DNA from: Croceivirga lutea | Lineage (GTDB): Bacteria > Bacteroidota > Bacteroidia > Flavobacteriales > Flavobacteriaceae | DNA: 64,000 nt | NCBI RefSeq assembly: GCF_014235875.1 | Contig: NZ_JACJUK010000010.1 | Coordinates: forward strand, 1-64,000 | Direction of reading: 5' to 3' | Shown here: one piece after another, positions 1 to 64,000 of the stretch | Position numbering within the stretch: the stretch's first letter is position 1 | How the letters are laid out: each line of letters starts with the position of its first letter | Position numbers and translations under genes: made by a program | The notes under the pieces: generated by a model | The model's database searches: none | The model's input: only the letters and a program-made list of their open reading frames with translations | What the model was told of the DNA's origin: nothing

Positions 1-137
1 TAAATCCATTAGGGGTATTTTGGGGCAAAACAAAATTTCCCCTTCCTTTTTCCAAGCTTCGGTAGTCTGAAACTAATAAGCTAATTTTAAACTAAATCTA
101 AAGGCAGTTTTGGGACAGACTGCCGTTGTGCTTCATT

Positions 138-719
138 ATGGAAATTGAAAAGATCTTACACGAAATTGGGAAAACGTATTCCCCACTATGCAATGAATGT
201 CAGCAAGATTTCATTAGAAATTCAAACATTGGCAACTTCAAAAAAGGTGATGTTGTTGTTCGGGAAGGGCAACATTCTAAAAAAGCTTATTTAATTATTG
301 AAGGTTGTGCAAGGGCTTATTATTTGAAAGATGGAAAAGACATTTCTGACTGGTTTACCTTTGAAAACCAATTTATGGCATCTGTAGTTAGTTTTTTTAG
401 TAATCAACCTAGTCCGCATTATGTAGAGTTTGTTGAAGATTCTACAGTTCTTGAGTTTACAAAAGAAACAGTAGACTTACTTTCAAACAATTTTCATGAT
501 TTTGAGCGATTTATTAGTAAAGTAGTTACAGAAACTATGTTAGGACTTTGTGAAAGGTTGCATACTATTCAATTTGCTAAAGCAGAAGAAAGATATCAGA
601 ACTTAATAAGTATTTACCCAGACATTACACAACGTATACCATTAACCCATATTGCTTCCTATTTAGGCATTACGCTTGAAACATTAAGTCGAATTCGTAA
701 CCCTAAAGTTCGAATTTGA
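138..719 (+). CDS. Crp/Fnr-family transcriptional regulator
   Basis: A protein of 193 residues with an N-terminal cyclic-nucleotide-binding-type beta-barrel (about residues 25-115, including GDVVVREGQ and YLIIEGCARAYY) and a C-terminal helix-turn-helix ending in LGITLETLSRIRN, the usual recognition-helix region of Bacteroidota Crp/Fnr regulators. I chose the ATG at 138 over the upstream TTG at 126 because it gives the usual MEI-type N-terminus. The C-terminus stops shortly after the recognition helix, slightly short for the family but not clearly truncated. No Fe-S cysteine cluster is evident, so FNR-like oxygen sensing is unlikely; the ligand is unknown. It heads a run of plus-strand small membrane-protein genes that it may control, which is inference. 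Confidence 0.85.
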   Translation: MEIEKILHEIGKTYSPLCNECQQDFIRNSNIGNFKKGDVVVREGQHSKKAYLIIEGCARAYYLKDGKDISDWFTFENQFMASVVSFFSNQPSPHYVEFVEDSTVLEFTKETVDLLSNNFHDFERFISKVVTETMLGLCERLHTIQFAKAEERYQNLISIYPDITQRIPLTHIASYLGITLETLSRIRNPKVRI

Positions 720-774
720 TTTATATCAAATGATATGACTCCCATTAAAATGACCTTTGTAAAAAGATTTAAAA

Positions 775-1098
775 ATGGAAGATTTAAACAGTCAACAAAA
801 ATCAGTTTTTGGAACTTGGTGGGAACCTATTAGAAAATGGTTTTACCCTGCTTGGTTGCTTTACGAAACCTCAATTCGTTTCTATGAATATTCGTTAGGT
901 GTAAGCAACTATTTTATAACACAGCAAGAAAGTCTTGGAGAACTTTTTGCTCAAATTTTGGCAATTGCTTGTGGACTTGCAACATTCTTAATTTGCTCAT
1001 TCTATTTAACTATTCCGACCTGTATTATCCTTTATAAGTTTTTTAAAGAAGATAAACTTACACACCCATTTTTACATAAAATCAAAAAATATTTCTAA
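775..1098 (+). CDS. Small membrane protein of unknown function
   Basis: This encodes 107 residues. The N-terminal half is aromatic-rich (FGTWWEPIRKWFYPAW, a possible amphipathic membrane-facing helix). A strong hydrophobic span follows at about residues 60-92 (ILAIACGLATFLICSFYL...), and a basic tail ends in HKIKKYF. I do not recognise a family. It starts 55 bp after the Crp/Fnr-type regulator gene and ends 15 bp before the next gene, so co-transcription with its downstream neighbours is likely. Confidence 0.6.
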   Translation: MEDLNSQQKSVFGTWWEPIRKWFYPAWLLYETSIRFYEYSLGVSNYFITQQESLGELFAQILAIACGLATFLICSFYLTIPTCIILYKFFKEDKLTHPFLHKIKKYF

Positions 1099-1112
1099 TT
1101 CAAAGTTTAAAA

Positions 1113-1508
1113 ATGAAAATAATATACATAAAAATAGCAGGTATCATAAATCTTTTAGGTGCTATTCTTCATACGATAGGTGGACAAATAGAATTGGTTA
1201 ATCCGCTTTTAGATAGCAATATTAGTATTCAACAAAAGAGTGAATTAACCGCAGCTTGGCACATTGTAACGATCCTTTTATTTTTTACTTCTTACATCAT
1301 CTTGAAAGTCGGATTTTTAAAAGGCAGTAATCAAGTAAAAGAACAACTTAAATCTATTGCTTTTCTTTATATTTTATCAGGAATTCCATTTATAATTACC
1401 AGTTACATTTATAATGTTAATGCATTCCAATGGATATTATTAATGCCTATTGGTTTTCTACTCTTAATAGGTCTACGTAAATCATCTATTAAAAAACAAA
1501 ATATTTAA
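1113..1508 (+). CDS. Four-TM membrane protein, apparent paralogue of its downstream neighbour
   Basis: A protein of 131 residues with four predicted transmembrane segments. Segment 1 contains AGIINLLGAILHTIGG, segment 2 AAWHIVTILLFF, and segments 3 and 4 are SIAFLYILSGIPFIITSYI and WILLMPIGFLLLIGL. The spacing and identity of the intramembrane histidines (LxHxxxG in segment 1, WH at the start of segment 2) are repeated in the next gene, so the two look like diverged tandem duplicates. Only 9 bp separate them. Function is unknown. Paired histidines in neighbouring helices could bind haem or metal, but that is speculation. Confidence 0.65.
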   Translation: MKIIYIKIAGIINLLGAILHTIGGQIELVNPLLDSNISIQQKSELTAAWHIVTILLFFTSYIILKVGFLKGSNQVKEQLKSIAFLYILSGIPFIITSYIYNVNAFQWILLMPIGFLLLIGLRKSSIKKQNI

Positions 1509-1517
1509 TTATTTTTT

Positions 1518-1922
1518 ATGAACCAATATCTATGGGTTGCAGGTCTTTTATGTTTTATATTAGGATTAATGCACTCAATACTTGGTGAAGTATTAATTTT
1601 TAGAAAAAAGAAAGGGCATAAGAAAATAGCACCTACAATTATCACATCCGACTTAAAAGAACGACACCTTAGAATTATTTGGGCTACTTGGCATTTAGCT
1701 TCATTTTTTGGTTGGTGTATAGGTGCTTTACTTCTAAAAATAACAATGAAACAAACCGAATTAAGTGCTGATTTTATGCAATTCATAACTATCACGATAA
1801 CTATTACAATGTTCTGCTCTTCCTTTCTCGTTTTTATTGGGACAAAAGGAAAACATCCTGGTTGGATAGTATTATTATCAATTGGGGCTTTAACTCTATT
1901 AGAATTTTTAAATAGCATATAA
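1518..1922 (+). CDS. Four-TM membrane protein, apparent paralogue of its upstream neighbour
   Basis: This 134-residue protein has four hydrophobic segments: AGLLCFILGLMHSILGE, ATWHLASFFGWCIGALLL, FITITITITMFCSSFLVF and WIVLLSIGALTLLEF. It shares the LxHxxxGE and [AT]WHxxS pattern and overall topology with the preceding gene. The stop codon is directly followed by the ATG of the oxidoreductase gene at 1923, so the two are very likely translated from one message. Function is unknown; the link to a flavodoxin-fold reductase hints at a redox or quinone context without proving it. Confidence 0.65.
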   Translation: MNQYLWVAGLLCFILGLMHSILGEVLIFRKKKGHKKIAPTIITSDLKERHLRIIWATWHLASFFGWCIGALLLKITMKQTELSADFMQFITITITITMFCSSFLVFIGTKGKHPGWIVLLSIGALTLLEFLNSI

Positions 1923-2504
1923 ATGAACAAACGAATAGCACTTATTATAGGTCATCCAGATAAAGAAAGCTATAGTTACGCATTGGCGGATGCCTACAAA
2001 AAAGGCGCACAGGCATCAGGTGCTGAAATTCAAGAAATCGTACTACCAGATTTAGCTTTTAATCCTAACCTTCAACATGGTTACAGAAAACGAACCGAAC
2101 TTGAACCTGATTTACTAAAGAGTCAGGAAATAATGAAATGGGCAGACCATTTAGTTTGGGTATATCCTGTTTGGTGGGGTTCAGTACCGGCAATTATGAA
2201 AGGCTTTTTAGACAGAGTACTTCTTCCGGGTTACGCTTTTAGCAAACGGAAAGAATCTTTGTGGTGGAATAAACACTTTACAGGTAAAACAGCTCGGTTG
2301 ATATGTACCTTGGATCAACCCCCATGGTATTATCGGTTAATTAATAAATGTCCAAGTCATAATGCCATGAAAAAAGGGACACTACAGTTTATTGGTGTAA
2401 AAAAAGTAAGAATTACAACCATAGGTCCAATCAGACTATCTAAAGAAGCCTTTAGAGTAAAATGGCTCAAGAGAGTTGATAGATTAGGTCAAGCTGGTAA
2501 ATAG
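1923..2504 (+). CDS. NAD(P)H-dependent oxidoreductase, flavodoxin-like fold (NQO1/KefF/MdaB type)
   Basis: A protein of 193 residues that begins with the flavodoxin-fold strand IALIIGHPDKESYSYALADA, the FMN/FAD phosphate-binding loop of the NAD(P)H quinone reductase family. It contains the characteristic HLVWVYPVWWGSVPAIMKGF segment (about residues 75-98), followed by a GYAF motif near residue 105. These features fit cytosolic two-electron quinone or nitro reductases. Length is normal for the family. The gene abuts the upstream membrane-protein gene with no spacer, suggesting a shared operon. The physiological substrate cannot be told from sequence. Confidence 0.85.
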   Translation: MNKRIALIIGHPDKESYSYALADAYKKGAQASGAEIQEIVLPDLAFNPNLQHGYRKRTELEPDLLKSQEIMKWADHLVWVYPVWWGSVPAIMKGFLDRVLLPGYAFSKRKESLWWNKHFTGKTARLICTLDQPPWYYRLINKCPSHNAMKKGTLQFIGVKKVRITTIGPIRLSKEAFRVKWLKRVDRLGQAGK

Positions 2505-2537
2505 CATTTCAAAAAGCATCCGATAGAGAACAAAAAC

Positions 2538-2939
2538 ATGAGTAAAAGAACTGCCATTATAATAATGTTTTTCATCCTAGGGATGGTCTTGATATTTCAT
2601 TGCTTGATCTTTCTGGAGCAGATTCCCTATGATAAAGTTTGGGCCGGACAACTAGATTCTGTTGAAGAAATGAAAGCATTTGAAGCTTTCTCTATACTCC
2701 TAAATACCTTCATACTCATCATTTTGTCCGCTAAGTACAGACTTCTGAAAAAAGAAGAAAAAAATAAGGTCATCGACATACTCATATGGAGTTTTTCAGC
2801 CTTCTTTATGTTGAATACCATTGGGAATTTATTTGCACAAAGCGCAGTTGAACTAGTACTTGGAGGCTCCTTGACGCTAGTTTCTTCAATCCTGTGTTTT
2901 CTTATTGCAAGAAACAAAACGCGTAGCACAACACATTGA
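2538..2939 (+). CDS. Four-TM hypothetical membrane protein
   Basis: This 133-residue protein has four hydrophobic stretches: residues 5-27 (AIIIMFFILGMVLIFHCLIFL), 50-65 (SILLNTFILIILS), 82-105 and 108-125. A conserved-looking periplasmic loop lies between the first two (YDKVWAGQLDSVEEM). The pattern resembles small four-helix membrane proteins that recur in bacterial accessory regions, but I cannot assign a named family. It lies 33 bp after the oxidoreductase gene and 37 bp before the glycosyltransferase gene, in the same direction. Confidence 0.6.
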   Translation: MSKRTAIIIMFFILGMVLIFHCLIFLEQIPYDKVWAGQLDSVEEMKAFEAFSILLNTFILIILSAKYRLLKKEEKNKVIDILIWSFSAFFMLNTIGNLFAQSAVELVLGGSLTLVSSILCFLIARNKTRSTTH

Positions 2940-2976
2940 TAAAATAAAACAAAACTAAGAACAGTAAATTGAATGT

Positions 2977-4242
2977 ATGAAAGCCGTATTCTTTTCATTA
3001 GGTAGTCGTGGAGACATTGAACCATTTTTGGCTTTAGGAGAAATACTTAAAGAAAAAAAATGGGAAGTTGTTCATGCCTTTCCAGAACAGTTTAGAGAAC
3101 TAGTAGGCAATGATAAATTTTATGGTTTTACTAAAGAATTTATTGAGGTTTTACTCATTGGTGATCAATCAAAAGTAATAACGAGCAGAAGCGGTTCAAT
3201 TTTCAAAAGATTAAATACGCTTCTCGTCTTGGCTAAAAGGTCAATTAGGATTAACAAGGAAGTTACTTTGGAACAAAAAACAATTTTGGACAAAGAACTA
3301 CCTGATTATGTGTTTTACAATCAGAAATGCGTCTACCCAATGATTTGGGAATTTAAAAACCCTGGTAGAGGAATTTTTGTACACCCTTTCCCGTGTTTTC
3401 TTCATAAAGTTGATCATCACTCAATCATTGGCTTTGCAGGTGGCGGTAATCATGGTCGATTCTTAAATAGACTAAGCTATTCATTTCAAAGTTTAGTATT
3501 GTCTTTGGCTACTTATTCTATTACAAAAAAGTATCACAAGGAGTTAATGGGGAAAACAATAAATCCTCTACGGATTCGTAAAAGATTGCTTAATAAGACT
3601 AAATCATTTTATACTATCTCGCCTACTCTCTTTCCACAGCCAAAGGGCTGGAAACAGAACGCAAATGTTGTAGGATATTTCGAACGGAAAAAGTCTACAA
3701 GTTGGAAGGCAGATAAAAGTCTGGAAGAATTTATTGAAAATAATGATAAGATAGTTTTTATCACTTTTGGTAGTATTTCAAATACAAACCCTATTCAAAA
3801 AACCAAAGCAATACTTAATGCTTTATCCAAGCATAAAACACCTGCAATAATCAATACTTCCTGGGGTGGTTTGGTCGAACCCGAAAAATACCCAGACCAT
3901 ATTTATTTTGTAAGTAACATTCCTTACGATTGGGTTTTACCCAAAATGTACGCCGTTATTCATCATGGAGGTTCAGGAACTACACATCTAGCTTTAAAAT
4001 ACGGATGTGCTAGTTTAATCATTCCGCACTTCATTGACCAATTCTATTGGAATACCATAATCTACAAATTAAAAGCAGGTCAAAAAGGAATGTCAATAAA
4101 AAAATTCAATAAAAGTAATTTCGAACCACTACTTCTAGAATTATTAAATAATGAAAATTACAAAAGGAATGCGGAGAAAATTGCAAATAAAATACAAGAC
4201 GAAAGCAACATTGATAAACTAATAGAGCTTATATTAAAATAA
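2977..4242 (+). CDS. GT1-type glycosyltransferase (UDP-glucuronosyl/sterol-glucosyltransferase-like, GT-B fold)
   Basis: A protein of 421 residues. The N-terminus SLGSRGDIEPFLALGEILK is the typical acceptor-domain start of sterol 3-beta-glucosyltransferase and macrolide or flavonoid UGT relatives. The C-terminal donor-binding domain has ITFGSISNTNP (about residue 265) and the signature HHGGSGTTHLALKYGCASL (about residues 329-347) followed by PHFIDQFYW, matching the UGT donor-sugar loop. It should transfer a sugar from a nucleotide donor to a lipid or small hydrophobic acceptor at the cytoplasmic face. The acceptor is unknown. Being inside an apparent genomic island and followed directly by an attC-like palindrome suggests accessory cargo. 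Confidence 0.85.
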   Translation: MKAVFFSLGSRGDIEPFLALGEILKEKKWEVVHAFPEQFRELVGNDKFYGFTKEFIEVLLIGDQSKVITSRSGSIFKRLNTLLVLAKRSIRINKEVTLEQKTILDKELPDYVFYNQKCVYPMIWEFKNPGRGIFVHPFPCFLHKVDHHSIIGFAGGGNHGRFLNRLSYSFQSLVLSLATYSITKKYHKELMGKTINPLRIRKRLLNKTKSFYTISPTLFPQPKGWKQNANVVGYFERKKSTSWKADKSLEEFIENNDKIVFITFGSISNTNPIQKTKAILNALSKHKTPAIINTSWGGLVEPEKYPDHIYFVSNIPYDWVLPKMYAVIHHGGSGTTHLALKYGCASLIIPHFIDQFYWNTIIYKLKAGQKGMSIKKFNKSNFEPLLLELLNNENYKRNAEKIANKIQDESNIDKLIELILK

Positions 4243-4253
4243 AAATAACGAAA

Positions 4254-4384
4254 GCACAACATTGGGTATAAAACATAGGGCGGACAATGCTTTCTTGAAG
4301 TTTCGGGTTCTTAGCAAGTTTTGTCTCGCTGGACAAGTACGCAGCTGCGAAATGTCCTACGTTTCATACCTGAAACCGTTGCCA
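4254..4384. repeat. attC-like imperfect palindromic element
   Basis: A 131-bp stretch starts 12 bp after the glycosyltransferase stop and is visibly more GC-rich than its surroundings. Its outer arms are 4265-4280 and 4355-4370, complementary at 13 of 16 positions. The ends are GCACAAC (4254-4260) and GTTGCCA (4378-4384), similar in layout to the R'' (..AAC) and R' (GTT..) boxes of integron attC sites but not matching their consensus exactly. Inside are a TTGTC/GACAA hairpin (4321-4336) and a perfect palindrome CGCAGCTGCG (4340-4349). Size and position after a gene end fit an attC site. No integron integrase is in the window. Confidence 0.5.
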
Positions 4385-4473
4385 GTAATTTTGACCCGTC
4401 CTGAATAAAGGCTACAGGTTAGAGATTATAATTAAGTTTCGAGCAACAGGTCCCAAAACTTACCAAACAAATC

Positions 4474-4884
4474 CTATGAAGTGCGCGGAAGGTCTTTGTT
4501 TAAACTATTAAGTTGTTCCAACTCTTCCTCTAAGCTTAGTGGCTGAGAATCTTTTTCAATTAATGAGGGAGTTTCTTCTTTTGAAATGCCTTCTAAAAAT
4601 GATTTTACAATAATTAACGTGGGTAAGGTTTGTGTTTTTTCAATATCTCTTATAATTGACATTACTGCGTTGATTCGTTTTAAAAGTTTTGTTTCTAACT
4701 TCTTTAAATCTGTGGTTACTTCATCTTTTGGGTTTATCTGATTTCTTTTAAAAAAATCTAGCATTTCTTGTAAGGTAACAGATTGCGATTGCCCTTCTTT
4801 TTTCGCAAATCTTCTAAATTCTTCAGCAACGGGTTCTTTTAATCTTAGTGTTACAAAACGTTCTTTTAAGTACTCTTTATCCAT
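4474..4884 (-). CDS. BfmA/BtgA-like mobilisation protein
   Basis: A protein of 136 residues. The N-terminus KERFVTLRLKEPVAEEFRRF and the following QSVTLQEMLDFF resemble the ribbon-helix-helix-like N-terminal region of the BfmA/BtgA mobilisation proteins carried by Bacteroidota transposons and integrative elements. A long charged, probably coiled-coil stretch follows (residues 55-90), and the C-terminus is acidic (SLEEELEQLNSL). It probably binds DNA in the relaxosome or acts as an accessory transfer factor. The gene is on the same strand as the integrase and 319 bp downstream of it, which supports element membership. No relaxase gene accompanies it in this window. Confidence 0.65.
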   Translation of the reverse strand: MDKEYLKERFVTLRLKEPVAEEFRRFAKKEGQSQSVTLQEMLDFFKRNQINPKDEVTTDLKKLETKLLKRINAVMSIIRDIEKTQTLPTLIIVKSFLEGISKEETPSLIEKDSQPLSLEEELEQLNSLNKDLPRTS

Positions 4885-5203
4885 GTTTTAATAATTTTTA
4901 AATTGATAATCAGTTGTTTAGATTGTTTTTTAGTAAAAACACGATTCACACCTTCTTTTAAGAAGATTTAAAACGCTGAAAATCAAATAAATAAAAAACA
5001 TAACATGGCGCAGCCTGTTATCCTCTTGCTCTTCCTAAACCGTTGCGAAGCAACAAATAAAAAGACCAGAAAAGTTTGAATTATAAAGTAGGTTTGTTGC
5101 GCCCTATGGATTTTCTTTTTTACGCCTTTCTTCCCGAAATGCTAAAGAAACTCCACAGGGACCTTGCGCAAAAGTTGCGGTAAGATTTGGGGACTTTAAC
5201 TTC
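4885..5203. other. Non-coding spacer between integrase and mobilisation gene
   Basis: This 319-bp stretch has no convincing gene. It contains a short perfect hairpin, GTTGC-gaa-GCAAC (5042-5054), and a relatively GC-rich patch from about 5005 to 5190 that differs from the AT-rich flanks. Position next to a BfmA-like gene makes it a candidate for a transfer origin or recombination site, but no nick-site motif was recognised. Confidence 0.35.
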
Positions 5204-6436
5204 TTATTTTTCTTGGCTCTCCAATTTTGCCATCAACATTTGCATATCCTCACCTACCTTTTGTTCTAATACTCTGGCATAAATTTGAGTGGTTGTCAAC
5301 TTTGAATGACCTAACATTTTAGATACCGTTTCTATAGGTACACCATTAGAAAGGGTTATAGTGGTGGCAAACGTATGTCTTGCCGTGTGAAAGGTAACTC
5401 GCTTTCTAATTCCACAAGCTTTGGTTATTACTTTTAGATATTGATTCATTTTTTGATTACTGTATACTGGAAGTGCACTTTCCTCTAACACTTTTTCGGA
5501 TTCTTCACTATACTTCTCTAGAATTGCCTTCGCTTTTGTTAGTAGCGGAATTTTAACCGTCTCATTTGTTTTTTCTCTCTTTGTATAAATCCATAAGTTG
5601 CCATCGATTCCAATATGTATTTGTTCTGTTGTTAATTGTTTAACATCAATGTAGGATAGACCTGTATAACAGGAAAAAAGAAATACATCTTTTACGCGTT
5701 CATAACCAGTACCATTAAATGTGGTTTCTTCAATTAACGATAACTCTCTTTTTGTTAAATAACTCCGTTCAGTTTTTTCAAATCTAAGTTTGTAGTTTTT
5801 AAATGGGTCTTGAGCAACCCATTCTAACTTAACCGCTAGATTTAACATCTTCATCAATCGTTCTAAATGTTTCATAGTTCCATTATTAGAACATGTCTTT
5901 CTGGGGACTTTTGGAGTATAGCTCCGTAGGTAGTGTTCAAAGTCAGAAATAAAGCGATAATTCAATCTTTTAAGTTGAATGTCGGGCAGGTTCAATTGTT
6001 CATTTAAGAATTTATGAATATATCTTTCGGTCGAATGATAGTTTTTCATAGTACCTGGTTTCAGCAATAGATGCTGTGTGGTATTATGATATTTAACAAT
6101 GTCTAATAATGTCTTGTGTCCTTCGTCTTGCCCTAAATAACGAGCTTTGATTGCTTGTGCCGTTATTGTTACATCTTCTCTCAACAATACTTTATGAGCG
6201 TCCATAATGGATGCGTAAACCTCATCTAAATAACTATTTAACAACTTAGCTTTTTGGGTATTTCCTTTAATTCTTCCGAGTTTATCATCCCAATCATTCA
6301 CCGTGGTATATCGCTTTAAACTAATTTCTGCTCGCTTTCCATTTACAGTAATACGGGCATAAATTGTTAACCTCGTTGAGTCATTTGTATGGGCTCTGGT
6401 AAATATTAGTAGCTTAAAGGTATTGCTATTACGCAT
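5204..6436 (-). CDS. Tyrosine site-specific integrase (Bacteroidota integrative-element type)
   Basis: A 410-residue integrase with an Arm-DNA-binding domain (about 1-90), a SAM-like core-binding domain (about 100-200) and a C-terminal catalytic domain. Catalytic elements seen are Lys in WIYTKREKTNETVKIPL, HTARH (His-x-x-Arg), LGHSKLTTTQIYAR with the His and the nucleophilic Tyr. The first catalytic Arg normally found in TGLR is Ser here (TGLSYIDV), a substitution known from IntDOT-type integrases. The start was moved to the ATG at 6436 rather than the upstream TTG at 6475. The gene lies next to the 3' end of tRNA-Pro, the classic arrangement for integration into a tRNA gene. Confidence 0.93.
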   Translation of the reverse strand: MRNSNTFKLLIFTRAHTNDSTRLTIYARITVNGKRAEISLKRYTTVNDWDDKLGRIKGNTQKAKLLNSYLDEVYASIMDAHKVLLREDVTITAQAIKARYLGQDEGHKTLLDIVKYHNTTQHLLLKPGTMKNYHSTERYIHKFLNEQLNLPDIQLKRLNYRFISDFEHYLRSYTPKVPRKTCSNNGTMKHLERLMKMLNLAVKLEWVAQDPFKNYKLRFEKTERSYLTKRELSLIEETTFNGTGYERVKDVFLFSCYTGLSYIDVKQLTTEQIHIGIDGNLWIYTKREKTNETVKIPLLTKAKAILEKYSEESEKVLEESALPVYSNQKMNQYLKVITKACGIRKRVTFHTARHTFATTITLSNGVPIETVSKMLGHSKLTTTQIYARVLEQKVGEDMQMLMAKLESQEK

Positions 6437-6565
6437 GTTACATAGATTTAAGTTTGAAATAAATAGGTTTTGCAAATTGACCTAGATAGCTTCAAAGTCT
6501 ATCAAAATTATGCGTAAAGTAAGTATTGATTCATTCACCGAACTCTACACCAGAAATATAGTTTT

Positions 6566-6579
6566 ATCTGATATCAGAT
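6566..6579. repeat. 14-bp perfect palindrome upstream of the integrase
   Basis: ATCTGATATCAGAT is a perfect 14-bp inverted repeat, 130 bp upstream of the chosen integrase start and between it and the tRNA terminator. It could be an operator or an excisionase/integrase accessory site; nothing in the window shows which. Confidence 0.4.
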
Positions 6580-6596
6580 GAATGCATTAAAAATAA

Positions 6597-6630
6597 AAAG
6601 CACTGTTAATCAAATAGTTAACAGTGCTTT
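6597..6630 (-). terminator. Intrinsic terminator downstream of the tRNA pair
   Basis: A 13-bp perfect inverted repeat AAAGCACTGTTAA (6597-6609) and TTAACAGTGCTTT (6618-6630) surrounds an 8-nt loop. Read on the minus strand the stem is followed by TTTTTATTTTT, so it should end the tRNA-Ser/tRNA-Pro transcript before the integrase. Confidence 0.8.
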
Positions 6631-6653
6631 AATTACCACTACATAGTGGTTCG

Positions 6654-6728
6654 TCGGGGTGGCAGGATTCGAACCTGCGACCTCCTGCTCCCAAAGCAGG
6701 CGCGATAACCGGGCTACGCTACACCCCG
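6654..6728 (-). tRNA. tRNA-Pro (anticodon TGG)
   Basis: The full cloverleaf reads on the minus strand. The acceptor stem pairs CGGGGTG with CACCCCG, the anticodon arm is CCTGC-TTTGGGA-GCAGG with anticodon TGG, and the T arm carries GGTTCGAATCC. The discriminator base is A and CCA is not encoded. The 3' end faces the integrase gene; a further 7-bp hairpin (6635-6650) sits right against it. Confidence 0.95.
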
Positions 6729-6754
6729 AAGGTTATATCTTTATGGAAAAAAAG

Positions 6755-6838
6755 CGGAGAGACTGGGACTCGAACCCAGGCGACAGTTACCCGCCGACAG
6801 ATTAGCAATCTGCTCCGTTACCACTCCGGCACCTCTCC
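6755..6838 (-). tRNA. tRNA-Ser (anticodon GCT)
   Basis: A class II tRNA on the minus strand, 26 bp upstream of tRNA-Pro. The 5' acceptor strand is GGAGAGG and the 3' strand TCTCTCC. The anticodon arm is CAGAT-TGCTA-ATCTG with anticodon GCT, followed by the long variable arm (CGGCGGGTAACTGTCG) and the T arm GGGTTCGAGTCCC. The discriminator is G and CCA is not encoded. It reads AGC and AGT codons. Confidence 0.95.
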
Positions 6839-6875
6839 AATGTTTTTTACAAGAACGTCTCTAAAAATGCGGATG

Positions 6876-6906
6876 CAAAAATATAGTTTCAAAAACTAAG
6901 ACACAA
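6876..6906 (-). promoter_or_regulatory. Bacteroidota-type promoter for the tRNA pair
   Basis: On the minus strand TATTTTTG (6876-6883) matches the TAnnTTTG -7 box exactly. A TTG lies 20 nt upstream (6904-6906), close to the usual spacing of about 19 nt. Transcription would start about 30 bp before tRNA-Ser. Confidence 0.5.
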
Positions 6907-6919
6907 CTATTTTTTATAA

Positions 6920-9322
6920 TTATTTTGAAGAAATTTTTACTGAAGTTTCTAATTCACCCCTTTTACCATTAGAAGTGAATACTTTAGCATCAATCTCTAT
7001 AGTTTCAACCCCGTCTGGAATAACCACTTCAAAAGCAGTTTTACCATTCTCATCTGTTAGTAATTTAGGATTCCAGAAAAGTGTTGATGAATTCTTTAAA
7101 GAGTTTTGAGAAAAGCTATTGTTTGAAAAAGAAATCCTTGGTTGAAAACCTTCCATAGTTAACTGAGCGTCTTTTCTATCAATAAAGTCTTTTGAATAGG
7201 CTCCATTTTTGGTATAGATAAGAATTACACCACCAGCTCCCCTGGTTCCATAAATAGCCGCATTAGGGCCAAATAAAAATTCAATGCGCTCTACATCAAT
7301 ATACGGTACTATATCCATTACCTGAGCCAAACCACTTCTATTCTGGCCGAATGTAACGCCTTGATTATTGCCATTAGCAACTGAAATAGCTCCGACACCT
7401 ACACCTGATTGATTTAAAGGAAAACCATCAATAACCCATAAAATAGGACCTGCAAAAGCTTTAGCTGGTAAAGATAATGTAGGGTTTAAATCCCCCAGAC
7501 CTGTCACATAAACTCCAGGAACTCCTAGAAATAATTGAGGTAATGTTTTTGGTCTTTCTGGGTCTTGGTAAACAACATTATCTGGTTCAATACCATACAC
7601 GGAAGGAGAGGTATTAGCTAATTTTTGTTGTTCAACCAGAACTACCTCGTCTAATTCCACCAAATTATTGGGTTTATCATTAGCGTCGAATGCGGACATC
7701 TTAAATTGAGGAACTAAAGCTTTAGTACTTTTTACTTTTTTATTTTTTACAACTTTCTTGAGTTGGTCATTAATAACCAGTTCAGGAATCTCAAAATTAT
7801 ATGGTATTACCTTTACTAGCTTTTCTTTAGTATCGTCTCCTGGGGTTCTAAATGTTAGTGTCAACTCCCCTTCTAAATCTATACCTTCAACAGTAAAAAG
7901 GCCATTTTCATTTGTTTTAGCTTCAAAAATTTTCAACTGATTACCATTATCAATGGCAACTTGTAGGATTTTATTACTTAACAATTCATTTTCTAAATTA
8001 TAGGCTTGCCCATAAAAGTCTAATCCATTTTGAAAAGAATAACTAATTTGGTCTGGTATAGTTATTACTTCTTGCGTTTTGTATAAAGCTTGAGTTTTGT
8101 CTGCAAGTAATCGCAAATCAGTTAAATAATTCTGTTGTCTTTGATTAAGTTTTCGTACGGTATTTTTTTGAGTAACATCATTAACTACCAAAGACACATC
8201 CGTTGTTACTGGATTTGACTTATCATCTTCGAGATTGAGTTCGTAGGTAATAGTTGTATTATTGTTTTCTGAACTACGTTTTAGTTCATTTACGCTTATG
8301 TTAACCTCGTTCTTTTCTAAATAAACTGACCGTTCTGCCCAAATTTGATTATAATTATCTGTTATTTGAAGTGTAAGTAATCCAGAGGGTAATACATTTT
8401 TATTAACTTCAATTACCATCGCTTTTTCATCAGCTATGTTAAAACTCTGTTTAAAATAAGTTCTAGTTTGTTTTTTAGCAATTAAATAAAATTCTTGATT
8501 TTCTTGTACTTGCTTAGCCAGAACTTGAATTGAAATTTTATCTTCTTTAATAGTGTTTACTTGCAACACAAGACCAAATGGCACTGCTTTAGGTAATGCT
8601 AATTGATTTCCATTATTCAATTTCAAATAATAGCTTTTTTCTTTTTTGGGGATAAAGGTAAAGCTAGCTAAGCCAGCATCATAACTGAGAACTTCGGTTA
8701 TTTTATTACCTGTTTCATCAATAATCTTACCACTTAAATCTTGAATACCTGAAGAACTTACAATTCCCCTATTTTCTACATCTACTATAAAATTGTCACC
8801 TTCAGGGGAAATCAAAATTTCATTAGAAATATTAACATCCTTAAATTTATCTATTGCTATGTTAATAGCCATGGTTGGTAGATAGTGCTCGCCATAATTT
8901 AACATCCAACGGGTATATGCTCTTAAATAGTGGCGACCTTCGATTACTTTTTTTGGTATTAGTATCTCACCTGAAGCACTACCGTTTACTATTTTGTGAT
9001 ATTGGCTAGTAAGCAATTGTCCATTTTCCTTCAAAATTTCAACTTTTAAGACATTACTTACTGAATATTTTAAAGCTTCTGGACCTGTAGCAATATTAGC
9101 CTTGAAAAGAATAACATCTTTGGGTTTAAAATCTGTATCATTTACATGTAAAAAGACTTTTTCTTGCCAATTTTGAAGAGAATCTCTAGCACTAATCTGC
9201 AAATCATTTTCATAATCAAAATCTGAAAATGGTTTAATTGGTTTTGGACCAAAATCTTGAGAATTGGTATAATCAATAATTAGAATAAAAAACAAAACAG
9301 ATAGAAGCATACTCTTTTTCAT
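6920..9322 (-). CDS. TonB-plug-domain surface protein without a beta-barrel
   Basis: A protein of 800 residues with an N-terminal signal peptide (MKKSMLLSVLFFILIIDYTNS). Residues 45-330 look like macroglobulin-type beta domains (FLHVNDTDFKPKDVILFKA). A carboxypeptidase-regulatory-like segment lies near 435-500. Residues 588-706 form a clear TonB-receptor plug domain (PGVYVTGLGDLNPTLS, WVIDGFPLN, VERIEFLFGPNAAIYGTRG, GGVILIYTKNG). Only about 90 residues follow, a beta-rich tail with FWNPKLLTDENGKTAFEV, so there is no outer-membrane barrel. It is probably periplasmic or outer-membrane associated. It is monocistronic, with tRNA genes downstream. Confidence 0.8.
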   Translation of the reverse strand: MKKSMLLSVLFFILIIDYTNSQDFGPKPIKPFSDFDYENDLQISARDSLQNWQEKVFLHVNDTDFKPKDVILFKANIATGPEALKYSVSNVLKVEILKENGQLLTSQYHKIVNGSASGEILIPKKVIEGRHYLRAYTRWMLNYGEHYLPTMAINIAIDKFKDVNISNEILISPEGDNFIVDVENRGIVSSSGIQDLSGKIIDETGNKITEVLSYDAGLASFTFIPKKEKSYYLKLNNGNQLALPKAVPFGLVLQVNTIKEDKISIQVLAKQVQENQEFYLIAKKQTRTYFKQSFNIADEKAMVIEVNKNVLPSGLLTLQITDNYNQIWAERSVYLEKNEVNISVNELKRSSENNNTTITYELNLEDDKSNPVTTDVSLVVNDVTQKNTVRKLNQRQQNYLTDLRLLADKTQALYKTQEVITIPDQISYSFQNGLDFYGQAYNLENELLSNKILQVAIDNGNQLKIFEAKTNENGLFTVEGIDLEGELTLTFRTPGDDTKEKLVKVIPYNFEIPELVINDQLKKVVKNKKVKSTKALVPQFKMSAFDANDKPNNLVELDEVVLVEQQKLANTSPSVYGIEPDNVVYQDPERPKTLPQLFLGVPGVYVTGLGDLNPTLSLPAKAFAGPILWVIDGFPLNQSGVGVGAISVANGNNQGVTFGQNRSGLAQVMDIVPYIDVERIEFLFGPNAAIYGTRGAGGVILIYTKNGAYSKDFIDRKDAQLTMEGFQPRISFSNNSFSQNSLKNSSTLFWNPKLLTDENGKTAFEVVIPDGVETIEIDAKVFTSNGKRGELETSVKISSK

Positions 9323-9418
9323 AGCAAAACTTTTAAATATAATAGTAATACTTTTAAAGCAACTAAAGTTAGTTTATTATATTTTTTACAACTATCTGCT
9401 TATCAAATTTTTAACAGA

Positions 9419-11458
9419 TTACTCAGGATATTCAACTCTTAGGTGATAGATATTGATGAGTTTTTGCTTTAATACCTTTTTAACGGCTTCAATCTCTTTA
9501 AGGGTAATATTAGCGTTGAGAAACTGATCAGCATCCATTTGAGATTTTACAATCTTTTCCACAAAATCATCTATAATTTGACTGTTAGGCGATGTTAAAC
9601 TTTTTGAAGCCGCTTCTACTGCGTCAGCCATCATTAAAATGGCCGTTTCTCTAGAAAATGGTGGAGGACCAGGATATCTAAACTCTTCTTCATTGACCTC
9701 ATCTCCAACTAAATCTTTTTGTTTTTTGTAGAAATAATACACCAAAGATGTTCCGTGATGTGTTCGTAAAAAGTCGATTACGCGATCTGGAACATTATTT
9801 TTTCGAGCTAGTTCTATACCTTTAATAACATGATCTATAATGATTTTAGCACTTTCCTTTGGTGGTAAATCATCGTGTGGATTAATATTAGTGATTTGGT
9901 TTTCTGTAAAATAAGTTGGATTAAACATTTTACCAATGTCATGATATAATGCTCCTACACGAACCAACATACCGTTGGCCCCAATCTGATTTGCAGCTGC
10001 TTCAGCAAGATTAGCTACTTGTAACGAATGATGAAATGTACCTGGGGCTTTATCAGACAATTCCTTTAAAAGTTTAGAGTTGGTATCCGATAATTCTAAA
10101 AGAGAAACGTCTGAAACAAGACCAAAAAGCTTTTCATAAATATATATTAAAGGAAAAGAAGCTAGCAGTAATAACCCGTTAAGCATAAAATAGGCGAAAT
10201 TTTGCCATTTTATATTAGTTACTCCTCCTTCGTTTATAATGTAAAATGCAAAATAACCTAAAATATAAATCGCTGTAATCTGAGAAACAGAAATAAATAA
10301 ATTAGCTCTTTTGTGGGCTTCAGAAATGGTTAAAATAGTTACTATACCAGCAATTATTTGTAATAAAATAAATTCAAAACTGTTAGGTACAATAAATCCT
10401 AAGATAAGCACCGTAAGTACATGCGCAAAAAGACCTAAGCGTGCGTCAAAAAAGTTTTTTAGAATTAACGGTAAAATACAGAGTGGTACAGCATACACAT
10501 AATTATCATCTGTTTTAACAACTAAGGTAGTAATGAAAACCATCAATAAAATGTTCACAAATATGAAGGTTACCTTATTGTTATCTTCAAAAATTTCTTG
10601 TCGGTATCTCTTTAAAAATAGAAATAGCATTATTAATACTAAGGCTACCAATAAAGTGTAACCAAAAACAATGAAATAGGTATTATTGCCCTGCCACAAA
10701 TCAGATTCAAATTGGCTTTTTAGCGAGTTTAATTTTTTGAGTTTTAAACCTTCTACTACCTCTCCTCTACCAATAATTAAATCGCCACTTCTAACTTGTC
10801 CTCTGGTTGTAGACACTTGAGCTAAAGCACCATTCAATTCGTTTTCAGTAAGTTCTTGGTCGTAGTAAACATTAGGTACAATTACCAGCTCTAAAGTATC
10901 TAAAAGCTCTGTTGCAAAAGGTATTGAGGATTCAGACAACTCTTTATTTAAAAGAGATTTTGCTTCAGAAATGGTAAAAATATTAGTTCCAGAAATTTCT
11001 TCAGCCGTGTTTAGTTTTACTAATTTTAATCTAGATTTTGTAATCTGATTTTCTACTACACCCTGGTCATATAAAGTAGCTAGCAGTTGTGTTCCTTTTT
11101 CAATTAAACTAGTCCTTTCTGCATTACTTAAACTATTGTATTGCTCTGAATTATTTAGTGTAGATATGAACTCGTTTTTTACGGTTTGTACTACATCTTG
11201 CTTGTATTGGTAATACGGCAACTTTTCTTCCCTTAGCTGAGATTTTTCTAACTCAACCTCTTCAGCAGATTTAGAAATTGCAAAGTCAAATGGTGCCATT
11301 AAATTCTCATACTGCCAAGACCTACCCTTCTGAAACTCGTATTTAAATTTGCTTCCTTTAGGAAATAAGTAAACAATTAGCGCTACTGAAAGCACATATA
11401 AGAAGTACTTATAATAATTGGATTGGTTCTTGTAAAAATTATCAAGTTGGTTTGACAT
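9419..11458 (-). CDS. 7TM-HD family phosphohydrolase (PgpH-like, probable c-di-AMP phosphodiesterase)
   Basis: A 679-residue protein. It begins with one transmembrane helix (YFLYVLSVALIVYLF), followed by an extracytoplasmic 7TMR-HDED-type domain (about 45-265). Seven hydrophobic helices span about 265-460. The cytosolic HD domain carries FHHSLQVANLAEAAA and ALYHDIGKM with metal-binding His and Asp, then THHGTSLVYYF. This is the arrangement of Listeria PgpH, which hydrolyses c-di-AMP to pApA. The start was set at the ATG at 11458 rather than a TTG 21 bp upstream. It is divergent from the thiolase gene. Confidence 0.9.
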   Translation of the reverse strand: MSNQLDNFYKNQSNYYKYFLYVLSVALIVYLFPKGSKFKYEFQKGRSWQYENLMAPFDFAISKSAEEVELEKSQLREEKLPYYQYKQDVVQTVKNEFISTLNNSEQYNSLSNAERTSLIEKGTQLLATLYDQGVVENQITKSRLKLVKLNTAEEISGTNIFTISEAKSLLNKELSESSIPFATELLDTLELVIVPNVYYDQELTENELNGALAQVSTTRGQVRSGDLIIGRGEVVEGLKLKKLNSLKSQFESDLWQGNNTYFIVFGYTLLVALVLIMLFLFLKRYRQEIFEDNNKVTFIFVNILLMVFITTLVVKTDDNYVYAVPLCILPLILKNFFDARLGLFAHVLTVLILGFIVPNSFEFILLQIIAGIVTILTISEAHKRANLFISVSQITAIYILGYFAFYIINEGGVTNIKWQNFAYFMLNGLLLLASFPLIYIYEKLFGLVSDVSLLELSDTNSKLLKELSDKAPGTFHHSLQVANLAEAAANQIGANGMLVRVGALYHDIGKMFNPTYFTENQITNINPHDDLPPKESAKIIIDHVIKGIELARKNNVPDRVIDFLRTHHGTSLVYYFYKKQKDLVGDEVNEEEFRYPGPPPFSRETAILMMADAVEAASKSLTSPNSQIIDDFVEKIVKSQMDADQFLNANITLKEIEAVKKVLKQKLINIYHLRVEYPE

Positions 11459-11569
11459 TAGCTTTGTGTAGAATTCCAAAAATAGAAAATATTGCCTTTA
11501 CCCTAAGTTTTGTGTCTACAAGATGCCGTTAATAATTAGTATTTTCGCAAGTATTAAAGATTTTATTTT

Positions 11570-12745
11570 ATGAATGAAGTTGTAATTGTTTCTGCGGTTC
11601 GAACTCCAATAGGAAGCTTTTTAGGTAGTCTATCTTCAGTAGAAGCCACTAAATTAGGTAGTGTAGCTATAAAAGGAGCTCTAGATAAAGCTGGTGTTAA
11701 ACCCGAAATGGTTGATGAAGTTTTAATGGGTAACGTAGTTCAAGCTGGTACTGGACAAGCACCTGCCAGACAAGCTGCTTTAGGTGCAGGAATTCCAGAT
11801 ACAGTTCCGTGTACTACCATTAATAAAGTATGTGCGTCTGGAATGAAATCTGTAATGCAGGCTGCCCAATCTATTGCGCTCGGCGATAGTTCAATTGTTG
11901 TAGCTGGAGGCATGGAAAACATGAGTTTAATACCACATTATGTTCATATGAGAAATGGACATAAATTTGGTCCTACGCAGCTTATTGATGGTATGCAGAA
12001 AGATGGTTTAGTAGACGCTTATGACCAAAATGCGATGGGTGTTTGTGCTGACCTTTGTGCCACTGAACATAATTTTTCTAGAGAAGACCAAGATGAGTTC
12101 GCTATTCAATCTTACAAACGTTCAGCAGAGGCTTGGGCACAGGGTAAATTTAAAGATGAGGTTGTACCAGTAGCTGTTCCACAGCGTAGAGGGGAACCCT
12201 TGGTTATTAGTGAAGACGAAGAATTTAAAAACGTTAAACTAGAAAAGATTCCAAATTTACGCCCAGCTTTTACGAAAGAAGGTACTGTTACTGCAGCTAA
12301 CGCCTCTACCATAAATGACGGTGCTGCAGCTTTAGTTTTAATGAGTGCAGCCAAAGCAGAAGAATTAAACATAACACCTTTAGCTAAGATTTTGAGTTAT
12401 GCAGATGCTGCCCAAGAACCCAAATGGTTTACTACAGCTCCTGCAAAAGCATTACCAAAAGCCTTAGCCAAAGCCAATCTAGCAATAGACCAAGTAGATT
12501 TCTTTGAATTTAATGAAGCTTTTTCTGTGGTAGGCTTAGCTAACATGAAATTATTAGGCCTTACAGATAATAATGTGAATGTGAATGGTGGAGCGGTATC
12601 GTTGGGGCATCCATTAGGTTGTTCTGGAGCACGTATACTAGTTACACTTTTACATGTTTTAAAACAACAAAGTGCAAAAACTGGAGCTGCTGCAATTTGT
12701 AATGGAGGTGGTGGAGCATCTGCAATAGTTGTAGAGGCTAATTAA
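11570..12745 (+). CDS. Acetyl-CoA C-acetyltransferase (thiolase)
   Basis: A 391-residue protein, the normal thiolase length. The nucleophilic cysteine lies in NKVCASGMK (about residue 88), the active-site His in GHPLGCSGAR and the second Cys in CNGGGGASA near the C-terminus. It begins EVVIVSAVRTPIGSFLG, typical of acetoacetyl-CoA thiolases of the AtoB/PhaA/ThlA type. The reaction is condensation of two acetyl-CoA to acetoacetyl-CoA or the reverse. Whether it serves catabolism or biosynthesis cannot be told; no other acyl-CoA genes are beside it. The next gene follows after 14 bp. Confidence 0.93.
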   Translation: MNEVVIVSAVRTPIGSFLGSLSSVEATKLGSVAIKGALDKAGVKPEMVDEVLMGNVVQAGTGQAPARQAALGAGIPDTVPCTTINKVCASGMKSVMQAAQSIALGDSSIVVAGGMENMSLIPHYVHMRNGHKFGPTQLIDGMQKDGLVDAYDQNAMGVCADLCATEHNFSREDQDEFAIQSYKRSAEAWAQGKFKDEVVPVAVPQRRGEPLVISEDEEFKNVKLEKIPNLRPAFTKEGTVTAANASTINDGAAALVLMSAAKAEELNITPLAKILSYADAAQEPKWFTTAPAKALPKALAKANLAIDQVDFFEFNEAFSVVGLANMKLLGLTDNNVNVNGGAVSLGHPLGCSGARILVTLLHVLKQQSAKTGAAAICNGGGGASAIVVEAN

Positions 12746-12759
12746 AAGTAAGCCTATTA

Positions 12760-13518
12760 ATGCAATTTGGAATTTGTCATCTAAGTGCTGTTCCTGTTAG
12801 GGAAAACGCTGATAATTTGTCTGCTATGCAATCGCAACTTTTATACGGCGATTGTTTTAAGATTAAAGAATCACGTAAATTTTGGAGTAGAGTAGAAACT
12901 TTAAATGATAAGTTTGAAGGTTGGGTTTTAAACAATCAATTTAGAGTTTTAACAGAAGATGAATACGCCAGTATTATTGAAAATAAAAATATATGTTTTA
13001 ATGGTGATTTAGTGTCCTATGTAAGTGACGAAAGCGAAGAATTAATTGCTATTCCGTTAGGTGCTAATATTGGGTTCTGTGAAATTTTTCAACATCTATT
13101 TGAAGGCCAACAACATCTTATAAAAAAATCACTTAGAAATAGTTTAGTTGACACAGCTATACTCTATTTAAATAGCCCATTTGTATTAGGTGGAAAAACT
13201 CCTTTTGGCATTGACCCTAGTGGTTTTACTCAAATGATCTATAAAATGCATGGTATTATGCTTTTCAGAACAATTGAACAGCAAGCAACACAAGGTTATC
13301 CATTAAGTTTTATAGAGGAAAGTGAACCTGGAGATTTAGCCTTTTTTGATGATAAAGATGGTGTAATTGACCATGTTGGTATGTTACTCCAAAATAACTA
13401 TATCATACACGTTCACGAAAAAGTTAGAATAGACCGTATTGATCATACTGGAATATTTAATACTGAAGAACGCATGTATTCTCATAAGTTACGTGTAATT
13501 AAGAAAATAATAGAATAA
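12760..13518 (+). CDS. NlpC/P60 (C40) fold protein with SH3-like N-terminus, catalytic Cys replaced
   Basis: A protein of 252 residues. Residues 1-75 form a bacterial SH3-like domain (SAVPVRENADNLSAMQSQLLYG, GWVLNNQFRVL). Residues 120-250 form an NlpC/P60 domain of the kind that cleaves gamma-D-Glu-diaminoacid bonds in peptidoglycan. The second and third catalytic positions are present in IDHVGMLL and YIIHVHEKVRID. The segment that should read DCSGF is FGIDPSGFTQM: residue 153 is Pro (codon CCT at 13216-13218) instead of the nucleophilic Cys. No signal peptide is apparent. It is probably a binding-only pseudoenzyme or non-canonical. It is co-directional with and close to the thiolase gene. 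Confidence 0.85.
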   Translation: MQFGICHLSAVPVRENADNLSAMQSQLLYGDCFKIKESRKFWSRVETLNDKFEGWVLNNQFRVLTEDEYASIIENKNICFNGDLVSYVSDESEELIAIPLGANIGFCEIFQHLFEGQQHLIKKSLRNSLVDTAILYLNSPFVLGGKTPFGIDPSGFTQMIYKMHGIMLFRTIEQQATQGYPLSFIEESEPGDLAFFDDKDGVIDHVGMLLQNNYIIHVHEKVRIDRIDHTGIFNTEERMYSHKLRVIKKIIE

Positions 13519-13520
13519 AA

Positions 13521-13547
13521 AAAACCTGCCAATTGGCAGGTTTTTTT
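13521..13547. terminator. Bidirectional intrinsic terminator
   Basis: A perfect 10-bp stem AAAACCTGCC / GGCAGGTTTT with an AATT loop, A-run on the left and T-run on the right. It sits between the convergent NlpC/P60-type and TPR genes and can serve both strands. Confidence 0.88.
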
Positions 13548-13563
13548 AAAGTGATGGGATAGA

Positions 13564-14814
13564 TTACTCACCCATTAGTTTTTTAATTCTCATAAAGTTC
13601 TCATTATCACCTAATGCACCGTAGATATTTCTTAATTGAGAAAGAATACTAACATCGTCTGGCTTTGACTTTAGGGCGTCTTCAAGAATGGTAGCTCCTT
13701 TTTTGAACAACTCATCTTTTTGAACTTTTAACTCATCATATTTAGCAATATCAGCCCTTTTACTAGACATTGCTAATTCATTCATTTCATCTATTAGCGC
13801 GTTACCCTCATTCACATAAGAAGTTGACAAGTTTAGAGTAGCATTGATATAATCAGGGTCAATTGAAAGAGCTTTCTCATAAGATGCTCTAGCAGCTTCT
13901 AAGTTACCTTGCTCCATTTCAATAACTCCAATATTATAATGTAAGTCAGCATTATCTGGCGCCATAGCAGATGCTTGAGCCATCAATTCTTTGAATTTTA
14001 CTTTATCACCAATAGTGTAGTAAAGGTTTGCTTTGTTTAAAACTAGATTAACATCATCAGGGTTAGTAGCAATAGCATCATCATATGCAGCCAAAGCTTT
14101 TTCATTATCACCTTCTTGTTGATAAATCAAAGCAATGTTCTTGATGATTTCTGGTCTTTTTGAAGGTGTTTTAACTTCTTTTGGGTCTTTGTGGGTACCA
14201 GCTTTAACGTAAAGGTCACGAGTGGTTTTATCCATCTCTTCTTCTTCACCAGTCTCTACGTTAACCGCAGTAAATTTTACATCACTACCATCATAATTAA
14301 GTTCTTTTAACTCATTATAATGTTCCAAAGCTTTAGTATAAGCTTTACCATTTACGGCACTACTAGCAGCGTAATACAAATAGATAGTATCTTGTGGTCG
14401 AAGTTTGTAAGCCATGTACAATTTTTCAGCTCCGCTAGCAAAGTTTTGATTGTTATTATCATCAACTGCAGCATTCACTAAATCAGCAGCAAGCTGGTCT
14501 TTTTTCATTTTTACATCTGAACTGTACTTAGCCTTTCCGCTTGCTTCTTCTATAGCAATAACCTTATTATAAGCGTCAACTGCAGCGTCAAATTCAGAAA
14601 GTTTTGAATTAGCTTCTGCTAAGTTGTAGTAATACTGAGCCTTAATTTTGGCATCAGCGCTTTCAATTAAAGACGCAGCGCCTTGTAATGCAGTTTTTGC
14701 AGAGGCGGCGTCACCACTTTTTAAAGCTTTTTCTGCGGCTTTAATTTCGTTTTTCTGTGCAAAAGCAGTCATTGAGAATGCTATGGCCACCATTATTAAA
14801 ATTCGAGTTTTCAT
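13564..14814 (-). CDS. Exported tetratricopeptide-repeat protein
   Basis: A 416-residue protein with an N-terminal signal peptide (MKTRILIMVAIAFSMTAFAQ). TPR motifs occur at about residues 25-95, 120-170, 215-320 and 330-410, for example AALIYQQEGDNEKALAAYDDA-type and HYNIGVIEMEQGNLEAARASYEKA-type units. TPR proteins act as protein-protein scaffolds; the N-terminal signal places this one in the periplasm or on the outer membrane. It lies 79 bp downstream of gyrA on the same strand, an association I have not tried to interpret functionally. No enzymatic domain is visible. Confidence 0.85.
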   Translation of the reverse strand: MKTRILIMVAIAFSMTAFAQKNEIKAAEKALKSGDAASAKTALQGAASLIESADAKIKAQYYYNLAEANSKLSEFDAAVDAYNKVIAIEEASGKAKYSSDVKMKKDQLAADLVNAAVDDNNNQNFASGAEKLYMAYKLRPQDTIYLYYAASSAVNGKAYTKALEHYNELKELNYDGSDVKFTAVNVETGEEEEMDKTTRDLYVKAGTHKDPKEVKTPSKRPEIIKNIALIYQQEGDNEKALAAYDDAIATNPDDVNLVLNKANLYYTIGDKVKFKELMAQASAMAPDNADLHYNIGVIEMEQGNLEAARASYEKALSIDPDYINATLNLSTSYVNEGNALIDEMNELAMSSKRADIAKYDELKVQKDELFKKGATILEDALKSKPDDVSILSQLRNIYGALGDNENFMRIKKLMGE

Positions 14815-14893
14815 TTTTAAATTTTAAAAGAATTTAGATTATGTTTTTGTTTTTTATTTATTTCGGTTAGGGTTAAGCAATAGCCGTGCCACT

Positions 14894-17380
14894 TTATTCA
14901 TTTACCTCAATATCAAGCAAATCTGTATCATCAACGGCATCTTCATCTTTCATAACCTTAGCTACTGCAGCAATTGAATCTTTATCTTTTAGATTAATAA
15001 GCTTAACACCCTGTGTTGCTCTACCCATTACTCTTAAATCTTCAACACTCATACGAATAGCAATACCAGATTTATTGATAATCATTAAGTCATCAGAATC
15101 GGTTACATTTTTGATGGCCACCAGTTCTCCTGTCTTATCAGTTACCGTAATGGTTTTAACACCTTTACCGCCTCTATTAGTTACGCGATAATCATCTATT
15201 TTAGATCTTTTACCATAACCATTTTCTGACACAACAAGAATATCATCTTCAAAATTGTGAACAGAAACCATACCAACAACCTCGTCATTATCATGCGCAA
15301 GCGTAATTCCACGCACACCAGATGCGTTTCTACCCATAGGTCTGGTTTTACCTTCTTCAAATCTAATGGCCTTACCAGATTTTAGTCCTAAGAAAATCTG
15401 ACTAGTACCTGTTGTAAGTTTAGCTTCTAATAGCTCATCACCATCTTTAATTGTAATGGCATTAATACCATTTTGTCTAGGACGTGAATACTGTTCTAAA
15501 GAAGTTTTCTTAACGGTACCTTTTTTAGTCGCCATTATTACATAGTGACTATTAACATACTCTTCATCTTTTAAATCTTGAGTACAGATAAAGGCTTTAA
15601 CCTTATCGTCTTGTTCAATATTTATAAGATTTTGAATAGCCCTACCTTTTGAAGTTCGACTACCCTCTGGAATTTCATAAACCCGCATCCAGAAACATTT
15701 ACCTTTTTGTGTAAAGAACAACATGTATTGGTGGTTAGTTCCTACAAAAAGATGCTCTAAGAAATCTTCGTTTCTTGTTGAAGAGGCTTTTTGTCCTACC
15801 CCTCCTCTGTTTTGTGTTTTGTATTCTGTAAGTGGTGTTCTTTTTACATAACCAGCATGAGAAATAGTAAGTACTACTTGCTCATCTGGAATCATATCTT
15901 CAATACTCAAATCACCACCTGCAAAGTTTATCTCAGAACGTCTTTCATCACCGTACTTTTCTTTAATCTCAGTAAGTTCGTCTTTGATAATTTGCATTCT
16001 ACGCTCTTCGTTAGCAAGAATATCTTTTAAATCTTCAATAGTTTTTAAAAGTTCTTCGTGCTCTGCTCTTAATTTATCTTGTTCAAGACCGGTTAATTGT
16101 CTTAACCTCATCTCAACAATAGCTTTAGCTTGAATCTCTGTGAGCTTAAAGCGCTCCATCAATTTTTCTCGAGCTTCATCAACATTAGATGAGCCTCTAA
16201 TAATAGCAATTACTTCATCTATATTATCAGAAGCAATTATTAATCCTTCGAGAATATGAGCACGGTCTTCGGCCTTTTTAAGCTCGTATTTTGTTCTACG
16301 TACAACAACTTCGTGTCTATGTTCTACATAGTATTTTATAATCTGTTTTAAGTTTAAGAGCTGTGGTCTGCCGTTAACAAGTGCAATATTGTTAACACTA
16401 AAAGATGATTGAAGTGCTGTGTATTTGTACAGCATGTTCAATACAATATTTGGAATTGCGTCTCTTTTAAGAATGTAAACAATGCGCATACCTTTTCTAT
16501 CAGATTCATCTCTAATAGAAGAAATACCTTCAATTTTTTTATCGTTAACCAAATCAGCCGTTTTCTTAATCATGTCGGCCTTATTAACTTGATAAGGAAT
16601 TTCAGTTACGATGATACACTCTTTGCCTTGAACCTCTTCAATTGTAGCTTTGGCGCGCATTACTACACGACCTCTACCGGTATGAAAAGCTTCTTTAACC
16701 CCATCATATCCATAAATGATACCACCTGTTGGAAAATCTGGTGCTTTAACGTGAGTTATTAACTCATCTATCTCTATATCATTATTGTCTATATAAGCAA
16801 TGGTACCGTCTACGACCTCTGATAAATTATGAGGAGGCATATTAGTAGCCATACCTACAGCAATACCAGAAGCGCCATTTACTAATAAATTAGGCACACG
16901 TGCAGGTAAAACCGTTGGTTCTTCAAGCGAGTCATCAAAATTTAATTGATGGTCTACCGTATCTTTATCGATATCGGCTAACATTTCGTCAGCAATTTTA
17001 CGCATACGTGCTTCAGTATAACGCATTGCTGCAGGGCTATCTCCGTCAACAGAACCAAAGTTACCCTGACCATCAATCAACATATATCTAAGACTCCATT
17101 CTTGAGCCATTCTTACCATGGTATCATATACCGATGTATCACCATGTGGGTGATATTTACCAAGTACCTCACCAACAATTCTTGCAGATTTTTTGTGTGC
17201 GCTTGTTGACCTCACACCTAGTTCGTGCATACCGTAAAGTACACGTCTATGAACAGGTTTTAGTCCATCACGAACATCTGGCAGTGCACGTGACACAATG
17301 ACCGACATTGAATAATCAATGTAAGCCGACTTCATTTCATCATCAATGTTGATGGGTATTAATTTTTCTCCTTCAGCCAT
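14894..17380 (-). CDS. gyrA: DNA gyrase subunit A
   Basis: A protein of 828 residues. The breakage-reunion domain begins with [24 protein letters not shown]. The catalytic tyrosine is in [10 protein letters not shown] and the quinolone-determining region reads [19 protein letters not shown]. The C-terminal DNA-wrapping beta-pinwheel (about 500-815) has the GyrA-box-like segment [12 protein letters not shown]. Together with GyrB it introduces negative supercoils using ATP. The residue equivalent to E. coli Ser83 is Thr here, with the Asp87 equivalent intact. The acidic tail ([12 protein letters not shown]) is usual for the family. It is divergent from clpC across 256 bp. Confidence 0.98.
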
Positions 17381-17636
17381 ACTGAATACTTATCTCAATT
17401 TTCTAATTAAAATATCATGGCAATATACGGAAAATGGATACTTCGCAGAATTTTACCAAAGAGTTTATTAAAATATTTATCAACATCAATTTGTGAAATT
17501 TTTAGCATATAAATTCGTTAAAATCAAAAGAATACTTCCTTTTTCCGTGAATAATTCAGACTTTGTCGAAAAGGGGTACGGTATTTGGTTAAAACACGTA
17601 TACTTTTATTAATTTTAGTTGCTGAAAGGAATATTT

Positions 17637-20186
17637 ATGGATGATAATTTTTCACCAAGAGTAAAAGATGTTATCGCTTACAGTAAGGAAGAGGCCTTAA
17701 GACTGGGCCATGACTTCATTGGTACTGAGCATTTAATGCTAGGTTTATTACGTGATGGAAATGGTAAAGCGATTAATATTCTTGACGCTCTTGATGTTGA
17801 TTTGGATTATTTAAGAAGGAAGGTTGAGATTTTGAGTCCGGCAAATCCAAATACAACTGCAATACAAAAAGACAAAAAGAATTTACATTTAACAAGACAA
17901 GCAGAACGTGCATTAAAGACTACGTTTTTAGAAGCTAAGTTATTTCAAAGTTCCTCTATCAATACGGCGCACCTTTTACTTTGCATCTTAAGAAATGAAA
18001 ATGACCCAACAACCAAGTTATTACATAAACTTAAGGTTGATTATGACAATGTAAAGGAACAATTTAAGTCTATGATAACAAGCGAAGATGATTATATAGA
18101 CTCTCCACGTTCAGAATCTTTTGCTAATGAACCTGAAGAATCAGATGATTCTAAAGAAAATACTTTTGGTTCCTCTGGTGCTCAAAAAACAAACAAAAAA
18201 TCTAAAACTCCTGTTCTAGATAACTTTGGTAGAGACTTAACCAAGCTAGCAGAAGAAAATAAATTAGATCCTGTAGTTGGGCGTGAAAAAGAAATTGAGC
18301 GTGTATCTCAAATTTTAAGTAGAAGAAAAAAGAATAATCCTCTTTTAATTGGAGAGCCGGGTGTGGGTAAAAGTGCAATTGCTGAAGGTTTGGCATTACG
18401 TATAATTACTAAAAAAGTAAGCCGAATTTTATACAACAAAAGGGTTGTAACCCTTGACTTGGCTTCACTTGTGGCTGGTACAAAATACCGTGGCCAATTT
18501 GAAGAGCGTATGAAAGCGGTTATGAATGAACTTGAGAAGAATGATGACATTATTCTTTTTATAGATGAGATTCATACCATCGTTGGTGCAGGAGGGGCAA
18601 CTGGAAGTTTAGATGCTTCTAATATGTTTAAACCAGCATTAGCTAGAGGAGAAATACAATGTGTAGGGGCTACAACCCTAGATGAATATAGACAGTATAT
18701 CGAAAAAGATGGAGCGTTAGAAAGACGTTTTCAAAAAGTAATGGTTGAACCAACTACTGTTGAAGAGACCATTGAAATTTTGATGAATATTAAGGGTAAG
18801 TATGAAGATCACCATAATGTAACGTATACAGATGAGGCAATTGTTTCTTGTGTAAAACTTACAAACCGTTATATGACGGATAGATTTTTACCAGACAAAG
18901 CCATTGATGCTCTAGATGAAGCCGGTTCAAGAGTTCATATAGTTAATATGGATGTTCCAAAGCAAATTCTAGAATTGGAACAACAATTAGAAGATGTTCG
19001 TGAACTAAAGAATAGTGTAGTTAAGAAGCAGAAATATGAAGAAGCTGCTAAACTGCGTGACGATGAAAAACGTTTAGAAAAAGAGCTAGCTTCTGCCCAA
19101 GAAATGTGGGAAGAAGAAAGCAAATTAAATAGAGTTACGGTAACTGATGAAAATGTTGCTGATGTAGTTTCTATGATGAGCGGTATTCCAGTTAATAGAA
19201 TTGCACAAACAGAAAGCAACAAGTTGGCTGAATTACCAAAATTGATTAAAGACAATGTAATTGGTCAAGACGAAGCTGTAAAGAAGGTTGCTAAAGCCAT
19301 ACAGCGAAATAGAGCTGGTTTAAAAGACCCTAATAAGCCTATTGGGTCGTTTATCTTCTTAGGACAAACTGGGGTTGGTAAAACGCAATTGGCAAAAGTC
19401 TTAGCTAAAGAATTATTTGATTCTGAAGATGCTCTAATTCGTATTGACATGAGCGAGTATATGGAAAAATTTGCCATTTCTCGTTTAGTTGGAGCACCCC
19501 CAGGATACGTTGGTTATGAAGAGGGAGGACAATTAACTGAGAAAGTAAGAAGGAAACCTTATGCTGTAATATTATTAGACGAGGTTGAAAAAGCGCATCC
19601 AGATGTGTTTAATATGTTGCTTCAAGTTTTAGATGATGGTTTCTTAACAGATAGTTTAGGTCGTAAAATTGATTTTAGGAATACCATTATTATAATGACT
19701 TCTAATATAGGTGCAAGACAGCTTAAAGACTTTGGACAAGGTGTTGGTTTTGGAACTGCATCAAAGAAAGCTCAAGCAGATAGTCACCAGAAAAGTGTTA
19801 TCGAAAATGCCTTGAAAAAAGCATTTGCTCCTGAATTTTTAAATAGAATTGATGATGTAATTGTGTTTAATGCGCTTGAAAGAGAAGACATTCATAAAAT
19901 TATCAATATTGAATTAGAGAAGCTTTTTGCACGTATTAAGGATATTGGTTACGTTTTAAATCTTTCTGATAAAGCTAGAGATTATATTGCCGATAAAGGT
20001 TTTGATAAACAATATGGAGCAAGACCTTTAAAGAGGGCCATTCAGAAATATATTGAGGATGCTCTTGCTGAAGAAATCGTGAATTCAAACCTAAATGAAG
20101 GGGATAGTATTTTCATGGATTTAGATGAGAAGAAAGATGAATTAACAATTAGAATAGAAAAGGTTGAAGAATCTTCAAAGTCATAA
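17637..20186 (+). CDS. clpC: ATP-dependent Clp protease ATP-binding subunit ClpC
   Basis: A protein of 849 residues from the ATG at 17637; an upstream TTG at 17619 adds only six residues and was rejected. An N-terminal Clp-N repeat domain (about 1-145, [28 protein letters not shown] in outline) is followed by a disordered acidic linker. The first AAA+ module has Walker [10 protein letters not shown], a UVR/middle domain lies near 415-480, and the second AAA+ module has Walker [10 protein letters not shown] and the C-terminal D2-small domain. ClpC unfolds substrates and feeds them to ClpP. A terminator follows the gene. Confidence 0.96.
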
Positions 20187-20213
20187 AATTATTAACATAT
20201 ATCATAAGTTTTT

Positions 20214-20240
20214 AAAAGCCTCCATTGTGAGGCTTTTTTT
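20214..20240 (+). terminator. Intrinsic terminator of clpC
   Basis: The stem AAAAGCCTC (20214-20222) pairs with GAGGCTTTT (20229-20237) around a CATTGT loop, followed by a T-run. It lies 28 bp after the clpC stop. Confidence 0.85.
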
Positions 20241-20361
20241 ATGCATAAAAGATTTAAACCTAACAATTGTCACCTTTATCGCTATTAAACGCTGTTAATC
20301 TAAATTTTTTTATCAACGCATTAGCCCAAAGTACTTTCGCTTAACACTATAATATTGAGAA

Positions 20362-20772
20362 ATGAAATTGGAGTTGGGCAAGCAGAAGATAATTGTTAAA
20401 GAATACTGCCTTGAATTTGGTACGGTTCAAGTATTTGATAATTATATGGTATCAAATTTTAATGAGGGTATTACTTTAACTTTAGAAAGAGCTTATCAAC
20501 TTATAGGTATATCTGAAATTCATTTTAGAGGAAAAAAATTCGGCTATATAAGTCTTAGGTCTAACTCTTATGCCATAGACCCTACCATTTATAATTATCT
20601 AAGAGGTTTAGATAACCTTAAGGCATTAGCAATTGTTTCTAAAAAAGAAATTGATATGCACAATTTCAAAATTGAAAAATTATTCTATAAAAAAAATATG
20701 GAGTTTTTTATTGAATATCAAAATGCTGTTGCTTGGATTAAAAACAAAGTTCTTCCGAGAAACAAAAAATAA
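20362..20772 (+). CDS. SpoIIAA/STAS-like hypothetical protein
   Basis: A 136-residue protein with no signal peptide or membrane segment. The alternation of short beta strands and helices, with the segment RGKKFGYISLRSNSYAIDP and a terminal helix region (IEYQNAVAWIKNKV), resembles the SpoIIAA-like/STAS-SEC14 small-domain proteins common in Bacteroidota. I infer only the fold; a function is not known. It is convergent with nnr, ending one base before the nnr stop codon. Confidence 0.6.
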   Translation: MKLELGKQKIIVKEYCLEFGTVQVFDNYMVSNFNEGITLTLERAYQLIGISEIHFRGKKFGYISLRSNSYAIDPTIYNYLRGLDNLKALAIVSKKEIDMHNFKIEKLFYKKNMEFFIEYQNAVAWIKNKVLPRNKK

Positions 20773-20773
20773 C

Positions 20774-22300
20774 TTATTCTTCTCTGGGTTGTTCTGGCTC
20801 AGTAAACAATTTCATAAAAGCTTCTGGTAAATGTTCAATTAAGGTTGAGGCAATTACTGCTTCATAACCCATTTTAGAGGCAGCAATATCTGCAGCAAAT
20901 CCGTGCAGAAAAACTCCAAAAATTGATGCATTTAATGGATTGTACCCTTGGGCAATTAAACCACCAATAATACCGGCCAAAACATCACCGCTTCCGGCGG
21001 TTGCTAAACCTGGATTACCTGTAGTATTTACAAAGCCTTTATCTTGATAAATTGTAATAGTATGCGCTCCTTTGAGCACCACAATAACATCATGTTTTTT
21101 AGAGAACTCTTTAGCTAAAGCTAATTTTTCAAAATCATCTTTCCAATTACCTATCAATCGTTTTAACTCACCAGGATGTGGTGTTAATACTGTGCCTGGA
21201 GTAATTAAATCTTGCAATTCATTTTCTGATGCAAGAATATTTATAGCATCAGCATCTAAAACTAATGGTCTTTTATTGTTCTTTAAAAAAGCCTTGAATG
21301 TTTTCTTAGTTTTGTCATGGGTACCTAAGCCCATACCTGCTACAATCACAGTAAATAGACTGGTTTCTTCAATAGCAATGAGTTGTTCTTCACCGCTAGT
21401 TCTCACCATAACTTCAGGTAAGGCAGACTGTAATGGAAGGTATCCACAATTTGGCACTAAAGCGGTAACCAAGCCGGCTCCAATTTTCAAACATGCTTTA
21501 GCACCCAATTGAACTGCTCCTATTTTACCATAAGAACCTCCAATAACCAAAGCATGACCATAATCGCCTTTATGAGAAAATTTATTGCGTGGCCTATACA
21601 TGGGCAATACTTCATACTTACTTATTAACTCAAAGTCAGTTTCTTGGTGTTGAATAAACCCTTGGTCTAAACCAATATCCAATAACTGCCATTGTGTTAT
21701 AAATGGACCTGTTTCTGGAAGAAAAAACACCAACTTAGGTAACTGAAAACTTAATACATAGTTAGCTTTAATAACTGCCGAAAAATCTTCTGTAGCCTTA
21801 TCGGCAAACATACCAGATGGAATATCCACAGCTAATATGTAAGCTTTTGAAGAATTGATATGGGTAATTAAATTTTTCACCCAAACATCTGGATTTCTAT
21901 TTAATCCAATACCAAAAATAGCATCCACTATAAAGTCGTTTGGTGAAATCTCAGGTAATACAGAGTCTGAGTTTAGAACAACTGGCCAACATTTTCGCTC
22001 TTTAAGTCTATCTAGATTTATTAAAAAATCTTTTGAACGTTTTTCACTATAATTAACAACATAAACAGCAATATCATAATTGTGTTCTAATAAATATCTA
22101 GCCAAGGCAATACCGTCTCCTCCGTTATTACCAATTCCGCAAAAGAGATGGATTTTTAGATTAGCTCCTTTAAGATTTGCATCTAACCATTGAAATAGTT
22201 GAGATGCAGCTCTTTCCATAAGTTCATCACTAGAAATTTGCTGATTTTCAATTGTGAATTTATCAGCCAAATAAATCTGTTCGCCAGTAAAAATTTTCAT
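20774..22300 (-). CDS. nnr: Bifunctional NAD(P)H-hydrate repair enzyme (epimerase/dehydratase)
   Basis: A protein of 508 residues. The N-terminal epimerase domain (about 1-215) has IHLFCGIGNNGGDGIALARYL and FIVDAIFGIGLNR. The C-terminal ADP-dependent dehydratase domain (about 225-500) contains ALVIGGSYGKIGA, TPHPGELKRL and the signature NTTGNPGLATAGSGDVLAG with the catalytic Asp. The enzyme repairs hydrated NADH and NADPH by epimerising the R and S forms and dehydrating S-NAD(P)HX. It stands alone between the STAS-like gene and the threonine operon, which is divergent from it. Confidence 0.95.
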   Translation of the reverse strand: MKIFTGEQIYLADKFTIENQQISSDELMERAASQLFQWLDANLKGANLKIHLFCGIGNNGGDGIALARYLLEHNYDIAVYVVNYSEKRSKDFLINLDRLKERKCWPVVLNSDSVLPEISPNDFIVDAIFGIGLNRNPDVWVKNLITHINSSKAYILAVDIPSGMFADKATEDFSAVIKANYVLSFQLPKLVFFLPETGPFITQWQLLDIGLDQGFIQHQETDFELISKYEVLPMYRPRNKFSHKGDYGHALVIGGSYGKIGAVQLGAKACLKIGAGLVTALVPNCGYLPLQSALPEVMVRTSGEEQLIAIEETSLFTVIVAGMGLGTHDKTKKTFKAFLKNNKRPLVLDADAINILASENELQDLITPGTVLTPHPGELKRLIGNWKDDFEKLALAKEFSKKHDVIVVLKGAHTITIYQDKGFVNTTGNPGLATAGSGDVLAGIIGGLIAQGYNPLNASIFGVFLHGFAADIAASKMGYEAVIASTLIEHLPEAFMKLFTEPEQPREE

Positions 22301-22343
22301 TCTTTAAAAAATTCGTTAGATAATTAACGATTATTGAAAAATT

Positions 22344-22493
22344 AGTATTGTGGGTTGTTCAAGGGGTTCGAAAATACTACTTTTAACCCATCTCTTTTAA
22401 AGATTATGCAAACAACGCTAAAAAATACTACCACTTTTACTACAACCCCTTTGGGGTTATAGTCATATTATATATCCGCGCGCATAATTTTTT
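22344..22493 (+). promoter_or_regulatory. Threonine-operon attenuator (leader RNA)
   Basis: The thrA leader contains a Thr-rich leader peptide and competing structures. AACCCC (22444-22449) and GGGGTT (22453-22458) form a tight hairpin overlapping the end of the leader peptide. AAGGGGTT (22361-22368) is perfectly complementary to AACCCCTT (22444-22451) and could form an alternative. AGTATT (22344-22349) can pair with AATACT at 22373-22378 or at 22424-22429, and TGGGTT (22351-22356) with AACCCA (22385-22390). A T-run lies at 22488-22493, just before thrA. Transcription-attenuation by threonyl-tRNA level is the natural reading. The precise terminator helix is not certain. Confidence 0.7.
22406..22462 (+). 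CDS. thrL: Threonine operon leader peptide
   Basis: An 18-codon open frame, ATG at 22406 and TAG at 22460-22462, encodes MQTTLKNTTTFTTTPLGL. Eight of 18 residues are Thr, with no Ile. It lies 51 bp upstream of the first threonine-biosynthesis gene. Enrichment for the pathway's end product is the hallmark of a ribosome-mediated attenuator, as in enterobacterial thrL. The last Thr codons run into the AACCCC arm of a hairpin, so a ribosome stalled for lack of charged tRNA-Thr would block that arm. Confidence 0.82.
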   Translation: MQTTLKNTTTFTTTPLGL

Positions 22494-22513
22494 ATATTCC
22501 TAAAAGCCAATAA

Positions 22514-24958
22514 ATGAAAGTTTTAAAATTTGGTGGCACATCTGTAGCCAACGCAAAAAATATAGCTCTTGTAAGAGCAATAATTAAATCTGAAAGTCGA
22601 GATAAAATTGCAGTGGTAGTTTCTGCTTTAGGTGGAGTAACAGACACGTTGTTAAAAGCTTTAGAACGTGCAGCAAACAAAGATTTGATTTATAAAGAGA
22701 GTTTAAAAGAAATTGAAAGTCGCCACTTAGATACCGTAAAAGAATTAATACCCATAACCAAACAAAGTGGAGTATTAAGTTGGGTAAAAAGTGAACTTAA
22801 TAAATTAGAGACCCTTATAGAAGGGGCTTTTTTAATTGGAGAAATTACGCCAAGATTGTCTGATAACGTAGTAAGCTATGGTGAAATTTTATCATCATAC
22901 ATTATTGCAGAATATTTAAAATCTAGTGATTTAGATGCTGATTTCAAAAGTGGAAGAGCGCTAATAACTACTGACGATAACTTTGGTAAAGCTACAGTAG
23001 ATTTTGAGCGTACTAATAAAACTTGTCAGTCCTATTTTTTAAATTGCCCTCAACAGATTACCATTGTTCCTGGTTTTATTGCGTCATCTAAATCTGGAAA
23101 AAACACAACCTTAGGTAGAGGAGGCTCTGATTACACCGCAGCAATTATTGCCGCAGCTGTAGATGCAAAAGAATTGCAAATTTGGACAGATGTTAGCGGA
23201 ATGTTCACGGCAAATCCAAAGCTAGTAAAACAAGCCAAATGTGTAGAAAAAATTTCTTATGAAGAGGCAATGGAGCTATCGCATTTTGGTGCCAAAGTAC
23301 TTTATCCTCCAACTGTGCAACCCGTTTTAGCAAAAGAAATTCCTATTCTTATTAAAAACACCTTTGCCCCAGAAGATGAGGGCACATTAATAACTAAAAA
23401 CGCTAATGGTTCAGAAAAAGCAGTAAGAGGTATAAGTCATATTGGAGGTATTGCCTTATTATCATTAGAAGGTCCAAGTATGATTGGAATACCTGGGGTA
23501 TCTAAACGTTTTTTTGAAACCCTTTCTACAGCTAACATTAGTGTGGTTTTAATAACACAAGCTTCATCTGAACATTCGATATGTATTGGTATTAATGCTA
23601 AAGAGGCTCCTATTGCAAAAAAGGTTTTAAACGAAACTTTTGAATATGAAATTGCAACCAAAAAGTTAAAACCAATTATTGTTGAAGAGAATCTTTCCAT
23701 AATAGCATTAGTTGGTGAAAACATGAAAAGCCATCAAGGCCTTAGTGGAAAAATGTTTAGCACTTTAGGTAAAAACAACGTTAATATTAGAGCCATTGCA
23801 CAAGGGGCTTCTGAACGAAATATTTCTGCAGTAATTCATGAAAATGATGTTAAAAAGGCACTGAACTCTTTACATGAAATCTTCTTTGAAGAAATCACAA
23901 AACAAGTCAATTTATTTATAGTAGGTGTAGGTAATGTTGGTGCAAAACTATTAGCACAATTAGAACAACAAAAACAATATTTAAAAGAAGAGCATAAAAT
24001 GAATTTGAGAGTAATTGGGCTCTCTAATTCAAAAAAAATGGTTTTTGATGAAAACGGTATATCCTTAAAAAATTGGAAAGAAACTTTAGAAAATGGAGAG
24101 TCAACAAACCTAGAAAGGTTCACTGAAAAGATAAAAGAATTAAACTTCAGAAATAGCATTTTTGTTGATAACACTGCTAATGCCACCGTTGCCGAGCATT
24201 ACCACAATTTTTTAGGTAATAGTATTGCGGTGGTTACCTGTAATAAAATTGCTTGTTCATCAAACATTGCGTATTACCAAAAGTTAAAGGAGTTATCAAA
24301 AAAATATAACGCACCATTTTTATTTGAAACTAATGTTGGTGCAGGCTTACCTATTTTAGACACGTTAAAATATCTAATTGCATCTGGTGATAGAGTTCAT
24401 AAAATACAAGCGGTTTTATCTGGTAGTTTAAACTTTGTATTTAATAATTTTAATAATACTAATACCTTTCATGACATTGTTAAAAAAGCCCAAGAGGATG
24501 GCTATACAGAACCAGACCCAAAGATTGATTTAAGCGGTATAGATGTCATGAGAAAAATCTTGATTTTAGCACGTGAGAGTGGTTACAAGATTGCAATTGA
24601 AGAAATTGAAAATGATTCTTTTCTACCACAAGAATCATTAGATACCTCTTCTAATGAAGACTTTTTTAAGACATTGATTACTTACGAAAATCGGTTTCAA
24701 CAGCTATATAAAAATGCAGCAGATAAAAATTGCAAACTTAAATATGTAGCACAATTTGAGAATGGCAACGCCAAAGTAGGTTTACAAGAAATACCTGTAG
24801 GACATGATTTTTATAGTTTGGAAGGAAGTGACAATATTGTTTTATTCTATACTGATAGATATCAAAACCAACCATTAATTATTAAAGGTGCAGGTGCAGG
24901 TGCAGACGTTACCGCATCAGGTATTTTTGCAGATATCATAAGAGCAGGAAATTTTTAA
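22514..24958 (+). CDS. thrA: Bifunctional aspartate kinase / homoserine dehydrogenase
   Basis: An 814-residue fusion. The aspartokinase domain (about 1-290) starts KVLKFGGTSVANAKNI and contains TLGRGGSDYTAA and ELSHFGAKVLYPPT. Two ACT regulatory segments lie at about 310-450. The homoserine dehydrogenase domain (about 465-814) starts with the NAD-binding FIVGVGNVGAKLL and has PDPKIDLSGIDVMRK. It phosphorylates aspartate and later reduces aspartate-semialdehyde to homoserine, and is probably feedback-inhibited by threonine through the ACT domains. First gene of thrABC, with a single base between its stop codon and the thrB ATG. Confidence 0.97.
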   Translation: MKVLKFGGTSVANAKNIALVRAIIKSESRDKIAVVVSALGGVTDTLLKALERAANKDLIYKESLKEIESRHLDTVKELIPITKQSGVLSWVKSELNKLETLIEGAFLIGEITPRLSDNVVSYGEILSSYIIAEYLKSSDLDADFKSGRALITTDDNFGKATVDFERTNKTCQSYFLNCPQQITIVPGFIASSKSGKNTTLGRGGSDYTAAIIAAAVDAKELQIWTDVSGMFTANPKLVKQAKCVEKISYEEAMELSHFGAKVLYPPTVQPVLAKEIPILIKNTFAPEDEGTLITKNANGSEKAVRGISHIGGIALLSLEGPSMIGIPGVSKRFFETLSTANISVVLITQASSEHSICIGINAKEAPIAKKVLNETFEYEIATKKLKPIIVEENLSIIALVGENMKSHQGLSGKMFSTLGKNNVNIRAIAQGASERNISAVIHENDVKKALNSLHEIFFEEITKQVNLFIVGVGNVGAKLLAQLEQQKQYLKEEHKMNLRVIGLSNSKKMVFDENGISLKNWKETLENGESTNLERFTEKIKELNFRNSIFVDNTANATVAEHYHNFLGNSIAVVTCNKIACSSNIAYYQKLKELSKKYNAPFLFETNVGAGLPILDTLKYLIASGDRVHKIQAVLSGSLNFVFNNFNNTNTFHDIVKKAQEDGYTEPDPKIDLSGIDVMRKILILARESGYKIAIEEIENDSFLPQESLDTSSNEDFFKTLITYENRFQQLYKNAADKNCKLKYVAQFENGNAKVGLQEIPVGHDFYSLEGSDNIVLFYTDRYQNQPLIIKGAGAGADVTASGIFADIIRAGNF

Positions 24959-24959
24959 G

Positions 24960-25883
24960 ATGGAAGAGATAAAAGTTTTTTGTCCGGCAACAATAGCAAA
25001 CGTTTCGTGCGGTTTTGATGTTCTGGGGCTAGCCTTAGATTCAGTTGGTGATGAAATGGTTATTCGTAAAACCAAAGAGAAGGGTATAAGAATTACTAAA
25101 ATTTTAGGTCAAAATTTACCCTTAGATGCAGAAAAAAATGTGGCTGGTGTGGCTGGCTTTGCATTATTAGCTCAAGCAGACTACAATGGTGGTTTTGAGA
25201 TTGAAATTGATAAAATAATAAAACCCGGTAGTGGTATTGGCAGTAGTGCAGCTAGTTCAGCTGGTGCTGTTTGGGGAATGAATCAACTTTTAGGAAATCC
25301 TTTTTCAGAATTAGAACTGGTGGCATTTGCTATGCAAGGCGAAAAATTAGCAAGCCTTGTTGCACATGCAGATAATGTAGCCCCTGCCCTATTTGGAGGT
25401 TTTACCTTGGTAAGAAGTTATGACCCATTAGATGTTGTAGCCGTACATACACCAAAAGAATTATTTGCTACCGTTATTCATCCACAAATAGAAGTGAAAA
25501 CAGCAGATTCAAGAAAAGTCTTAAAAACATCTATTTCTTTGCAAGACGGTATAAAACAGTGGGGTAATTTAGGAGGATTAATAACCGGTTTATTTACTGA
25601 AGATTACGATTTAATTAGCAGGTCACTGCAAGACCACATTGTTGAACCTATACGCTCAATTTTAATTCCAGGGTTTAACGATGTTAAAAAAGCAGCCCAA
25701 GCAGGTGGTGCTTTAGGTAGCGGAATATCAGGTTCAGGCCCTTCTATATTTGCCTTATCTAAAGGTGAAGAAACAGCTTTAGAAGTAGGTAAATCTATGA
25801 AAGAAGTTTACAAAAAAATAGGAATTGATTTTGAGGTTCACGTTTCAAAAATTAACACGCAAGGGTGTAAAAAAATATCATGA
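24960..25883 (+). CDS. thrB: Homoserine kinase
   Basis: A 307-residue GHMP-family kinase. The N-terminus VFCPATIANVSCGFDVLGLAL and the phosphate-binding loop PGSGIGSSAASSAG (about residues 88-101) are diagnostic, and the C-terminal GSGISGSGPSIFAL is the family's third motif. It converts homoserine to O-phosphohomoserine. It starts one base after the thrA stop and overlaps the thrC start by 4 bp (ATGA), so translation is likely coupled. Confidence 0.97.
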   Translation: MEEIKVFCPATIANVSCGFDVLGLALDSVGDEMVIRKTKEKGIRITKILGQNLPLDAEKNVAGVAGFALLAQADYNGGFEIEIDKIIKPGSGIGSSAASSAGAVWGMNQLLGNPFSELELVAFAMQGEKLASLVAHADNVAPALFGGFTLVRSYDPLDVVAVHTPKELFATVIHPQIEVKTADSRKVLKTSISLQDGIKQWGNLGGLITGLFTEDYDLISRSLQDHIVEPIRSILIPGFNDVKKAAQAGGALGSGISGSGPSIFALSKGEETALEVGKSMKEVYKKIGIDFEVHVSKINTQGCKKIS

Positions 25884-27181
25884 AGTACTACAGTTTAAAC
25901 AATGCTGACAATACAGCGAGTTTTAGAGAAGCGGTTATAAACGGAATAGCACCAGATAGGGGTTTGTATTTTCCTGCAAACATTAATGCTTTACCCCCTT
26001 CGTTTTTTGAAAAAATAGAAAATCTTTCTAATGTAGAAATAGCTTATGAGGCAATTCAACAATTTGTTGGTGATGAAATTCCAAAAGACCGGCTGTTATC
26101 TATTTTAAAAAATGTTCTAGACTTTGAATTTCCGATAGTCGAACTTACAGAGAATATAGCCACTTTAGAATTATTTCATGGTCCAACCATGGCCTTTAAA
26201 GATGTTGGTGCACGTTTTATGGCTAATTGCCTAGGATATTTTTCTGAAGGTAATAAAACCAATATAACCGTTCTTGTTGCTACATCTGGTGATACCGGTG
26301 GTGCAGTTGCTAATGGGTTTTTAGGTGTTGAAGGGGTAAGTGTTGTTATCCTTTATCCTTCAGGCAAGGTTAGCAATATTCAAGAAAAGCAATTAACTAC
26401 TTTAGGTAAAAACATAACGGCCTTTGAGGTAGAAGGAACTTTTGATGATTGCCAAAATATGGTGAAAACGGCTTTTTTAGATACAGAAATAACTTCGAAA
26501 AGCAAGTTAACTTCCGCCAACAGCATTAATGTAGCCCGCTGGTTGCCCCAATGTTTTTATTTTTTAATTGCATATAAACAAGCTAAATTAAAAGGTAAAG
26601 AAATTGTTTTTTCAGTACCCTCGGGTAATTTTGGAAATATTTGTGCAGGCATGGTAGCTCAAAAATTAGGTATGCCAGTTAAGAACTTCATTGCTGCCAC
26701 CAATGTTAATGATGTAGTACCAAATTATATGAAAAGTGGAACATATGAGCCAAAACCATCTGTAGCCACTATTTCTAATGCTATGGATGTTGGAGACCCA
26801 AGTAATTTTATTCGAATTCAAAAAATATATAACAATAACCTAGCTGAACTTCAAAAAAATCTTAGTTCATATGCTTTTACAGATAAACAAACAAAAGAAG
26901 CTATGAAGCAAGTGTATTCACAAACCGGATACTTAACTGACCCGCACGGTGCAGTTGGTTATTTAGGTGTTAAAAAATTCCAAGAACAACATCCTAATAG
27001 TTACGGCATATTTTTAGAAACTGCGCACCCCGTAAAATTTTTACCTGTCGTAAAAGAAACCATGAATTTGACTCCTGAAATTCCTTTTCAAATAAAAAAG
27101 GTAATGAACAAGCAAAAGGTTGCCTATCAGATTGCTAGTTACCAACAACTCAAAGACTATTTAGTTAACGTTTCTTCATAG
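25880..27181 (+). CDS. thrC: Threonine synthase
   Basis: A 433-residue PLP enzyme of fold type II. The PLP lysine lies in FHGPTMAFKDVGARFMA (about residue 109), with phosphate-binding ATSGDTGGAVANGF and VPSGNFGNICAGM. It turns O-phosphohomoserine into threonine, completing the pathway of the upstream two genes. Its length fits the shorter bacterial form. After its stop is a 73-bp gap carrying the gcvT promoter, so the operon ends here. Confidence 0.97.
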   Translation: MKYYSLNNADNTASFREAVINGIAPDRGLYFPANINALPPSFFEKIENLSNVEIAYEAIQQFVGDEIPKDRLLSILKNVLDFEFPIVELTENIATLELFHGPTMAFKDVGARFMANCLGYFSEGNKTNITVLVATSGDTGGAVANGFLGVEGVSVVILYPSGKVSNIQEKQLTTLGKNITAFEVEGTFDDCQNMVKTAFLDTEITSKSKLTSANSINVARWLPQCFYFLIAYKQAKLKGKEIVFSVPSGNFGNICAGMVAQKLGMPVKNFIAATNVNDVVPNYMKSGTYEPKPSVATISNAMDVGDPSNFIRIQKIYNNNLAELQKNLSSYAFTDKQTKEAMKQVYSQTGYLTDPHGAVGYLGVKKFQEQHPNSYGIFLETAHPVKFLPVVKETMNLTPEIPFQIKKVMNKQKVAYQIASYQQLKDYLVNVSS

Positions 27182-27228
27182 TTCTTAAGTATTGGCATAG
27201 AAATACCAAAAATGCCTACTTATTTCAA

Positions 27229-27236
27229 TATTTTTG
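27229..27236 (+). promoter_or_regulatory. -7 promoter box for gcvT
   Basis: TATTTTTG matches TAnnTTTG exactly, 18 bp before the gcvT ATG, and is followed by GCATCC as at the tRNA-Ser promoter. A well-placed upstream TTTG was not found, so this call rests on the -7 box alone. Confidence 0.35.
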
Positions 27237-27254
27237 CATCCATAAAATTTGAAT

Positions 27255-28340
27255 ATGAAGAATACTGCTTTAACACAATTACACGAAGCTTTAGGTGCAA
27301 AAATGGTTCCTTTTGCCGGATTTAATATGCCGGTATCCTATGAAGGTGTGAACGCCGAACATGAAACAGTACGCAAAGGTGTAGGTGTTTTTGATGTATC
27401 TCATATGGGCGAATTTTTAGTTGAAGGTCCAAATGCCCTTCCCCTACTTCAAAAAGTAACCTCTAATGATGTTTCTAAACTAACAGTTGGTAAAGCTCAA
27501 TACAGTTGTTTACCAAATGAAACGGGTGGCATTGTAGATGATTTAATTGTTTACCGAGTTAAAGAAGAAACCTATTTGTTGGTAGTAAACGCTTCTAATA
27601 TTGAAAAAGATTGGAATCATATTTCAACATACAATAAAGAGTTTGGGGCCAATATGAAAGACCTTTCAGATGATTATTCTTTATTGGCTATTCAAGGCCC
27701 TAAAGCAGTTGAAGCCATGCAAACTTTATCTAGTTGTGATTTAGCTTCCATTGCCTTCTACAATTTTGTTGTTGCAGATTTTGCAGGTATTGAGCATGTT
27801 ATTATTTCAGCAACGGGTTATACAGGTTCTGGAGGTTTTGAAATTTATTGCAAGAACAGTGAAGTTGAACAAATCTGGAACAAAGTTTTTGAAGCAGGAA
27901 AATCTTTTGGAATTAAACCAATAGGATTAGCCGCCAGAGACACTTTACGTTTAGAAATGGGATACTGTTTATATGGTAATGATATTGATGATACTACCTC
28001 ACCGCTAGAAGCTGGTCTAGGTTGGATAACAAAATTTACCAAAGACTTTGTCAATGCGAACCAGTTAGCAAAACAAAAAGAAGAAGGAGTAAGTAGAAAG
28101 CTCGTTGCTTTTGAAATGAACGAAAAAGCTATACCAAGAAAGGACTACGAAATTTTACATACCAATGGTACCGTTATTGGAAAGGTAACCTCTGGAACCA
28201 TGTCACCTTCTTTAGGCAAAGGTATTGGGTTGGGTTATGTGGTAAAAGAAAACTCAAAAGCTGGAGAGACTATACAAATTGCTATTCGTAAAAAACACGT
28301 ACCGGCAACGATAGTAAAACTTCCTTTTTATAAAAAGTAG
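27255..28340 (+). CDS. gcvT: Glycine cleavage system T protein (aminomethyltransferase)
   Basis: A protein of 361 residues from the ATG at 27255 (a TTG two codons upstream was rejected). Family segments are [30 protein letters not shown] and [18 protein letters not shown], the last containing the conserved RxExG. It transfers the aminomethyl-derived one-carbon unit from the H-protein to tetrahydrofolate, releasing ammonia. Other gcv genes are not adjacent, which is usual in this group. It probably shares a message with the following epimerase-fold gene 12 bp downstream. Confidence 0.96.
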
Positions 28341-28352
28341 AGCATACCAGAT

Positions 28353-29180
28353 TTGGATAAAAAAAGTAAAAAAATTTTAATTCTAGGAGCAAGCGGATTT
28401 ATCGGAAATGCCTTATTCAAAGAATTAACCAACTATTTTGATACCTACGGCACTTTTTTTACCAACATTTCGTACAGAGAAAACCAACGGTTTTTTCAGT
28501 ATGATATACAGGAAGACGATGTATTTCAAATCTTAGAAAACGTAAAACCAGATTACATCATTTCTGCACTACGAGGAGATTTTGCTTCACAAATTCAAGC
28601 ACATCAACATATTTTAGAATACGTAGCCATACATACATGTAAACTCTATTTTCTTTCTTCAGCTAATGTTTTTGATGCTTACAGTAAGTATCCTTCCTAT
28701 GAGTATGATAAAACCCTATCGTTAAGCGTATTTGGTCGTTTAAAGATTAGGATTGAAAATATGATGATGAGAATGCCAAAAAATAAGATTGGTATTTTAA
28801 GGGTGCCCATGGTTTTTGGTAATACCTCTCCCAGAATTAAAGAGATTAAACAACTTTTAATAAATAAAGAACCTGTAGAAGTTTTTCCAAACTTAATAAT
28901 GAACGTTACCAATGATGACAGGCTAACACAACAAATACATTATTTAATTAATCAAAACAAAACAGGAATTTTTCACCTAGGTAGTTCAGATTTGGTTCAT
29001 CATGAAGAGTTCATTGCCGAAGTCATTAAACAACTAGGTCCTTTTAATCCTGTTTTTAAGAAGGTTTATACAACAAACGAAGACCGTTATTTAGCGGTAT
29101 TACCTAAAGACCACCTACTTCCAAAAAACTTAACCATAACTTATCAAGAAATAATAGAACACCATTTAGCTATTGATTGA
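28353..29180 (+). CDS. Sugar-nucleotide reductase/epimerase-like protein (RfbD-like SDR)
   Basis: A 275-residue protein. The Rossmann motif KILILGASGFIGNALF lies at the N-terminus. The rest follows the extended short-chain dehydrogenase fold, with PDYIISALRGDF, LYFLSSANVFDAY and RIENMMMR at the catalytic-triad region. The usual YxxxK catalytic tyrosine lysine pair is not clearly present. A TTG start at 28353 is used because no ATG lies before the Rossmann strand. It is closest in style to dTDP-4-dehydrorhamnose reductase relatives. Substrate is unknown. The gene is 12 bp after gcvT and may have been acquired as a housekeeping partner. Confidence 0.7.
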   Translation: MDKKSKKILILGASGFIGNALFKELTNYFDTYGTFFTNISYRENQRFFQYDIQEDDVFQILENVKPDYIISALRGDFASQIQAHQHILEYVAIHTCKLYFLSSANVFDAYSKYPSYEYDKTLSLSVFGRLKIRIENMMMRMPKNKIGILRVPMVFGNTSPRIKEIKQLLINKEPVEVFPNLIMNVTNDDRLTQQIHYLINQNKTGIFHLGSSDLVHHEEFIAEVIKQLGPFNPVFKKVYTTNEDRYLAVLPKDHLLPKNLTITYQEIIEHHLAID

Positions 29181-29247
29181 GTTAAAGATCAAAGTATACC
29201 ACCAAATACGCCCCTAGGTTTAAAGTAATTTTATAAAAAAGAATAAA

Positions 29248-29961
29248 ATGAAAAGTAAGCCTGATTTTAGTAATCTTTCTGCGATATACGTTAACTGTAC
29301 TTTAAAGAAATCACCCAAAACAAGTAATACCCAAGGTCTCTTTGAGGTATCTCAAAATATATTAAAAAAAGAAGGGGTACACATTGAAAATATACGTGCT
29401 GTTGACCATAATATAGCTTTTGGGGTATACCCAGATATGACAGAACATGGTGAAGACATTGATGATTGGCCCAAACTATTTGAAAAAATAATTGCTGCAG
29501 ACATATTATTAATTGGAACTCCTATTTGGTTAGGCGAACGTTCTTCTGTCTGTTCCCAACTTATTGAACGGCTTTACGCTATGTCTGGTAAACAGAATGA
29601 AAAGGGGCAATATCTATTCTACGGTAAAGTTGGTGGAACTATTATAACAGGTAATGAAGACGGTGTAAAACATTGTGCCATGGGCATTTTATATGCCTTA
29701 CAACATATTGGATATTCTATTCCGCCCCAAGCAGATAGTGGATGGATTGGAGAAATTGGTCCAGGGCCAAGTTATTTAGATGAAGAATCTAATGCTAAAA
29801 ACAATGATTTTACGAACAGAAACACGACATTTATGACGTATAACCTACTGCATCTTGCGGCACTGCTAAAAAAAAATAAAGGTTATAATGCTTACGGTAA
29901 TTCTAGAGCAGACTGGGATACCGGTTCAAGATGGTCCTTTGAAAATCCAGAATATAGATAA
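29248..29961 (+). CDS. Flavodoxin-family NAD(P)H-dependent oxidoreductase
   Basis: A 237-residue protein. It begins with a flavodoxin-type strand (SAIYVNCTLKKSPKTSNTQGL) and contains LLIGTPIWLGERSSVCSQLIERLYA, the FMN-contact region of the NADPH-dependent FMN reductase superfamily, then VGGTIITGNEDGVKHCAMGILYALQHIGY. It is probably a soluble FMN enzyme. Its stop codon overlaps the start of the next gene by one base (TAATG), so it is translated together with the pterin dehydratase gene. Substrate is unknown. Confidence 0.8.
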   Translation: MKSKPDFSNLSAIYVNCTLKKSPKTSNTQGLFEVSQNILKKEGVHIENIRAVDHNIAFGVYPDMTEHGEDIDDWPKLFEKIIAADILLIGTPIWLGERSSVCSQLIERLYAMSGKQNEKGQYLFYGKVGGTIITGNEDGVKHCAMGILYALQHIGYSIPPQADSGWIGEIGPGPSYLDEESNAKNNDFTNRNTTFMTYNLLHLAALLKKNKGYNAYGNSRADWDTGSRWSFENPEYR

Positions 29962-30254
29962 TGAGTTTAAAAAAATTAAGTACAGAAGAAATTAAAACCC
30001 AATTAATACAACTTTCTAATTGGGAGTATAATGATGAATGCATTGAAAAAACATTCACCTATGCAGATTTTAAAACAGCTTTCGCCGTAATGACGAGAAT
30101 TGCTTTTGAAGCGGAAGCTCAGAGCCATCATCCTGATTGGACAAACGTTTACAACACCTTAGTTATAAAATTAAACACCCATGATGCAGGCGGGGTAACA
30201 CAAAAAGATATTGATTTAGCCCATGCCATAGAAAAAATAAACACTAGGTATTAA
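29961..30254 (+). CDS. 4a-hydroxytetrahydrobiopterin dehydratase (pterin-4-alpha-carbinolamine dehydratase)
   Basis: A 97-residue protein, the normal size for PhhB/PCD proteins. The signature AQSHHPDWTNVYNTLVIKL and the later THDAGGVTQKDIDLAHAIE hold the conserved His pair. It dehydrates the 4a-hydroxy form of tetrahydropterin, recycling the cofactor of aromatic amino acid hydroxylases. No hydroxylase gene is nearby. It overlaps the upstream flavodoxin-fold gene by one base. Confidence 0.93.
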   Translation: MSLKKLSTEEIKTQLIQLSNWEYNDECIEKTFTYADFKTAFAVMTRIAFEAEAQSHHPDWTNVYNTLVIKLNTHDAGGVTQKDIDLAHAIEKINTRY

Positions 30255-30258
30255 GCAA

Positions 30259-30291
30259 TTTGTTTATCTAGTAGGCCTTTTATTAAATTTG
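30259..30291 (+). promoter_or_regulatory. Bacteroidota-type promoter for yebC
   Basis: TTTG (30259-30262) and TAAATTTG (30284-30291) match the -33 and -7 elements with a 21-nt spacer. Transcription would start about 26 bp before the yebC ATG. Confidence 0.5.
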
Positions 30292-30322
30292 CGTTTATTG
30301 AGAATTAAGAAAAAACCTTAGT

Positions 30323-31033
30323 ATGGGAAGAGCTTTTGAGTTTAGAAAAGCACGTAAAATGAAACGTTGGGCAGCCATGTCCAAAGCCTTCACAAGAATT
30401 GGCAAAGACATTGTAATGGCAGTTAAAGAAGGTGGACCAGACCCTGATTCCAATTCTAGACTTAGGGCTGTAATTCAAAATGCCAAGGCAGTTAACATGC
30501 CAAAAGATAACATTGAGCGTGCTATCAAAAGAGCTTCTGATAAAAGCCAAGGTGATTATAAAGAGGTGCTTTTTGAAGGCTATGCTCCACATGGCATTGC
30601 AATTTTAATTGAAACAGCTACAGATAACAACACTAGAACAGTAGCTAATATTAGAAGTTATTTTAACAAGTGTAACGGTAGTTTAGGCACTTCTGGTTCT
30701 GTTGAATTTATGTTTGACCATACCTGTAATTTCAGAATTAATGGGGAAGGTTTAGACCCAGAAGAATTAGAGTTAGAGTTAATAGATTTTGGAGCTGAAG
30801 AGGTATTTGTTGATGAAGATGGCATATTAATTTATGCGCCTTTTGAAAGTTTTGGAGATTTACAAAAAGAATTAGAGTCAAGAGAAATTGAAATTCTTTC
30901 GTCTGGTTTTGAACGTATACCACAAGTAACTAAAGAATTAAATGAAGAGCAAGTTGCCGATGTAGAAAAGCTTCTAGAAAAAATTGAAGAAGATGATGAT
31001 GTTCAGAACGTATATCATACAATGAAAGAATAA
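30323..31033 (+). CDS. yebC: YebC/PmpR family DNA-binding regulator (translation-associated TACO1 family)
   Basis: A 236-residue protein. The N-terminus GRAFEFRKARKMKRWAAMSK and PDPDSNSRLRAVIQNAKAVNMPKDNIERAIK are the hallmark of the family. The protein is highly conserved. Family members bind DNA and, in recent work, act at the ribosome on proline-rich stretches. The C-terminal DUF28-type region ends in an acidic helix (LLEKIEEDDDVQNVY). It is monocistronic with its own promoter and terminator. Confidence 0.95.
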   Translation: MGRAFEFRKARKMKRWAAMSKAFTRIGKDIVMAVKEGGPDPDSNSRLRAVIQNAKAVNMPKDNIERAIKRASDKSQGDYKEVLFEGYAPHGIAILIETATDNNTRTVANIRSYFNKCNGSLGTSGSVEFMFDHTCNFRINGEGLDPEELELELIDFGAEEVFVDEDGILIYAPFESFGDLQKELESREIEILSSGFERIPQVTKELNEEQVADVEKLLEKIEEDDDVQNVYHTMKE

Positions 31034-31059
31034 CTTCAATAAGTGTATATATAAATTAA

Positions 31060-31089
31060 AAATCCCCATTAAAAATGGGGATTTTTTTA
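31060..31089. terminator. Intrinsic terminator between yebC and the T9SS gene
   Basis: An 11-bp perfect stem AAATCCCCATT / AATGGGGATTT with an AAA loop (31060-31084), followed by T-run on the plus strand and preceded by A-rich DNA, so it can serve both convergent genes. Confidence 0.85.
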
Positions 31090-31111
31090 TAGGATAAGTT
31101 TTTTGTTTTTT

Positions 31112-34100
31112 CTAACGTTCAATGACCATTTGAGATGAGAACCTAGCACCATCAATTGTTTTAGAGCGTATTATATAAGTTCCCGCAGGAATCTCATTAA
31201 CTTCCATTTTAAACTCCTCTCCTTGTTTAATGTTTGCGGCATTATATTTTTTAATCATTCTACCAGACATATCAAAAATTAGAATTTCTGAAACCTCTTC
31301 TGGCTTTTCAAAAGATACATTGGAAGTAACTTGAGCTGGGTTCGGAGAAACTAACATTTTGTTTACATTAGCCTGTAAAGGCACCAAATTTTCTTCAATT
31401 TTATACACCTCTAAGTTATCGTAATAAGCTGAACCTGGAGTTGTGAATGTATAATTACTATGGAGCCATAAATCGATACTTGCAATTCCTTCAGGGATAA
31501 TTATTTCGGTTTCATATCGGCTCCAAGTAGCATTAAAATTTGCAGCTCCTAAAGAAGTGTTAGGCCTATTATCAATATTTATTTCAAAGCGGGCATTACC
31601 TGTTCCATCGTTACCATCTATTCCTATAAATAACCTATCGCCTGCTGATAAATTGTAATCAGCTAATCGTATTGCTATATGATATTTACTCCAGCGCTGA
31701 CCTTCATCAAAATTTGAAACAACTAAAGCACAGGGGCTATTGTTGGTAATCTCATTTGTACCTTCAACTATATCTGCTCCAGCATTTAAAATACCTTCTG
31801 GTAGCACAAAAGCAGGATTTTCGTTTTGCAAATAATTAGTACAATCCTCAACTATAATTGGCGCCTGTACTTCTATATTCACCTGAGCAGAATCTTGATC
31901 TCCAAATTCATCTGTTACCGTTAGCGATATTACGTAAACACCTACTTCTAATTCTATTGTAGGCGAGATGTTTTCCGCTAATACGTTTTCATTTAATGAC
32001 CATTCATAGTTTACTATTTCACCATCAGGGTCAAAACTTCCGCTTCCATCTAGGGTTACTGTTTCTAAACCATTTTCATCAAAATCAATTAGTATTTGAT
32101 TTTCACCGGCATTAGCAATGGGAACTAAGTTTTGAGGCCCCTCTTCAATAGTTACCAATACTTCATCAGATGCGGTTCCACCATCGTTGTCAGTAATCAA
32201 TAAATTAATTAGGTACTCTCCAACCTCTAGTTCTATTGTAGGGTTAATACCATTTGCAACTATAGTATCATTTATTAACCATTGATACGAAACAATTTCA
32301 CCATCTAGGTCGTAACTATTACTAGCATCTAATGTAACTTCTTCAGCTTCAGAATTATCTTCATCAATGAGAAGTATATCTTCATTTGCTATTGCAAATG
32401 GAAGACTATTTTCTACGGTAGGTGTTGACACAAATACATTATCGAATGTTGCTGAAGTTAAAACACCATCATTATGAGAAGTAACTGCTAAACCAATTAG
32501 AATCTCTTCGTTCATTCCTATTTCTTTAGAGCCCACTAAAACCCAATCACCATTTGTTGTAGAAGCGTAGCCCGAAAATTGGTTGCCTTCTCTTACTAAA
32601 CGCAGAAAATGTGGATAGTTTTCTACAGGAACTGGCCCAATATTGTTTGCTCCAGGTGTTAAATTAGATTCAAACTCAGGACGGTCTTGTAAAGTGTATG
32701 AAATACCGCTATTTCTAGGATTAGGAGAAAGAGACATCAATATAAATTCTGAACCAGAGGCATTACTATTACGCATCATAACCCCTGCTTTTGCCCAGGC
32801 ATTAGTATTTTCTAAATTGGTAACCCTAGCTACTATTTCACCGTTACCTGACAAGGTTTGATATACAAAATGAAACTCATCGTTAGTTTCCCAAATATCA
32901 TAACCCGAAGCCTCAATTTGGTAACTTCCTGTTGCTGGTACATAGCATGCAGAACCTACGGCAGCAACATCACCTATATCTTCGTTATTCCAACCAGTAG
33001 GTAATGCCCCACATTCAGTTGGTAAATCGTCACTTTCAAAATCTATAGTAACCGTTGCTAAACAGTTATTCTTGTTACCATTTACATCTGTTACAATAAA
33101 TTCTACTTCATTCTGACCTAAATCTTTAAAACTAAAACTTGAAGGATTTATTTCTATACTCGCTACACCGCAATTATCTGTGGAGCCATTATCCAAATCT
33201 AAAGGACTCACCTGAATTACTTCATTTTCATTTGCTAACAAAAATGTAATGTCTTTGCAAACCGCAGTTGGCAATGTTTCATCTATTAATTCAATTAGTT
33301 GAATACATTCTTTAATAATGGCATCATCTCTTGTAATAACCCATTCTATAGTAGTTTCTCCAACCTTAAATGCTTCAGTCAAGTCTAGTCCGTCACTCCG
33401 AGTTCCGGAAATCTTAATATTCTCAGTTAAATCACCAGTTACTTCTGGTTCAACAATTTTAATAAGTTGCTCGCAAGAATCGTTTTCAACCGCTAGGCTT
33501 ATTGTTGAAGGGCATGTAATTTCCAAATCTTTTGGTTGTTTAAAAACACTGATACCATTAGAAGAAATTGAACCAGCGTTTTTAAAAGTTCCCCCAACCA
33601 AAATTTCGTCATTTAAAGCATTGTATACCAATTTTCTAACCGGCGCATCTACTCCTTTCAAGGTAGCATTACCTAACGAATACCAGTTATTAAAATCGTA
33701 GTAAGCAATATTATCCACAAGAAAACCTGATGCATTTGTAAAATTACCCCCGATTAAGAGTCCGTTTTTATAGGTAGTTATGGAGTTTACATTACCGTTA
33801 AGACCTTCATCTACAGATTCCCAAGAAGAAGAACTTCTGTTCCAACGGGCAAGCCTATTAACGGTTTTATTTCCTGCTAATGAAAAATTACCTCCTGCAT
33901 AAATATAAGCCTCAGTAACTTCAATTGCTTGTACAAAACCACTTGTTCCGTCACCTAATGCACTAAAACTTGAGCCGTTCCACATGGCTATTCTTGATGT
34001 ATTTTTATTTCCGGCACTATCAAAATTACCACCTAGGTAAACATTGCTATTCTTATCTAATGCAATACTTCTTACTTCGTTATTTGTTCCGTTTCCTGCT

Positions 34101-35830
34101 GTTTGAGCATCTATTAAGGCTTTCCAATTATTATCTTGAATTAAAGCGATGTTATTTGCGTTTATATTACCTACACTAGAAAAAGTTCCACCAACATAAA
34201 TCGTCTTATCATCACCTACTACAGTAGTAAGCACTGCACCATTAGTACCTTCTCCATAATTTTGCCACGCATTACCAGACCATTTTGCAATACTATTAGC
34301 GGTAGTTCCGCCAGCAGTGCTAAATTCTCCACCAACTATTACTTCATCTTCTAAAAGGGTAATTGTATTTACTTGACCATTAACGCCCTGACCCAATGCT
34401 TCCCATCCGGTAACAGCATTATATTTAGCAATATTATTCGCAGTGATACTTCCTGCATTAGAAAAGTTACCACCAATGTAATAGTTGCCTTCATTGTCTA
34501 TTGCAATAGCTTCAACCACGCCATTTACACTGCTTGAAATTTGATTCCATGCGCCATCTAGCACTTGTGCGGTTTTGCCGGTGTCAGTAGGAGTTTCCGT
34601 ATCTACAATTTTATAAATTTTTACAGATTCACCATAGTCAGAGAAATACATGTCACCATTAGTATCTAAACCAAAACTTGAAATAAATTGACCATTTGTT
34701 CTAAACAATAGTTCACTTTCTACAACATTGTTTGTAAAGTCATATTCCAAAGCCCAAACTCTACCAGAAACATAGTCTCCATAAATGTACTTGTTGAGCA
34801 TTTTGGAGTTTTGAATAGCGCCTGAAGAATCATAAAAATAGCCTCCTGTTATAGAAACATCACCATTAGCGTGGTCGTAATAATAGATTGGTTTTACATC
34901 AGTTGGTGACGCTAATGTTGTTGCAGTACCATAACTTGGCTGAGATTCTGCTTCAAACTTATTCCATCCATAATTTTGTCCACGAGAGATTAAATTAATT
35001 TCCTCAAAATTATTCTGTCCAACATCAGCACCCCATAATCTATTTTGATTATCAAAAGAAAATTTCCAGGTATTTCTAATTCCCCAAGCATAGATTTCGT
35101 CTAGTCCGTCTTTATTTAAAAGTGGATTATCATTAGGAATTTCGTATCTACCATTTGGTGAAGCTGGATTAGACTCAATAGGGTTATTACCATCTAAATC
35201 AACATCAATTCTTAAAATACTACCGAAAACATTATTAAGATTTTGAGCATTCTTATTAGGGTCTCCGCCACCGCCGCCGTCTCCAATAGAAATATATAAA
35301 TAGCCATCTGGCCCAAAAGCTATTTTACCACCGTTGTGATTGGAATTATTTTGATTTTTTTCAAATCTAAAAATCTCGGTGGCACTATTACTATCTGCGA
35401 TATTACTGCCAGATTGCTTTGTATAGCGTTCCAGCACCATATTTATTCGACCATTGCTACCATAAACCGTGTAGTAGACATAAAACAATTGATTGTTTTT
35501 AAAATCTGGATGAAAGGCCAAGCCAAGTAAGCCAATTTCTTGACCAACGCTAAAACTAACCTTATTAGAAATATCTAGAAAATTGGTAACACTGTTTGAA
35601 GTTAAATCTTCAGTATTGGAAAAAGATTTTATAATTCCACCTTGTTCTACAACGTACACATTATTTAAATCGTCATCTGGAAATTGAATTTCTACCGGAA
35701 ATCGGAATGCTAAATTCTCATACGCTTGTTCGTACGAAATCTGACCTAAAGCAGAAAAACTAAAAAAAAGAAAATTAAAGAAAAGTAAACTTGAAAAAAC
35801 AATTCGGGGGGCCTTGTTTGTAAAAAGCAT
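31112..35830 (-). CDS. T9SS-secreted sugar-dehydrogenase-type protein with a second repeat propeller and PKD domains
   Basis: A 1572-residue exported protein. After a signal peptide (about 1-29) comes a glucose/sorbosone-dehydrogenase-type propeller (30-410: GKIAFGPDGYLYISIGDGGGG, WGIRNTWKFSFD). Seven repeats of about 43 residues with a GG[NET]F core fill 440-760. An HYR-type region lies at 770-935, a DUF1349/concanavalin-like domain at 940-1135 and two PKD domains at 1142-1230 and 1237-1320. One copy of a ~150-residue module shared with the next protein spans 1328-1480. The T9SS type A sorting domain is 1491-1572 (SPNPAQ, FDMSGRMIKKY). It should be anchored or released at the cell surface. 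PQQ use is known for the family but not provable here. Confidence 0.85.
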   Translation of the reverse strand: MLFTNKAPRIVFSSLLFFNFLFFSFSALGQISYEQAYENLAFRFPVEIQFPDDDLNNVYVVEQGGIIKSFSNTEDLTSNSVTNFLDISNKVSFSVGQEIGLLGLAFHPDFKNNQLFYVYYTVYGSNGRINMVLERYTKQSGSNIADSNSATEIFRFEKNQNNSNHNGGKIAFGPDGYLYISIGDGGGGGDPNKNAQNLNNVFGSILRIDVDLDGNNPIESNPASPNGRYEIPNDNPLLNKDGLDEIYAWGIRNTWKFSFDNQNRLWGADVGQNNFEEINLISRGQNYGWNKFEAESQPSYGTATTLASPTDVKPIYYYDHANGDVSITGGYFYDSSGAIQNSKMLNKYIYGDYVSGRVWALEYDFTNNVVESELLFRTNGQFISSFGLDTNGDMYFSDYGESVKIYKIVDTETPTDTGKTAQVLDGAWNQISSSVNGVVEAIAIDNEGNYYIGGNFSNAGSITANNIAKYNAVTGWEALGQGVNGQVNTITLLEDEVIVGGEFSTAGGTTANSIAKWSGNAWQNYGEGTNGAVLTTVVGDDKTIYVGGTFSSVGNINANNIALIQDNNWKALIDAQTAGNGTNNEVRSIALDKNSNVYLGGNFDSAGNKNTSRIAMWNGSSFSALGDGTSGFVQAIEVTEAYIYAGGNFSLAGNKTVNRLARWNRSSSSWESVDEGLNGNVNSITTYKNGLLIGGNFTNASGFLVDNIAYYDFNNWYSLGNATLKGVDAPVRKLVYNALNDEILVGGTFKNAGSISSNGISVFKQPKDLEITCPSTISLAVENDSCEQLIKIVEPEVTGDLTENIKISGTRSDGLDLTEAFKVGETTIEWVITRDDAIIKECIQLIELIDETLPTAVCKDITFLLANENEVIQVSPLDLDNGSTDNCGVASIEINPSSFSFKDLGQNEVEFIVTDVNGNKNNCLATVTIDFESDDLPTECGALPTGWNNEDIGDVAAVGSACYVPATGSYQIEASGYDIWETNDEFHFVYQTLSGNGEIVARVTNLENTNAWAKAGVMMRNSNASGSEFILMSLSPNPRNSGISYTLQDRPEFESNLTPGANNIGPVPVENYPHFLRLVREGNQFSGYASTTNGDWVLVGSKEIGMNEEILIGLAVTSHNDGVLTSATFDNVFVSTPTVENSLPFAIANEDILLIDEDNSEAEEVTLDASNSYDLDGEIVSYQWLINDTIVANGINPTIELEVGEYLINLLITDNDGGTASDEVLVTIEEGPQNLVPIANAGENQILIDFDENGLETVTLDGSGSFDPDGEIVNYEWSLNENVLAENISPTIELEVGVYVISLTVTDEFGDQDSAQVNIEVQAPIIVEDCTNYLQNENPAFVLPEGILNAGADIVEGTNEITNNSPCALVVSNFDEGQRWSKYHIAIRLADYNLSAGDRLFIGIDGNDGTGNARFEINIDNRPNTSLGAANFNATWSRYETEIIIPEGIASIDLWLHSNYTFTTPGSAYYDNLEVYKIEENLVPLQANVNKMLVSPNPAQVTSNVSFEKPEEVSEILIFDMSGRMIKKYNAANIKQGEEFKMEVNEIPAGTYIIRSKTIDGARFSSQMVIER
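31390..31848 (-). repeat. Shared beta-rich module, copy in the sugar-dehydrogenase-type protein
   Basis: Encodes residues about 1328-1480, from CTNYLQNENPAFVLP through NARFEINIDNRPNTSLG to the AYYDNLEVYKIE end. It matches three copies in the neighbouring protein in length, cysteine pair and motif order. Confidence 0.8.
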
Positions 35831-35868
35831 AATGGGTAATGTTAGTTAGTGTTTCTCTATTTACGGCG

Positions 35869-35876
35869 CAAAACTA
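35869..35876 (-). promoter_or_regulatory. -7 promoter box for the sugar-dehydrogenase-type gene
   Basis: On the minus strand TAGTTTTG matches TAnnTTTG exactly, 38 bp before the ATG. No upstream TTTG at the right distance was found. Confidence 0.35.
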
Positions 35877-35941
35877 ACATTTGGACGTTTAAAAGTGTGC
35901 TTTTATCGATGTTTTTTATAATTCATTTGCTAGAAATGAAA

Positions 35942-35965
35942 AAAGCCGTCATTTCTGACGGCTTT
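35942..35965 (-). terminator. Intrinsic terminator of the metalloprotease gene
   Basis: A 9-bp perfect stem AAAGCCGTC / GACGGCTTT with a 6-nt loop; on the minus strand it is followed by a T-run. It lies 36 bp past the stop codon and separates the two giant genes. Confidence 0.85.
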
Positions 35966-36000
35966 AATTTGGTAACTATTAAGTCTGGTTATTCTAAATA

Positions 36001-39000
36001 CTATCTTTCTATCACCATTTGAGAACTATATTCCATACCATCTAAAGTTTTTGAACGTACTATGTAAGTACCCACTGGTATTGCATAAATATTCATTTCA
36101 AAATGGTCGCCTCTTCTTATCTCAGAGGCATCAAAACGTTGTATCATTCTACCAGACATATCAAATAGTAAAATCTCTTTGATATCTTCTGGTTTCTCAA
36201 AAGATACATTTGAGCTAATACTAGCTGGGTTTGGGGATACAAACATGTTGTTGACATCAGCTCTCAATAAAGGAACCTCAGTATCAAGATTTACAACCTC
36301 TAAGTTGTCATAATAAGCGGTACCAGAAGTATTTAGCGTATAATTGCTGTGGAACCAAAGGTCTATGGTTGTTAAGCCTGAAGGAACTACGATGGTAGTT
36401 TCATACCTGCTCCATCCATCACCAAAATTAGAATAGCCCAAGGCTGTATTTGGCCTATTATTTTGGTTGATTTCAAAACGCGCATTACCGGTACCATTAT
36501 TTCCGTCTACTCCAATGAATAACCTATCTCCAGCATTTATACCGTATTCTGATAAATTAATGCTAATAAAGTATCTACTCCATGGTTGGCCAGCATCAGT
36601 ATTGGTAACTTCAACAGCACACGAACTGTTATTTGTGTTTATATCAGTACCTACAACTGCATCTGCACCGGCTGTTAAGCCACCAGTAGGTAACTCCATG
36701 GCTACATTATCATTTTCTAAATAATCATTACAATTACCAGGAACAACGTAAGCCTCTACTGTTACTACAACCTCATCTGTAGCTGTAGCACCTTCATTAT
36801 CGGTAACTGTTAGCGTAAGCATGTGCGTACCCACTGCAAGACTTATTGTTGGTGATTCTCCCGTTGCAACTTCAGTACCGTTCTCTGTCCAAGAGTAGCT
36901 AACAATACTACCGTCTGGGTCGAAACTTCCGCTACCATCTAAAACAACATCCTCAGCGCCATTGTCATCTACATCTACAACTTGTTGATCGGTACCTGCA
37001 GAAGCTACTGGCATTATATTATCTAATGGTTCATCATCTAGAGTCTGAACAATTAAATTATCATAATATGCGGTTCCAGGAGCGCTAGAAGTATAGTTAC
37101 TATGAAACCATAAATCAATTGAATTAATACCTTCTGGTACGGTTATGGTAGTTTCATATCTGCTCCATCCATCACCAAAATTAGAATACCCTAAAGAAGT
37201 GTTTGGTCTATTATCTTGGTTAATCTCAAAGCGTGCATTACCCGAACCATTATTACCATCTACTCCAATTAATAACCTATCTCCAGGGTTTATACCGTAT
37301 TCTGATAAACTAATGTTGATAACGTACCTACTCCATGGTTGGCCAGAATCGTTGTTGATTACCTCTATAGCACAAGGACTATTATTCGTGTTTATATCGG
37401 TACCGACAACTGCATCTGCACCTGCTGTTAAACCTCCTTGGGGTAAAATCATAGCTTCATTTTCATTAGGCAAATAATTAACACACAATTCTGGTTCCTC
37501 TCCGGTGGTTACAGTTATGATGACTTCATCTGTAGCTATAGCGCCTTCATCATCTGTAACAGTTAACATTATAGTGTGAATTCCTTCATCTAAAATAACA
37601 GATGGCATTTCTCCCATTGCTAAAACCGCACCATTTTCAGACCACTCATAGCTCACAATAGTACCATCAGGGTCTGAACTCGCACTACCATCTAATTGTA
37701 CATTTGCAACTACCAAGTTTTGATTTAAGATTTGTTCATCTTCATAACCAACAACAGTTTGGTCTGGACCTGCATTGGCTATTGGGGTAATATTACCACC
37801 TTGCTCTGCATCTAAATTAATTACCACTAGGTTGTCGAAGTAAGAGGTGTAAGAACCGCCATTTAATTCTGCGGATAAAGAATCACCTCCAAATACTGGA
37901 TAGCTATTATGAAACCATAAGTCTAAGGAAGAAATACCTTCAGGAACAACAACCGTTGTCTCATAATGTGACCAAGAACTTGTGAAATTTGAAAATCCTA
38001 AAGCTGTGTTAGGCGAATTGTTTTGATTTATTTCAAAACGTGCATTACCTGAACCATCATTACCATCTACAGCAATAAATAGTCTATCTCCCGGATTAAT
38101 ACCATAATCAGCCAAATTAATTGGTATTACATAACGAGCCCATGGTTGGTTCGGGTCAAAATTTACTACTTCAATAGCACACGGACTGTTAAATGTATTT
38201 ACAGTTGTACCGTTAACTTCATCTGCACCAGCGCTTAAATAGCCTGTTGGCAAACTTATTGCTGGGTCTTCATTTGGCAGATAATCTGTACATTCTATTG
38301 GCCCTCCTTGTTCTACTGTTACTACAGCCTCACAAGTTGCCGTGTTACCATTAACATCTGTAACTGTAAGTGTTACCGTATTAGCACCTACATCAGCTGA
38401 AGTGAAATCAGTTTTATCAATGCTTAAAGAAGCTATTTCACAATTATCTGTGCTACCACCATCTATATCTGCAGGAGTAATTGAAGCCAATCCGCTTTCA
38501 TCTAAGACTACAGTAGTGTCTTTACACAAAGCTATTGGTGCTTCGGTATCATTAACAGTAACATCAAAACTACATGTTACCGTATTTCCTGCTCCATCAA
38601 CAACAGTTGCTGTTACAGTTGTAGTACCTACTGGGAATAGTGTACCTGGGTCTTGACTGTAAGTTATACTTGCTATAACCCTATCCTCTGTTGTTAATAT
38701 CACACTTTGCATATTGCCTTCCATTACTGGTGGCTCGGTATCAAATGGATTATCATCAAATACATCCTCAGCATTTACTTCAAAATCTACAATTGCCCCA
38801 CAGACTCCAGCGTCATTACTCACAACAATATCATCTGGACATTCTACAATTGGAGGTGCATCATCCACAGCATTAGTAAACAATACAATTAATTCTTCAC
38901 CTGCTTCTAGATTAATATTAAAAATTATATCCGGCAAAGTTGTAGCGTCTACAGTAGAGTTTGCAGGTTCATTTTCTAACCAATCTACACGTACCGGGAA

Positions 39001-41811
39001 AAAGCCTTGATTCGCTAATTGAGTTAAGGTATAACTACCTGCTGGAACATCAGAAAACACAATACCATTTAATAGGGTATCATCTGTATCATCATCTAAT
39101 GTAAATGCACTAGGCGTTAAACCTGAAATTGTATAATTAATATCTAAAGGACTATCTGGTTCATTGTCAACAATAACGGTTATTGAACCAGTTTTAGGTG
39201 CTGCATTAAATACTTCGACTTCATCACTAGCTTCATCTGCACAACCATTTTCATTTGTATAGGTGTACGTAATAGTATGTACTCCTAGACCAGCAGCTGC
39301 TGGGTCGAAACTGTAGGTCATTCCATTGCCATCATCAGTAACTCCTGGACCACTATAAACACCAACATCTCCTGTAGCTGAACCTTGAGCAGGAGAACCG
39401 CCTCCAAGTCCTGTTTGTACTCCTGCATCTATTGCCATATTAGCTGGTGCAGTGAATGTTACCTCAGGCAATGGATTAACAGTAAGTGTTACCACATTAC
39501 TCGTAACGGTACAATCATCTAAATCATCTTCAGAAGTATTATTATCTGAGGTAACTATAACTCTATATTTATTACCATTGGCTATCAGTCCAGGACTTCC
39601 AAAATTTAAAGTTGGATTTTGCCCAGTGGCACCTCCATTAGCCCAATCATTGAAATTTGTACCATCAGTTGATACTTGCCATTGATAACTCAAAGAACCT
39701 GTTCCGGAAGCACTTACTGATAAGCTTCCACCATTTTCACCAACACAAAGTTGTAAATCTTCTGGTTGAGTTATTATTTCAACTTCGCACGTTGAAATAA
39801 TATTTAATTCACCAGGAGTTGGTTCTTGAGCTACAAAATCTCCTGAAAAGTCTTCAACTCTGCTTAATGATTCAAAATCTTTATTAGAATTCTCATCTTC
39901 ATTAAATTGTACAGATTGACCTAATGCTGCAAGTAAATCAGCGTCATCATCATCATTAGTATCATATACTATTGCATCAACAAGGTTACTTATTGTTGGT
40001 GCTGTACCATTTGGAAAGTTACTAGATTCTGTAAAATATAACGCAATTGCATCCGCTCCATTTTGAATTCCATTAGTGGTGAATTCTGCCAAATCAACAT
40101 TTGGAACAGATGAACTTCCCACAATGAAGAAACCATTTGCATTTGTAGATAATCCTGTTAAATCGATAGTTTTATAGGATGCATTATCCGTTGCGTCTCC
40201 ATTAAATAAAACTAGTAATAATCCATCAAGAGAAGTATTGCCTGTACCCCCATCATACAATTCAATAAATTCCGCTGCATCGGTTCCTTCCGTATCAACA
40301 TCAATTTCATTAATTACTATATTCGGGAGTTCTACAACTTCCTGCTCAACAGTTACAATTGCTTCACAAGTTGAAGAATTGTCATTATCGTCAGTAACCG
40401 TAAGCGTTACCGTATTAGCACCTAAATCGGCTATGGTAAAACTAGATTTATCTATGCTTAACGATGCAATACCACAATTATCTGTAGACCCACCATCAAC
40501 ATCAGAATTTAATATAGTAGCATTACCAGTTTCATCTAGGGTAATTGTAATATCTTGACATACCGCTGTAGGTGCTATATTATCTTCTACAGTTACATTT
40601 GCAGTACATGTAGCACTTAAGCCATCAACATCAGTAACAGTTAAGGTTACGGTATTAGGGCCTACATCATTACAGGTAAACGTTTCAATATCTAAACTTA
40701 AAGTTACTGAATTGCCAATAGCATCAACAGAACCGTTATCAACGTCGCTAGGTAAAATAGTAGCATTACCGCTAGCATCTAACTGAACTGTTATATCTTG
40801 ACAAATTGCGGTAGGTGGTATTGGAGTGCCAGAATTAGGATTTAATGTCCAACCCAAATCAGCAAATAAACCTCTAGTAATATCACCTAAATCATGTTGA
40901 GACTCGGCGGTTCCAACTTGTGGTGACATTAATGAATTTGGGTCCCCTGCAGGAAAACTAGCTTCATTCCAATGAGAAATACTAGAACCACCTTGGTAAG
41001 GATTTGGCGCATAAATTTGAGGTCTATTACCACCAAAATTACCTGTTGTTATAGGTCCGTTGAAAAACAAATCATTACTTGTATAAAAATCGCCTAAAGC
41101 TTCAGAAGGTGCGGGTATAAGTTGCACATTTGTACCTGCCCCATTTTCTAAAAAATCATCATAACGTAAAGGATTTGCTCCAACACCTATGGCATTATTT
41201 CCTATACCTGCACCATCTACTTGAGAAAAGGTTGAGAAACCTAAACCATGGCACATTTCATGTAACGCAATAGTTACAAAGTCATATTGGCCCGGTGGGG
41301 TATTACCATCAGTACCAAAATAAAAATTAAATCCATTGCCAATGTTAACATTAATATCTTGAACACCAGGTTCTATATCTTCACCCACTAACTGATTGGC
41401 CAACGACACAGGATAAATTCTATTTATTGGAGTGAGGCTATAAAGTGCCTCAGGACCAGCACTGGCAAGTACTCCAGGACCCAAATCAGCGTACTCCGCA
41501 AAAATAACTATTGGAATATTTGCAACCAGCTCACGTTCAATAATGTCCGCAGCAAAACGAAAAGCCGCTTGAACTTCAGGGTTAGCAGATGCCTCTGGTC
41601 CAAATTCTAAAATAATTTCAGAAGTTGGAGCTACCACATTCATCCTAATTGCAGCATTGGCAAGTAATGGCGAACGTGAATTCATATCCTCAGTACCTGC
41701 AGGACATACAACGGTAATCCCATCCAGCCTTTGTCCAATTTGTTGTGCGTATATTTCTTTAGTAAATGAAGTAAATACAAACACTAGAAAAAAGAGTAAT
41801 AGTTTTCTCAT
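36001..41811 (-). CDS. T9SS-secreted leishmanolysin-like metalloprotease with HYR, lamin-tail, PKD and repeated modules
   Basis: A 1936-residue exported protein with a signal peptide (1-22). A zinc protease domain spans about 25-322: HEMCHGLGF (His184, Glu185, His188), SISHW (His280) and a Met-turn-like NSLMSP (Met295), then HDLGDITRGLFADLGW. HYR-like domains lie at about 332-495, a lamin-tail domain at 494-640, Ig-like and SpaA-like segments at 670-975, and more HYR domains at 983-1168. Three copies of a ~150-residue module (1172-1331, 1442-1591, 1691-1841) alternate with two PKD domains (1341-1434, 1599-1686). The T9SS sorting domain is 1851-1936. The substrate is unknown; the M8-like zinc site is inference from spacing and motifs. 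Confidence 0.85.
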   Translation of the reverse strand: MRKLLLFFLVFVFTSFTKEIYAQQIGQRLDGITVVCPAGTEDMNSRSPLLANAAIRMNVVAPTSEIILEFGPEASANPEVQAAFRFAADIIERELVANIPIVIFAEYADLGPGVLASAGPEALYSLTPINRIYPVSLANQLVGEDIEPGVQDINVNIGNGFNFYFGTDGNTPPGQYDFVTIALHEMCHGLGFSTFSQVDGAGIGNNAIGVGANPLRYDDFLENGAGTNVQLIPAPSEALGDFYTSNDLFFNGPITTGNFGGNRPQIYAPNPYQGGSSISHWNEASFPAGDPNSLMSPQVGTAESQHDLGDITRGLFADLGWTLNPNSGTPIPPTAICQDITVQLDASGNATILPSDVDNGSVDAIGNSVTLSLDIETFTCNDVGPNTVTLTVTDVDGLSATCTANVTVEDNIAPTAVCQDITITLDETGNATILNSDVDGGSTDNCGIASLSIDKSSFTIADLGANTVTLTVTDDNDNSSTCEAIVTVEQEVVELPNIVINEIDVDTEGTDAAEFIELYDGGTGNTSLDGLLLVLFNGDATDNASYKTIDLTGLSTNANGFFIVGSSSVPNVDLAEFTTNGIQNGADAIALYFTESSNFPNGTAPTISNLVDAIVYDTNDDDDADLLAALGQSVQFNEDENSNKDFESLSRVEDFSGDFVAQEPTPGELNIISTCEVEIITQPEDLQLCVGENGGSLSVSASGTGSLSYQWQVSTDGTNFNDWANGGATGQNPTLNFGSPGLIANGNKYRVIVTSDNNTSEDDLDDCTVTSNVVTLTVNPLPEVTFTAPANMAIDAGVQTGLGGGSPAQGSATGDVGVYSGPGVTDDGNGMTYSFDPAAAGLGVHTITYTYTNENGCADEASDEVEVFNAAPKTGSITVIVDNEPDSPLDINYTISGLTPSAFTLDDDTDDTLLNGIVFSDVPAGSYTLTQLANQGFFPVRVDWLENEPANSTVDATTLPDIIFNINLEAGEELIVLFTNAVDDAPPIVECPDDIVVSNDAGVCGAIVDFEVNAEDVFDDNPFDTEPPVMEGNMQSVILTTEDRVIASITYSQDPGTLFPVGTTTVTATVVDGAGNTVTCSFDVTVNDTEAPIALCKDTTVVLDESGLASITPADIDGGSTDNCEIASLSIDKTDFTSADVGANTVTLTVTDVNGNTATCEAVVTVEQGGPIECTDYLPNEDPAISLPTGYLSAGADEVNGTTVNTFNSPCAIEVVNFDPNQPWARYVIPINLADYGINPGDRLFIAVDGNDGSGNARFEINQNNSPNTALGFSNFTSSWSHYETTVVVPEGISSLDLWFHNSYPVFGGDSLSAELNGGSYTSYFDNLVVINLDAEQGGNITPIANAGPDQTVVGYEDEQILNQNLVVANVQLDGSASSDPDGTIVSYEWSENGAVLAMGEMPSVILDEGIHTIMLTVTDDEGAIATDEVIITVTTGEEPELCVNYLPNENEAMILPQGGLTAGADAVVGTDINTNNSPCAIEVINNDSGQPWSRYVINISLSEYGINPGDRLLIGVDGNNGSGNARFEINQDNRPNTSLGYSNFGDGWSRYETTITVPEGINSIDLWFHSNYTSSAPGTAYYDNLIVQTLDDEPLDNIMPVASAGTDQQVVDVDDNGAEDVVLDGSGSFDPDGSIVSYSWTENGTEVATGESPTISLAVGTHMLTLTVTDNEGATATDEVVVTVEAYVVPGNCNDYLENDNVAMELPTGGLTAGADAVVGTDINTNNSSCAVEVTNTDAGQPWSRYFISINLSEYGINAGDRLFIGVDGNNGTGNARFEINQNNRPNTALGYSNFGDGWSRYETTIVVPSGLTTIDLWFHSNYTLNTSGTAYYDNLEVVNLDTEVPLLRADVNNMFVSPNPASISSNVSFEKPEDIKEILLFDMSGRMIQRFDASEIRRGDHFEMNIYAIPVGTYIVRSKTLDGMEYSSQMVIER
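36285..38297 (-). repeat. Three tandem copies of the shared ~150-residue module separated by PKD domains
   Basis: DNA copies at about 36285-36740, 37040-37488 and 37820-38297 encode the same motif series: N-terminal C-x-x-Y-L, PTGGLTAGAD-type turn, NNSPCAIEV, PWSRYVI, GDRLFIGVDGN, GNARFEINQ, SRYETT, DLWFHS and YYDNL. The two copies nearest the 3' end are the most alike at DNA level, which points to recent duplication or gene conversion. Confidence 0.85.
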
Positions 41812-42319
41812 AATTTGATGATTAGTTAAAAGATTTAATTGAAAAAATTGATAGTGTCAATACCCAAAGTAAAGACCTTAATTTATAAGAGAATATGTAA
41901 AAAGAAGAATAAAAACTAGGCGAATAATACGCAATTAGTTTTCTAAAATATTGATATAACAAACGTTCTCCCATTAATGCCTAATTATATTAGCAAAAAG
42001 GAAACTTAAGTTGCATACGAAGTGGGGCTCGTATTAGAAAACAACTTCTATAAAAGGGGGAAATTTGTAATTTCTTTAAAAAAAATGGTTGATTATTTCT
42101 TTCTAAGAATAGGTATGAATTTAACTCAAATTTTAGTCTAAAGGGGCTTAACTATCGAGGAACAGTTATAAATATTCGATTAATAGATGAAATGCACGGT
42201 AAAATTTAACCGCTTGTTAAATTGACTATTGTTTTTGTTAAAGATATTTAAGTAAAAACCTTAAAAATAGTGGGGATTTTTCCTAGTGTAAGTTTTAGAT
42301 TCAAAAAATCTTAGCGTGT
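41812..42319. other. 508-bp intergenic region without a gene
   Basis: AT-rich and without a convincing open frame or RNA signature. It should hold the promoter and 5' leader of the metalloprotease gene (minus strand). No exact TAnnTTTG box was found close to that start, though TACTTTGG occurs about 60 bp upstream. Confidence 0.5.
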
Positions 42320-42859
42320 TTAAAAACTATATTTAGGAACTTTACCTATTACATTTTCAAAAAACAGCTTAATTTCTACCATATCTTTCTCATAGTCCCC
42401 AGTAGTAAAAAAGGGTTCAGAAAATTTTACTTGTTTATGGCCAAAATCAAATGCTACTAACACTAAAGGTACTTTTGCATTTTGAGCTATATAATAAAAT
42501 CCTGATTTTAAAGTCTCTACTTTTTTCCGGGTACCTTCTGGTGCCATTGCAAACCTAAAAACCTCTTTTTTATTAAATATTTCAACTATGGCATCTACCA
42601 TATTCTGGTTTTTAGAACGGTCTACTGGTGTTCCGCCCATCCATTTAAAAAACCAACCAAATGGTGGCTTAAAGAGACTTTTCTTACCTACGTAATGCAT
42701 TTTTTTACCAACTATTTTACGAACTAAAACCCCAAGAGTAAAATCTAACCAGTGGGTATGAGGAATTACAACAATCACACATTGTTTAACATCTGGAAAT
42801 TCTCCAACGAATTTCCAACCCATAAGTTTAAAATAGATGAATTTGGCTAAGAATCTCAA
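42320..42859 (-). CDS. 1-acyl-sn-glycerol-3-phosphate acyltransferase-like protein
   Basis: A 179-residue PlsC-fold protein. The acyltransferase motifs are visible: H-x4-D in PHTHWLDFTLG (motif I), FKWMGGTPVDRS (motif II) and APEGTRKK (motif III). At this size it lacks the extra membrane helices of full PlsC and resembles short lysophospholipid-type acyltransferases. The start is a TTG at 42859; the next ATG is 36 bp inside and would remove a hydrophobic helix, so TTG is preferred. One base separates it from the upstream KdnB-like gene, so it is part of the Kdo-related operon and may act in lipid A or phospholipid acylation. Function is inferred. Confidence 0.82.
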   Translation of the reverse strand: MRFLAKFIYFKLMGWKFVGEFPDVKQCVIVVIPHTHWLDFTLGVLVRKIVGKKMHYVGKKSLFKPPFGWFFKWMGGTPVDRSKNQNMVDAIVEIFNKKEVFRFAMAPEGTRKKVETLKSGFYYIAQNAKVPLVLVAFDFGHKQVKFSEPFFTTGDYEKDMVEIKLFFENVIGKVPKYSF

Positions 42860-42860
42860 A

Positions 42861-43985
42861 TTAAAGTTTCTTGTAAATTGAAATAAGTTTTTCTTGATTT
42901 ACTAGTTCTCGCCAGTTTTTACCAAGCGCATTTTCCCAAAGTGGTTCTAATGATAAGGAAATTTGTGCCATGGTTTCTAAATCTGATTGTGGTAAATCTT
43001 TACATAATCCAGTTGGTAACTCAATACCATGTTTTTGTTTCATTTGCTTAAACAAACGAACTCCTTCTGGATAGTACTCTTCTAGTTGATTAAACACTAT
43101 ACAGTTGCCTATGCCGTGTTTGGTACCTAACACATATGATAACCCATAACTCATAGCATGGGCTACTCCAACTTGAGAGTAGGCAATACTCATACCACCA
43201 TGCCAAGATGCCATCACCAATTTATCTTCTGATTCTTCTAACGGAATATCTTCAAGAAATACCTCTTTACACAAATCAAAGGCTTTCTCACCATAACTCT
43301 GGCTAAAAGCGTTTAAATACGTTCCTTGTAGCGACTCTACACAATGAATATAACAGTCCATTCCTGTATAAAACCACTGGTCTTTAGGAACCGTACGTAC
43401 CAAATCTGGGTCCAAAACTACTTGGTCAAAAGTGGTAAAGTCAGAATTTAATCCTAACTTTTTTTCTGGGCCTAGAAGTACCGCAGTTCTAGAAACCTCA
43501 GCACCTGTACCACTTATAGTAGGGATGCCTACGTGGTATAATGCAGGTCTTTTAATTAAATCCCATCCTTGGTAATCTTCTGCTTTACCTTTATTTGTGG
43601 CCAACAATGAAACTGCTTTAGCTAAATCTAACAAAGTTCCACCACCAATACCTACAATACCAGAAGGTAACTCTAAATAGTCCTCTTTTATTTTAGAAAC
43701 CAGTGAATCTACCTGTTCAGTTTTAGGTTCTTCCTCTGCTGATATAAAGATTATTTTATCATTAAAAGTTGCTGGAATTCTTTTAATTAAATCGGTTCCT
43801 TCAAAGAAATCATCTACTAAAAAAATAAATGGAGCCTCAGTACTTTTTCTTTTTGGCATTAAAATTTCGGAAAGTTGATTAAAGCAACCTCTACCGAAAA
43901 CTACTCTAGGTACCATCGGGAAATTTTTAAAACTTGTAAGAGTTGTATGTTGAACCTTTTGTTTATTCAATTCGCTTATATTCAT
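42861..43985 (-). CDS. kdnB: Iron-containing alcohol dehydrogenase, KdnB-like (Kdo 8-oxidase)
   Basis: A 374-residue group III (iron-type) alcohol dehydrogenase. It has the NAD-binding GIGGGTLLDLAKAV and the metal site: Asp/His in MDCYIHCVES, GVAHAMSY and GTKHGIGN. In Shewanella the KdnB protein oxidises the C8 alcohol of Kdo before amination by KdnA, giving 8-amino-Kdo. Position in one operon with kdsB and a HAD phosphatase supports this role. The partner aminotransferase KdnA is not in the window. It overlaps the HAD gene by one base (TAATG). Without KdnA elsewhere the product would be an 8-oxo-Kdo; this is a point to check. Confidence 0.75.
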   Translation of the reverse strand: MNISELNKQKVQHTTLTSFKNFPMVPRVVFGRGCFNQLSEILMPKRKSTEAPFIFLVDDFFEGTDLIKRIPATFNDKIIFISAEEEPKTEQVDSLVSKIKEDYLELPSGIVGIGGGTLLDLAKAVSLLATNKGKAEDYQGWDLIKRPALYHVGIPTISGTGAEVSRTAVLLGPEKKLGLNSDFTTFDQVVLDPDLVRTVPKDQWFYTGMDCYIHCVESLQGTYLNAFSQSYGEKAFDLCKEVFLEDIPLEESEDKLVMASWHGGMSIAYSQVGVAHAMSYGLSYVLGTKHGIGNCIVFNQLEEYYPEGVRLFKQMKQKHGIELPTGLCKDLPQSDLETMAQISLSLEPLWENALGKNWRELVNQEKLISIYKKL

Positions 43986-44689
43986 TAATTCAAATACTTA
44001 AGTATTTCCTTTATTTCATTTAGTTTAAGGTGACCGTTTTGGTCAATCTCATCATTTGACACCATTTCATGGGCCCATGTTGTATGAAAAGGAATATGTA
44101 TAGCTTTTGCTCCAATATTTAAGATAGGTAAAACGTCTGACTTTAACGAATTACCTATCATTAAAAATTCATTCACATTAATATTTAGATGGTCTAGCAA
44201 AGCTTTATAATTGTGTTCTTTTTTATCGCTCAATACTTCTACATGATGGAAGTATTTTGACAACCCCGAACGTTCTAATTTACGTTCTTGATCTAGTAAA
44301 TCTCCTTTTGTCATCACAATTAACCGAAATCTATTTTGTAATTGACTTAAGGTTTCTTCTACACCCTCTAACAATTCCACTGGGTGATCAATCATTTTTT
44401 TGCCCAGTTTTAGAATTTCAGTAATTGTAGACTGTGAAATTTTATTATTAGATAAATCTAGGGCTGATTCAATCATAGAAAGCACAAAACCTTTGATACC
44501 GTAACCATATAGTTCCAGGTTTTTCATTTCCATTTTAAAAAGCTCTTGGTCTATTTTGTTTTTAGTTTCATAACTCTCTAACAGCTCGGCAAACTTTTCT
44601 TCAGTATCTCGAAAATAAGTTTCATTCACCCATAAGGTATCGTCTGCATCAAAACCAATAGTTGTTATATTTTCAAAATTTACTTCCAT
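43985..44689 (-). CDS. HAD-superfamily phosphatase
   Basis: A 234-residue HAD hydrolase of the YjjG/phosphoglycolate-phosphatase type. The nucleophile motif is [12 protein letters not shown] (Asp14 and Asp16), with a helical cap, the Thr motif RLIVMTKGD and the Lys and Asp region [14 protein letters not shown]. It is larger than KdsC, the usual Kdo-8-phosphate phosphatase, so it may not be that enzyme even though it sits between kdsB and the KdnB-like gene. It overlaps kdsB by 10 bp at its start. Confidence 0.85.
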
Positions 44690-45408
44690 GCTTTAATTGC
44701 GCGTTCTAAGTCTTCTGGTGTATCAATTTCTATTCCACTAACTTCTGTTTCTACCATTTTTAATTTTCTACCATACTCTAAAAATCTTATTGCTTCAATT
44801 TTTTCTTTTGCTTCTAGAGGTAACATAGGTAGTTTTTGAAAATCGACTAAAGCGCGTTTTCTAAAAGCATAAATACCTTTGTGTTTGTAATACGTAGCAT
44901 CTACATTTTCATCTCTTGGGTATGGTATTGGCGATCTAGAAAAATACAGTGCAAAATTATTGTTATCAACGATTACCTTAACCGTATTAGGATTTTTTAT
45001 TTCATCCCAATCAGTTATAGGAGTCATTAAGGATGCTAAATCAATTTCTTTTGATTTGTCTTTATGAAAAACATCAATAACCTTTATTAAACTATCTTTT
45101 TCAATAAAGGGTTCATCTCCTTGTACATTAATTACAATATCAACATCCATATCAATTACAGCCTCTGCAATTCTATCACTGCCACTTTGGTGTTCTTGCT
45201 TGCTTCTAATAACCTTACCCCCTATTTCTTCTATTGCTTTTTGAATAACTTCACTATCTGTAACAATGTATACGTCATCAAATAACTTAGTTGCCAAAAC
45301 CGCTTCGTAAGTTCTAACAATAACGGGTTTACCTTGAAGGTCTTGCATCAACTTTGCAGGAAATCTTGATGCCTGATACCTTGCCGGAATCATTGAAATT
45401 ATCTTCAA
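44680..45408 (-). CDS. kdsB: 3-deoxy-manno-octulosonate cytidylyltransferase (CMP-Kdo synthetase)
   Basis: A 242-residue enzyme. [19 protein letters not shown] is the CTP-binding signature, and NVQGDEPFI and [12 protein letters not shown] are other conserved segments. It activates Kdo with CTP for transfer to lipid A, an essential lipopolysaccharide step. It is the second gene of the minus-strand operon DUF4126-kdsB-HAD-KdnB-acyltransferase, 3 bp after the DUF4126 gene. Confidence 0.96.
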
Positions 45409-45411
45409 AAT

Positions 45412-45978
45412 CTAACTTCTTTTAGGTCTAATTTTTCTATAGATTCGAAAAATCACAATTAATATTATTACGACTAAAATTGCCCCTAAAAATGGCGCAA
45501 AAATTGAAGCAGTACTCACTACAACAGCAGTACCTGTTTCTACGGTTGAAACAACTGGATTTGCTAATCCTCCTGTTGTTGCAGTAGAAGTTAGCCTACC
45601 TGTTGCATTTGCTCCTTTTATTGCAGCAGCTGTACCGCCACCTGCAATTATTGCCAAAGACCATGTAATAACAGGGTCTAAATCTGCTACTGTTGATACC
45701 ATAACAGCTGTGCCTGCTATACCAGCAAGAGGTATGGCTATACTATCCAACGCATTATCCACCCAGGGAATAAAATATGCGAAAATCTCAGCCACTGTTG
45801 CTATTCCAAGGGTTAGCACTGCGGGTATACTTCCTATCCAAGCCCAACTATCATTGAGCTCCCATATTCCAAAATAATTGGCCAAACTTAAAGCGAATAA
45901 TGGCAAAAAAACTCTAAAGCCTGCTGACGCTGCCAGACCAACACCTAGAAATAAACTAATAATGGTTTCTTGTGTCAC
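45412..45978 (-). CDS. DUF4126 membrane protein
   Basis: A 188-residue protein with about four to five transmembrane segments. The start LFLGVGLAASAGFRVFLPLFALSLAN, the central SWAWIGSIPAVL and GTAAAIKGANATGRLTST match the DUF4126 family, and it ends with a basic tail (KIRPKRS). The function is unknown for the family. The start is a GTG at 45978. It lies just upstream of kdsB with a 3-bp gap and may share its promoter; no functional link to lipopolysaccharide is shown. Confidence 0.85.
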   Translation of the reverse strand: MTQETIISLFLGVGLAASAGFRVFLPLFALSLANYFGIWELNDSWAWIGSIPAVLTLGIATVAEIFAYFIPWVDNALDSIAIPLAGIAGTAVMVSTVADLDPVITWSLAIIAGGGTAAAIKGANATGRLTSTATTGGLANPVVSTVETGTAVVVSTASIFAPFLGAILVVIILIVIFRIYRKIRPKRS

Positions 45979-46006
45979 TTTTATTGATTTTTACTAAAGT
46001 AAGTTT

Positions 46007-47434
46007 TTACTGTTCAAGAAAAAAATCGTCTTTAAAGCCAATTAAGTACAATTTATTTTTAGCTCTAGTTACCGCTGTATACAACCATCTTAAATAATCT
46101 CTATCAATACCGTTTGGTAGATAGGGCTGTTCAACAAAAACCGTATCCCATTGTCCGCCTTGAGACTTATGACAAGTAATAGCATAAGAAAATTTAACCT
46201 GTAATGCATTAAAATATTTGTTGTTTTTTACCCCCAAAAAACGTTTGTAATTAGACTTTTCATGAGCATAATCTTGAGCAACTTCTTGGTAAAGTTTATT
46301 GCCATCTTCGTAAGAAAGAGATGGCGTTTCAGCCATTATAGTGTCTAAAATAAGTGCAGTCTCAAACGGTTTTTGATTAGGATAATCAACCATTCTGACC
46401 TTTACTTCGGCAAATTTAAAGCCGTATAGTTCAATAATATTGAATAGTTCTAGAATTTCAATGATATCGCCATTAGCTATAAAACCAGCTTCAGAATTTG
46501 CTTTTAACCAAAAGTAATTGTTCTTAACTACCATCATGTAATCACCAACAGCAATTTCGTTTTCTAAAAAAAGTATGCGTTCTCTTATGTTTTGATTGTA
46601 AAGATTAGCCCTTTTGTTTGACCTCACAATTAAGGCGGTATCTTCTCTACCAACGGTATTGTAGGCGGTATCTATAGCTTCTTGTATTTCATTTCCCTCT
46701 TGCAATCGTACCACATCTTTACCAGCATTTAAATCAAACTTGAATTCTTCATAAAAATGAGAAGCTAGTTGTTCTCTTATATTGGTAGCATTAAATAAAA
46801 TTGATGATTCTGTAGTTTGTCTAGTTACCTCATCTAACTCAATAGTATGCACATTTTTGTTATAATTTAATTCTAACCTACTTGCATCTAATGCCGGACT
46901 TAAATCTAATTTAACTGGTGGTAACTGTGCTGTGTCACCAATTAACAACAACTTACAACGATGGCCAGAATACACAAAAAACATTAAATCATCTAAAAGA
47001 GAGCCATTTTCAAATAATTTTGAATCTGCGGGCGCATCTGGAACCATAGAAGCCTCATCAACCACAAAAATGGTATCTCTATGTTTGTTAGGAGCTAAAA
47101 CAAATTTCATAGCCCCATTTGATTGTTTTTTTGGAAAATATATTTTACGATGAATTGTAAAAGCCTGTTTACCACTATAACTAGACATAACTTTTGCTGC
47201 CCTACCAGTAGGAGCCATTAGCACATATTTCATTTTTATGTGCCATAAATATTTAGTGATAGTTCCAATTATTGTGGTTTTTCCTGTTCCGGCAAAGCCT
47301 TTTAAAAGAAAAACGTCATTTTTTTCTTTAGAAAGTAGAAAATTGGCTAAATTTCTTAGAGCAACCTCTTGTATTTCAGTAGGGTTATGTGGAAACTTCT
47401 CCTTTAAAAGAACTAAAAACTCGCTAGTATTCAT
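46007..47434 (-). CDS. RecD-like superfamily 1B ATP-dependent DNA helicase
   Basis: A 475-residue protein. Walker A is GFAGTGKTTIIGT (about residue 50), Walker B is FVVDEASMV, motif III is LIGDTAQLPPV, and the C-terminal UvrD-like part has ITCHKSQGGQWDTVFVEQ and LYTAVTRAKNKLYLIG. This matches the RecD2/Dda-like family of 5'-3' helicases. It is likely to act in DNA repair or replication restart. It is divergent from the pseudopilin-like gene at 47548 across 113 bp. Confidence 0.9.
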   Translation of the reverse strand: MNTSEFLVLLKEKFPHNPTEIQEVALRNLANFLLSKEKNDVFLLKGFAGTGKTTIIGTITKYLWHIKMKYVLMAPTGRAAKVMSSYSGKQAFTIHRKIYFPKKQSNGAMKFVLAPNKHRDTIFVVDEASMVPDAPADSKLFENGSLLDDLMFFVYSGHRCKLLLIGDTAQLPPVKLDLSPALDASRLELNYNKNVHTIELDEVTRQTTESSILFNATNIREQLASHFYEEFKFDLNAGKDVVRLQEGNEIQEAIDTAYNTVGREDTALIVRSNKRANLYNQNIRERILFLENEIAVGDYMMVVKNNYFWLKANSEAGFIANGDIIEILELFNIIELYGFKFAEVKVRMVDYPNQKPFETALILDTIMAETPSLSYEDGNKLYQEVAQDYAHEKSNYKRFLGVKNNKYFNALQVKFSYAITCHKSQGGQWDTVFVEQPYLPNGIDRDYLRWLYTAVTRAKNKLYLIGFKDDFFLEQ

Positions 47435-47482
47435 ACCTTGGCATCAGCTTCAAATATACGCGTAGAAAATTGGTGAAATACT

Positions 47483-47511
47483 TTTGCCATTAAAAAAAAA
47501 TTGTAGATTTG
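47483..47511 (+). promoter_or_regulatory. Bacteroidota-type promoter for the pseudopilin-like/DUF3822/rsmD operon
   Basis: TTTG (47483-47486) and TAGATTTG (47504-47511) match both elements with a 17-nt spacer, a little short. The predicted start is about 30 bp before the ATG. Confidence 0.45.
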
Positions 47512-47547
47512 TTCGGTAACCACTATTACTAATTAACGCTTTAGAAA

Positions 47548-48198
47548 ATGAAGACCATTTTACAAATAGTGCTTTGGGGACTTAGCATATTTTTTGGGTA
47601 TATGATTTACAAATCTGTAAACGGACCAATTGAATTCAAAAAGGTACGTCAAGAAAGATTTCAATCTGTTATCAACAAACTAAAAGACATTAGAGATGCT
47701 CAAGAAGCATACAAGTCTGTTAACAACAAATACGCCAACAACTTTAATAGTCTAATCAAATTTGTGGACACTGGCGATTATATCATTACTACACAACGTG
47801 ATAGTTCATTCACACGTTATAGTAGAGAATACCAAATTGATTTACCAGTAGATACGGTGGTAATAGATACTTTAGGTACAGTTAAGGTAAAAGATTCTTT
47901 ATTTAAAAATGATGACCGTTACAAAACAATGATGGAAGTTCCATTTGCGCAAAACGGTGAAACATTTGAAATTAAAGCCGATATCCTTGACAAAAATGGA
48001 TATAAAGCTCCTGTTTATGAGGTTAAAGTGAAAAAAGATGTTGTTCTATTTGATCAACCTGCAGACCTCAGAAAACAAGAGAATACTAGAAATAGCGTGG
48101 AAGAGGTGAACGGTGAATACGTTAAAGTTGGTTCTTTAGAAGAAGTTAGCACTAACGGTAACTGGCCACCTATTTACGATAGAAAAAGCGATAACTAA
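47548..48198 (+). CDS. Membrane-anchored protein with pseudopilin-like N-terminus
   Basis: A 216-residue protein. One N-terminal transmembrane helix (ILQIVLWGLSIFFGYMIYKSV) is followed by a helical stretch RDAQEAYKSVNNKYANNFNS that resembles the stalk of type II-like pseudopilins, where a residue such as this precedes LxxFv. The rest is a beta-rich soluble domain. No prepilin peptidase cleavage motif (G-FTLxE) is present. I recognise it as conserved-looking but have no family function. It is co-directional with DUF3822 and rsmD, 17 bp before the former. Confidence 0.65.
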   Translation: MKTILQIVLWGLSIFFGYMIYKSVNGPIEFKKVRQERFQSVINKLKDIRDAQEAYKSVNNKYANNFNSLIKFVDTGDYIITTQRDSSFTRYSREYQIDLPVDTVVIDTLGTVKVKDSLFKNDDRYKTMMEVPFAQNGETFEIKADILDKNGYKAPVYEVKVKKDVVLFDQPADLRKQENTRNSVEEVNGEYVKVGSLEEVSTNGNWPPIYDRKSDN

Positions 48199-48215
48199 TT
48201 AAATCTCGGATTCAA

Positions 48216-49007
48216 ATGGAATCCTATAAAAAATTGTCCATTCAAGTTAACTTGAATGGACTTTCTTTTTGCGTTTTAGACACAGTCAATAATAGAATTG
48301 TTGACCATAAACGTATTTCATATAAATCAGAACAAACCCCTTATTTAATTCTCAAAGAATTAAAAAGTCTCTTTGAAGAACATAGAATTATTGGACAAAA
48401 CTTCTCTAAAGTATGCTTAGTACACCAGAATAAGCAGTTCAGTCTTGTTCCAAAAGCATTATTTAGCAAAGAAGAGTTAGCTAATTATTTAAAATTTAAT
48501 TCAAAAATTTCGGCTACTGATGATGTAGTTTATGATGAAATAAACAATCATGATATCATTAATGTTTATGTTCCATTTCAAAATATAAACAAATACATTG
48601 AGCAGCTATTCGGAGAATTTGAAGCTACACACAATACCACTGTTTTTTTAAAACGCTTTCTACCCAACGCTATTAACCTAGAAAACAATTGTATAGTAAA
48701 CGTTTCTAGTAAAGAAATGGAACTCATGGTAACATCTCAAAAGAAATTTGAGCTGTATAATAAATTTGATTTTACCACCAAAGAAGATTTTCTATATTAC
48801 CTTCTTTTCACCTTTGAACAACTAGGTATTTCTCAAGAAAATGTTACTATTAAAATTTTAGGGGATATTAGTGAGAACAACCCCAACTATCTTTATGCAA
48901 AAGACTATTTTGAACATATAGAAATTATAAATACGCTACATAAAAGCCACCATTTTGAATTACCTGTAGATGGCTCATTTGAATTTGCGCTTCTTAATAC
49001 ATTTTAA
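48216..49007 (+). CDS. DUF3822 family protein
   Basis: A 263-residue soluble protein. It begins with LSIQVNLNGLSFCVLDT, and VCLVHQNKQFSLVPKALFS, IINVYVPFQNINKYI and the C-terminal KILGDISENNPNY are the conserved elements of DUF3822 in Bacteroidota. My recollection is that a member of this family has an actin-like ATPase (ASKHA) fold related to pilus assembly proteins; this needs checking. Its stop overlaps the rsmD start by one base (TAATG), so they are cotranslated. Confidence 0.8.
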   Translation: MESYKKLSIQVNLNGLSFCVLDTVNNRIVDHKRISYKSEQTPYLILKELKSLFEEHRIIGQNFSKVCLVHQNKQFSLVPKALFSKEELANYLKFNSKISATDDVVYDEINNHDIINVYVPFQNINKYIEQLFGEFEATHNTTVFLKRFLPNAINLENNCIVNVSSKEMELMVTSQKKFELYNKFDFTTKEDFLYYLLFTFEQLGISQENVTIKILGDISENNPNYLYAKDYFEHIEIINTLHKSHHFELPVDGSFEFALLNTF

Positions 49008-49543
49008 TGCGGATTATTTCTGGTAGATATCGCGGTAAAAGGCTAATTGCCCCTAAAAAATTACCTGTTAGACCAACTACAGACATGGCTAAAGAAAGTC
49101 TGTTTAATATATTGAATAATCAATTCTATATTGAAGATATTAAAGTATTAGACCTATTTGCTGGAACCGGCAATATTAGTTTTGAATTTGCTTCTAGAGG
49201 GGCAAACTCAATTACCGCAGTTGATTCCCATGCGGGTTGTATAAAATATATTTCAAAAATTAATGAAGAGTTAGATTTTAATATTGATATTATTAAATCA
49301 GACGTTTTTCAATATTTAAAACGAACCGTAGAAAAATTTGATGTAATTTTTGCTGACCCACCCTATAATTTAGATTTAGAAAAATTTCAGCAAATACCGG
49401 CATTAGTATTTACCAATACACTTTTACAAGAAGATGGGTTGTTAATTATAGAACATTCTCCTCAAACCAACTTGTCTGATTTACCCAATTTTAAAGAACA
49501 ACGTAAATACGGTAGTAGCGTTTTTAGTTTTTTTCAGAATTAG
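49007..49543 (+). CDS. rsmD: 16S rRNA (guanine(966)-N(2))-methyltransferase
   Basis: A 178-residue protein. MRIISGRYRGKRL and RPTTDMAKESLFNIL are the signature of RsmD, with the SAM-binding DLFAGTGNISFEFASRG and the catalytic DPPYN. It methylates G966 of 16S rRNA in the 30S subunit. It is the third gene of the operon with the pseudopilin-like protein and DUF3822, overlapping the latter by one base. Confidence 0.94.
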   Translation: MRIISGRYRGKRLIAPKKLPVRPTTDMAKESLFNILNNQFYIEDIKVLDLFAGTGNISFEFASRGANSITAVDSHAGCIKYISKINEELDFNIDIIKSDVFQYLKRTVEKFDVIFADPPYNLDLEKFQQIPALVFTNTLLQEDGLLIIEHSPQTNLSDLPNFKEQRKYGSSVFSFFQN

Positions 49544-49564
49544 AAATATTTCAAACCAAAAAAA

Positions 49565-49869
49565 GCAGGCCATAAGCCGGATTCTGTTTACCGTTTTAAC
49601 ACGGCACCTTATCATTTATCTAGGACTTTAATTACTTAAAATCTCAATCCGCCTACCCTCCAGCTCGAGCGTGCAGCCCTCAAACACTGGTTTACGTGGC
49701 GTTTCACCGCATAGAGTTTACCTGATTTCACTACAGCCTAACTGTACTTGCTTTCTGTTGCACTTGTCCGCTCCCGAGTAAACGAGATGACGGGTGTTAC
49801 CCGCTACGCCGCACTATGGTGTCCAGACTTTCCTCCCCAAATAAAATTTGGAGCGATAAGGAGACCTGC
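49565..49869 (-). ncRNA. rnpB: RNase P RNA (bacterial class A)
   Basis: About 305 nt on the minus strand. The 5' end reads GCAGGTCTCC and the 3' end GGCCTGC, giving a 7-bp P1 helix. The conserved GGAGGAAAGTCTGGACACCAT (CR-I) follows the 5' end, and the 3' region has the conserved element complementary to ATAAGCCGGATTCTGT near 49572. The RNA is the catalytic part of the tRNA 5'-maturation ribozyme. A T-run follows the 3' end. It is opposite in direction to rsmD and dnaX on either side. Confidence 0.95.
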
Positions 49870-49873
49870 GATG

Positions 49874-49881
49874 CAAATTTA
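49874..49881 (-). promoter_or_regulatory. -7 promoter box of rnpB
   Basis: On the minus strand TAAATTTG matches TAnnTTTG exactly and ends 5 nt before the predicted 5' end of RNase P RNA, as expected for a -7 element. A TTTG at -33 is not evident. Confidence 0.6.
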
Positions 49882-49946
49882 CGTTAATTGTTAATAACTA
49901 TTTTATGTAAGTAGCCTGCAATTTAGGGTGTAGGCATAGCTATTTT

Positions 49947-49954
49947 TATATTTG
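49947..49954 (+). promoter_or_regulatory. -7 promoter box of dnaX
   Basis: TATATTTG matches TAnnTTTG exactly. Its end overlaps the first possible TTG start (49952-49954), so transcription would begin about 49960 and the real dnaX start must be further downstream. Confidence 0.45.
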
Positions 49955-49978
49955 TTATTGGCTCAAAAAAACATCGTC

Positions 49979-51715
49979 TTGGAACCATTTATTGTTTCTG
50001 CTAGAAAATATAGACCACAAACATTTAAAGATGTTGTTGGCCAACAGGCTATAACAAACACTCTTGAAAATGCTATTGCTAACAATCATTTAGCACAAGC
50101 ATTACTTTTTTGTGGACCACGTGGTGTTGGTAAAACAACTTGTGCGCGTATTCTTGCTAAGAAAATAAATCAGGACGGTACAGAGCGAGAAGATGAAGAT
50201 TTTGCCTTCAACATTTTTGAATTAGATGCAGCTTCAAATAACTCTGTAGATGATATTAGAAATTTAATAGAGCAGGTGCGTATACCACCACAGGTAGGTA
50301 AGTATAAAGTATATATTATTGATGAGGTTCATATGCTCTCGCAATCTGCATTTAATGCGTTTCTAAAAACATTAGAAGAACCCCCTAAACACGCTATTTT
50401 TATTTTAGCTACTACAGAAAAGCATAAGATTATACCAACTATTCTATCTAGATGTCAAATTTTTGATTTTAAAAGAATTACGGTAAAAGATGCTGTTGAA
50501 TATTTAAAATTTATTGCTGAAGAACAGGGTATACAAGCTGATGACGATGCGTTGCACATAATTGCACAAAAAGCTGATGGTGCCATGAGAGATGCCCTGT
50601 CTATATTTGATAGAGTTGTTAGTTTTTCTGGTAAAGAGCTTACTCGTAAAGCGGTAGCTGAGAACTTAAATGTCTTGGATTATGAGACCTATTTTGAAAC
50701 TACCGACCTAATTCTAGAAAATAAGATTCCAGAATTGTTAGTGTTATTTAATAAAGCACTGACTCTTGGCTTTGATGGTCATCATTTTATAGTCGGACTT
50801 GCATCGCATTTTAGAGATTTATTGGTTGCCCAACATCCACAAACCATAGCCCTTATGGAAGTAAGTGAAGATGCAAAAGCAAAATACAGCTCGCAGGCTC
50901 AAAAAACCTCTAACGAGTTTTTGATTAAAGCGCTAGACTTAGCCAATGATTGTGATTTAAACTATAAAATTAGTAAGAATCAGCGTTTATTAGTTGAACT
51001 TACTTTGATGAAGTTGGCATCATTAACTTTTGAAACAGAAAAAAAAAAGCTTGATAAAATAATTCCAGCTTCACATTTTAGAATACAGGATTACGTTGCA
51101 GCTCCTAAAAACTATTCAGTCACAGAGGTTGCTACGCCACAACAAGAAGCAACAGTAGTTAACTCTACTAATACGGGTAATGCGGCATCTGAGAAGGTAA
51201 CAGAACCTAAACCTAGTAAAACGGTTCTAGAGAAACCTGTTATTGAAAACCGAGCCAAAAGAGTTTCTGGGCTATCTATTTCTAGTTTAAAAACCAAAAA
51301 AGAACATCAGGCAAGAGTTTCTCCAATAGTTTCAAAAGACGATTTGCCAAAAGAGAAGTTTACTGAGGCAGAAATGCAAAAATATTGGAATGTATATGTT
51401 GATAAATTAGACCAGCAGGGCAAAAAGATTATGGCAAGTAATCTTCATGCTGATGTACCTAGGTTAAAACAAGAAACGGTTATCTGGATAGAATTGCCTA
51501 ATGATACCATGAAGAAAGAAATAGAACGGGAACAAGGACCGTTACTAGAATTCTTAAGGTCAAATTTACAGAACTACACCATTGAACTTAAAATTTCTGT
51601 TAATGAGGCAACGGCCAAAAAATTTGCCTTTACTCCAGAGGAGAAATATGAAAAATTAAGAGAAAAAAACCCTGCCTTAGATTTACTACGAAAAGAGTTT
51701 GATTTAGATTTCTAA
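49979..51715 (+). CDS. dnaX: DNA polymerase III subunit gamma/tau
   Basis: A 578-residue protein from a TTG start at 49979, giving MEPFIVSARKYRPQTF; this agrees with the promoter box at 49947, which overlaps an upstream TTG. The AAA+ clamp-loader domain has Walker A GPRGVGKTTCARIL, Walker B YIIDEVHML and sensor 1 ATTEKHKI. The four-cysteine zinc module found in E. coli DnaX between the Walker A helix and ELDAASN is absent, which seems usual for this phylum. The domain III and tau-like C-terminal extension (about 365-578) follow. It loads the sliding clamp on DNA. Confidence 0.95.
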   Translation: MEPFIVSARKYRPQTFKDVVGQQAITNTLENAIANNHLAQALLFCGPRGVGKTTCARILAKKINQDGTEREDEDFAFNIFELDAASNNSVDDIRNLIEQVRIPPQVGKYKVYIIDEVHMLSQSAFNAFLKTLEEPPKHAIFILATTEKHKIIPTILSRCQIFDFKRITVKDAVEYLKFIAEEQGIQADDDALHIIAQKADGAMRDALSIFDRVVSFSGKELTRKAVAENLNVLDYETYFETTDLILENKIPELLVLFNKALTLGFDGHHFIVGLASHFRDLLVAQHPQTIALMEVSEDAKAKYSSQAQKTSNEFLIKALDLANDCDLNYKISKNQRLLVELTLMKLASLTFETEKKKLDKIIPASHFRIQDYVAAPKNYSVTEVATPQQEATVVNSTNTGNAASEKVTEPKPSKTVLEKPVIENRAKRVSGLSISSLKTKKEHQARVSPIVSKDDLPKEKFTEAEMQKYWNVYVDKLDQQGKKIMASNLHADVPRLKQETVIWIELPNDTMKKEIEREQGPLLEFLRSNLQNYTIELKISVNEATAKKFAFTPEEKYEKLREKNPALDLLRKEFDLDF

Positions 51716-51716
51716 T

Positions 51717-52058
51717 TTAATTTCTTTTCACTAAAAGCGAATAAATTACCATAACTACGCAGGCAATTCCCATACCTAAAGATTCTCTAGCCAATTCAAT
51801 ATTCAAAGTTTTCATACCATCTTGTAAAGCAACACCTTCAAACTCTGGTGGCCAGTGCATAATGGCCAATACTGCAAATAATAGAGCTAAAATCAATGAA
51901 AAAACTTTAGATAGTTTTTTCAACATAAATAACACAGACGCAATCGCGGCCAAGATATAAAGCCCTATCCACAACCATGAATCAGGATCATTAAATTGTA
52001 CCACGGCGGCATAAATGAACAAGAGCGTAAAAATTCCTCCTAAAACTTTAGTTAACAT
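51717..52058 (-). CDS. Transmembrane protein 220 (TMEM220) family protein
   Basis: A 113-residue protein with four hydrophobic segments, including ILGGIF-type helix 1 and AVVQFNDPDSWLWIGLYIL, a typical motif of the TMEM220 family. It begins 8 bp downstream of eboF on the same strand, so it is probably the last gene of the ebo transcript. Its function is not known. It converges with dnaX, with one base between the stop codons. Confidence 0.8.
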   Translation of the reverse strand: MLTKVLGGIFTLLFIYAAVVQFNDPDSWLWIGLYILAAIASVLFMLKKLSKVFSLILALLFAVLAIMHWPPEFEGVALQDGMKTLNIELARESLGMGIACVVMVIYSLLVKRN

Positions 52059-52065
52059 GATATAT

Positions 52066-53442
52066 TTAGTTATTGGTTACGTGCTTTTCTAATACCGTAT
52101 AAACGTCAGTGGCATTTATTTCATTGAGCTGTAATGCGTTTTTATTTGATGAAATTACAACTGGCCAATCTTCAATATCTTCTGGTCTTCTGCCATGAGC
52201 GCCTTTCACCAATTCAGCTTTTAACGGTATTATATTTAAAACAGTTCTGAACCCTAGTTTCTTTTTTAATAACTTCCAAATTACTTTAAGCGTTACCAAC
52301 CTATCATTTGGGTCTGTCAGCATTTCTACTGGGTCATAGCCTGGTTTCTTGTGAATATCTACCATTCTAGCATAGTCAGGGGCTTTAGCATCATCTAACC
52401 AAAAATAATAAGTAAACCAAGAATCTTTGTCTGCTAAAACTATAATATCACCGCTTCTATCGTGTTGCAATCCGTACCCGGTTAATTCCTCTCCACTCAA
52501 AATTTTTTCAACACCTTTAGTTTGCTCTAATAGACTAATAACTTTATTTTTTAAGGTAGAATCGTTAAGATAAATATGTGCAATTTGATGGTCTGCTACT
52601 GCGAATACTTTGCTAGCACCTGCATCTAAAAGTTCTAGTCCGCGCTCAATTCTAATAGCTAAAAGATTATTTTCTCTGAAAATTCTATTTAAGTGAATTG
52701 GTCTACTAACATTCGTAATACCATACTCTGATAACAATACTATTTCAGCATTCTGCGATTTAAAATAGGTTACTAGCTTTTTTACCTCGTCATCAATCTC
52801 TTTTAAATCCGTTTTAATAATATCCAAATTTAATCCGTGCCGTTGTATATTATAATCGAGATGTGGTAAGTAAATTAAATTTAAGGTAGGCTTATATTTT
52901 TTATCTGTTTTTATAGCCGCATCGGCAATCCATCTACTGGATTTAATAGAGGTCTTAGGACCCCAAAACTGAAACAAAGGAAAAGTTCCAAGTTCATTTT
53001 GCAATTCATCTCGTAATGAAGCTGGATGCGAATAACAATCTGGTATTTTTCTACCATCTGCTAAATAGTTGGGCCTTGGAGTTACACTATAATCAACTTT
53101 AGAGTACATATTATACCACCAAAACATATTAGCACAAGTAAACTCAGGGTTTTGAGCTTTTAATTTTTCCCATAGTTTTGGAGCTTCGACCAATTTATTA
53201 GATTGTCTCCAGAACTTAACTTCGCATTCATCCTTAAAATACCATCCATTACCAACAATACCATGTTCTGAAGGTAATTTACCAGTTAAATATGTACTCT
53301 GAGCTGTGCAGGTAACTGCGGGTATTACTGGATTCACATAACTAAATGAACCATTTTCTAAAAACGAAGCTATAAACGGCGTATGTTCACCTATAAGTCT
53401 TTTGGTTAAACCAACAACATTAATTACAGCCGTTTTTTTCAT
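52066..53442 (-). CDS. eboF: EboF-like nucleotide pyrophosphatase/phosphodiesterase
   Basis: A 458-residue alkaline-phosphatase-superfamily protein, start ATG at 53442 in a TAATG overlap with eboE. It has the nucleophile segment VIPAVTCTAQSTYLTGKLPSEHG, in which Thr follows the CTAQ turn, metal residues near LLSEYGITN and VADHQIAHIYL, and AHGRRPEDIEDWPV in the C-terminal region. It resembles nucleotide pyrophosphatase/phosphodiesterases. In known ebo clusters this family is the sixth member. No signal peptide is seen, so it probably acts in the cytoplasm. A natural substrate is not known. Confidence 0.85.
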   Translation of the reverse strand: MKKTAVINVVGLTKRLIGEHTPFIASFLENGSFSYVNPVIPAVTCTAQSTYLTGKLPSEHGIVGNGWYFKDECEVKFWRQSNKLVEAPKLWEKLKAQNPEFTCANMFWWYNMYSKVDYSVTPRPNYLADGRKIPDCYSHPASLRDELQNELGTFPLFQFWGPKTSIKSSRWIADAAIKTDKKYKPTLNLIYLPHLDYNIQRHGLNLDIIKTDLKEIDDEVKKLVTYFKSQNAEIVLLSEYGITNVSRPIHLNRIFRENNLLAIRIERGLELLDAGASKVFAVADHQIAHIYLNDSTLKNKVISLLEQTKGVEKILSGEELTGYGLQHDRSGDIIVLADKDSWFTYYFWLDDAKAPDYARMVDIHKKPGYDPVEMLTDPNDRLVTLKVIWKLLKKKLGFRTVLNIIPLKAELVKGAHGRRPEDIEDWPVVISSNKNALQLNEINATDVYTVLEKHVTNN

Positions 53443-54623
53443 TATAAATTGTCTTTCACCCAATTTAATTCTCTAACTACAGAATTAACAAGTGGCGCTT
53501 TTAAATCTTCTGGTAACACATCCCAAGTATAGGTTTCAACTTCTAAATGATTGGTTAGATTACTATTTGCTTTTATGTATTCAAAAGTCTTGATGATATG
53601 GTCTTGAGTTGAATTCAAAAGGCCAAAACTTTCTAAGAAAATTGGAACATGAAAATGAGCTCTCATTTCTTCAAAAGGCTTTTTACTTTCTAAAATAACA
53701 GGTAAATCTGCATAGGTATTAACTTTACCATTTTTTAGTTCGGTTACCTGATGTAAATACGTAGGTTCATTGAATTTTGCCAACGCATTCCATACAGCAT
53801 CATTATCACCCTTAGATTTTATTTTCAGGGCTGCACTTATTTGAATTTTACCCACCTTAATACTATGTTTTTCAAACTCTTGAAATGTAAATGTAGGCTC
53901 TTCAAACGCTAAGGAAAAATGACAAACGTCATAACAAACGGTAATGTATCGCTTTAATAAAGCTTCAGCTTTACTGGTTTCAACACCAATTTCAGCAAAC
54001 GCTTTTTTACCAATAGTAACTAAGTAATCTTGAAATAATAGAATAACTTCTGCAGTGTTTTCTAACAACCCATCTGGTTCTGGTTCAATATCTAGATGTA
54101 AATATTTACCCGTTTCTTCTTCAATTTTATAGAGCAATAGTGCTATGGTAACCATGTTTTGGGCACCTTTCACAAAAACATCAGTTAAAGATTCATGCCA
54201 ATATTTATAGGATATTGGTGATGTTGAAATACCAGCATCTATACCTTCTGGCATTAAAAATGCTAATTGTTTAAATAATCTTTCTGTATATACTAATCGC
54301 TCTTCTGTGGTCCAATCTGGAGCATGCACATTGTCTTTTACTCGTTCTCCATGAAAATTACCGTAAGGAAAACCGTTCATGGTAAAAACGTAGCAATTAT
54401 TTTGGTCTAACCATCTTTTAAACTGTTCTAGATTGTTACCAACGTTTAATTCTTCGCTAGCTTTATTTGATAAACGCAAACCAATACCAAACTTCTCATT
54501 ACCTACAAGCTCTGATTTTATTTTTAAAAGATTTTCTTTTAAGCTATTAAAAGTAACCTCCCAATTCTCACCTGGGTGAATATTAGAACAATATGATAAA
54601 TGAAAAGTATTTTTTAATTGCAT
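53442..54623 (-). CDS. eboE: EboE-like metabolite traffic protein (TIM barrel)
   Basis: A 393-residue protein. The N-terminus FHLSYCSNIHPGENWE and TFNMN-type first strands, with YLHLDIEPEPDGLLENT, TVCYDVCHFSLAFE and IQISAALKIKS in order, are diagnostic of EboE, a xylose-isomerase-like TIM barrel. His and Glu/Asp residues in these segments suggest a metal centre. Its job in the proposed metabolite transport process is unknown. The TAA stop overlaps the eboF ATG by one base; 5 bp separates it from eboD. Confidence 0.88.
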   Translation of the reverse strand: MQLKNTFHLSYCSNIHPGENWEVTFNSLKENLLKIKSELVGNEKFGIGLRLSNKASEELNVGNNLEQFKRWLDQNNCYVFTMNGFPYGNFHGERVKDNVHAPDWTTEERLVYTERLFKQLAFLMPEGIDAGISTSPISYKYWHESLTDVFVKGAQNMVTIALLLYKIEEETGKYLHLDIEPEPDGLLENTAEVILLFQDYLVTIGKKAFAEIGVETSKAEALLKRYITVCYDVCHFSLAFEEPTFTFQEFEKHSIKVGKIQISAALKIKSKGDNDAVWNALAKFNEPTYLHQVTELKNGKVNTYADLPVILESKKPFEEMRAHFHVPIFLESFGLLNSTQDHIIKTFEYIKANSNLTNHLEVETYTWDVLPEDLKAPLVNSVVRELNWVKDNL

Positions 54624-54628
54624 GTTGT

Positions 54629-55789
54629 CTATGAAATAACTAATGCTTGTTGTCTTATTTTAATAGCTTTTTTCATTAAAGAAATATCAATTTCGTTTAC
54701 ATCATATTTACTACCAATAGCATTAATAAGTGTTATGGTTAATTGACCACCTAGGTGTTCTCTAAATTCTTCTATGCCTGTAATTAGTTCTTCAATTTCA
54801 GTATTTGATGTAATTGGTAATTGTAAATTAAAACCTATTTGACTAAGAACATTTAAAATTCTATTTAAGATAGATTCTGAAATTAATCCCAATAAGAAAG
54901 CATAGGTAACATCTAAGGCTATACCCATTGCTACTGCTTCTCCATGTCGTAACTTATAATTGGTCATTTGTTCTAGCTTATGAGCTGCCCAATGACCAAA
55001 ATCTAAAGGTCTTGAAGAACCACTTTCGAAAGGATCACCACCTTTAGCAATATGATTCATATGCAATTCTGCACAACGATAAATTTGTTGAGCCATGGGT
55101 TCCATTTGCCTGTCAGCCATTTGAAGTGCATTGGCTTCTAAGAAGTCAAAAAAATCAGCATCTTTTATTAGGGCAACCTTAATGGCCTCGGCAATACCTG
55201 CAATCCAATCTCTTTGTTCTAAAGTTTGCAGAAAATCAAAGTCATTAATGATGGCATAAGGAGTTGCAAAACTTCCTAAGAAATTCTTTTTTCCAAAATA
55301 ATTCACTCCATTTTTAACTCCAACTGCGGCATCATTTTGAGAGAGTACCGTGGTTGGAATTCGTATTAATTTTACTCCTCTATGCGCAGTGGCGGCTGCA
55401 AAACCAACCATATCTATTAGAGCACCACCACCAATAACAATTACAAAAGAGTGCCTACAAATGTTATAGTTATCTATTGCCTCTAAAACCTTATTTACAG
55501 AATCTTTATCAACTTTAGCTTTTTCACCTCCTGGCAATACAACTATTTTTTGTAACGCTATTTGTTTTGAGTGATGATTACAGTAGGCATTAATGGTATT
55601 CTCTAAATTTGGATGCGAATTCGCTACCCCATCATCTATAACCACTAAACATTTTACAGCGGTATTTTTATAAGTTTCAAATATTGATTTCAACAATAAA
55701 TTGGTTGAAGAAAACATGTTCGAAGTAAAATGTAGATTGTAGGTAAACTTTACTTCAAAATCTTGTTTTATAGGAGGTAAATTCTTCAT
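54629..55789 (-). CDS. eboD: EboD-like 3-dehydroquinate-synthase-fold enzyme
   Basis: A 386-residue protein from the ATG at 55789 (KNLPPIKQDF); an in-frame upstream extension would run through the eboC stop and was rejected. NAD-binding GGGALIDMVGFAA, PTTVLSQNDAAVG, AEAIKVALIKD, RPLDFGHWAAHKLE and HGEAVAMG are conserved in the 3-dehydroquinate synthase and 2-epi-5-epi-valiolone synthase superfamily, so the metal ligands appear intact. In ebo clusters it is thought to make a cyclic polyol precursor. This is distinct from the housekeeping aroB. The gap from the eboC stop is 8 bp. Confidence 0.88.
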   Translation of the reverse strand: MKNLPPIKQDFEVKFTYNLHFTSNMFSSTNLLLKSIFETYKNTAVKCLVVIDDGVANSHPNLENTINAYCNHHSKQIALQKIVVLPGGEKAKVDKDSVNKVLEAIDNYNICRHSFVIVIGGGALIDMVGFAAATAHRGVKLIRIPTTVLSQNDAAVGVKNGVNYFGKKNFLGSFATPYAIINDFDFLQTLEQRDWIAGIAEAIKVALIKDADFFDFLEANALQMADRQMEPMAQQIYRCAELHMNHIAKGGDPFESGSSRPLDFGHWAAHKLEQMTNYKLRHGEAVAMGIALDVTYAFLLGLISESILNRILNVLSQIGFNLQLPITSNTEIEELITGIEEFREHLGGQLTITLINAIGSKYDVNEIDISLMKKAIKIRQQALVIS

Positions 55790-55797
55790 GTTATGAA

Positions 55798-56679
55798 TTA
55801 GGTAACAGCAAATAAACGTGCCAATAGTATTGATAACGGTAAAAATAGCACAATTAGCATACCTATCTGCCAATTAGAATGGGCTACAGCTATTGCGGCA
55901 TCTATTAAAACTATAGATAGCACCCCGGCCTTTACCGCTTTCATTATGTTTTTTGGAACATTATTAAGATACGCCTTTCTAAGCGGTTTAAAAACCATGA
56001 AAGCAAAGCCTAACAACATTATTAAATAAACAAAAGAACCTACACCATAGGCCTTATGCAAAACAATTATTATAACAATTACCAAACTATATAAAATAGC
56101 CGCTGTTACAATATTTTTCTTGTTATTGCCATGAACTTCACCCCTACTTACCAAGGTAACCGCAAAAATAAATAGTAAAGGAATTACTGTATAAGCTACA
56201 CCTGTAAAGCTTTGAAATACCGTTATACCCAGTAGTAAATTTAAAGCCCTGCATAAGCCCATATTAAAGGGACCCAAAAAAGAAAAATTCTTAGAATATG
56301 CATCATAAGCCAGTATACTACATGCTAAACATAACGCAACCACCATACTTAACATACTCACTAATGTAGCCAAAAGTATACCTAAGGCTAGCAAAGCAAA
56401 ACCAAATATTCTTGCGTTTTGTAAGGGTATTAATCCACTCGGAATAGGTCTTTCTGGTCTTTCTACAGCATCTAACTTAGCATCAAAAACATCATTTAAT
56501 ACCACTCCGCCCGCATAAAGAAAAACAGATGCAAAAATTAATAAGAAATCATTGCCATAAATAGGCATATTTCTTGTGTAATAACCCGCAATAGCTAAAC
56601 CTGCTAAAACATCAGCTGCTGCAGTAGGTAAATTAGGAGGGCGACAAAGTCTTAAATATCCTTTTACAACAGGATTCAT
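55798..56679 (-). CDS. eboC: EboC-like UbiA-family prenyltransferase
   Basis: A 293-residue integral membrane protein with about eight to nine helices. It has the UbiA Asp-rich motif NDVFDAKLDAVERPERP (about 63-80) and the second motif in AYDAYSKNFSFLG. It would transfer a prenyl group or an isoprenoid-like substrate onto an acceptor in the inner membrane. The ATG overlaps the eboB stop by one base (TAATG). As the only membrane enzyme of the cluster it is the likely site of lipid attachment; the substrate is unknown. Confidence 0.9.
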   Translation of the reverse strand: MNPVVKGYLRLCRPPNLPTAAADVLAGLAIAGYYTRNMPIYGNDFLLIFASVFLYAGGVVLNDVFDAKLDAVERPERPIPSGLIPLQNARIFGFALLALGILLATLVSMLSMVVALCLACSILAYDAYSKNFSFLGPFNMGLCRALNLLLGITVFQSFTGVAYTVIPLLFIFAVTLVSRGEVHGNNKKNIVTAAILYSLVIVIIIVLHKAYGVGSFVYLIMLLGFAFMVFKPLRKAYLNNVPKNIMKAVKAGVLSIVLIDAAIAVAHSNWQIGMLIVLFLPLSILLARLFAVT

Positions 56680-57587
56680 TAAACAATTTTATCGTTTTCA
56701 ACTTTTGGTTGTTGACCTCTTAAAACACTATTATCATTAAATAACTTTCTTTGGTCAATAGCTTCCGGATTTAACCAATGTTCATCTTTCATTTTACCCG
56801 AACGTCCAAAAAAGTCATAGGCATTCTGATAACAGGTTTTGTGTACATCTTCTTTAGAAATGCCATTTCTTAACATTAAACCTGCTGTTTTTGGCACCGC
56901 TAGTGGGTCACTAACTCCCCAATCAGCCGAGCTATCCACTATAATATTAGTACTACCAAATTTGCGAACTACTTCAACCATTCTTTGGTTACCCATTTTA
57001 GTTTTAGGGTAAATAGTAAATGCTGCTATAAATCCTCTATCCAAAACATCTTGAACCGTTTCCTCATTGTTGTGATCAATAACAACCATACCTGGGTCTA
57101 ACCCGTGCTCCAAACAAACCTCCATACTTTTTATAGTACCAGCTTTTTTATCTCTGTGTGGGGTATGAACCTGAACCATCATATTAAATTCTTTGGCCAG
57201 TTCTAATTGTTGACGAAAAAACTTGTCTTCTTCTTTAGTTTGGTCATCGTAACCAATTTCACCAATGGCTACGACATTTTCTTTATGCAAGTATAAAGGC
57301 AATAAATCCATTACCTGTTCTGCCAAAGCTTCATTATTGGCTTCTTTGGAGTTAAGACCAATTGTACAGTAATGCTTAATGCCGAATTGACTTGCTCTAA
57401 AAGGCTCCCATCCCACAAGGCTACTAAAATAATCTTGAAAAGAGCCAACTTGAGTTCTTGGTTGACCCAACCAAAAAGAAGGCTCAATTACAGCCACCAC
57501 ACCTGCGGCAGCCATTGCTTCATAATCATCAGTAGTACGTGCTGACATATGAACGTGTGGGTCTATAAATTTTAAATTTTCTTCCAT
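56679..57587 (-). CDS. eboB: EboB-like TatD-family metal hydrolase
   Basis: A 302-residue amidohydrolase-superfamily protein starting at the ATG at 57587, which overlaps the eboA stop (TAATG); an upstream in-frame start was rejected. Metal ligands are visible in DPHVHMSA (His11, His13), AIGEIGYDD, QVHTPHRD, VIDHNNE and VDSSADWG. This is a complete TatD-type site. TatD proteins are DNases or related hydrolases, but EboB is a separate branch with an unknown small-molecule substrate. Confidence 0.9.
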   Translation of the reverse strand: MEENLKFIDPHVHMSARTTDDYEAMAAAGVVAVIEPSFWLGQPRTQVGSFQDYFSSLVGWEPFRASQFGIKHYCTIGLNSKEANNEALAEQVMDLLPLYLHKENVVAIGEIGYDDQTKEEDKFFRQQLELAKEFNMMVQVHTPHRDKKAGTIKSMEVCLEHGLDPGMVVIDHNNEETVQDVLDRGFIAAFTIYPKTKMGNQRMVEVVRKFGSTNIIVDSSADWGVSDPLAVPKTAGLMLRNGISKEDVHKTCYQNAYDFFGRSGKMKDEHWLNPEAIDQRKLFNDNSVLRGQQPKVENDKIV

Positions 57588-58441
57588 TATCTGGTTTTTA
57601 GGGTTTTCCAAGTTAAGGTACCTTCTTCAATTTGAACTTTAAGAGTTGGATAATTAGTAAGTAATTCTTTGGCAATTGGCAATTTTGAATAGTAACAAAC
57701 CAATGCCGCGGCATAATTTTCGTAGCGATTAGTACTCTCGAACAATCGTTTAATATCTACGGCTAAATTATCATCAATAAAATTTGAAATAGGTCTCCAA
57801 AAATACGGGTCTATTTCTCTAGAAGCAGCCCATCTTTCATGGGCATAATCTGAAATTATCCGTGCTAAATCGGCATTGGCACGTTCATCTATTTTTTCTA
57901 TTGTACTTAAATCTAGCTGCATAAAAGCAGCCTTTAAGTACATTTGATTCCATTGTTGGTCTGTGAAAAATGCAGCAGGATATGGATTGTATTTAGTTAT
58001 AGCCTCAAAAACCGTACTAATGTTAGTTCGTAACGCTTCAACCGCAGCAAATTGATAATACTTTGGGTTAGGTAAAAACGTTAAATACTTAAGAAAAGTT
58101 TCGAGTTCAGATTTGTCAGCAATCTGAATTAAATTCTTAACCGCATCTTTAAAAGAACCATCACTTTCTAAAGCGGCCAACAACATATAAATTCGAGCTA
58201 ACTCTACCGTATTTGCCTGCTGTTTACTAAGGTAGTCTTGCAATTGCTCATTAGCTCCAGTGAAATCTACCAATTTACCTTTTTGAATTTTAGCACCGCT
58301 TAAACTATAATTTAAATATAATTTTCGTGCTGTTTTTTCTTCAGTAATAGCTGAAATTGCTTGTTGTAACCATCTGTATTCTTCAGCAATTAAGTTTTTA
58401 CTCAGTAAGGTTTCTATTGCACTAAATAGATTTGAAAACAT
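57587..58441 (-). CDS. eboA: EboA domain protein
   Basis: A 284-residue, mostly alpha-helical soluble protein with no recognised enzymatic motif. Segments such as AISAITEEKTARKLYLNYS, YAHERWAASREIDPYFWRPI and AALVCYYSKLPIAKELL are typical of the EboA family. It is the first gene of the ebo cluster here, with a promoter box just upstream. Its molecular role is unknown; family members are defined only by the cluster. Confidence 0.87.
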   Translation of the reverse strand: MFSNLFSAIETLLSKNLIAEEYRWLQQAISAITEEKTARKLYLNYSLSGAKIQKGKLVDFTGANEQLQDYLSKQQANTVELARIYMLLAALESDGSFKDAVKNLIQIADKSELETFLKYLTFLPNPKYYQFAAVEALRTNISTVFEAITKYNPYPAAFFTDQQWNQMYLKAAFMQLDLSTIEKIDERANADLARIISDYAHERWAASREIDPYFWRPISNFIDDNLAVDIKRLFESTNRYENYAAALVCYYSKLPIAKELLTNYPTLKVQIEEGTLTWKTLKTR

Positions 58442-58468
58442 CTATAAATTTTTCTTTAGAATGTCTAA

Positions 58469-58476
58469 CAAAGATA
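58469..58476 (-). promoter_or_regulatory. -7 promoter box of the ebo cluster
   Basis: On the minus strand TATCTTTG matches TAnnTTTG exactly, 27 bp before the eboA ATG. A near-copy on the plus strand, TATCTTTA at 58510-58517, precedes miaE, so the two divergent genes may share this short control region. Confidence 0.45.
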
Positions 58477-58544
58477 GGTACCTCAATTTATTTTTTAACC
58501 TTAGCTCCCTATCTTTATGCCAATTAAAGGTTAATATAATTTTT

Positions 58545-59126
58545 ATGTTAGGATTAAAGTTACCAACAGACCCAAGATGGGTAAATATTGTAGAGAAAAA
58601 TGTAGAAGAAATATTAACAGACCATGCTTACTGTGAACAAAAAGCAGCAAGCACCGCAATTTCTTTAATTATTGGATTTCCTGAGAAATCAGAATTGGTG
58701 AAAGAAATGGTAGCACTTTCTAGAGAAGAAATGGGACATTTTAACATGGTTCATGAAAAAATCTTAGAAAGAGGTTGGACCTTAGGTAGAGAACGAAAAG
58801 ATGAATACGTTCTAGAATTGATGAAGTTTTTTCCAAAGGGAGGTAGCCGAACTACACATTTGGTTCATAAATTATTATATGCCGCATTGATTGAAGCAAG
58901 GAGTTGTGAACGTTTTAGATTGTTATCAGAAGAAATGTCTGACCCAGATTTATGTGAGTTTTATAGAAAACTTATGGTTAGTGAAGCCAACCATTATACC
59001 ATGTTTCTCCAATTTGCTAGAAAGTATGGCAACAGAGAAGAAGTGGATAAAAAATGGCAAGATTTATTAAATTACGAGGCTGAAATCATGAAAAAACTAG
59101 GTAAAAAAGAAACTATGCATGGCTAG
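58545..59126 (+). CDS. miaE: tRNA-(ms2io6A)-hydroxylase
   Basis: A 193-residue ferritin-like di-iron protein from the ATG at 58545 (MLGLKLPTDPRW). A longer frame begins 84 bp upstream and was rejected because it crosses the promoter region. Iron ligands are seen in EEMGHFNMVHE, ALIEARSCERF and SEANHYTMF, the usual EXXH pairs of the family. It hydroxylates the isopentenyl group of ms2i6A37 in tRNA. It is divergent from ebo and overlaps the convergent ppk1 gene by 4 bp at their 3' ends. Confidence 0.93.
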   Translation: MLGLKLPTDPRWVNIVEKNVEEILTDHAYCEQKAASTAISLIIGFPEKSELVKEMVALSREEMGHFNMVHEKILERGWTLGRERKDEYVLELMKFFPKGGSRTTHLVHKLLYAALIEARSCERFRLLSEEMSDPDLCEFYRKLMVSEANHYTMFLQFARKYGNREEVDKKWQDLLNYEAEIMKKLGKKETMHG

Positions 59127-61201
59127 CTTTCTAATTTCTTTTTATAGTAATCGTAAATAGCAAATTGCGAACGTAATTTAGGGTTATTATTGTTTCTATA
59201 AGCATTATCATGCTTGGCAGAAAAGACCCTTGCCTTTTCATTATCTTTCCAAGATAATTCAAAGGTATCTAGCAGCTCTTGTTTTACATCTTCATCATAA
59301 ATTGGACAACCTACTTCAACTCTGTAGTCAATATTACGGGTCATCCAATCTGCAGAAGAAATATAAACCTTAGTATCTCCTTCATTTGCAAAAATAAAAA
59401 CTCGTGGATGTTCTAAGAATTTGTCTACAATGCTAATTGCTTCAATATTTTCGCTCATTCCTTTTACACCAGGTATTAGACAGCAAATACCGCGTATTAT
59501 TAATTGAACTTTTACACCTGCTCTACTGGCTTCATAAAGTTTATCTACCATTTTATAAGAGGTAAAACTGTTCATTTTAATTCTTATAAAGGCTTCTTTA
59601 CCAACTAAAGCATTTGCAATTTCGTTATCTATAAGTTTAGTAAATACATTTTGTGTATAATGAGGAGATACAATTAAATGCTTGTATTTATTAATCTTGT
59701 AAGGCACTTCAAAAAAGGTGAAAACTTTATTTACTTCTTTTAAAATACCCTCATGTGCAGTAAACAACGTATAATCTGTGTAGATCTTTGCCGTAGATTC
59801 ATTGAAATTACCTGTACTTATAAAACCATATCTTTTTAACGCCCTACCTTCTTCTCTATCAATAAAACAAATTTTGGTATGAACTTTAAGACCTGGAATA
59901 CCAAATATTAGTTTGATTCCTTCTTCTTGAAATTGGTTAGCGTAAACAATATTTGCCTGCTCATCAAACCTTGCTTGCAACTCTATTTGAACAGTTACTT
60001 CTTTACCATTTCTTGCAGCATTAATAAGTGCTGCCGCCACTTGAGAATTGTTAGCTAACCTATAAATAGTAAGTTTAATGGCTTTTACTTTTGGGTCTAA
60101 AGCTGCTTCTCTTAAAAATCGAATTACGTAAGAATAGGTCTGATATGGCGTATAAATCATAAAATCTTTAGCTGCTATTTGCTCTAAAAGACTTCCTTCT
60201 AAACGCACACCTTTTACCGGTAGTGGTTGTATTTTTTTATATTGTAAATCTGCTCTTCCTAAACTTGGAAAGCCCATATAATCTCTTCTGTTATGATATC
60301 TGCCTCCAGGAATTACGCTATCTGTCTCTTCTATATTCATTTTATTTTTTAGAAAACGAAGCGTATCAATTTTAATACGTTTATCGTAGACAAAACGAAC
60401 AGGGTCACTTATTTTTCTATGCTCTACACTGCTAGATATTTTCTCAATAAAACTTTTGCTTAAGTCATTATCTATATCTAACTCCGCATCACGCGTTATT
60501 TTAATCATGTGCGCAGAAATTTCAGCACAATCGAACATGGTAAAAATTCTCTCCAGACAAAATCTAATTACATCATCAACCATGATAATGAAGTTTTCAC
60601 CATCTTTTTCTGGTAGCACCAAAAATCTTGGTAGATGCCTAGGTATTTCAATTAGTGCATATTGTATACCTAATTGTTCTATGGGTATATCTTTAGGATC
60701 CTTTAAAATCATTCTTACCGCTAAATATGCAGCAGTATCTTTAAGGGTAGGAAACTCTGCTATATTATTAAGAATAACAACAATAAGTTCAGGGTTAACT
60801 TTTCTATTAAAATAGTCGATTACAAATTCTTCTTGATCTCTATTTAATTGAGTTTCATCAAGAATATAAATTTGCTCTGTAGCGAGTTCTTTAAAAATTC
60901 CTTCTAAAATTCGACCACTCTTTGCCTGTAATTGAATAGCATTTTTAGTAATTTCTTCTAATAATTCTTTAGCTGTTTCACCCCCTAAAACACTTTTACC
61001 GCTTTTACCAGCATCTACAATTCTTTTAACGGTAGCATATCTAACCTTAAAAAATTCATCAAGATTATTACTGAATATACCTATAAAACGAATTCTTTCT
61101 ATCAATGGCACATTAGGGTCAGCACTCTCTTGAAGCACGCGATCGTTAAAATGTAACCAACTTATTTCTCTATTAATGTACTCGTTTTGAGGTTTAGACA
61201 T
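59123..61201 (-). CDS. ppk1: Polyphosphate kinase 1
   Basis: A 692-residue protein of standard Ppk1 length. N-terminal helical domain with NREISWLHFNDRVLQES, head domain, and two phospholipase-D-like C-terminal domains. The catalytic His lies in IPGLKVHTKICFIDRE, and FISTGNFNEST and SSADWMTRNIDYRVEVGCP are other conserved segments. It makes and breaks long-chain inorganic polyphosphate with ATP. It is downstream of sixA with 2 bp between the genes, a plausible phosphate-related pairing. Confidence 0.96.
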   Translation of the reverse strand: MSKPQNEYINREISWLHFNDRVLQESADPNVPLIERIRFIGIFSNNLDEFFKVRYATVKRIVDAGKSGKSVLGGETAKELLEEITKNAIQLQAKSGRILEGIFKELATEQIYILDETQLNRDQEEFVIDYFNRKVNPELIVVILNNIAEFPTLKDTAAYLAVRMILKDPKDIPIEQLGIQYALIEIPRHLPRFLVLPEKDGENFIIMVDDVIRFCLERIFTMFDCAEISAHMIKITRDAELDIDNDLSKSFIEKISSSVEHRKISDPVRFVYDKRIKIDTLRFLKNKMNIEETDSVIPGGRYHNRRDYMGFPSLGRADLQYKKIQPLPVKGVRLEGSLLEQIAAKDFMIYTPYQTYSYVIRFLREAALDPKVKAIKLTIYRLANNSQVAAALINAARNGKEVTVQIELQARFDEQANIVYANQFQEEGIKLIFGIPGLKVHTKICFIDREEGRALKRYGFISTGNFNESTAKIYTDYTLFTAHEGILKEVNKVFTFFEVPYKINKYKHLIVSPHYTQNVFTKLIDNEIANALVGKEAFIRIKMNSFTSYKMVDKLYEASRAGVKVQLIIRGICCLIPGVKGMSENIEAISIVDKFLEHPRVFIFANEGDTKVYISSADWMTRNIDYRVEVGCPIYDEDVKQELLDTFELSWKDNEKARVFSAKHDNAYRNNNNPKLRSQFAIYDYYKKKLES

Positions 61202-61203
61202 AA

Positions 61204-61689
61204 TTATCGTAATGTTTTAGGAATGCGTAATTTTTGTGTTTTTCCCGACGTTATTTCTGACCAAGAATTTACTTCAAAATTAAGTTGTGCCATACCAGCT
61301 GTTGGCAAGTTCTCAATATACTTATCCCCTAGATTATTTACAAGTGAAGTAAATGCATAATTGTGACCAAATAATAAAACAGTATTTAAATCTTCATGCA
61401 GATTTTTACAAAAATTAAGTACACTTTGACCAGAGAAGTCATATAACTGATTTGATACTTTAAAATGTTCAAAATTAAATTCAAGATTTCTCATTACAAT
61501 CATAGCTGTGTGCAAGGCTCTATTGGCAGGGCTAGAGTATGCGTAATCTATAGTTAAATTAAAAGTAGAAAGCTCACTACCTATTAAATGTGCATCTGTG
61601 ATACCTCTTTCTTTTAACGGTCTATCTTTATCATCAACATCATAATCCCAAGAAGATTTACCGTGTCTTATAAAAATTAATGTTTTCAC
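61204..61689 (-). CDS. sixA: Phosphohistidine phosphatase (SixA-like)
   Basis: A 161-residue histidine-phosphatase-superfamily protein. The catalytic motif RHGKSSWDYD with the phosphoacceptor His near residue 8, SSPANRALHTA and LFGHNYAF (second His) are all present. It has a GTG start at 61689. SixA proteins remove phosphate from phosphohistidine in regulatory proteins. It stands between pdxH and ppk1, with which it is almost contiguous. Confidence 0.9.
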   Translation of the reverse strand: MKTLIFIRHGKSSWDYDVDDKDRPLKERGITDAHLIGSELSTFNLTIDYAYSSPANRALHTAMIVMRNLEFNFEHFKVSNQLYDFSGQSVLNFCKNLHEDLNTVLLFGHNYAFTSLVNNLGDKYIENLPTAGMAQLNFEVNSWSEITSGKTQKLRIPKTLR

Positions 61690-61699
61690 TTAATAAATT

Positions 61700-62347
61700 T
61701 TAAGGTTGTAAACGTTGTTTGGCCCAATCTAACTCTGGAGTAAGGGTGAATAAGATTCTATCATGCAATCTGTTAGGTCTACCCTGCCAGAACTCAATCG
61801 AAACTGGCTTTACAAGAAAACCACCCCAAAATTTAGGACGTTCAATTTCTTTTCCATCAAACTTATTTTCTAGAATCTTAAGTCTTGTTTCTAAAACTTC
61901 TCTTGAAGCAACGGGTTGACTTTGCTCCGAAACTAGTGCACCTAATTGACTACCCCTAGGTCTAGATTCAAAATATCCATCAGAAAGATTTTCGGCGATT
62001 TTTTCTGCCTCTCCTTTTATTATTACTTGTCTTTCTAGATTTGGCCAAAAAAAAGAAATACAAACATTTGGATTTTCTTGTATTGCTCTACCCTTTTCAC
62101 TTTCGTAGTTTGTGTAAAAAATAAAACCCTCATAGGTAAGCTTTTTTAACAAGACCACTCTGCTCTTTGGAAAACCGTCTAACCCAATAGTAGAAACTGT
62201 CATTGCGTTAGGTTCATCAACACCATCAGAAGCCTCAACCTCATGAAACCATTTTTGAAATACTTCTAAAGGATTATCAGAAATAGTAGCTTTATTTAGC
62301 TCACTTTTTTCGTATGATTTTCTGTAATTTCCTAAATCTTTCTGCAT
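61700..62347 (-). CDS. pdxH: Pyridoxamine 5'-phosphate oxidase
   Basis: A 215-residue FMN oxidase of normal length. Segments RVVLLKKLTYEGFIFYTNYESEKG, the SRPRGSQLGALVSEQS substrate region and the C-terminal EFWQGRPNRLHDRI are the family signature. It oxidises pyridoxamine and pyridoxine 5'-phosphate to PLP. The gene lies between rnz (51 bp upstream) and sixA (10 bp downstream). Confidence 0.96.
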   Translation of the reverse strand: MQKDLGNYRKSYEKSELNKATISDNPLEVFQKWFHEVEASDGVDEPNAMTVSTIGLDGFPKSRVVLLKKLTYEGFIFYTNYESEKGRAIQENPNVCISFFWPNLERQVIIKGEAEKIAENLSDGYFESRPRGSQLGALVSEQSQPVASREVLETRLKILENKFDGKEIERPKFWGGFLVKPVSIEFWQGRPNRLHDRILFTLTPELDWAKQRLQP

Positions 62348-62397
62348 ACTTCAAAGATCACTAAAAGAATGCAGATTCTAAAACTGAAACGGTTTAT

Positions 62398-63303
62398 TTA
62401 CACTTCAAAAACTTTTCCATCATCAGAAAGTTCAACATTAGAAAAAGCATGTAATGCTTCTTGTTTAAATAATTCTATGCTTTTATAACGTGTAGAGTAA
62501 TGCCCGAGTATTAATTGAGATACATTGGCTTTTTTTGCAATAGTAGCTGCTTCTAAAGCTGTAGAATGTTTGGTTTTTTTAGTGAGGTGTTTTTCAGTTT
62601 CTAAAAAGGTAGATTCATGATAAAGCAAGTCAACATCTTTTATTAACGGAATTATACTTTCTTCATACATAGTATCACTACAAAACGCATAGCTTTTTGG
62701 CTTTGGCGGGTCGAACGTAAGGAGTGCATTTTTTACACTAGTCCCGTTTTCTAGCTTTACATCTTTACCCGCTTTAATGTTATTAAATTGACTTTTGTCT
62801 ATTTTAAATTTAGCTACCGCTTCTATGTTTAAATTTCTAGGCGCCAATTTTTCTTTAAAAAGAAAACCATTAGTGTAGACTCTGTGATTAAGAGGTATTG
62901 TATAAACTTCAACCTTTTCATCTTCAAAAACCAATTCTGATTCTTTAGAAACCAATTCATGAAAAAAAAGTGGATAATTTGTCCATGAGTCTCCTAATTT
63001 AAGAAGCAAGGTCACAGCTTCTTTTATGCCTTTAGGCCCATAGATATGTAATTCTTTATCTCTTCCTAAGAGTCTAAATGTAGAAACTAAACCTGGTAAA
63101 CCAAAAAAATGGTCACCGTGTAAGTGAGATATAAAAACGTGATTTATTCTAGAAAACTTAATTTTATTTTTTCGTAATTGAACTTGGGTTCCTTCACCAC
63201 AATCAATTAAGAAAACATGATTTTTTATTTCTAATACTTGAGATGTAGGATTTGTAAATGTCCTTGGTGTAGCAGAATAACAACCTAATATGGTTAGTTT
63301 CAT
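62398..63303 (-). CDS. rnz: Ribonuclease Z
   Basis: A 301-residue metallo-beta-lactamase-fold nuclease. The zinc motif is VFISHLHGDHFFGLPGL (HxHxDH), with other ligands in AFCSDTMYEES and LGHYSTRYKS. It matures the 3' end of tRNAs, consistent with tRNA genes here that do not encode CCA. Its ATG overlaps the stop of the small upstream gene by 4 bp (ATGA), so they are cotranslated. Confidence 0.96.
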   Translation of the reverse strand: MKLTILGCYSATPRTFTNPTSQVLEIKNHVFLIDCGEGTQVQLRKNKIKFSRINHVFISHLHGDHFFGLPGLVSTFRLLGRDKELHIYGPKGIKEAVTLLLKLGDSWTNYPLFFHELVSKESELVFEDEKVEVYTIPLNHRVYTNGFLFKEKLAPRNLNIEAVAKFKIDKSQFNNIKAGKDVKLENGTSVKNALLTFDPPKPKSYAFCSDTMYEESIIPLIKDVDLLYHESTFLETEKHLTKKTKHSTALEAATIAKKANVSQLILGHYSTRYKSIELFKQEALHAFSNVELSDDGKVFEV

Positions 63304-63632
63304 ATGCCCAAGTCTCTTTCTATTTCTTCCATCTCAACAATATCTTTTGCCTCTTGTAATGTTGGCACCAAATTTATTTCTTCTGGAACCTCATCATAAG
63401 AAACTTTATCTGTTACAATTACAAAAGATTTGTTTGAAGCTCTATGTTTATTAGAAAGTTCTAAAAACTCTAAAACATCGTTTTTTGTTAACTCGGTGAA
63501 CGAAAATAAGTTAAGAATTATATTATCGTCTTTAATGTTCTCATAAGAGTCATGTACCCTTTTAATGAAGGCAGTTATTGAGGCCTTCTCTTGAAAAATT
63601 ATGGTGGTATTACCGTCTTTATCAAAAATCAT
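63300..63632 (-). CDS. Small STAS-like protein
   Basis: A 110-residue soluble protein. The order FDKDGNTTIIFQEK, IILNLFSFTELTKNDVLEFLELSN and NKSFVIVTDKVSYDEVP is consistent with an alternating beta-alpha STAS-type fold. It does not carry nuclease motifs, so a function in tRNA processing is not implied by its proximity to rnz, although homologues may be labelled that way. It lies between pyrB (4-bp gap) and rnz (4-bp overlap) in one operon. Confidence 0.65.
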   Translation of the reverse strand: MIFDKDGNTTIIFQEKASITAFIKRVHDSYENIKDDNIILNLFSFTELTKNDVLEFLELSNKHRASNKSFVIVTDKVSYDEVPEEINLVPTLQEAKDIVEMEEIERDLGI

Positions 63633-63636
63633 ATGC

Positions 63637-64000
63637 TTACAGTTTGGAAGCTAGTAGGTAAATAACCGCCATTCTAATGGCAACCCCGTTTTCTACCTGG
63701 CCTAAAATAATAGATTGTTTTGAATCTGCCACATCACTAGTTATCTCTACACCTCTATTTATGGGACCGGGATGCATCACAACTATTTCTTTATCTAGAC
63801 TATCTAGAATATTTTTTGTTAACCCGTATTGTTGTGCGTACTCTCTAGTTGTTGGAAAATAACTAACATCCATACGTTCATTTTGAACTCTCAACATATT
63901 TGCCACATCACACCATTCTAACGCTTTTCTTAAATCTAGTTCTACCTCAACTCCTAAAGACGCTATATGTTTTGGAATTAGTGTCTGAGGGCCGCATACT
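63637..64000 (-). CDS. pyrB: Aspartate carbamoyltransferase catalytic subunit (partial, cut by window edge)
   Basis: The C-terminal 120 residues of PyrB; the gene continues beyond the window. GPQTLIPKHIASLGVEVELD begins the visible part, followed by EWCDVANMLRVQNER (the carbamoyl-aspartate binding region) and VVMHPGPINRGVEI. It catalyses the first committed step of pyrimidine synthesis. It is the first visible gene of the minus-strand operon with the STAS-like protein, rnz, pdxH, sixA and ppk1. Confidence 0.95.
   Translation of the reverse strand, partial: VCGPQTLIPKHIASLGVEVELDLRKALEWCDVANMLRVQNERMDVSYFPTTREYAQQYGLTKNILDSLDKEIVVMHPGPINRGVEITSDVADSKQSIILGQVENGVAIRMAVIYLLASKL

Follow-up and report, generated by a model that had tools for sequence, protein, structure and literature searches.

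A threonine-rich leader with a hairpin at its stop codon: a candidate attenuator of thrABC in Flavobacteriaceae that departs from the canonical design

The thrABC operon of Croceivirga lutea is preceded by a short, threonine-rich leader frame whose stop codon overlaps a GC-rich hairpin (hereinafter P3), followed at a near-fixed distance by a TATAT-containing element and then by a G-poor spacer lacking a canonical terminator. We posit that the region 22390–22513 of the window (the whole stretch of 64,000 nucleotides analyzed here) constitutes the predicted leader of the thrABC transcript and functions as an attenuator switched by P3. Judging from sequence comparisons, we assign this explanation as a whole a probability of about 0.47.

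The leader frame upstream of thrABC

The predicted features of the locus, in window coordinates, are:

22355–22385, plus strand: predicted promoter of the Bacteroidota −33/−7 type (TTG at 22355–22357, 20 nt, then TACTTTTA at 22378–22385)
22406–22462, plus strand: thrL-like leader frame of 18 codons, ATG to TAG, with eight Thr and no Ile
22427–22447, plus strand: block of control codons (codons 8–14, T T T F T T T) that adjoins and enters the hairpin
22439–22463, plus strand: hairpin P3, overlapping the stop codon (core AACCCC/GGGGTT at 22444–22458, extension ACTA/TAGT)
22463–22513, plus strand: spacer to thrA, G-poor and with C over G (C/G 2.0 in the window), without a canonical terminator
22471–22482, plus strand: TATAT..CCG element at a near-fixed distance from P3
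22482–22493, plus strand: GCATAATTTTTT, containing a U-run and complementary to the leader start at 22399–22409
22514–24958, plus strand: thrA, bifunctional aspartate kinase/homoserine dehydrogenase I (NF006959, 1060.9 bits against a cut-off of 726)
24960–25883, plus strand: thrB, homoserine kinase (curated model)
25880–27181, plus strand: thrC, threonine synthase (curated model)

Direct translation of the leader frame yields MQTTLKNTTTFTTTPLGL followed by the stop codon, and 51 bp (22463–22513) separate this stop from the ATG of thrA at 22514. A first-pass annotation of this DNA had described the 18-codon frame, its eight Thr codons and its distance from thrA, all of which are exact to the base, as well as the GC-rich hairpin with arms at 22444–22449 and 22453–22458 overlapping the 3′ end of the frame, the letters of which are likewise present.

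Several other features of the window and the genome may be recorded here. The divergent gene on the minus strand at 20774–22300, which by resemblance we take to be an nnr-like gene of NAD(P)HX repair, lies about 90 bp from the predicted thr start. A terminator-like sequence, GCTCTTACAAGAGC followed by TATATTTTTT, is found on the minus strand at 22565–22578, inside the start of thrA. The minus strand also carries RNase P RNA class A (49558–49872) and two tRNA genes (6654–6728 and 6755–6838). All 11 genomes of the genus encode a second aspartate kinase/homoserine dehydrogenase, an ORF of about 1130–1150 aa with 37–39% to ThrA (loci L013–L023, that of the C. lutea genome being L021 on contig C15).

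Conservation of the threonine/isoleucine leader

Our comparison covers 160 upstream regions of thrA orthologs, nearly all from genomes labeled as Flavobacteriaceae genera (11 loci from the genus, 29 other family loci, 40 more family stretches and 80 named loci); removal of one incomplete region and eight duplicates leaves 151 distinct ones. A strict rule, which demands a CCC..GGG hairpin at the stop and at least four Thr/Ile per eight codons while ignoring the start codon, is satisfied by 134 of the 151, as compared to 0/151 reversed, 3/151 reverse-complemented and 0/755 shuffled sequences. A loose rule, asking for a small ATG frame that closes at a CCC..GGG hairpin, recovers 145 of the 160, and 143 of these have at least four Thr+Ile. 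The Thr-rich frame before thrA thus withstands the comparison with relatives that the first-pass annotation had recommended as a check, and the locus displays what is expected of an attenuator in this respect, namely a short frame rich in end-product codons ahead of a biosynthetic operon and retained in relatives. As gauged by these sequence controls, the conservation of the leader is beyond chance.

Visual inspection of the 17 regions that fail the strict rule finds the hairpin still present in 12. Ten of these fall short in Thr or Thr/Ile codons (L003, L005, L030, L044, L056, L088, L089, L110, L136 and L137), one has a longer loop (L054) and one a later stop (L157). In L121 the left arm is broken, and no hairpin of the P3 kind was seen by eye in L037, L084, L112 and L153 (4/17 misses). 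Within the genus, 9 of the 11 loci satisfy the strict rule, the other two (L003 and L005) having the hairpin with fewer Thr codons. L003, the nearest relative by ThrA (74%), has an even shorter leader, MSVLNKDLNFFTTP, with only two Thr, as TTP.

To describe codon usage we used 100 non-redundant leaders, derived from 137 that carry at least four Thr+Ile, match the promoter box and have a spacer of at most 130 nt. Their share of Thr+Ile at codons −1 to −7 from the hairpin is 0.89, 0.80, 0.48, 0.70, 0.66, 0.53 and 0.42, and at codons −8 to −11 it is 0.20–0.33. Base variability in the leader frame climbs over codon positions 1, 2 and 3 (1.28, 1.56 and 1.69 bits); a frame count of 2/135/88 was set aside since CCCC runs turn its third figure into an artifact. 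Ile is present in 95 of the 100 leaders (a set pre-selected for at least four Thr+Ile), and thus the Thr-only, 18-codon form of the window is best viewed as a shortened copy. Hence, the absence of Ile codons pointed out in the first-pass annotation is a property of the window copy and not of the family. By comparative standards, it is nearly certain that the thrABC leader region is a Thr/Ile-sensing leader.

The hairpin at the leader stop

The core of P3 pairs AACCCC (22444–22449) with GGGGTT (22453–22458) around a TTT loop. In the predicted fold it is extended by ACTA (22439–22442) pairing with TAGT (22460–22463), with −11.3 kcal/mol and a z-score of −2.37, so that the stop codon itself would be paired; the whole-leader fold of the window has a z-score of −2.39. 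P3 can lengthen in folds to 10 pairs, both for the window and for several members of the Algibacter-type group. The left arm starts within the last control codon. Across relatives the hairpin at the stop persists while its register shifts, with CCCC-UUU-GGGG preceding the stop or, in other families, the stop lying within the loop. The ends of the leader peptides vary (TTPLG, ITPFGV, TTLWGC and ITP), which argues that it is the hairpin, rather than the peptide tail, that is kept. RNAalifold, applied to two groups of 34 and 49 sequences, recovered P3 only, among the matches listed. A search of 21 genomes with CCCCTTTGGGGT-N5-16-ATAT gave five matches, each before thrA, with none in the reversed control.

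The predicted promoter and the upstream complementary segment

In 99 of 143 leaders the motif TAnnTTT[GA] occurs 24–30 nt ahead of the ATG of the frame (2.8 in shuffled sequences), and a TTG lies 18–20 nt before this −7 box in 75 of the 133 leaders with a box (shuffled 5.25). For these counts the nearest TAnnTTT[GA] was taken with no built-in preference; an earlier choice of boxes that favored TTTG and TTG had given 117 and 83 of 137, and those counts were set aside. The −7 box of the window has one mismatch to TAnnTTTG, in the last base, the motif itself being conserved in relatives. In Flavobacterium psychrophilum the −7 box is placed at −12 to −5 in the accessible portion of a published study (Guerin et al. 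2021, PMC9723704), which places the predicted transcription start of the window near 22390.

The first-pass annotation had also drawn attention to an upstream segment, AAGGGGTT at 22361–22368, as perfectly complementary to the left arm. The complementarity, to 22444–22451, is there in the letters, but a function is not borne out by the comparison, as the arm is not conserved. This segment sits between the −33 TTG and the −7 box, upstream of the predicted start at about 22390, and thus would not be transcribed if the promoter is right. GGGG is found between 35 nt before the −7 box and the start in only 4/137 leaders, and within the transcribed leader ahead of the hairpin in 2/137. Accordingly, we rejected the segment as an antiterminator arm and regard it as promoter spacer. 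An antiterminator pairing that would exclude a terminator was not found, the upstream arm not being conserved and the long-range helix P1 (see below) not rising above its null.

Absence of a U-run terminator and the contrast with hisG

We searched for intrinsic terminators with a rule requiring at least five pairs, at least three of them G-C, followed by 5 T in 8. Between P3 and thrA it is matched in 35 of 130 leaders, as compared to 26 of 130 with shuffled spacers, i.e., a U-run intrinsic terminator before the first gene does not stand out from background; another run of the local-terminator count over the same interval gave 75/137 (0.55) against 0.47 for shuffled sequences. In the leader of the window no plus-strand terminator was found. 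The T6 run at 22488–22493, which the first-pass annotation had noted 30 nt past the hairpin and viewed as the terminator's U-run, does exist, but we rejected it as a terminator tail for want of a plus-strand terminator. In the fold of the window 22482–22492 pairs with the leader start at 22399–22409, a pairing that is not a common feature among the relatives folded.

The same rule is matched upstream of hisG in 26/26 loci, hisG being present in 26 of the 31 genomes searched. In the C. lutea genome the hisG leader (L179, contig C11) reads MTKYHVHHHTFTIAQAR followed by ACCCGTTTGAGCAATCAAACGGGTTTTTTT. Like the thr leader, the hisG attenuator of the same genomes includes a short frame enriched in codons for its end product; unlike it, L179 combines a CTCAAGCG segment with a 12-pair terminator bearing a U-run. 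A His-rich leader was found by rule in 25 of the 26 hisG loci, which also have a CTCAAGCG-like segment, and a U-run terminator in all 26. This indicates that the canonical type is native to the family and that the thr leader departs from it. As a separate observation, the regions upstream of ilvD (22 loci) offered no clear leader peptide and several distant U-run hairpins; those lying some way before ilvD in relatives (L292, L299, L300, L301 and L305) are perhaps another attenuator.

These data bear directly on the alternative that P3 is itself a weak intrinsic terminator, in which an AU-rich tail (UAUAUAU, UAUUCUUC) replaces the U-run and the ribosome occludes the hairpin with no need of Rho. 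The reach of P3 to as many as 10 pairs in the window and several Algibacter-type relatives is in keeping with this, as are the fair tails of some relatives (e.g., L007, TACCCCTTTGGGGTA followed by ATTTTTCTAT) and the fact that 33 of the 35 terminator-like matches between P3 and thrA are P3 itself with a T-rich tail. Nevertheless, the near-background frequency of such matches, in a family that uses U-runs at every hisG locus, renders this alternative unlikely.

The spacer: a TATAT element, biased composition and further structures

Downstream of P3, the TATAT..CCG element attains a score of 7.96 against 4.4–4.8 in shuffled sequences (97 non-redundant of 159 regions). It lies at a median of 10 nt past P3 with a MAD of 1 (87/100 leaders scoring at least 4). 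The window copy scores 12.0 and lies 14 nt after GGGG and 7 nt after the extended stem. When leaders with the stop next to or within P3 (n = 59) are set against those in which it comes at least 4 nt later (n = 19), the distance from P3 to TATAT is 10 in both, while that from the stop to TATAT drops from 11 to 6. The spacing in these sequences indicates that the element is tied to the hairpin and not to the stop codon. A hairpin-to-element distance of about 10 nt suits an RNA polymerase with the hairpin in its exit channel.

The spacer has a C/G ratio of 2.55 and 7% G, as compared to 1.04 and 16% for the regions preceding 313 other ORFs; in further controls the ratio is 1.1–1.4 in 122 stricter intergenic regions and 0.42 in 25 hisG leaders. 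Outside Flavobacteriaceae, C/G is below 1 in 3/16 P3-type leaders. The C. lutea genome encodes rho (PF07497 match), and the co-occurrence of C-rich, G-poor untranslated RNA with a rho gene is what a Rho-dependent attenuator would have, though it is an indirect indication. Alternatively, the scarcity of G could simply serve to leave the RNA single-stranded, or to prevent it from pairing with the Thr codons, which are rich in C.

Additional helices were sought by a column scan of the Algibacter-type group (34 sequences), where a mid-leader hairpin, P2, came first (1.02) and a spacer hairpin, P4, second (0.67), against a maximum of 0.39 over 15 column shuffles, the measure being the sum of compensatory fractions; since column shuffles ignore relatedness, the figures for P2 and P4 are optimistic. 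A long-range helix, P1, which pairs leader codons 5–9 (CGGAC) with GUCCG of the spacer, was seen in folds of the Maribacter/Flagellimonas-type group (49 sequences). Matched leader–spacer duplexes are better than mismatched ones by 0.98 ± 0.28 kcal/mol (n = 106), and the Thr block gives nothing against the spacer (−0.27 ± 0.24). Column covariation for P1 in these 49 sequences is 0.24–0.26, below the null maximum of 0.54. Thus, P1, while suggestive in the folds and in the matched-versus-mismatched test, was rejected as it fails the covariation null.

One could still envisage that such downstream or long-range structure, P4 or P1, takes the decision, with P3 serving only as a pause or bridge, and the covariation of P4 and P2 and the advantage of matched duplexes would accord with this. 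We consider it improbable: P1 does not exceed its null in the Maribacter/Flagellimonas-type group, the covariation figures of P2 and P4 are optimistic, the Thr block shows no pairing with the spacer, no regular U-run follows P4, and neither helix, P1 or P4, stands out clearly in the window.

Distribution beyond Flavobacteriaceae

Among 22 class-level loci outside Flavobacteriaceae, inspected by eye, six are of the P3 type, two have the stop in the loop, four look canonical and ten have none of these. Among 44 further outside loci the corresponding numbers are 10, 5 and 3, with none in the stretch read for 26. Some of the leader frames outside the family were taken to start with GTG or TTG. In the set of 44, the P3 type is found in families f2 and f35 and in 5/8 sampled loci of f77, which belongs to another class; the stop-in-loop form in f16 and f48; and the canonical type in f39. 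A clear TATAT element is seen in f77 and f2, but it scores below 3 in L201, L205, L218, L219 and L245.

The stop-in-loop Thr leaders (L208, L211, L249 and L258–L261) are exemplified by CGGGGUAACCCG, CGGGGUGACCCG and CCCGGUAACCGGG; by eye, L249 and L260 have a U-run hairpin further downstream too. Canonical-looking Thr leaders with a downstream terminator hairpin before thrA are seen in L210 (with CTTCTTC in place of a pure U-run as its terminator tail), L213, L215, L217 and L262–L264. The occurrence of both types at thrA implies that the same operon has canonical or terminator-less leaders depending on the lineage, and that the two designs replace each other before the same gene.

Proposed mechanism

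We propose that the leader would sense charged Thr-tRNA and, in most relatives, Ile-tRNA too. Under low threonine, a ribosome that stalls at the late Thr codons would cover the left arm of P3; as this arm starts within the last of these codons, a ribosome held there would keep P3 open, and RNA polymerase would proceed into thrA. With ample threonine, the ribosome would finish and depart, allowing P3 to fold close behind RNA polymerase, which would thereby be paused at the TATAT element. Transcription would then end, most likely through Rho acting on the C-rich, unstructured RNA of the leader and spacer.

The components of this scheme differ in strength. We are inclined to accept P3 as a switch acting on RNA polymerase, given its position and its tie to the TATAT element. 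Rho is the first guess for the agent of termination in view of the G-poor, C-over-G RNA and the rho gene, and its role is a possibility to which we give somewhat less than even odds. A ribosome terminating at the stop codon would also melt P3, and with a stall at the earliest Thr codons P3 would stay free; thus, the sign of the switch hangs on timing. P3 is also short, and the 17/151 regions failing the strict rule include the closest ThrA relative, both points against this explanation. More tentatively, we suggest that it represents a two-state attenuator with neither terminator nor antiterminator, comprising one stop-codon hairpin, a TATAT element 10 nt away, occlusion by the ribosome and a finish by Rho, which would be old, present in at least two Bacteroidota classes and housed in genomes that also have canonical attenuators.

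That the leader might instead control thrA translation or mRNA decay could be argued from the missing terminator and from the fold of the window, in which the leader start pairs with the spacer. However, excess structure is absent from the 45 nt immediately preceding thrA (mean z 0.06), the leader stop lies 51–111 nt from thrA, and the P3–TATAT distance fits RNA polymerase better than a ribosome, leaving a regulatory effect at these levels improbable relative to the proposed action on transcription.

Relation to known systems and significance

In E. coli, thrABC is preceded by thrL, a leader frame rich in Thr and Ile. The leader described here resembles it in having a Thr/Ile-rich frame before thrABC, but has no U-run terminator and no downstream antiterminator arm, and its hairpin overlaps the leader stop. 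An Rfam scan of 22300–22560 with E-values up to 10 returned three matches, the best at E 0.92 and all far below gathering scores, none of them being Thr_leader (RF00506). Of the thrL-like ribosome-mediated attenuation put forward in the first-pass annotation, the conserved Thr-rich frame with its paired end survives, and the antiterminator/terminator switch does not: a canonical attenuator is highly improbable here, for all the Thr-rich frame, the canonical-looking thr designs elsewhere in the phylum and the hisG attenuator of the same genome, given that no terminator rises above background, no antiterminator is conserved and even at E 10 there is no Thr_leader match.

A parallel for the proposed termination step might be the tnaC system of E. 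coli, where a stalled ribosome governs Rho-dependent control, and free Trp is sensed through nascent-peptide arrest. The likeness is that ribosome position would set the access of Rho to RNA near the leader stop; the difference is that hungry codons would be sensed here and that the part of Rho is putative.

Leader-peptide attenuation as such has precedent in the family: the accessible portion of Guerin et al. (2021, PMC9723704) speaks of "strong clues" for it in amino-acid operons of F. psychrophilum, a case of the same kind in the same family, and includes pheA and hisG in the conserved 5′ elements it names, with no mention in that portion of thrA or of the P3/TATAT design. Leader-peptide-like short frames are also described in 5′ UTRs of B. 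thetaiotaomicron (PMC7366714, in the part accessible). Naville and Gautheret (2010, PMC2965389), as far as that paper is accessible, give leader-peptide systems as known in Proteobacteria and Actinobacteria and add Firmicutes; its main text contains none of the words Bacteroidetes, thrA and threonine. In the titles and abstract openings of mainly open-access literature we found no thr leader of Bacteroidota. Thus, with attenuation in Flavobacteriaceae already published, going by the portion of PMC9723704 cited above, the new part would be the non-canonical thr variant.

As attenuation is often sought by its U-run terminator, a terminator-less design would escape such scans. If the proposed reading is true, many Bacteroidota would control threonine synthesis by a contest between ribosome and RNA polymerase simpler than that of the textbook, and the hairpin with its fixed-distance element would offer a handle on pausing and Rho action in Bacteroidota.
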